Below are positions 1 through 22,561 of a stretch of DNA of 22,561 nucleotides, one piece after another; the first letter of the stretch is position 1, and the number at the start of each line of letters is the position of its first letter. The stretch lies in the IMG/VR virus record IMGVR_UViG_3300031974_000975, positions 1 through 22,561 of that record, one strand, 5' to 3'. The position numbers and the translations under genes were made by a program. The stretch comes from a virus. Under the pieces are notes generated by a model. It did not search any database, was not told the DNA's origin, and saw only the letters and a program-made list of their open reading frames with translations.

Positions 1-1
1 T

Positions 2-448
2 GGAACAGGCCAGTATCCTCCAACGAATATGACAAATGCATATTGGTATTGTAATGAAGATACTGGTGTTGGGGTTACTATACCTCCTCCGCCTCCAAAT
101 ATTACTTATAGCTACTCAGTAAAGAACAATGGTCAAGACACTTCTCAACCATTTGATGTTGGATTCTGGCGCTTTACAGATGTTACAAACGCACCTGATG
201 TAGCCATCCTTACAGTCCAAGCAGCAGAGCTTTATCCCGATGCTCAATTAGTGGGCACCCAAAGCGTACAGGCGCTACCCCCAGGAGGAACTTTTAATGG
301 TACATTTGTATTCCCACAAACTTATACTACTTCAATAGGCGAGTATGTATTTGGTGTGTATCCTGATGTCTACCAGACAGTTACAGAGCCTAATGAACAA
401 AACTCTGCTCCCACAATACGGGTTGTAGTTTCTAATAGTTGTGGGTAA
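2..448 (+). CDS. C-terminal part of a CARDB-domain (Ig-like) protein, 5' truncated
   Basis: The frame is open to the left window edge, so this is the tail of a longer gene; an ATG at 29 exists but nine sense codons precede it without a stop. The visible residues form one beta-sandwich repeat of the CARDB type: 'VKNNGQDTSQPFDVGFWR' starts the domain, 'LPPGG' forms the mid-domain turn, and 'VTEPNEQNSAPTIRVVV' matches the E-x-N-E-x-N closing strand of the family. A proline run (PPPPP) lies just before the domain and looks like a linker. CARDB domains occur in surface and adhesion proteins, and in phages in fibres or virion decorations. The gene sits upstream of the sheath and tube genes, so a structural or host-contact role is likely, but this is inferred from one domain and position only. 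Confidence 0.72.
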   Translation, partial: GTGQYPPTNMTNAYWYCNEDTGVGVTIPPPPPNITYSYSVKNNGQDTSQPFDVGFWRFTDVTNAPDVAILTVQAAELYPDAQLVGTQSVQALPPGGTFNGTFVFPQTYTTSIGEYVFGVYPDVYQTVTEPNEQNSAPTIRVVVSNSCG

Positions 449-502
449 AAAAGTTTCATAAACAGTAGTTTAGTATAGTACATAATAAAGAGAGGATTAG
501 TT

Positions 503-679
503 ATGAAGGTAGTAAAGAACGATTGTATGCAAGCCATTGTTGTTTTCTTTAACACTGAAACGGGGTGCTTAGAAAAAAACATGAAGCCTGGGGAGACCAT
601 CGTGGTTCCCGAGGGCTACATTACTGAACAGATCAAAACCCTGCATCGTCGCAGGATTTTTAAAATCTCTAATGCGTGA
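503..679 (+). CDS. small conserved-looking phage protein, 58 aa, function unknown
   Basis: ATG at 503 has a Shine-Dalgarno-like GAGAGGA about 7 bases upstream. The frame ends with TGA at 677-679, eleven bases before the sheath start, which fits the packing of the neighbouring genes. The product is 58 aa and basic near its end (LHRRRIFKI). It has the look of a small beta-rich protein: a hydrophobic strand (AIVVFF), then 'MKPGETIVVPEGYIT', a turn-strand pattern common in small phage structural proteins. No signal peptide or membrane segment is visible. I do not recognise the family. Position directly ahead of sheath and tube suggests a virion or tail-assembly role, which is inference. Confidence 0.68.
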   Translation: MKVVKNDCMQAIVVFFNTETGCLEKNMKPGETIVVPEGYITEQIKTLHRRRIFKISNA

Positions 680-689
680 GGACTAAGTT

Positions 690-2894
690 ATGCCTAATTA
701 TGTGAGCCCTGGTGTTTACACCATTGAAAAAGACATCTCAGATTTCGCTCCCTCGATTAATACCTCAATCGTGGGTATCGTTGGTTTTGCCTCTAAGGGT
801 CCAACTAACAAAGCTACTCTGATTACAGATCAAAACAAGCTTGTAAAGACTTTCGGTAATCCTAGCGAGGATATTGAAGGTCAGGGGCTCGAAGGTGCGT
901 TAGAGATTCTTGAAACTACTAACTCACTGTACTTTGTTCGTGCTGCAAATGATAATGCAGCCGATGCTTCTGCCGTAATGACGCTCGGAAGTTGCCCAGC
1001 CATCCTTGTTTCAGGAGTTTCGAACAAAGAGGATTATAGAAAAGGCATTGGTGCCTCGCAGGTTGATTACGATGTCACTCTAAGAGTTCAGGTCTATGAC
1101 CATAACAATGTTGCTAAGTTCACTAACAACGGCGGTGCTGGAAAAGACTTTACTATCTTAAGAAATTCTGCTGGAACTCAAGGAGAGGCACTTAGAAAAG
1201 TTATTGGGGGTGGCTTAGACGCAGATCAGGCTGGTATTTTCCGTGGAACAGCATTAGCTGATGGCCTAGATTTATCTGGTGCTCTTGTTGGGGCTTACGC
1301 TGGTTCAGGCGCTTCTATTTCAGTTTCCGCTTGCACTGGAACTACTTTTAGTGAAGCCAACGGCTTTAACTGCCTCATGCCTGTTACTCACGCAAGCTCT
1401 ACTGGAGCCGCTTTTGGAGCTTCAGGTCTTTTACTATCATCCATCAAAGCTTTCGGTTCTACACTTTCATCAACAGCATCAGACGGATCATCTACTGCCT
1501 ATCTGATTGAAAGTCTTTACCCTGGTAAGGGCTATAACGGAGGAACAAAGACTAATGGCGATACTAGTGGAAACTCAATCACCATTGGAGGTTTAGGTTC
1601 ACAAAACTTTAGTGTTATCGTAAACCAAGATGGAGTTGCAGAAGAAACCTTCAAAGCTAGTTTTGTTGGTTCTGGAGTTTTCCTAGAGAATGTAATTAAT
1701 ACAGGAGAAACTGACACCACATCGGATATTATCAAAGGTAATCTAACTAAAGATAAGGCAGACGCAACCGTAACTGAGCTAACAGACTTTACTGGAGAAG
1801 CAACGACCCTATTCGGGGGTGGGCAGTTCGCAGTAGTTCAACAAAGACTTCCAGATTCTGTTACTAATGGTGTTGGAACTGCTGATACTTATAGCCTCGG
1901 TTCTGAGGGAGGCGGTCGTTTCCTCAAGCTTATTGAAACCGCTAGTAAGAATCTAACTGGTGGAACCAACGGAGATGATTCAGATCAAGCAACTGCTCTA
2001 ATTGGTGACGCTACCCAAGATCCCAAGACTGGTATGCAAGCTCTTGATGATCCTCTTCTAAACATCGGCATCGCTCTTGTGCCTGGAGTTTACACTGAGA
2101 GTGTTCAAAATGCTCTGGTTACTCTTGCTGAGACTACACAAAACTTCCTGGCTCTGCTTGCTCCACCTTACGCAATCGGAACTGTTCAGGATGCAATTGA
2201 CTGGTCAAACGGCAAGTCTTCCAGCACCGCTGGCTCTAGAACTTCTGCAATCAATAGCTCCTACGCTGCTCTCTACTGGCCCCATGTTAAAGTCTTCTCC
2301 ATCTTTGATGGCAAGGATCGCTTCCTAGATCCTTCTATCTTCGGTGCAAGACAAATGGCCTTCACTGATGCAGTTGCTGATAGCTGGTTTGCTCCTGCTG
2401 GTTTCCGCAGAGGTCGCCTAACTAAGCCAACCGAAACTGAGGTCAAGCTCAACCAAGGTGATAGAGACAGCCTTTACAGCGGTGGTAATGTTGTCAACCC
2501 AATCGTCAACTTTCCACAGCAGGGCATCACTATCTTCGGCCAAAGAACCACCCAGCGTGCTCCCACGGCTCTTGACCGTATTAATGTTCGCAGACTGATG
2601 ATCTACATTCGCAAGATCATTCTCCTCTCCACTCAGAGGTTTGTCTTCGAGCCTAACGATGAGTTCACCTGGGCACAAATCGAAGGTGTTCTTAACCCCT
2701 TCCTTGATGACATTCGCAGACGCAGAGGCATCACCGAGTTCCGTGTTGTCTGTGACGAGACTGTGAATACTCCAATCAGAGTTGATCGTAATGAACTCTG
2801 GACCAAGGTTCTTATCAAGCCAACCAAGACTGCTGAGATCCTCATCTTTGAAATTAACCTGACCAACCAGTCGGCTCAGTTAGGTTCCCTCTAA
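690..2894 (+). CDS. contractile tail sheath protein (T4 gp18-like)
   Basis: The product is 734 aa, somewhat longer than T4 gp18 (about 660 aa). The N-terminus 'MPNYVSPGVYTIEKDIS' followed by 'IVGIVGFASKGP' is the typical start of myovirus sheath proteins. The C-terminal third carries the conserved sheath core: 'WFAPAGFRRG', 'NVVNPIVNFPQQGITIFGQR', 'INVRRLMIYIRK', 'RFVFEPND' and 'LNPFLDDIRRRRGI'. The middle (about residues 180-420) is rich in Gly, Ser, Thr and Ala and is probably the variable surface domain. Sheath subunits stack around the tail tube and contract during infection. A GAGGA ribosome-binding site precedes the ATG. The tail tube gene follows after 11 bases, the standard order in T4-like phages. 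Confidence 0.96.
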   Translation: MPNYVSPGVYTIEKDISDFAPSINTSIVGIVGFASKGPTNKATLITDQNKLVKTFGNPSEDIEGQGLEGALEILETTNSLYFVRAANDNAADASAVMTLGSCPAILVSGVSNKEDYRKGIGASQVDYDVTLRVQVYDHNNVAKFTNNGGAGKDFTILRNSAGTQGEALRKVIGGGLDADQAGIFRGTALADGLDLSGALVGAYAGSGASISVSACTGTTFSEANGFNCLMPVTHASSTGAAFGASGLLLSSIKAFGSTLSSTASDGSSTAYLIESLYPGKGYNGGTKTNGDTSGNSITIGGLGSQNFSVIVNQDGVAEETFKASFVGSGVFLENVINTGETDTTSDIIKGNLTKDKADATVTELTDFTGEATTLFGGGQFAVVQQRLPDSVTNGVGTADTYSLGSEGGGRFLKLIETASKNLTGGTNGDDSDQATALIGDATQDPKTGMQALDDPLLNIGIALVPGVYTESVQNALVTLAETTQNFLALLAPPYAIGTVQDAIDWSNGKSSSTAGSRTSAINSSYAALYWPHVKVFSIFDGKDRFLDPSIFGARQMAFTDAVADSWFAPAGFRRGRLTKPTETEVKLNQGDRDSLYSGGNVVNPIVNFPQQGITIFGQRTTQRAPTALDRINVRRLMIYIRKIILLSTQRFVFEPNDEFTWAQIEGVLNPFLDDIRRRRGITEFRVVCDETVNTPIRVDRNELWTKVLIKPTKTAEILIFEINLTNQSAQLGSL

Positions 2895-2905
2895 GGAGAT
2901 AAATA

Positions 2906-3499
2906 ATGGCAACATCTTACTACAAGAATAAATATGGCAGAGACTTCACCCCTGGGCAGGGTCTGCCTACCGTATCAACTGACCTTGATTCGGTTCGGGC
3001 CTATCAGTTTGAAGTTCACTTCTTCGGTCTTCCTGAGGATATTACTAACCAAACTGATCTTACCCTAGCTGCTAAGAAGGTCGGTGGTCTTGAGATGAAG
3101 AACGAGACTATCACTATTGATCGTGTCAACGATAAGCTTCACTACCCAGGCAAGACCACTCCTGGCGAGCTTACCATCGACTTCGACAACCTGTACCTTC
3201 GTGAGACCGCCTCTGATCTTTACCGCTTCTTCCGTCACACCTATGATCCCATCACTGGTGAGATGACTAAGAGCGCCCAGCCAGGAGGTACTACTGGACA
3301 GAGCTTTAAGGCTGATAAGGTGGAGATTGTCATGCTTGACAACACCCTAACTCCTCACTCTACGATTGAGCTTTATGGTGTTTATCCCATTTCATGGTCT
3401 GCCTCTGAGTTCAACTACTCACAAAACCAGTTCCACCAGTTGACTGTAAACTTCAAGTACGACTTCATGAATGTTTACAACTACTCCAACCCCTCCTGA
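2906..3499 (+). CDS. tail tube protein (T4 gp19-like)
   Basis: The product is 197 aa, close to the 163-200 aa usual for this family. It follows the sheath gene by 11 bases and has a strong ribosome-binding site (AAGGAG, 8 bases before ATG). Family-typical segments include 'YQFEVHFFGLPE' near the N-terminus, 'KVGGLEMKNETITIDRVNDK' in the middle, 'GELTIDFDNLY', and a C-terminal 'KVEIVMLDN...IELYGVYPISWSASEFNYSQNQ...LTVNFKYD', the conserved end of T4-type tube proteins. The subunits form the hexameric rings of the inner tube through which DNA passes. A hairpin terminator lies 22 bases after the stop, so this is the last gene of the virion transcription unit. Confidence 0.95.
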   Translation: MATSYYKNKYGRDFTPGQGLPTVSTDLDSVRAYQFEVHFFGLPEDITNQTDLTLAAKKVGGLEMKNETITIDRVNDKLHYPGKTTPGELTIDFDNLYLRETASDLYRFFRHTYDPITGEMTKSAQPGGTTGQSFKADKVEIVMLDNTLTPHSTIELYGVYPISWSASEFNYSQNQFHQLTVNFKYDFMNVYNYSNPS

Positions 3500-3520
3500 T
3501 AGAGTTGGTTGATAACTCTT

Positions 3521-3560
3521 AAGGCTCAGTCTGTACCTACATTCAGACTGAGCCTTTTCT
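3521..3560 (+). terminator. Rho-independent terminator after the tail tube gene
   Basis: A perfect 13-bp inverted repeat (3521-3533, AAGGCTCAGTCTG, pairing with 3544-3556) encloses a 10-base loop and is followed by TTCT. The hairpin sits just downstream of the tail tube stop codon and just upstream of a candidate promoter at 3568. It separates the sheath/tube unit from the next gene. The U-tract is short and interrupted, but the stem is long and fully paired. Confidence 0.88.
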
Positions 3561-3567
3561 CGCTTGG

Positions 3568-3575
3568 CTATAATA
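3568..3575 (+). promoter_or_regulatory. candidate promoter element CTATAATA, 4 bases before a start codon
   Basis: CTATAATA lies between the terminator and the ATG at 3580, with only TATC between element and start codon. No -35-like hexamer is visible 16-18 bases upstream; that space is occupied by the terminator arm. The same octamer occurs before the genes at 6438 and 7460 and at 20019. If it acts as a -10 or T4-late-type element, transcription would begin at or within one base of the start codon, giving a leaderless mRNA. No Shine-Dalgarno sequence is present, which is consistent with that reading. Confidence 0.5.
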
Positions 3576-3579
3576 TATC

Positions 3580-5913
3580 ATGGATTACCTTTCAGAGTTA
3601 TTAGAGAGCTACAGTAAGCTCAAAAAGAGAACATTCAAGCTGACATATATTTGCGAGCAGGATGATCCTAAGGCAGAATCTGCTTTGATAGCCATACTAA
3701 AGAACGCTCCAGCTACCCCAGGCTATGAGCAAAGTATTGAAGATCCAAATTATCCTGGCTTAAAAAGTTTTAAATATAGACAAACTAAGGACGGAGGGGT
3801 TTCGGTAAAACCACCTAGTCCTGATATCCCACAAGCCACAGTGTTGGATGCTAATGGAGCCCGAGCAAAAGTAAAACAAAACGGAAAACCAAACACTGCT
3901 GGCGATACCGTGTGGGAGATGATGTTTAAAGCCATGGCGGGCGAGGGAGAAGAACCCCCTGCATCAGATAAGGTTGGAGATAACATAGAGGATCAAGAGC
4001 AACAGGCAGAGGCCGAAAGACTATCCAAGCTTGCACAGCCAGGAGGTGCGTTTGAGGAACGCGGATATAATTTAGATCAAATCAGCCCTGCTTTAGACTC
4101 AATTGATAATAGTATTAGAACTGTTCAATCTGCTTGCGAGCAGTATGATCCCAAGAGCCAACCCAAGTATTGTAAAAACCCTGGAGTTTATTTAACAGGA
4201 GCCAGTAATGCTGGCTTTGCACACAAGCTTTCAGCGGGTAAGGTAGTTCAGGTCAACCCAGAGACAGGTCAGAAGACAGGCGAAGGTCAGATGGAGCCTG
4301 GACTACTTAACTCTGTAGCTCAATCCCACGATGCCCTTATGGACTTCCTTGGAGGCGAAGGGGATTGTGATACTATCACCCAGAAGATTGGTTTTTATAA
4401 AAACCGAATGGTTGTTTTTGGCTCAGACACTTCTGAAGGTGTAACTATTACGCCAAATGATCTACAGAATGATGCCATTAACAAGGTTAAAGATAAGTGC
4501 GGCGCAGACATTAATCTTAATGAGATTGCAGAAGACAATCTAAGCACAAACGCCATTAATGCAGTTAAGGGCACCTTCAACGAATTAGTTCTCCAGCTAG
4601 GAGTTCGTCTATTAGCCGCTCCCGATGAGGCTTCCCGTCAAGCAGCATTCAAAGAAGTAGCAGCGGAGATCGACAAGCGTAGACAATTCCTTACAGAGTA
4701 TGCTGAGTCTTTAAATGTACAGGACGATGTTGCATTAGGGCTAGACGAAACTTTTGAGAGAGAAGTTCTCACGGAACAAGCAGGAATTGCACAGAGCAAC
4801 ACCGCACTTAAGAACTGGTTCCTAAAAGAGTTATCTTTCCAGATGGCTTTCGTAAAGGCAGCGGGCGCAGACAATGTAGAACCAGCGGGTAGAGAGATCA
4901 AGACTGGTGGCCGTGAGGATACCAATCTAATTTACAACGATCAGGCTAGAGCAGAGGCAGCAGCCAAGCAATTTGGTTCTAAAGTTAAAAAACGAGACGA
5001 CGGAACCTTCGCTGTGGGTATTGGTCAGAAGAGAATTGAGAAACTCAAAAAAGTCAAACTGGGTGAGATCAATTCTACTGAACGAATGATGGCTATCATG
5101 ACTGGCGAAGCTCGCAACGATGCCAACATGGAGCCTGGGTTCCAAAAAAGAATCTCTTCCATGCAGTTCGGTAACGATCAGGCTAGAGAGAACAGAGCGG
5201 TAGAATACATGAAGAACCTAGAGGCTAAGATCGCAAAGATGACAAAGCCTCTGACTGAGTTTACAACCTATGTTGGACAAGATGGTAAGATCAAATCTGA
5301 GTCTCCTGAGACAAGGCTCAAGGGTATCGCTGCAAGAGTAAAAGGTCTACTAGGTTACAACGCGCTAAAGGAATCTGCTCTAGGTAAGGCCCTATTTAAA
5401 GGAGACAAAGGCTACCAAGACTTCGGTGACGAGAGCACTCAACAAAGGGCTGCGGAAGTGGTAGCGAGGGAGGCTAGATTTAAGGAAATGAAATCTGCGA
5501 TTGAGTCTGGGGATCAGGCTGCTCAAGATGCAGCAGTTAAGATGGCATTAATCTGTGGAGCTAATGCCAACAACATGACTCAGGTATTTACTGATGATTC
5601 AGGAGAGACTTACGCAATCCCACACAATAAGGTATTCGAAGAAGTATGTAAGGCAAACTCTGCTGGAAACCTTCAAGTTAAAGTTTCTGGAACTACTATG
5701 ACAATGGTTACACCTGATGGTCTTGAGATTAGCTTTAACCAAGAGGGCACTTGGGGAGGAGGTACGAGAAGAACTAGAAGTAATACTAGAATTTCTCCTG
5801 ACACCATCAAAAGACTGAATACACTTACTAAGCAGACGGCAGAGTCTACACTTCACCAGTTCCTTGAGGGTCAGATGAAACTACTGCAAGAGATTCTTAA
5901 CTCATCCAAATAG
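3580..5913 (+). CDS. large protein of unknown function, 777 aa
   Basis: I do not recognise this protein. Residues 1-20 are charged and helical. About residues 60-160 are rich in Pro, Gly, Glu and Gln and probably disordered. Several long charged helical stretches follow ('FKEVAAEIDKRRQFLTEYAE', 'VEYMKNLEAKIAKMTKPL', 'AAEVVAREARFKEMKSAIE'), suggesting a mostly alpha-helical protein with coiled-coil potential. A beta-rich segment ('LQVKVSGTTMTMVTPDGLEI') and a final helix end it. No signal peptide, membrane segment or catalytic motif is evident. It is a single-gene unit, with a terminator and candidate promoter before it and a convergent gene overlapping its last 17 bases. Its place beside sheath and tube makes an internal virion, ejected or assembly protein plausible, but that rests on position only. 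Confidence 0.85.
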   Translation: MDYLSELLESYSKLKKRTFKLTYICEQDDPKAESALIAILKNAPATPGYEQSIEDPNYPGLKSFKYRQTKDGGVSVKPPSPDIPQATVLDANGARAKVKQNGKPNTAGDTVWEMMFKAMAGEGEEPPASDKVGDNIEDQEQQAEAERLSKLAQPGGAFEERGYNLDQISPALDSIDNSIRTVQSACEQYDPKSQPKYCKNPGVYLTGASNAGFAHKLSAGKVVQVNPETGQKTGEGQMEPGLLNSVAQSHDALMDFLGGEGDCDTITQKIGFYKNRMVVFGSDTSEGVTITPNDLQNDAINKVKDKCGADINLNEIAEDNLSTNAINAVKGTFNELVLQLGVRLLAAPDEASRQAAFKEVAAEIDKRRQFLTEYAESLNVQDDVALGLDETFEREVLTEQAGIAQSNTALKNWFLKELSFQMAFVKAAGADNVEPAGREIKTGGREDTNLIYNDQARAEAAAKQFGSKVKKRDDGTFAVGIGQKRIEKLKKVKLGEINSTERMMAIMTGEARNDANMEPGFQKRISSMQFGNDQARENRAVEYMKNLEAKIAKMTKPLTEFTTYVGQDGKIKSESPETRLKGIAARVKGLLGYNALKESALGKALFKGDKGYQDFGDESTQQRAAEVVAREARFKEMKSAIESGDQAAQDAAVKMALICGANANNMTQVFTDDSGETYAIPHNKVFEEVCKANSAGNLQVKVSGTTMTMVTPDGLEISFNQEGTWGGGTRRTRSNTRISPDTIKRLNTLTKQTAESTLHQFLEGQMKLLQEILNSSK

Positions 5914-6409
5914 AATCTTCTTCTTTGAGTAGATCATCAAACATGTATACTCTATAGTGTATGCCCTCTTTGTGTATCTCTATGTAGTTATTAGATTGTA
6001 CTACTATATTAGAGGGGATGATGGCTAATGTTGGCTGTCTATCTTGTTTAAATATAACCATAGGAATCTTTCCGCACTTCTCTGAATCTTTTTGGCATTG
6101 GTCTATAAATTTCCAGAACTCGCTACTATGATTATATAAACTATATAAGTTTTGGTTATTGTATCCTTTCTTACACTCTAGGCAATACTTAAAGTTTTGT
6201 GGTGTAATCAAGTCCCCATAAATTTTAAGGTGATCTGGCAACGAGTGTGTGGTGGCGAACGCACCAGACCCAGGAGTTCTTGAAAATTCCGTGGTGCCCA
6301 ATCTATCATTGAGTATCTTGGCGATCTGCCGCTCAAAGGTGGAACCCTTCGCCCTACTGTTTACCTTCTTTTTCTTCTTCAAAGCAGAAATATCGTAATT
6401 ATCTTTCAT
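5897..6409 (-). CDS. Hjc-like PD-(D/E)XK nuclease (possible Holliday-junction resolvase)
   Basis: The product is 170 aa. After a lysine run (KKKKK, residues 11-15) it shows the archaeal/phage Hjc-type pattern: 'RAKGSTFERQIAKIL' with Glu26, 'FSRTPGSGAF' (residues 42-51), 'GDLITP' with Asp66, and the catalytic 'LECKKG' with Glu78 and Lys80. These match the E...D...ExK metal site of PD-(D/E)XK nucleases. Such enzymes cut branched DNA in recombination and packaging. It reads against its neighbours, overlapping the end of the 777-aa gene by 17 bases and facing away from the next gene. Its base composition is low in G+C: about 37% over 5941-6300 by hand count, against about 53% in part of the ssDNA-binding gene. 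Another restriction-fold endonuclease role is possible. Confidence 0.72.
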   Translation of the reverse strand: MKDNYDISALKKKKKVNSRAKGSTFERQIAKILNDRLGTTEFSRTPGSGAFATTHSLPDHLKIYGDLITPQNFKYCLECKKGYNNQNLYSLYNHSSEFWKFIDQCQKDSEKCGKIPMVIFKQDRQPTLAIIPSNIVVQSNNYIEIHKEGIHYRVYMFDDLLKEEDSIWMS

Positions 6410-6424
6410 AACCTGTGCTCTGCA

Positions 6425-6433
6425 CTATAATAG
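6425..6433. promoter_or_regulatory. CTATAATAG element in a divergent intergenic space
   Basis: CTATAATAG lies between the leftward nuclease gene (start 6409) and the rightward gene starting at 6438. On the + strand it ends five bases before the ATG (GACCA between octamer and start). It is near-palindromic (CTATWATAG), so the minus strand reads CTATTATAG and could serve as a -10 box for the nuclease gene, with a leader of roughly 11 bases. No clear -35 is visible in either direction. The 11-base string CTATAATAGAC recurs at the other divergent junction (7449). Confidence 0.47.
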
Positions 6434-6437
6434 ACCA

Positions 6438-6773
6438 ATGGACGCCGAGACCACAAATATTAAACTCGATGTTAGTCAATGGAAAATCCGCGTAGACGAG
6501 CGGACAAGGAATCGTATGAAACTACAAATCAAACTATCAAAGGACGAAGCGACTGCTTTCAAGAACTTCGCCAGCGTATGCAAGCCAGAGGAGATCTCTG
6601 ACGATGATTTCATCAAGACTGTTTTTGTTACGGGCATTGAAGCTCTGAACAAGCAGCTTGCTGAGATGGTGTCTAAGTACGCTGCCGAAAACAAGGAGGA
6701 GCTTGCCGCTTCTGGTATCACTGTCATTGAAGAAGACGGTGGAGTTAGGCTCGAAGAATCTACTACTGAGTGA
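6438..6773 (+). CDS. small helical protein of unknown function, 111 aa
   Basis: I do not recognise a named family. The product is 111 aa. It begins with an acidic stretch, then a basic strand-like segment ('MKLQIKLSKDEATAFKNFA') followed by two helices ('DDDFIKTVFVTGIEALNKQLAEMVSKYAAEN') and an acidic tail. The strand-helix-helix order resembles small ribbon-helix-helix DNA-binding proteins, but this is only a pattern resemblance. No Shine-Dalgarno sequence precedes the ATG; the candidate promoter element is five bases upstream. The stop TGA overlaps the ATG of the next gene by one base (TGATG), so the two are probably translationally coupled. Confidence 0.8.
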   Translation: MDAETTNIKLDVSQWKIRVDERTRNRMKLQIKLSKDEATAFKNFASVCKPEEISDDDFIKTVFVTGIEALNKQLAEMVSKYAAENKEELAASGITVIEEDGGVRLEESTTE

Positions 6774-7111
6774 TGTACAACTTACAGTTCCTTTCTAAGG
6801 AAAATGATCTGAACAAGATCATCAAAGCGTACAAGAAGGACAAGAAGAGTATCAACATCTTGTTCGTGTCGCTGTGGGACGAGTGGTGTCAAGAGCTTGT
6901 TGAAAAGCTCAAAGAGAAGTATGCTGACAATGATCGGGGCCAGCCCCTATACATTGTGGATAGCTTCTACATGCCACACAGCTTCGTTATTTACAATACT
7001 TCGAAGCTCCCACACCTTGTACATCTAAACCATAAGGGCGTGCATTCGGAAGACTACCTTCCAATGATTTACAACACGCTTATGCCCAAGAAAAAGAAAA
7101 GAGCTAAATGA
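6773..7111 (+). CDS. thioredoxin-fold-like small protein with a degenerate active site
   Basis: The product is 112 aa from ATG 6773, whose A is the last base of the preceding stop codon; a GTG one codon earlier is possible. The order strand ('INILFVSLW'), helix ('DEWCQELVEKLKEKYAD'), strand ('PLYIVDSF'), Pro-containing loop ('YMPHSFVIYN') and strand ('HLVHLNHKG') is that of a thioredoxin fold, with Pro68 in the cis-proline position. Thioredoxins have W-C-x-x-C; here the segment is W-D-E-W-C-Q-E with a single cysteine (Cys39), so disulfide exchange is unlikely in the usual form. The C-terminus is strongly basic (PKKKKRAK). It converges with the sigma-like gene, overlapping it by 8 bases. The fold is my inference from pattern. 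Confidence 0.62.
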   Translation: MYNLQFLSKENDLNKIIKAYKKDKKSINILFVSLWDEWCQELVEKLKEKYADNDRGQPLYIVDSFYMPHSFVIYNTSKLPHLVHLNHKGVHSEDYLPMIYNTLMPKKKKRAK

Positions 7112-7445
7112 TATTGTCCTTGTGTTGGTCAATATAATTTTCGATCTTCTTAGCGTACTTTTTCTCACGGGTGTACAGCAGTTTCAAGTTGTTTATGATA
7201 ACTGTTGTAAAATAGTTGAACGCCGAGCCCTTCCTGGGTTTGAAGTTCTTCACTGTTTTCAGAACTAGAGTGAAACACTCTTGCTTTGCATCATCGGGAT
7301 CTACATTGAATTTGAAGGTCTCGATGATGTTCTGTATTAAGACATCAAATAAAGAAACTAGCTCTTCCTCATACTTTTCGGGATCACGCTGGTATGATAG
7401 GATGATCTCCTCGAACCTCGCGTTATCTATGTAATGGTTTTTCAT
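7104..7445 (-). CDS. sigma-70 region 2-like protein, probable T4 gp55-type late sigma factor
   Basis: The product is 113 aa, shorter than T4 gp55 (185 aa). Residues 30-105 resemble sigma region 2: a first helix ('LFDVLIQNIIETFKF'), an acidic 'DPDDAKQECFTLVLKTV' that fits the core-polymerase-binding helix, 'NFKPRKGSAFNYFTTVIINN' and a basic 'LKLLYTREKKYAKKIENY'. T4 gp55 has the same order, ending in 'RIKKERKEVAKKYSYFV'. The 'F-x-x-x-K-G-S-A-F-N-Y-F-T' segment is typical of region 2.3/2.4, which melts and reads the -10 element. There is no region 4, as in gp55, so a -35 box would not be needed. It lies on the minus strand, diverging from the polymerase genes across a 14-base gap. It may direct core polymerase to the CTATAATA sites. 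Confidence 0.66.
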   Translation of the reverse strand: MKNHYIDNARFEEIILSYQRDPEKYEEELVSLFDVLIQNIIETFKFNVDPDDAKQECFTLVLKTVKNFKPRKGSAFNYFTTVIINNLKLLYTREKKYAKKIENYIDQHKDNII

Positions 7446-7448
7446 ACC

Positions 7449-7457
7449 CTATAATAG
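7449..7457. promoter_or_regulatory. CTATAATAG element filling the 14-base gap between sigma and polymerase genes
   Basis: The whole gap between the minus-strand sigma start (7445) and the plus-strand exonuclease start (7460) is 14 bases, and the CTATAATAG element occupies nine of them. On the + strand three bases (GAC) separate the octamer from ATG; on the - strand the palindromic counterpart CTATTATAG lies three bases before the sigma ATG. Any promoter here would give leaderless or nearly leaderless mRNAs in both directions. No -35 hexamer is evident. Confidence 0.5.
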
Positions 7458-7459
7458 AC

Positions 7460-8482
7460 ATGTTTGATCTAGACAAATTGTATCAAGGACACAAAGCACA
7501 TGGCGACAACCCCCTGTGCCACGGGTGTTCTATTCTGGAGAAGTCCAAGCCCTGTCACTCAGTCATGGACTACGAGGAGCTATCTCCAGCACCTGTCCTG
7601 TTTCTGTCAGACTCAATCAAATACAAGCTAGGTTCTACTCAGGCATTTTCCAAACCTGAGATTCAGCTTCTAAAGGAGTGCTATCCTGAGAAGTTTGTCA
7701 TGGCTGCTTCGGTCAAGTGTCCCTCCGTGAAGGAGGCTGACATGAGCCCCAACAACATGAACCTGTGCCGACAGCATCTTGACGCTACTATTGACAAGGT
7801 GCAGCCCAAACTCATCTTCGCGTGCGGCAACTTGGCTATGAAGATGCTTATTAAGAAAAGCGGTATCACCAACAAGAGAGGTAAGTCGTATGATTATACA
7901 ACTAGTTCTGGGCATAATTGCATCGTTGTGCCTGTTTACCATCCTTATTCCTGTATTAAAGAGCCTCGTCACCTCCAACTCTTCAAGACAGACATCTCAA
8001 ATGCTTATGAAAAATATGTACTTGAGAGGAGAAGCGAAGGATCATTCTCGTACACAGTCCTCATGGAGATCAACGAGGTCAGCGATCTCGCGGAAAAGCT
8101 ACAAGATTCCCAAGAGACGATTGCAGTAGATACTGAGACTACGGGGCTGAACTTCCTGAAGGATGATATCATGACCATCGCTCTCACCACACGGGAGAAC
8201 ACTTGGGTCATTCCTCTGGACCACAAGGACAGCCCCTTTAGGAAGGGACAGCCTGACTACGCCAAGGTGTGGGGTTGTTTGCGTCGAATCCTTGAGAATC
8301 CTAAGAGCAGGAAGGTCTTTCATAATGCCAAGTTCGATCTCAAGTTCCTTATCAACTATGGCATTTACACCAAGAATGTTTGGGACACCAAGATTATGCA
8401 CCACCTCCTTGATGAGAACATGCCCAAGAGTCTGATGGATCTCACCAAGCTATACTTCGCCAACGAACTGGAGAACCTGTAA
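7460..8482 (+). CDS. family A DNA polymerase, piece 1: UDG-like domain plus first half of 3'-5' exonuclease
   Basis: The product is 340 aa. Residues 1-190 resemble a family 4 uracil-DNA glycosylase: Cys20 and Cys23 (CxxC), Cys87 (VKCPS) and Cys103 match the four iron-sulfur ligands, and 'VVPVYHPY' (156-163) matches the HP motif. The usual catalytic GE-x-P-G-x-x-E segment is not recognisable ('FLSDSIKYKLGS'), so glycosylase activity is doubtful. Residues 195-340 are a DnaQ-type exonuclease with ExoI 'VDTETTGL' (Asp224, Glu226) and ExoII 'HNAKFDLKFL' (Asp293). The frame stops before ExoIII, which lies at the start of the next gene. Stop and next start overlap as TAATG. The gene is preceded by a CTATAATA element and no ribosome-binding site. 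Confidence 0.87.
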   Translation: MFDLDKLYQGHKAHGDNPLCHGCSILEKSKPCHSVMDYEELSPAPVLFLSDSIKYKLGSTQAFSKPEIQLLKECYPEKFVMAASVKCPSVKEADMSPNNMNLCRQHLDATIDKVQPKLIFACGNLAMKMLIKKSGITNKRGKSYDYTTSSGHNCIVVPVYHPYSCIKEPRHLQLFKTDISNAYEKYVLERRSEGSFSYTVLMEINEVSDLAEKLQDSQETIAVDTETTGLNFLKDDIMTIALTTRENTWVIPLDHKDSPFRKGQPDYAKVWGCLRRILENPKSRKVFHNAKFDLKFLINYGIYTKNVWDTKIMHHLLDENMPKSLMDLTKLYFANELENL

Positions 8483-8961
8483 TGCTTACGATTGACAACC
8501 CCAGCAAGTTCGACTGGGCCAACATGGATCTATCCGATTGCTGTGAGGGCAACGCGATGGATACATACTTCACCCTCAAGCTGTTCGATCTGATTATGGA
8601 GAAGTTCGAAGGTGATCCCGTCATGAATCTCATTGAGAATGTTGTGATGCCATCTCTTGAAACCTTCGCTGAGATGGAGTATAATGGTCTGATCGTGGAT
8701 ACTGACAAGCTCGATGCTGTGGGTAGGCAACTGCGCTCCAAGAACATGAACGAAGAGGATTCTCTGTACTCATGTGAGGGCGTAGACAACAGCGATAACC
8801 TGTCATCCAACAACGACCTTATCGAGATCCTTTATCTGCGCGAGGAAGGTATGGGCCTCTACCCACCTGATCGCACAGGGAAGGGCAAGCCGTCAGTATC
8901 AGCACCTACACTTAAACTTCTGCTAGAGCACATCGAAGAGGAGCTACAAACCCGTGAGTAA
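8482..8961 (+). CDS. family A DNA polymerase, piece 2: end of exonuclease and part of thumb
   Basis: The product is 159 aa in a different frame from the pieces before and after it. Residues 19-35 ('DCCEGNAMDTYFTLKLF') carry the ExoIII motif with its catalytic Asp27, so the exonuclease site must be completed by association with piece 1. The Tyr four residues before this Asp in Y-type enzymes is Gly23 here. From about residue 50, 'PSLETFAEMEYNGLIVDTDKL' and 'KGKPSVSAPTLKLLLEHIEE' match the start of the polymerase domain up to the thumb. GGAGA eight bases before the ATG, inside the end of piece 1, is a good ribosome-binding site. Coupling by TAATG is likely. The frame ends eight bases inside piece 3. 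Confidence 0.83.
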   Translation: MLTIDNPSKFDWANMDLSDCCEGNAMDTYFTLKLFDLIMEKFEGDPVMNLIENVVMPSLETFAEMEYNGLIVDTDKLDAVGRQLRSKNMNEEDSLYSCEGVDNSDNLSSNNDLIEILYLREEGMGLYPPDRTGKGKPSVSAPTLKLLLEHIEEELQTRE

Positions 8962-10018
8962 ATGGAAGCACAGGGACGAAGGCAAGCGCATCAGCAAGTC
9001 TGTCATCAGCAGCAAGTCCACGGAGGATCTGCGTAACGCTAGACGATTTGTGAAAGGCTTGCTCGATCTTCGCAAGTCGGAGAAGCTGTCCAAGACTTAT
9101 ATCGAGGGCACCAAGAAAGCCATTGAGTACAATGGTATGGACAAGGTGTTCTGCGATTTCCGTTTCGATGGCACAGCAACAGGTCGCCTATCTTGTGCAG
9201 CGTACAACGCTCAACAAGCTATGGGTGTATCTTTCCACACTCTGCCCAGGGAGACAGAGAACAATATTCGTTCTCTCTTTGCTGCTCCTAAGGGTTGGGC
9301 ATTTATTGCTGCGGACTATGCAGCTATGGAACTCCGCGTCCTGTCACATATTGCCAAGGAAGGTAATATGCAACTCGCCTTCAATCAGGGCGCGGACCTA
9401 CACACCTACACCGCAAAGCTTCTGTTCAACAAGGAGCAGATCAGCAAGGAGGAGCGACAGATTGCCAAGGCTGTATCCTTCCTGATTGTTTATGGTGGAG
9501 GTGCATTCAATCTCAGCGAGACCATGAACATTCCCATGAAGCGTGCTGAGAAGATTATCAAAGACTATGAGAATGTGTACCCAGGTATCTTCGCATACAT
9601 GGATCATGTAAACAACTTTATCAAGAGCAACGGATATGCCTATACTATTTTTGGCCGCAAGCGCAACCTTCCTGATGTCTATAGCCGTGATCGCCAAGTC
9701 GTTAATCGAGCACTTAGACAAGGGTTGAACTTCACCATTCAAAGCTCTGCGTCTGACATCCTGCTCACCTCACTACTAGGTGCATCGCGCAGGTTCAAGG
9801 AGGCAGGACTAGAAGCTACACCAGTCGCCACGGTCCATGACTCCATCGAGATTATTTGTCCCAAAGAAGAAGTGCAGAAAACTGTGGAGATCCTCTATGA
9901 TGAGATGGTCAACTACCCTACCATCAAAGAGGTATTCAATATTCATTTCGATGTTCCGCTTGCCATCGACATTGAGGTGGGCACATCATTCGGAGATGTA
10001 GAAGCCTATGAGCTTTAA
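8954..10018 (+). CDS. family A DNA polymerase, piece 3: thumb end, palm and fingers
   Basis: The product is 354 aa, starting at GTG with GAGGAG ten bases upstream. It continues the thumb ('LLDLRKSEKLSKTYIEG') and contains all three polymerase motifs: 'GTATGRLS' (73-80); motif A 'AADYAAMELRVLSH' with Asp121; motif B 'RQIAKAVSFLIVYGG' with Arg168, Lys172, Phe176 and Tyr180; and motif C 'VATVHDSIEI' with His295 and Asp296. Klenow's Glu after the motif C Asp is Ser297 here. Phe176 is at the position where Phe disfavours dideoxynucleotides. With pieces 1 and 2 the total is about 853 aa, a normal length for a family A polymerase with an N-terminal addition. The last 11 bases overlap the HNH gene. 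Confidence 0.92.
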   Translation: MSKWKHRDEGKRISKSVISSKSTEDLRNARRFVKGLLDLRKSEKLSKTYIEGTKKAIEYNGMDKVFCDFRFDGTATGRLSCAAYNAQQAMGVSFHTLPRETENNIRSLFAAPKGWAFIAADYAAMELRVLSHIAKEGNMQLAFNQGADLHTYTAKLLFNKEQISKEERQIAKAVSFLIVYGGGAFNLSETMNIPMKRAEKIIKDYENVYPGIFAYMDHVNNFIKSNGYAYTIFGRKRNLPDVYSRDRQVVNRALRQGLNFTIQSSASDILLTSLLGASRRFKEAGLEATPVATVHDSIEIICPKEEVQKTVEILYDEMVNYPTIKEVFNIHFDVPLAIDIEVGTSFGDVEAYEL

Positions 10019-10412
10019 TTACAAAAAATATCTCACCTCAGAATACGACAAGCATTGGTCCAAGCTGCACTCTCTTCGGGGAGGAGCAAGGGCTAAGGCT
10101 ATGACAAAGAGTAGAAAAGGTAAGTCCCTCCCCTACTCCATGTCAAAAATGTATCTCAAGTATTTGTACTGGAAACAGAAGGGCCTTTGTGCTGTGTCTG
10201 GTACACCACTTCGTCTGGAGTATCTTTTCGAACCTTATCACCCACTTGCTCCCAGCAAGGATCGTCTGGATAATGATCCTGATATCGGGTATACCGCAGG
10301 TAATGTACAACTTGTTGTGCGTCTTATCAATCTTGCCAAGGTTCAGACTTCAAACGAAGACTTTAATAAGGCGTTTTTCACCGTAGTAGATCATGCAAAA
10401 AACCAACATTGA
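10008..10412 (+). CDS. HNH-endonuclease-like protein
   Basis: The product is 134 aa, overlapping the polymerase end by 11 bases and ThyX by 20. Residues 57-113 match a phage HNH-type signature: 'KGLCAVSGTPL' (Cys61), then 'PSKDRLDNDPDIGYTAGNVQ' (82-101), then 'RLINLAKVQTSNEDF'. The DR-x-D-(x)n-GY-x-x-x-N-V core followed by N-x-A-K is the metal-finger part of this family. The N-terminal 55 residues are basic and may bind DNA. Lone HNH genes next to replication genes are often homing endonucleases, though a repair or packaging nuclease is also possible. Catalytic competence cannot be judged because the usual first HNH histidine is not obvious. Confidence 0.72.
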   Translation: MSFNYKKYLTSEYDKHWSKLHSLRGGARAKAMTKSRKGKSLPYSMSKMYLKYLYWKQKGLCAVSGTPLRLEYLFEPYHPLAPSKDRLDNDPDIGYTAGNVQLVVRLINLAKVQTSNEDFNKAFFTVVDHAKNQH

Positions 10413-11046
10413 TGTTCTAAACTTTACTCCTAAGGGAGATCTGCTGGTTGTCAATGCAGCTAGATGTTCCTTTGATAAGCAACATGAAGAATTTGATGAA
10501 GAGAAGGATCGAAAGCTTCTCAATTATCTGGCAAGAGAGCAGCATGTTCTGCCGTTTCGTCATCCTGTGGCTACTCTACGCATCACTTGTCCTATTTTCG
10601 TATTGCGCCAATTGGGTAAGCACCAAGTTGGTTTCTCTTGGAGCGAGGTTAGCCGACGCTATATAACTGGCGAGCCTGAGTTCTGGATGCCTAATGATAT
10701 TAGATCTCGCCCAGACAATATCAAGCAAGGCAGCGAGAGTAAAGACTGGGGAGATAACTTTGAGGCTCTGTGGCATCAGTTTGATTCAGCTAACAGAGAG
10801 GCCATGAAAAGATATGAGGTTCTGCTAGGGCAAGGTGTAGCCCCTGAGCAAGCCCGTGCTGTCCTGCCACAGTCCATGTACACGACCTGTGTGGTCACAG
10901 GGACGCTGTTGGGATGGCACCACCTCTGGAAGCTCAGGACCGAGGAACACACGCAGCTAGAGACGCAGGAGTACGCTCAAGAGATCGGCTTCCTGATGGA
11001 GCAGATGTTCCCTGAAAGCTGGAGGGCACTATGCACACACTCGTAA
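10393..11046 (+). CDS. thyX: flavin-dependent thymidylate synthase
   Basis: The product is 217 aa, normal for ThyX (about 210-250). ThyX makes dTMP from dUMP with methylene-tetrahydrofolate and FAD/NADPH, as a homotetramer. Conserved segments are 'VNAARCSF' (20-27), 'REQHVLPFRHP' (48-58), the signature 'RQLGKHQVGFSWSEVSRRY' (72-90), 'PEQARAVLP' (151-159) and 'LRTEEHTQLETQEYA' (181-195), which supplies the dUMP-site Arg and Gln. The classical signature begins RHR; here it is K-H-Q (76-78), and the S-x-N-E part is S-W-S-E. The S-x-x-x-x-S-x-R-Y end is intact. It belongs to the replication/nucleotide operon and overlaps genes on both sides. Confidence 0.93.
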   Translation: MQKTNIDVLNFTPKGDLLVVNAARCSFDKQHEEFDEEKDRKLLNYLAREQHVLPFRHPVATLRITCPIFVLRQLGKHQVGFSWSEVSRRYITGEPEFWMPNDIRSRPDNIKQGSESKDWGDNFEALWHQFDSANREAMKRYEVLLGQGVAPEQARAVLPQSMYTTCVVTGTLLGWHHLWKLRTEEHTQLETQEYAQEIGFLMEQMFPESWRALCTHS

Positions 11047-12038
11047 TTGGTGATCTGCACTTCGAGGACAAGCCTCGCGGATTGATGAAAGCACAAGCTG
11101 CCGCAGTGAAGCAGATTTGTGTAGACGGACTACACTGTGGTTGCGAGAAAGTAATCTTCTTGGGCGACCTAATGATGCACAGGAATCCTAGACCCAGTGT
11201 TCTGCTTGCCCTGAAAGAGTTGCTCGATGACATTGTTATTCTAGGCTATGAAGTACATATCCTTAGAGGGAATCACGACAGCGCGACAAAAGCTGATGAT
11301 GGCGTAACTGCACTATCACTATTTGAAAACAAGAATGTTCATGTCTATACACACTATCACGAAGACCATGAGAATGAGTGGGTATTTATCCCACATTACG
11401 AAGATGAGCAGCGAATTAAGGAGTATCTTGATAACGCTCCGAGAGGCTACACTGTATTTGGTCACTTCGGCTACCATGGTGTTCTTAACTCTGCTGGAGA
11501 TGCTGATTTCAATCTTTCTATATCCGATTTCAAGAACCCGACGATTCTTGGACACATACACAAAGCGGGTAGAAACGGGAATGTTTCTGTACTTGGCACG
11601 CCCTATACAACCAACTTCGGAGAAGACGGGAAAGACTGCTTCTACGGTATTATATCCAAAGGGAATGTACAAAAAATACCATCCACAAAAGGGCCAAGAC
11701 ATTTCGTGATCGACTATGACAAGGTGGAGGAGAACCTTGACTGGCTCAACTCTGGAGACTTCAATCTCATCCGTGTCAACATCGGCACGCTTGACGAAGG
11801 AATGCACAAGATCGCAGAGACGGTGCAGAGTATAGATGCGCCCTTCGTTGAGGTAAAGTACAAACCCCTTCTTGACGATAAAGAAGTTTTCATTCCAGAT
11901 GAGAGGACTGTCACATCAGTAATGAGTGACGATCTAATTGAGCACTACATAAACTCCAGCAATACTAAGATAAACAAGAAAGACTTGTTGGATGGGCTAA
12001 GACAGATTCATGAAAATCAACAAAGTAGAAATTGCTAA
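11031..12038 (+). CDS. recombination exonuclease subunit, SbcD/Mre11-like (T4 gp47-like)
   Basis: The product is 335 aa, the length expected for T4 gp47 (339 aa). The calcineurin-type phosphoesterase motifs are all present: 'VIGDLHFED' (5-13), 'VIFLGDLMMHRNPRPS' (41-56), 'HILRGNHDS' (77-85), 'TVFGHFGYHG' and 'PTILGHIHKAG', which supply the two-metal site. With the SbcC-like ATPase encoded next, it processes double-strand ends for recombination-dependent replication. It has a good ribosome-binding site (GGAGG, five bases before ATG) inside the thyX end, which it overlaps by 16 bases. Its 3' end overlaps the partner gene by 29 bases, implying coupled synthesis of the complex. Confidence 0.95.
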   Translation: MHTLVIGDLHFEDKPRGLMKAQAAAVKQICVDGLHCGCEKVIFLGDLMMHRNPRPSVLLALKELLDDIVILGYEVHILRGNHDSATKADDGVTALSLFENKNVHVYTHYHEDHENEWVFIPHYEDEQRIKEYLDNAPRGYTVFGHFGYHGVLNSAGDADFNLSISDFKNPTILGHIHKAGRNGNVSVLGTPYTTNFGEDGKDCFYGIISKGNVQKIPSTKGPRHFVIDYDKVEENLDWLNSGDFNLIRVNIGTLDEGMHKIAETVQSIDAPFVEVKYKPLLDDKEVFIPDERTVTSVMSDDLIEHYINSSNTKINKKDLLDGLRQIHENQQSRNC

Positions 12039-13596
12039 CTTTTATTCTATCAAAGATGTCAAGTTATCACTAGACAAGTATAAAGGCATCGTCCTTATTG
12101 AGGGACAGAATAAAGACACTGGCGGTTCTAATGGCTCAGGAAAGAGTGCGCTAATTGAGGCTGTTGTTTGGGGGCTCTTTGGTAAGACTGTTCGTAAGTC
12201 TACCGAGGAAGCCCTCGTTAACAATCAAGCTAAGAAAGGCTGTAAGGTTCGGATTACAATCAATGATAATTATGTAATCGAGCGGGGCAAGAAGCCTGTG
12301 TTCCTCAAGTTCTTCCACAAGGATAAGGAACTTACGAAAGACAATGCTACAAACACACAGGCGTATATCGAAGAGGTTTTGCATACGAACTACAAGGTGT
12401 TTCTAGCTTCGACCGTGTTCGGCCAACAGAACAACATTGAGTTCATCAATGCTACTCCAGACGATAAGCGCACGATCATTAAGAATTTCCTGAATCTTGA
12501 TGAGTTGTTCTCGCTGCGGGATACTGTGAAGAGGCTCAAGTCTCAGTATAGTGCGGAGGTCAAAAAGCACGATACTCTAATTTCCCAATGCGAAAAAACT
12601 ATATCAAAGTTTGATAAAGAACTGAAAGCCCTTGCCTCTCTTAAGAAGCAGATTGAGAAGACAAACACCACTGCGGCTCTAGAAACGCCCTTATCAGAAA
12701 TCCTTGAAATTGAGGGCAATAATGCTGATAAACAATATCAAATTAGTAGGATAAATCTAGAGGTAGAGGCACTAGATACTAGACAAAAAGAAATTAAAAA
12801 AAGGTTAGACAATCCAAATGAGACTATATCGTGCCCTACTTGCGGTCAATCCGTATCCGAATCCATTCACCCGAAGCGCCTCATGGTTGAGTATTCCGAT
12901 CTACAGTCGGAGATCGAGGAGAAGCAAGGTCAAATATTCCAACTCCAGTCAGAGTTCAGAGACCCCCCAATCTCGTCCGTCGATTACCATAAAGTTCACG
13001 AATACAGAACACTGGCAAAAGAGACGGAAACTTACGAAGGTCTGAAAGAAGATACCTTAGTGGATCTTCAATGGCATCATGATCAGAAGGCTGATTATTC
13101 CAGTCAGTATGACATCATGAGATTCTGGGAAAAAGCTTTCTCTGAGTCTGGTATAGTAAAGTATGTTATCAAGAATGTGCTGGACTATTTCAACTCAAAG
13201 GTGAACTTCTACCTAGCACATCTATCCCAGGGGAAATTCTTTATCACTTTTGATGAAGAGTTGAAAGAGACCATCACTCACAACGAAAGGAGCGTACCAT
13301 ATATTTCCTTGTCGGGGGGAGAAAAGAAGAAGATTAGCCTTGCGGTCATGCTTGGATTGCAGGAACTGCTCAAGATGTCTAACAACCAGAAGACCAATCT
13401 AATGTTCTTCGATGAAGTTGCGGAAAATCTTGACCAAGAAGGACTCGAAGGTCTCTACATACTATTATCCGAACTAAAGAAAGACAAGAGTTTGTTCGTA
13501 ATTACGCACAACAATTATCTTAAATCTTTAATGGACAATAGCAAGAGCCTCACTATCATAAAGGCAGACGGTATATCTACAATCAAAGGAAAATAA
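12010..13596 (+). CDS. recombination ATPase subunit, SbcC/Rad50-like (T4 gp46-like)
   Basis: The product is 528 aa, close to T4 gp46 (560 aa). Residues 38-46 hold Walker A ('GGSNGSGKS'); the Q-loop is 'FGQQN' (138-142). A short coiled coil (about 165-350) is interrupted by the zinc hook 'CPTCGQSV' with Cys275 and Cys278. The second ATPase half carries the ABC signature 'YISLSGGEKKK' (431-441), Walker B 'NLMFFDEVAENLD' (463-475) and the H-loop 'FVITHNN' (496-502). It drives the gp47-like nuclease at DNA ends. The coding sequence overlaps that gene by 29 bases. Its stop TAA is followed by TT and the ATG of the next gene. Confidence 0.95.
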   Translation: MKINKVEIANFYSIKDVKLSLDKYKGIVLIEGQNKDTGGSNGSGKSALIEAVVWGLFGKTVRKSTEEALVNNQAKKGCKVRITINDNYVIERGKKPVFLKFFHKDKELTKDNATNTQAYIEEVLHTNYKVFLASTVFGQQNNIEFINATPDDKRTIIKNFLNLDELFSLRDTVKRLKSQYSAEVKKHDTLISQCEKTISKFDKELKALASLKKQIEKTNTTAALETPLSEILEIEGNNADKQYQISRINLEVEALDTRQKEIKKRLDNPNETISCPTCGQSVSESIHPKRLMVEYSDLQSEIEEKQGQIFQLQSEFRDPPISSVDYHKVHEYRTLAKETETYEGLKEDTLVDLQWHHDQKADYSSQYDIMRFWEKAFSESGIVKYVIKNVLDYFNSKVNFYLAHLSQGKFFITFDEELKETITHNERSVPYISLSGGEKKKISLAVMLGLQELLKMSNNQKTNLMFFDEVAENLDQEGLEGLYILLSELKKDKSLFVITHNNYLKSLMDNSKSLTIIKADGISTIKGK

Positions 13597-13598
13597 TT

Positions 13599-15497
13599 AT
13601 GGCAAATGTAACCCTAGAAGGTCTTGGACAAGAAATTTTTGAATCTCGCTATGCGTACCCAGGGGAAACCAGATGGGCAGAGAGAGCTAAGGTCATCGCA
13701 AGAACAATGGCTTCGGCTGAGAATGATGATGAGAAAGAGAAGATTGAAAAACTCTTCTACGACTCGATTGGATCAGGAGACCTTATTCCTGGGGGCCGCA
13801 TTATTTTTGGTTCTGGTCGGAATCGTGGCCGACACAATCTTCTAAACTGCTATGTCATTATTCCTGAGGATAATGTAGATTCTATCGGTAAGACCGTCAT
13901 GGATATGTACCGTATCTCCTGTGCAGGAGGTGGGGTAGGATTCAATGTGTCCAAGATTCGCCCAAAGGGTGATCACATTGGCAGCGTCAAGAACTCTGCT
14001 CCAGGGGCAGTCTCTGTCCTCAAGATGATTAATGAGGTAGGTGAGCATGTACGAGCGGGAAAGAATCGTCGCACGGCTCTTATGGGCATTCTTAATGTCA
14101 CTCATCCTGATCTGCTTGAGTTCCTTAGTGTCAAGCTTGACCACGGGGAACTAAACAACTTCAATATTTCTGTTGCCATTACTAACCGTTTCCTAGAAGC
14201 AGTTGAACTGAATGAGCCTTGGTTCTTCACCTACGGCAACAAAGAGTATCACTCCTACGATCTGTCTCGTAACGGTGAAGAGGTTGTAAGTGTTCTTGGT
14301 CTGGACGAGGAGGACGCCCTCGCTCGCGCAGAAAACTTCCACAAGGTAAAGTGGACAGATACCTTCGAGATGATCGGCCAGCGTGATATGATGGCGCGTG
14401 AACTCTGGGATATGATCTGGAAGAACTCTGTGGAGTCGGGCGATCCTGGCATCTACAACATTGATCTAGCTAACAACTACACCAATGTTTCTTACTTTGA
14501 AAAGCTCGACAGCACTAACCCTTGTGGTGAGATTTCTCTTCCATCCTATGGTAATTGCTGCCTCGCTAATATCAATCTCAATAATATGGTTCTTGATGAC
14601 GGCAGCGACCTTGATTGGAAGCGTCTGGCTAGAACTGTTAGAACTGGTATCCGATTCCTAGATAATGTTCTTACGGTAAACACTTTCCCTACTGAAGAGT
14701 GCAAGCTTGTAGGTGAGCGTTCTCGTAGAATCGGTCTGGGTGTCACAGGACTGCACTATATGCTCATCAAGCTCAACATCAAGTACGGTAGCGAGAAGTG
14801 CCTGGAGTTCCTTGAAAGACTGTTCAGCACTATTCGTGATGAAGCCTACAAGATGTCTATATACCTTGCGAGGGACAAGCAACCCTTCCCTGAGTTCGAC
14901 TACAAGAAATACCTCAATGAAGAATTCGCAAAAACCCTCCCTGCAAGGATTCGAATGCTTATTAAGCGACATGGAATTAGAAACGCAGTCATGCTCACAA
15001 TCCCTCCTTGCGGAACTATTTCAATGCTACATGGAGTATCAAGCGGAATTGAGCCTATCTTCTCAGCCATGTACAACAGACGATGGAGAAGCAACAACAT
15101 CTGGAAGGAGCAGCTAGTTGTCGATCCACTATTCCAAAAGTATTATGACGAAGGAAAATCGCTGGAACCATTTGTCGGATCTTACGATATCGCGCCCGAC
15201 GACCACATTAAGGTACAAGCGACGGTCCAGAGGTTCATTGATTCCTGCATTAGTAAGACAATCAATCTACCAGCAACTTCAACTCCAGAGGAGTTCTCGC
15301 AAGCTGCCTTGGACTACGCGCCTTATCTCAAAGGTCTTACAGTTTATCGGGCTGGATCAAAAGGAAACGAACCCCTACAAGCAATCTCACTAACGGAGGA
15401 GAACATTGAAAGATACATGGGAAAAAGAGAAACCGTTGAAACAGGAGTCCAATCAGGAGATGCCTGTTCACTCGACGGAGGAGACTGTGGAGCTTGA
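13599..15497 (+). CDS. nrdJ: ribonucleotide reductase, class II (adenosylcobalamin-dependent) type
   Basis: The product is 632 aa. It reduces ribonucleotides to deoxyribonucleotides. The thiyl-radical site is 'STNPCGEISLPSYGNCCLANI' region: Asn307, Cys309 and Glu311 are the catalytic triad; Cys84 ('LLNCYV') and a Cys of the 320-321 pair are the likely redox pair. 'ISCAGGGVGFNVSKIRPKG' (106-124) and 'PPCGTISML' (469-477) are conserved barrel strands. 'SCISKTINLPA' (549-559) and 'LKGLTVYRAGSKG' (577-589) are more typical of class II NrdJ than class I NrdA. No NrdB partner is nearby, which also favours class II. Cys623 and Cys630 near the C-terminus could be the tail thiols that re-reduce the active site. 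Class assignment is fairly but not fully certain. Confidence 0.9.
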   Translation: MANVTLEGLGQEIFESRYAYPGETRWAERAKVIARTMASAENDDEKEKIEKLFYDSIGSGDLIPGGRIIFGSGRNRGRHNLLNCYVIIPEDNVDSIGKTVMDMYRISCAGGGVGFNVSKIRPKGDHIGSVKNSAPGAVSVLKMINEVGEHVRAGKNRRTALMGILNVTHPDLLEFLSVKLDHGELNNFNISVAITNRFLEAVELNEPWFFTYGNKEYHSYDLSRNGEEVVSVLGLDEEDALARAENFHKVKWTDTFEMIGQRDMMARELWDMIWKNSVESGDPGIYNIDLANNYTNVSYFEKLDSTNPCGEISLPSYGNCCLANINLNNMVLDDGSDLDWKRLARTVRTGIRFLDNVLTVNTFPTEECKLVGERSRRIGLGVTGLHYMLIKLNIKYGSEKCLEFLERLFSTIRDEAYKMSIYLARDKQPFPEFDYKKYLNEEFAKTLPARIRMLIKRHGIRNAVMLTIPPCGTISMLHGVSSGIEPIFSAMYNRRWRSNNIWKEQLVVDPLFQKYYDEGKSLEPFVGSYDIAPDDHIKVQATVQRFIDSCISKTINLPATSTPEEFSQAALDYAPYLKGLTVYRAGSKGNEPLQAISLTEENIERYMGKRETVETGVQSGDACSLDGGDCGA

Positions 15498-15558
15498 TGA
15501 ACAGTGGAATGAGCAGGAAAAACTTCCTAGCGAACACTGCCCTTATTGGGAAGAGTAA
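15460..15558 (+). CDS. candidate small gene, 32 aa, overlapping the end of nrdJ
   Basis: A 33-codon frame starts with ATG inside the last 38 bases of nrdJ and ends with TAA at 15556-15558, two bases before the ATG of the zinc-ribbon gene. The junction TAA-TT-ATG is identical to the gp46/nrdJ junction at 13594-13601. Without this frame there would be a 63-base gap in an otherwise gap-free operon. AGGAG at 15443-15447 is a possible, rather distant, ribosome-binding site; another GGAG abuts the ATG. The product is acidic (MPVHSTEETVELDEQWNEQE at the start) and ends in 'SEHCPYWEE'. It has no recognisable domain. It could be chance, or an alternative end for NrdJ reached by frameshifting. Confidence 0.4.
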   Translation: MPVHSTEETVELDEQWNEQEKLPSEHCPYWEE

Positions 15559-15560
15559 TT

Positions 15561-16079
15561 ATGGCAACATTTGAGTGGATATGTAACGACTGTGATATTT
15601 ATTGGGACAGGGAGTGTGATGTAGGTAAAGCTCCTAACCGTACTCGCTGTCCCAAGTGTAGCAAACTTTCTAATCGCTACTGGGGTAATCAGAATGTGTC
15701 CATCTCGTTCAAAGATGATGGCACAGGTAATAGGAATAACCCAGGCGCAAATGATTTTCATACAGTCAAGAGAAGGTACAAAAAGTTTGCTGAAAAAGGA
15801 TGGGATAAGGACTCAGCTAATCGCTGGCTAAATAAGAGTATTGAAAAAACAAAAGAAACGATGAATGATGAAAGCTATCGGTATAAGCCCATGCATATAA
15901 ATTATGAGGCGTTGGCCCGAGATGGTAAAGCAAGAAAGCTATCCGATAGAGAGTCCAGAGAAAAGATTGAAAGAGCTAAAAAACTGACCGAGCAAGCCTA
16001 TGATAATGCAAACAAGCGGGGCTACAAGGATGCTGGCTCCGACAAGTTAGACATCGCAAAACCCCAAAAACAACAATAA
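15561..16079 (+). CDS. zinc-ribbon protein of unknown function, 172 aa
   Basis: The start is ATG 15561; a TTG five codons earlier is less likely. Residues 1-40 form a zinc ribbon: 'FEWICNDCDIYW' (Cys8, Cys11) and 'RTRCPKCSKLSNRYWG' (Cys30, Cys33), resembling FmdB-type ribbons. The rest is very rich in Lys, Arg, Asp and Asn, mostly helical ('DRESREKIERAKKLTEQAYDNANK'), without hydrophobic core segments, and ends in 'KPQKQQ'. The pattern suggests a nucleic-acid or protein-binding accessory factor. It lies between nrdJ and the helicase, ending two bases before the helicase start, so it is part of the replication operon. A helicase-loading or transcription role is speculation. Confidence 0.8.
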   Translation: MATFEWICNDCDIYWDRECDVGKAPNRTRCPKCSKLSNRYWGNQNVSISFKDDGTGNRNNPGANDFHTVKRRYKKFAEKGWDKDSANRWLNKSIEKTKETMNDESYRYKPMHINYEALARDGKARKLSDRESREKIERAKKLTEQAYDNANKRGYKDAGSDKLDIAKPQKQQ

Positions 16080-16081
16080 CA

Positions 16082-17386
16082 ATGGCTTACGATTTTTCTG
16101 AGAACATTCAGCGAGGTATCCTGTACCTTCTGAAGTCCAACAAGGACTTCTACCTTCAGATCGTGAATCTGGTTCAACCAGAGCACTTCGAGTTCCCCAG
16201 CCACGCAAAGATCTTTGAGCGTGTCCGAGCCTACTACGAGAAGTATGGCAAGCTCCCTACCGATGATTTCATCGTGCAGGACATCAAGCCTACCCTCACT
16301 TCCCGTGAGTCTGCTTCGGATTACGAGGACGAGCTTTCGTACATCAACAATGTGGATACTTCCACTGTTGGTAACACGGATTATATGCTCGACCTTGTGG
16401 AGAACTTCGCTAAGAAGGAGGCTATGAAAGCAGCCATCGCTGATAGCATCTCGCTTATCAAGGAGAATCGTATGGATGAGGTTGAGGCTCTCGTCAAGAA
16501 AGCTCTCCTCATCAACCGAGATGTGGACACAGGCCAAGACTACTTCCGAGATGTCATGGGTCGGTGGGATCGCATCTTCAATAAGAAGCAAGAAGAAAAG
16601 TACAAGACCTTCCTCCCTGGCATCAACAAGTCCCTAGAAGGCGGTTTGGGGTCCAAGGAATTGGCGATGGTTGTTGCCCCTCCTGGGGTCGGCAAGTCTT
16701 TGTTCCTAGTGAATCAAGGCGTGCATTCGATGATCGAGGGCAGGAAGGTTTTGTATATCTCCCTTGAGATGAGTGAGGATAAGATCGCGCAGAGGTTTGA
16801 TTCTGTCATGACCCTTATGCCTCAGTTCAAGCTCAAGGATCCAGCCAACCAGCTTACCGTCAAGGAGCGTCTTGAGATGTTCAAGAAAGAGTTTCCTGGC
16901 AGCGAGCTAGTTATCAAGGAGTTCCCTACGGGTCAAGCTTCGATCAACACGATCCGTAACCTTCTAGTTCAACTCAAGAATTATGATGAGTTTGAACCCG
17001 ATCTTCTGATCGTTGATTATCTTGAGCTTCTGCGCCCCACACGGGAGATTCAGCAGGAGTACCAAGCCCAGCAGAAGATCGCTGAGGAGCTTCGAGGAGT
17101 TGCCATGGAGTATGGTCTACTAACTTGGACTGCGACCCAAACCAACAGGCAAGGTCGTATGGTGAAGATCATCACCGATGCCGAGCTAGGAGACTCTTAT
17201 GGTAAAATCAGGACATGCGATTTTGCTATGTCCCTGAACCAGTCCGAGGAAGAGTTTGACGAGGGCAAGATGAGAGCTTATGTCATCAAGTCTCGGAACG
17301 GTAGGCCAAGGTTCACTGTCCCCATGGAGGTGGACTACGGCACCCTTCGAATGTCTGAAGGCGACGAAGTATTCTCAGGAGAATAA
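16082..17386 (+). CDS. replicative DNA helicase, DnaB/T4 gp41-like
   Basis: The product is 434 aa, close to T4 gp41 (475 aa). An N-terminal helical domain (about 1-150) is followed by a RecA-like motor: Walker A 'APPGVGKSLF' (199-208), the catalytic Glu in 'YISLEMSEDK' (Glu229), Walker B 'DLLIVDYLELL' (307-317) and 'TWTATQTNRQG' (349-359), the polymerisation or DNA-contact segment of DnaB proteins. 'VIKSRNGRPRFT' (401-412) matches the C-terminal arginine-finger region. It unwinds the fork 5' to 3' as a hexameric ring. No Shine-Dalgarno sequence is seen before ATG 16082, so coupling to the gene two bases upstream is likely. No gp61-type primase is seen in this window. Confidence 0.94.
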   Translation: MAYDFSENIQRGILYLLKSNKDFYLQIVNLVQPEHFEFPSHAKIFERVRAYYEKYGKLPTDDFIVQDIKPTLTSRESASDYEDELSYINNVDTSTVGNTDYMLDLVENFAKKEAMKAAIADSISLIKENRMDEVEALVKKALLINRDVDTGQDYFRDVMGRWDRIFNKKQEEKYKTFLPGINKSLEGGLGSKELAMVVAPPGVGKSLFLVNQGVHSMIEGRKVLYISLEMSEDKIAQRFDSVMTLMPQFKLKDPANQLTVKERLEMFKKEFPGSELVIKEFPTGQASINTIRNLLVQLKNYDEFEPDLLIVDYLELLRPTREIQQEYQAQQKIAEELRGVAMEYGLLTWTATQTNRQGRMVKIITDAELGDSYGKIRTCDFAMSLNQSEEEFDEGKMRAYVIKSRNGRPRFTVPMEVDYGTLRMSEGDEVFSGE

Positions 17387-17387
17387 T

Positions 17388-17723
17388 ATGAAAGATAAGC
17401 CCGTTCATCCGATGGTGGTCTTGACAGGATCAAAGACCTACACGATTGAACAAAAGTCCTTGCAGAAGGATCAACTTCACGGGGATGTCGATTTCTCTAA
17501 AAACATTTTACGAATCGACCCAAACCAGTCTTTGGAAGATTACAAGAACACTCTTCTGCATGAGATCTTACACATTGGATACGATATGTTTGGATTGGGC
17601 AGTGATGATGATATGCCCACAATTCAAAACGAATTTCTAACTCTTGTAACTGGGAATATGCTTAGGCTTTTTGCAAATCTAAACCCTGAACTGTTTGAAT
17701 ATATCTTCGAGCGCCCTAAATAA
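17388..17723 (+). CDS. small HExxH protein, putative zinc metallopeptidase-like
   Basis: The product is 111 aa from ATG 17388, which has AGGAG six bases upstream and follows the helicase stop by one base; an in-frame start at 17280 would lie inside the helicase gene and is unlikely. The central feature is 'NTLLHEILHIGYDMFGL' (54-70), a helix with His58-Glu59-x-x-His62, the zinc-binding motif of gluzincin/metzincin-like peptidases. 'FSKNILRIDP' before it resembles the edge strand of small peptidase domains such as those in ImmA/IrrE or SprT-like proteins. The third zinc ligand could be Glu82 in 'IQNEFLTLVTGN'. A compact phage-encoded protease or a structural relic is possible. Confidence 0.7.
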   Translation: MKDKPVHPMVVLTGSKTYTIEQKSLQKDQLHGDVDFSKNILRIDPNQSLEDYKNTLLHEILHIGYDMFGLGSDDDMPTIQNEFLTLVTGNMLRLFANLNPELFEYIFERPK

Positions 17724-17736
17724 CTAGGGTGTTGTT

Positions 17737-18204
17737 ATGAAAGATTTAGAACTAAAGGATGTATTAGACAGGCAAAGAATTAGACTAACCAAAGTCTCCG
17801 TTTATGTAAACGGTATTTGGCAGTTCGCTGCTGTACAAGGATCTACCTTCGTGGATGAGGGCCAGACCTTGTACAAATCTACTTACAAATTTGCTCTGAT
17901 TGATCAGGCCGTGGATGATCCAAAAGCAGGTGAGATTTTTGGTAAGCCAGGAGACTACATAGCCATCGACCCCACAGGAGAGGTCAGTCTCATAACTGCT
18001 GAACAATACAAGCAAAGATTCCCAAAGAGAGTGAAACAACCCTATATGCCAGAAACCTCTAGCAAACTTAAGAACCCAAACTTTTTGACAGAAATCGTCC
18101 GAGGATCTCAGACTACCTCCTCTAATACTACACCTACACCACGATACAGCCCCTCGACTGGCGGAACCTCTGGTGGTTCCTCAGGTGGGGGCACTGGCTA
18201 CTAA
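17737..18204 (+). CDS. unknown phage protein with Gly/Ser-rich tail, 155 aa
   Basis: I do not recognise a named function. Residues 1-115 look like a compact beta-rich domain: 'LTKVSVYVNGIWQFAAVQG', 'TYKFALIDQA' and 'KPGDYIAIDPTGEVSLITAEQYKQRFP'. The last stretch is a phage-type motif in which a PGDY turn precedes a strand and then a basic 'KRVKQPYMP'. Residues 120-155 are low-complexity Ser, Thr, Pro and Gly ('GGTSGGSSGGGTGY') and are probably disordered, ending in Tyr. No signal peptide or membrane segment is seen. It sits between the HExxH gene (13-base gap) and the UvsY-like gene (5-base gap), so it belongs to the same transcript. Confidence 0.78.
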   Translation: MKDLELKDVLDRQRIRLTKVSVYVNGIWQFAAVQGSTFVDEGQTLYKSTYKFALIDQAVDDPKAGEIFGKPGDYIAIDPTGEVSLITAEQYKQRFPKRVKQPYMPETSSKLKNPNFLTEIVRGSQTTSSNTTPTPRYSPSTGGTSGGSSGGGTGY

Positions 18205-18209
18205 TTATT

Positions 18210-18641
18210 ATGGAAGACCTCACTGTACTACTAGAAGATTTCACCTGGGAAAACTACAAGGACATCAGCGATGCTGTTGTCAAGTTTGACGAATACAACA
18301 TCGACAACGAAATGTTCCGTCAGGCATCAGTTTACTCGTACTATTATGGACTAATGGGTGCTGCAAAAAAGCGCATGAACGATCTTGACACTGAGCTTGT
18401 GCGTCTTTCGTCCACGCTTCGTCGGGATTACAAGGCTGGATCTACTACCAAGCTTACGGCTAAGGATCTAGACGATCTCGTCTTCGCGGACAGCAGCTAC
18501 CAACTGGCAGTATCGCAAGTTAATGATGCTACCTTCAAATACGAACTACTCAAGGGCCTCGTTCGCGCTCTTGAGCAGAAAAAGGACATGCTCCAACAAG
18601 TCTCTGCAAATAAGCGAGAAGAGACTAAACTTTACAAGTGA
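18210..18641 (+). CDS. UvsY-like recombination mediator (probable)
   Basis: The product is 143 aa; T4 UvsY is 137 aa. Both are nearly all helical with the same layout: an N-terminal segment, a helix of the type 'YSYYYGLMGAAKKRMNDLDTEL' (UvsY has LYSKWLNKHSSIKKEMLRIE at the same place), a basic strand-like 'LRRDYKAG', and a C-terminal pair of helices 'ADSSYQLAVSQVNDATFKYELLKGLVRALEQKKDML' (UvsY: ...LQYWGILLDFCSGALDAIKSRGFAIKHIQDM). UvsY loads the UvsX recombinase onto ssDNA displaced from gp32. The gene directly precedes the gp32-like gene, which supports the call. The similarity is by eye and distant, so the assignment stays tentative. Confidence 0.55.
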   Translation: MEDLTVLLEDFTWENYKDISDAVVKFDEYNIDNEMFRQASVYSYYYGLMGAAKKRMNDLDTELVRLSSTLRRDYKAGSTTKLTAKDLDDLVFADSSYQLAVSQVNDATFKYELLKGLVRALEQKKDMLQQVSANKREETKLYK

Positions 18642-18658
18642 CCTCACTATCATACTAT
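18631..18658 (+). promoter_or_regulatory. possible sigma70-like promoter for the ssDNA-binding gene
   Basis: TTTACA (18631-18636) and TACTAT (18653-18658) are separated by 16 bases, ahead of a leader with a strong ribosome-binding site (AAGGAG) before ATG 18682. This 40-base gap is longer than most in the operon, which suits an internal promoter for an abundant protein. The -10 match is mediocre and there is no independent support. Confidence 0.28.
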
Positions 18659-18681
18659 ACTAACTAAGGAGAACTACTACT

Positions 18682-19422
18682 ATGGCTATTGATCTAGACG
18701 CACTACGCAAAAAGCACGAACAACTGAACAACCCTGGGGGCGGCAGCAACTCCAACGCTGATTTCCTCAACAAGTTCTATCAAATTCCCGAAGGCACCAA
18801 CGCCGTCCGTATCCTGCCTTGGCGGGATGACAGCAAGGAGTTCTACGCGGAGACTAAGATTCACCGTGTCCCTGGTCCTGATGGTAATGTCAGGAACATT
18901 CACTGCCGCAAGGTTCACGGGGAGAACTGCCCCATGTGTGACCTTTACTACGCTCTGTGGAAAACGGGGCGCAAGGAGGACGAGGATCTTGCTCGCCAGA
19001 TCAAGCCCCGTGCTCGTTACTACATGAACATCATGGATCGTGAGTCTGGTGACATCAAGATTCTATCCGTGGGTGTCATCCTGTTCAAGAAGATCATCGG
19101 TGCCATGCTCGATGAAGACTTCGGTGACATCACTGATGTTGAGTCTGGTCACGACTTCAAGATCGTGAAAGAAATGGAGGGACAATGGCCTAAGTACGAT
19201 CAGTCTGCACCTCGGCCCAAGTCCTCGCCTCTAGGTTCGAAAGCTGAGGTTGCCGCTAGTATGGAAAGCCTCCATGAGATCCACGATCTCGTCAAGCTTG
19301 AGGACTACGAAGAGGTCAAGCAAGCAGCCCAAGCACTCGGCGTTGTTTCGGCTCCCCAAGGTAACACCAAACAATCCGAAGAAGTATCGGACGGTGATTA
19401 CCTCTCAAAACTTCAAAGTTGA
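18682..19422 (+). CDS. single-stranded DNA-binding protein (T4 gp32-like)
   Basis: The product is 246 aa; T4 gp32 is 301 aa. Residues 1-20 form a basic N-terminal arm ('DALRKKHEQLNN'), which in gp32 drives cooperative binding. The OB-fold core includes 'GTNAVRILPWRDD' and 'AETKIHRVPGPDGNVRNIHC', and the zinc subdomain 'CRKVHGENCPMCDLYY' with Cys75, His79, Cys83 and Cys86 (His61 and His74 are other candidate ligands); gp32 uses one His and three Cys. The acidic C-terminus ('KQSEEVSDGDYLSKLQ') is the usual partner-binding tail. It coats ssDNA at forks and recombination intermediates. A strong AAGGAG ribosome-binding site suggests high expression. Confidence 0.9.
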   Translation: MAIDLDALRKKHEQLNNPGGGSNSNADFLNKFYQIPEGTNAVRILPWRDDSKEFYAETKIHRVPGPDGNVRNIHCRKVHGENCPMCDLYYALWKTGRKEDEDLARQIKPRARYYMNIMDRESGDIKILSVGVILFKKIIGAMLDEDFGDITDVESGHDFKIVKEMEGQWPKYDQSAPRPKSSPLGSKAEVAASMESLHEIHDLVKLEDYEEVKQAAQALGVVSAPQGNTKQSEEVSDGDYLSKLQS

Positions 19423-19427
19423 TAATT

Positions 19428-20000
19428 ATGAGAAGTATTCTTAATCTTGCTATCGTTGCATTCCTTGGTCTCGGTGTTGCCTCTTGTGCGGCTCTGGAAT
19501 CTTTCTTCGGAGAGGGCGCAGTAGTCACCACCGCTGACCAACTAGCAGAGGGCGAAGAAGCCCCTGTCATCCCTTGGCAACAGCTTCCTGACGAGCTTAA
19601 AGCTCAGATCCCTGAGGGCACCGAGGTAGTTATGGCTACCAAGGACCAGCTTACGGAAGAGGCTGCATACATCCCCCTTGGAGGTGAGCTTGATGGTGAT
19701 TCCATCGGCGGAATCATCGACGCAGGATTTGGAATCGCAAGCACCTTCCTTCCTGGCCTCGCCGCCTGGGAAGGTGTTGTGACCCTCTTCTCTCAGCGCA
19801 AGCGGAAGAATTATGCTAAAGCCATTAAGGCTGCTGTTCCATCTGATAAGAACATCGACCTTGCTGGCGCTGTTGCTGGTGTCGCTGCGGCTCTCGGTAT
19901 GTCTCACACCTCTGAGGGATCTAAGGCCGCTGCTGATGACGAGGACGCTGCTGCTGCTGCAACGGAAGCTGTAGCTGCAAAAGCCGCTGAAAAAGCCTGA
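19428..20000 (+). CDS. phage lipoprotein with hydrophobic central segment, 190 aa
   Basis: The start is ATG 19428, giving a signal peptide of the lipoprotein class: Arg2, a hydrophobic core 'ILNLAIVAFLGLG' and the lipobox V-A-S-C with Cys20 as the lipid-modified residue. The mature part is acidic, then 'GGIIDAGFGIASTFLPGLAAWEGVVTLF' (about 90-115) is hydrophobic enough to enter a membrane and is followed by a basic 'SQRKRKNYAK'. A second hydrophobic Ala/Gly stretch ('LAGAVAGVAAALG') and an Ala/Glu-rich tail end it. A lipobox implies export through Sec and signal peptidase II, so a Gram-negative host envelope is likely. Possible roles are superinfection exclusion, lysis or an envelope accessory; none is shown. 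It closes this transcription unit. Confidence 0.75.
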   Translation: MRSILNLAIVAFLGLGVASCAALESFFGEGAVVTTADQLAEGEEAPVIPWQQLPDELKAQIPEGTEVVMATKDQLTEEAAYIPLGGELDGDSIGGIIDAGFGIASTFLPGLAAWEGVVTLFSQRKRKNYAKAIKAAVPSDKNIDLAGAVAGVAAALGMSHTSEGSKAAADDEDAAAAATEAVAAKAAEKA

Positions 20001-20018
20001 TCTCTTCCCTGACTCTGG

Positions 20019-20026
20019 CTATAATA
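20019..20026 (+). promoter_or_regulatory. fourth CTATAATA element, directly abutting a terminator hairpin
   Basis: GGCTATAATA here matches the copy at 3566-3575 over ten bases, including the two leading Gs. The octamer ends one base before the left arm of the hairpin at 20027. A start site about six bases downstream would lie near 20032, inside that arm. There is no convincing -35 hexamer upstream. It would serve the glycosyltransferase cluster, with a leader of about 33 bases to ATG 20065 or about 9 bases to GTG 20041. Confidence 0.45.
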
Positions 20027-20061
20027 GGAGGACATCCATCGTGGGTGTCCTCCATTTTTTT
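20027..20061 (+). terminator. Rho-independent terminator after the lipoprotein gene
   Basis: An 11-bp stem (20027-20037, GGAGGACATCC, with 20043-20053, GGGTGTCCTCC; one G-U pair) encloses a five-base loop ATCGT and is followed by A and seven Ts (20055-20061). This is a textbook intrinsic terminator for the long replication operon. The left arm contains GGAGG, which would otherwise be a ribosome-binding site for the GTG at 20041. Confidence 0.9.
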
Positions 20062-20064
20062 ATC

Positions 20065-21231
20065 ATGAAAGAGAAATTAAAAATCCTAGCAGTTCCAGCA
20101 AACGAGGGGGGCTGCGCTTACTATAGAATCATCTGCCCAATCAAAAAACTAGAGCAACTCTACGGAGATCATGTAGAAGTTCGGTGGAATAAAAACCCTT
20201 TAGGTGTTGATGAAAAGAATGGAGCTTGGCAGGAGAATTGGGACTTTGCCGACATGAAGTGGGCTGATATTGTGTTCACCCAAAACCTATCAAACTTTGG
20301 AGGAAACTACACTGCCCGCATTGTTGGTAAGGCAAAAGAGTTTGGCAAGTTTGTTCATTATGACACTGATGATCTTTTGACCAACATTTACGAAGGTCAT
20401 CGTCTGTATCATGTGTACAAGGAGAAGGGCCTAGAGGAGATTACCAAGTTCATCTACAATAACTCAGATCTAGTGACGGTAACGCAACGCAAATTTGCTC
20501 AAAGAGTTGCGCCTTACTGTAATCCAAACAATACACTAGCTATTGTTAAAAACAGTATTGATTATAATCTACCTTGTTGGAACATGCCAAAAGTTCCCAA
20601 GCCCAAGAAGAAGTATACTCGTTTTGGCTGGGTAGGAGGTATCCACCATGAGCAGGATCTCAAATACTTTTCTGGAGTTCCTCACTTTGTAAACCAGCGC
20701 GTTGGTCGAGAGAATTGCAGATGGGACTTTTACGGCCACCCACCTCCAGGGACGCCTGAGGATGATTGGCAGTTAGATGTTTGGAGAAAGTACAGAGAAA
20801 TCATTCTGCGAGGATTCAAAGGACAAGCGAATTGGAGAATCCACTACGCCCAGCAAGCAGACAGGTACGGACAGTTCTACACCGACATGGATGTAGCCCT
20901 TGCTCCTCTTGAGGTGAACGAATTCAATGATAGCAAGTCTGAGATCAAAGTTGCTGAGTGCGGTCGCTATAAGATTCCTCTTGTAGCCACAGACTGCGGA
21001 GCTTATGATGAGTGGATTGAAAATGGAGAAACGGGATTCCTAATTGATGCCAAGAAACCTATTTCTGAGTGGACAAAGATTCTTACCATGTGTGCCAAGA
21101 GGCCCGACATGGTGAAGCGCATGGGTGAGAACCTCCACCAGAAAACGGAGGAAGCTTTTAATATGAATAAGGTAGTGGGGGCACGCCTCGATCTGTACAA
21201 GGAGCTTTTAGTTGCAAGTCAAGCTAGTTAG
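20065..21231 (+). CDS. glycosyltransferase, GT-B fold (GT4-like)
   Basis: From ATG 20065 the product is 388 aa. A GTG at 20041 would add eight residues and has AGGAGG nine bases upstream, but that region forms the terminator and 'MKEKLKILAVPANEGG' is the natural N-terminal strand. The C-terminal half is GT4-like: 'RFGWVGGIHHEQDL', 'YTDMDVALAPLEVNEFNDSK', then 'SEIKVAECGRYKIPLVATDC' and 'GAYDEWIENGETGFLID', the nucleotide-sugar-binding E-x-G...GLP-type segment and the following loop. It would transfer a sugar from an activated donor. The acceptor is not evident: modified phage DNA bases, virion protein or host surface glycan are all possible. It is the first of three consecutive glycosyltransferase genes. 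Confidence 0.88.
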   Translation: MKEKLKILAVPANEGGCAYYRIICPIKKLEQLYGDHVEVRWNKNPLGVDEKNGAWQENWDFADMKWADIVFTQNLSNFGGNYTARIVGKAKEFGKFVHYDTDDLLTNIYEGHRLYHVYKEKGLEEITKFIYNNSDLVTVTQRKFAQRVAPYCNPNNTLAIVKNSIDYNLPCWNMPKVPKPKKKYTRFGWVGGIHHEQDLKYFSGVPHFVNQRVGRENCRWDFYGHPPPGTPEDDWQLDVWRKYREIILRGFKGQANWRIHYAQQADRYGQFYTDMDVALAPLEVNEFNDSKSEIKVAECGRYKIPLVATDCGAYDEWIENGETGFLIDAKKPISEWTKILTMCAKRPDMVKRMGENLHQKTEEAFNMNKVVGARLDLYKELLVASQAS

Positions 21232-21973
21232 TGGGTGGTCAAATCCTGGCGGCAGCACTCTGCACCATATCGGTCTAACTAATTTGTTAAACGATAATGG
21301 GATCGACTGCACCTTCTACGGACCTCATGAGTGGCATAGGGATAAGTGCAAATCTGGGCATATCAAGGACTGTACGCTGACTGTCCATGATACGCTCATC
21401 AGCCACTTCATTCAAGTGCCAACCACAAATGTAAGGAAACATATTCTGAGTTGTCATGAGACTAATCTGTTTCCGCTCCAACAGATTCCCACGGCGGGAT
21501 ACGATGTGATTCAATATGTAAGTAATTTTCAAAGAGGGTGGCATGGGATAGATCATCCATACAAGATTATCCCACCACGGGTAGAGAAGATCGACTGGAA
21601 ATTTACTCCATCACAATGCGCTGGTGTAATCGGTAGCATTGATGAACACAAGCAAACCCACAAAGCTATTCAGCAAGCATTTGATGACGGGTTTGATCGT
21701 GTACTTCTATATGGTCAGATTACTGATCTTCCATACTTTGAAAAGTACATTCAACCACTTATGGGTCGTGTTGAAGTACGCAACCATGTGGATGATAAGG
21801 AGGCCATGTACGGCTCTGTAGAGGCTGTCTACCACGCTTCGAAGCGAGAGACCTATGGACTCGTAGAGGCTGAGTGCAAGGCCGCTGGAGTGCCTTACAG
21901 GGGCGTGGAGAACAACCCTGAGATCCTGACTGACGAGGAGATCCTAGAGAGATGGAAGACGGTATTACAGTAA
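21212..21973 (+). CDS. glycosyltransferase, GT-B type (small)
   Basis: The product is 253 aa, starting at TTG 21212 with a strong CAAGGAG seven bases upstream, inside the end of the previous gene (20-base overlap). The N-terminal strand 'MQVKLVSGWSNPGGSTLHHI' has the GG-S/T turn of GT4 acceptor domains, and 'HDTLISHFIQVP' with 'LSCHETNLFP' follow as inner strands. The donor half has 'GVIGSIDEHKQTHKAIQQA', 'RVLLYGQITDLPYFEKYI' and 'VYHASKRETYGLVEAECKAA' (about 207-226), matching the S-x-x-E-x-x-G-x-x-x-x-E-A donor-binding motif. At 253 aa it is shorter than typical GT4 enzymes (350-400). The overlap with its neighbours points to a coupled pathway. Confidence 0.82.
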   Translation: MQVKLVSGWSNPGGSTLHHIGLTNLLNDNGIDCTFYGPHEWHRDKCKSGHIKDCTLTVHDTLISHFIQVPTTNVRKHILSCHETNLFPLQQIPTAGYDVIQYVSNFQRGWHGIDHPYKIIPPRVEKIDWKFTPSQCAGVIGSIDEHKQTHKAIQQAFDDGFDRVLLYGQITDLPYFEKYIQPLMGRVEVRNHVDDKEAMYGSVEAVYHASKRETYGLVEAECKAAGVPYRGVENNPEILTDEEILERWKTVLQ

Positions 21974-22561
21974 TCTTAAACTGCTACAAGCGACCTGAAT
22001 ATTTACAAGAGCAGGTTCGAGCCCTACGATCCCAAACCGTAAAACCTAAGTACATCTGGCTTTGGATGAACGCTTGCCCTGAGAACAAGAAGTTTAATCC
22101 ATATTCTTTTGGTCTGGATAAGGTATTCAAGTCGGATACAAACTGTAAGTATCATGGGCGTTTTGCTGTAGGACTTCTAGCCCAGACAGGGTATGTGGCT
22201 TTCTTTGACGATGACACTATCCCAGGGGATATGTGGTTAGAGAACTGCATGAACACCATGAAGGAAACTCCTGGCATTCTTGGTGGGGCAGGGTGCATCC
22301 TTCAGAGTAGAGCTTATGTTCAGCACCAACGCATGGGCTGGCCTGTGAAGAATCCTGTGACAATGGAGGTAGATCTGGTTGGGCACGCATGGTTTATGAA
22401 GCGCGAGCATCTTAACTACATGTGGTACGAGACCCCATTTACCTTTGAGAATGGAGAGGATATCCAACTATCGTATCTTGCAAAGAAGCATGGAAATGTT
22501 AGAACCTATTGTCCACCACACCCAGCGGATAATCCTAGGATGCATAGCTCACTCAAACCAG
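21952..22561 (+). CDS. glycosyltransferase, GT-A fold (GT2-like), 3' truncated by window end
   Basis: ATG 21952 overlaps the previous gene by 22 bases, and 203 codons run to the window edge without a stop. The N-terminus 'GITVILNCYKRPEYLQEQV' is the GT2 nucleotide-binding strand with the T-V-x-L-x-x-Y-x-R-P pattern, followed by 'LRSQTVKPKYIWLWMNAC'. 'GYVAFFDDDTIPGDMWLENC' carries the D-x-D metal-binding motif (Asp86-88). 'VGHAWFMKREHL' and 'PFTFENGEDIQLSYLAKKHG' correspond to the acceptor-side and catalytic ED regions of family 2 enzymes. It uses a GT-A fold, unlike the two preceding GT-B genes, so the cluster may make a glycan of more than one linkage. The end of the gene lies beyond the window. 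Confidence 0.85.
   Translation, partial: MEDGITVILNCYKRPEYLQEQVRALRSQTVKPKYIWLWMNACPENKKFNPYSFGLDKVFKSDTNCKYHGRFAVGLLAQTGYVAFFDDDTIPGDMWLENCMNTMKETPGILGGAGCILQSRAYVQHQRMGWPVKNPVTMEVDLVGHAWFMKREHLNYMWYETPFTFENGEDIQLSYLAKKHGNVRTYCPPHPADNPRMHSSLKP

Follow-up and report, generated by a model that had tools for sequence, protein, structure and literature searches.

The window analyzed here, the whole 22,561-nt stretch of viral DNA in IMG/VR record IMGVR_UViG_3300031974_000975, carries an ORF for a 777-aa protein directly behind the gene for the tail tube protein gp19 (Table 1). The ORF starts with ATG and fills exactly the interval singled out in an earlier note on this DNA, which had also placed the gene correctly after gp19. 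A convergent gene for a PDDEXK endonuclease, similar to Holliday-junction resolvases, borders it on the other side. Farther along, the window holds a short sigma-like gene (7104-7445, minus strand; phrog_351, E 1.1e-5) and, at 7460-10018, three consecutive ORFs of 340, 159, and 354 aa that look DNA polymerase I-like by eye. Judged by eye in this way, the three are possibly a naturally split polymerase; the related contigs G001, G012, and G013 have ORFs of similar sizes, as does G011 as far as its contig reaches.

Table 1. Features of the 777-aa gene and its two neighbors (positions in the window)
Feature	Position	Strand	Basis
Tail tube gp19, upstream neighbor outside the unit	2906..3499	+	PF06841 E 3.9e-8; phrog_4542 E 2.6e-18
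Hairpin terminator between gp19 and the 777-aa gene; 13-bp stem, 10-nt loop, T-rich tail	3521..3556	+	Read in sequence
-10-only promoter, C-TATAAT-N5, directly before ATG	3568..3579	+	Read in sequence; family conservation
777-aa protein; family directly 3' of gp19	3580..5913	+	ORF call, family loci
Residues 1-26, proposed capsid-targeting propeptide ending I/L-x-E26	3580..3657	+	Identity cliff, motif, model
Residues 27-200, fast-evolving, sometimes exchanged N-terminal module	3658..4179	+	Family identities
Residues 321-746, HinP1I/MspI-like predicted fold	4540..5817	+	AlphaFold models, structural alignment
Invariant E335, D447, K484	4582-4584, 4918-4920, 5029-5031	+	Family alignment
Residues 757-776, conserved C-terminal helix behind a low-confidence linker	5848..5907	+	AlphaFold2 model, family alignment
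Convergent PDDEXK endonuclease/Holliday-junction-resolvase-like gene, downstream neighbor outside the unit	5897..6409	-	PF24608 E 9.4e-31; phrog_244 E 7.9e-25

The gene is a single-gene unit with its own terminator and promoter, as had been noted before, and both signals are kept across the family. That such control serves a protein required in another amount or at another time, as the earlier note proposed, is plausible. The hairpin that closes the tail operon has perfectly paired arms (3521-3533 and 3544-3556) followed by a short T-rich stretch; a consensus terminator scanner did not list it because that scanner allows loops of 3-8 nt only. Upstream stems of at least 11 bp (G-T pairs allowed) are present in 59 of 60 family members, the window included, and a T-rich tail follows the hairpin in 55 of the 60; the longest stem in 60 shuffled control upstream regions was 10 bp. 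The promoter hexamer TATAAT (3569-3574) lies 5 nt before the ATG and has no recognizable -35 element, which is why a consensus promoter scanner left it unlisted. C-TATAAT or C-TATTAT stands exactly 5 nt before the ATG in 59 of the 60 members (TATAAT in 46, TATTAT in 13). A Shine-Dalgarno-like sequence precedes the ATG in none of them, compared with 97 of 221 mechanically called ORFs (>=80 aa) from four related contigs. Transcription starting 5-7 nt past the -10 box would give the 777-aa gene a leaderless mRNA. The family promoter resembles those of some non-structural genes and not those of the head genes inspected.

Similar boxes occur elsewhere. TATAAT lies 6 nt before an ATG at window position 6438, and TATAAT or TATTAT is found 4-6 nt before the ATG of several non-structural genes in G001, G011, G012, and G013, the counterpart of the sigma-like gene being among the genes of this kind in relatives. 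The pattern suggests that the lineage has a class of leaderless promoters.

The earlier note called the protein an unrecognized orphan. For curated families the first word holds: Pfam, PHROGs, and PADLOC gave no match to the window protein, and NCBIfam gave just two, both far below threshold. A tblastn search against 50,697 phage records returned nothing, no credible match was seen in INPHARED or among PDB sequences, and a search of PDB sequences with the family profile reached a best E of 0.29, to an unrelated entry. When 34 members were scanned, Pfam gave isolated weak matches (best E 0.0086), and the best PHROGs were phrog_4359 (E 0.0009, one member) and phrog_2274 (E 0.0012, three members), neither with a named function. 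Clear homology to a described virion family, which would have spoken against that note, did not turn up in the libraries searched. The second word was wrong, since the protein belongs to a large family among IMG/VR contigs. With gp19 as bait in IMG/VR, we kept the best 80 of 138 loci, of which 72 reach at least 385 nt beyond gp19 and were usable (the other eight end within 172 nt). An ORF starts 52-91 nt after gp19 in all 72; 48 of these ORFs are complete and longer than 700 aa, and 24 are cut or broken. Of 243 pattern matches, a profile scan upheld 150 as relatives, and 80 of the 150 were kept; a single scan that covered bacterial and archaeal genomes yielded no confirmed relative. From IMG/VR contigs we collected 61 distinct complete family proteins of 772-987 aa, the window included; once thinned at 90%, the members share 22-85% identity with the window protein.

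Judged by the sequences of its sheath, tube, gp21, gp23, and portal, the lineage is T4-like, and its tube protein had no tblastn match in the phage records. In one relative, G011, the sheath gene is preceded by one ORF of 3281 aa (G011:57345-67190, equivalent to L139:345-10190), and the C-terminal part of this ORF matches the tail sheath stabilizer (phrog_227, E 3.7e-8); three other contigs compared have shorter ORFs at this position.

Conservation within the protein falls off a cliff at residue 26. Over 1,166 pairs from 49 genomes, residues 1-26 average 81% identity, nearly as conserved as the tube protein at 85%, and identity then drops to 20.5% for residues 27-200 and 31% from residue 201 to the end; the neighboring PDDEXK protein, located by motif in 29 of the 49 genomes, averages 76%. 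Position 26 is Glu in 61 of 61 members, and position 24 is Ile in 50 and Leu in 11. Position 27 is Ala in 29, Gln in 18 (as in the window), and another residue in 14, with Ala or Gly in 30 of the 61. In the AlphaFold2 model, residues 14-29 form a low-confidence tail before the ordered body. The codons for residues 1-26 vary synonymously among members, and the constraint therefore acts on the protein. Residues 27-200 are sometimes closer between members whose C-terminal parts are distant (L009 and L022, 51% v 29%), which suggests, from few pairs, that this module is exchanged by recombination.

In T4, gp21 cleaves after L/I-X-E, and the internal proteins carry N-terminal capsid-targeting sequences (CTSs) that gp21 removes (PMC9026906, in excerpt). 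The cliff at E26, combined with an I/L-x-E that matches the gp21 motif, makes residues 1-26 a likely CTS-type propeptide with a predicted cleavage site, and the rest of the protein probable head cargo. Inspected by eye, head genes of relatives carry comparable motifs, each in four of four related contigs: L/I-[TNS]-E near the N-terminus of the gp21 homologue itself, L/I/M-x-E ending at residue 12 of a 135-151-aa head-cluster protein, and L/I-x-E just before the conserved shell region of gp23. The capsid gene gp23 was found in 12 of 15 related records, and the protease matches phrog_207 at E 1.7e-50 in G011; neither gp21 nor gp23 lies within the 22.5-kb window fragment. Two observations speak against a propeptide: the 26-aa leader recurs in no other gene of the contigs examined, where its sole match is apparently a family copy with a frame shift, and position 27 varies. 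The length of the gp21-type protease ORF, taken from its mechanical start, differs among four relatives (472 to 849 aa; e.g., L133:12624-15173, equivalent to G012:31624-34173), and the G011 ORF shows further matches past the protease part, among them a weak one to a cytidyltransferase PHROG (E 7.3e-5).

The AlphaFold2 model of the window protein (34 sequences, mean pLDDT 82.9) bears out the long helical regions that had been read from the sequence but not the disordered Pro/Glu-rich ones, as 674 of 777 residues are at pLDDT >=70. We obtained a second AlphaFold model for the 605-residue C-terminal part of a member that is 26% identical (L043; pLDDT 81.8). VIA-align placed HinP1I (2fkc_A) first for both, with Z 8.9, rmsd 4.5, and 217 of 247 residues aligned for the window model (model residues 220..746) and Z 8.7, rmsd 4.5, and 213 of 247 for the L043 model (127..563), so that the two models, both predicted, cover 86-88% of HinP1I. 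The second rank went to MspI for the window model (Z 6.9, 197/262) and to another HinP1I entry, 1ynm, for the L043 model (Z 7.5). Unrelated rows reached Z <=5.7, and HhaI, at Z 4.4, falls within this background and was given no weight. MspI is grouped with HinP1I among PD-(D/E)XK enzymes (PMC7337904, in excerpt). A HinP1I Z near 9 is modest by itself because the typical best Z quoted by the tool for unmatched models is 7-8; the recurrence with an independent model, the near-whole-enzyme coverage, and the MspI match carry the weight for the predicted fold.

Foldseek gave no PDB match at E <=0.001 for either model. Its rows for the N4 virion RNA polymerase (rank 3, E 0.25) and for class D beta-lactamase and related proteins (E 0.3-1.4, probability <=0.1) were dropped, the former being absent among the 50 VIA-align rows listed and the latter likewise absent among the rows listed. 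In BFVD, matches were to A0A7D7JQW9, an unnamed protein (E 2.2e-4), and to a Satyrvirus protein (E 0.039). A 42-sequence alignment of the domain has eight invariant columns (C263, C307, E335, D447, K484, G495, E626, and R630 in window numbering), and all 61 members have E335, D447, and K484.

At the level of sequence, we compared the family with six bacterial relatives of HinP1I and the PDB sequence. The hhalign comparison was not significant (P 0.06 and 0.11) and fell out of the expected register. A test of colinear blocks was not significant either: with the larger block sets, 34, 23, and 23 of 300 shuffles did as well, and with the three catalytic blocks, 196 of 300. We take D62, Q81, and K83 to be the catalytic residues of HinP1I. 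The Q81 position corresponds to G482 in the window protein, and this site, two residues before the Lys, is Gly in 89% of the family and otherwise Ser or Ala; the canonical catalytic D...(D/E/Q)xK is absent from the family, though D447 and K484 are invariant. E496, which is Glu or Asp throughout the family, might substitute for the Gln. Placed post hoc on HinP1I, D447 on D62 ranked 1/237, E335 on E18 ranked 3/235, and K484 on K83 ranked 18/240, and two C-terminal placements tried alongside ranked lower (45/235 and 15/227); these ranks are no test because the placement was chosen after seeing the sequences. With Gly at the Q81 position and no sequence homology, the 777-aa protein would be at best a diverged HinP1I-like fold, and we do not count it as a member.

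We tentatively favor, at somewhat short of an even chance, the reading that the protein represents a new family of head cargo in a T4-like phage: an internal or ejection protein with a nuclease fold that is released by the head protease and injected. Residues 1-26 would direct the precursor into the prohead core, where a gp21-type protease would cut after E26 and free the mature body, residues 27-777. The body would then stay in the head with the DNA and enter the host at infection. Composed of the fast-evolving N-terminal module and a predicted HinP1I/MspI-like restriction-endonuclease fold, it may cut, or bind, DNA in the newly infected cell, be it the host chromosome, competing phages, or plasmids. 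The observed basis is the gene, its family and position, its control signals, the E26 cliff, the protease motif, gp21 and gp23 in relatives, the predicted fold, and the invariant Glu, Asp, and Lys; from these we infer packaging, cleavage, injection, activity, and target. Against a head-cargo nuclease stand the missing sequence homology to HinP1I, the Gly at the Gln position, a Z barely above background, the negative Foldseek result, and a promoter that looks unlike those of the head genes inspected.

A more specific version is distinctly unlikely: a packed restriction endonuclease would attack rival DNA or the chromosome of the host at some short palindrome, for example CCGG, and the phage would need no methyltransferase, its own genome having been purged of the site. 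CCGG, the MspI site, is the most avoided tetramer in 27 pooled, partly overlapping family sequences (82 seen, 980 expected, both strands), and the window has none where 54 are expected on both strands. ACGT is also avoided in some family loci. Many 6-bp palindromes are avoided in the pooled sequences as well (GAGCTC, 0 seen and 173 expected; ATCGAT, 0 seen and 149 expected), 17-kb stretches in which another gene follows gp19 likewise avoid CCGG (0/18 in SP-15, 2/14 in LIS04), and one group of family loci avoids it only mildly (L054, 38 seen and 48 expected). For these reasons the avoidance of CCGG is only suggestive as a hint to a cleavage site, and host restriction would account for it no less well than self-protection. 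If this version were true, a restriction enzyme would serve as a phage weapon, and avoidance of the site would be what distinguishes self from non-self.

The slot after gp19 raises other readings. The earlier note took it for the place where T4-type phages usually have the portal gene, while seeing no known portal features in the protein. The premise was reasonable because Pelagibacter phage HTVC008M keeps the portal directly after gp19, and the lack of portal features stood up, with no PHROG match to the protein. The slot itself does not hold the portal: G011, a relative that carries the gene, encodes a clear portal elsewhere (5968-7725, phrog_213, E 3.5e-86), adjoining the large terminase, and its genes for protease gp21 and capsid gp23 precede those for the tail. 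A portal that replaces gp20 in the T4 gene order is contradicted by this separate gene and is next to impossible. The PHROGs decided the matter; a search with PF07230 matched nowhere, the control included, and has no weight. A tape measure protein was set aside too, a 566-596-aa gene elsewhere in four relatives being likelier by eye, itself without PHROG support. SP-15 and LIS04 have a baseplate-hub gene in this slot, and that arrangement, together with the position directly behind the sheath and tube genes and weak matches of single members among the 34 to a tail-fiber PHROG (E 0.028) and a major-head PHROG (E 0.014), would suit a structural tail, neck, or baseplate protein of the lineage whose likeness to HinP1I is due to chance. 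Against this, the family evolves far faster than the tube and the PDDEXK neighbor, the window protein has no PHROG match, and HinP1I again came first with an independent model; we consider this reading very unlikely.

Two further readings accept more of the evidence. The protein could be a head-targeted internal protein in which the HinP1I-like fold is a dead nuclease, used without cleavage as a DNA-binding scaffold or anti-defense effector in a role like that of T4 IPI or Alt. The leader evidence, motif and cliff alike, applies equally to such a protein, the predominant Gly at the catalytic Gln position agrees with it, and so rapid a divergence of the body would fit an effector in an arms race. 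For a dead enzyme, however, it would be unusual to keep E335, D447, and K484 in every member across so wide a range of identity, and we regard this reading as possible but somewhat unlikely. The other candidate is a nuclease or regulatory enzyme that is no virion component, is expressed from the leaderless promoter in the infected cell, and uses residues 1-26 as a partner-binding tail. It would agree with the TATAAT-N5-ATG arrangement, which resembles the promoters of the sigma-like and other non-structural genes in relatives, and with a separate unit outside the head operon. It leaves the fit of E26 to the prohead protease motif in all members, and the constant location directly behind gp19 in every usable locus among the best 80 of 138, without a role, and it is unlikely.

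Effectors that travel in the particle are at work before the phage has expressed any of its genes, and few of them are understood. If the head-cargo nuclease reading is true, the protein could explain an early attack on host DNA or the exclusion of rivals in the first minutes of infection, in a T4-like lineage that recurs across many environmental contigs, and the 26-residue leader would be a marker for head cargo in this lineage.

Among the closest known systems are the internal proteins of T4, which are much smaller than the 777-aa protein; the relatives have a gp21/gp23-type head, as T4 does. T4 IPI, IPII, IPIII, and Alt combine a short N-terminal targeting sequence ending in L/I-x-E with a divergent mature part, the layout proposed for the 777-aa protein, and Alt and IPI are precedents for head-packed, injected proteins (PMC9026906 and PMC5512222, in excerpt). 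The leader differs in its 26 residues from the 10-20 quoted for T4 (PMC5694885, in excerpt), no sequence relation to the T4 proteins was found, and the predicted fold is nuclease-like rather than that of an anti-restriction protein or an ADP-ribosyltransferase. Polyvalent proteins and injected effectors such as DarB and the N4 virion RNA polymerase offer another possible likeness, being large, packaged with DNA, injected, and encoded near late genes (PMC5512222, in excerpt); unlike them, the window protein has no Pfam domain, and the 34 members scanned show isolated weak matches only. With R.HinP1I and R.MspI, which are monomeric Type IIP enzymes, the protein shares a predicted fold that covers 213-217 of 247 HinP1I residues and invariant Glu, Asp, and Lys. 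It is far larger than these enzymes, is phage-borne, and has a leader, an extra module, and inserts, and it departs from HinP1I in its mostly Gly Q81 position and in undetected sequence homology.

Restriction enzymes have entered phage heads by design: EcoRI, and also staphylococcal nuclease, were packaged into T4 heads in the laboratory as fusions to IPIII or its CTS (PMC9026906, in excerpt). Our search of the open-access literature, in the excerpts it offered, found no report of natural restriction-enzyme-like cargo in a tailed-phage head. A natural parallel is in chloroviruses, whose restriction enzymes are carried in the virion and are thought to start the degradation of host DNA (PMC7019647, in excerpt). 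As there, the family described here would place a virus-encoded putative DNA cutter in the particle; the chlorovirus enzymes differ in coming from a eukaryotic virus and in having adjacent methyltransferase genes. Should the head-cargo nuclease reading be confirmed, a phage would carry its own DNA cutter in its particle, extending the chlorovirus proposal to tailed phages.
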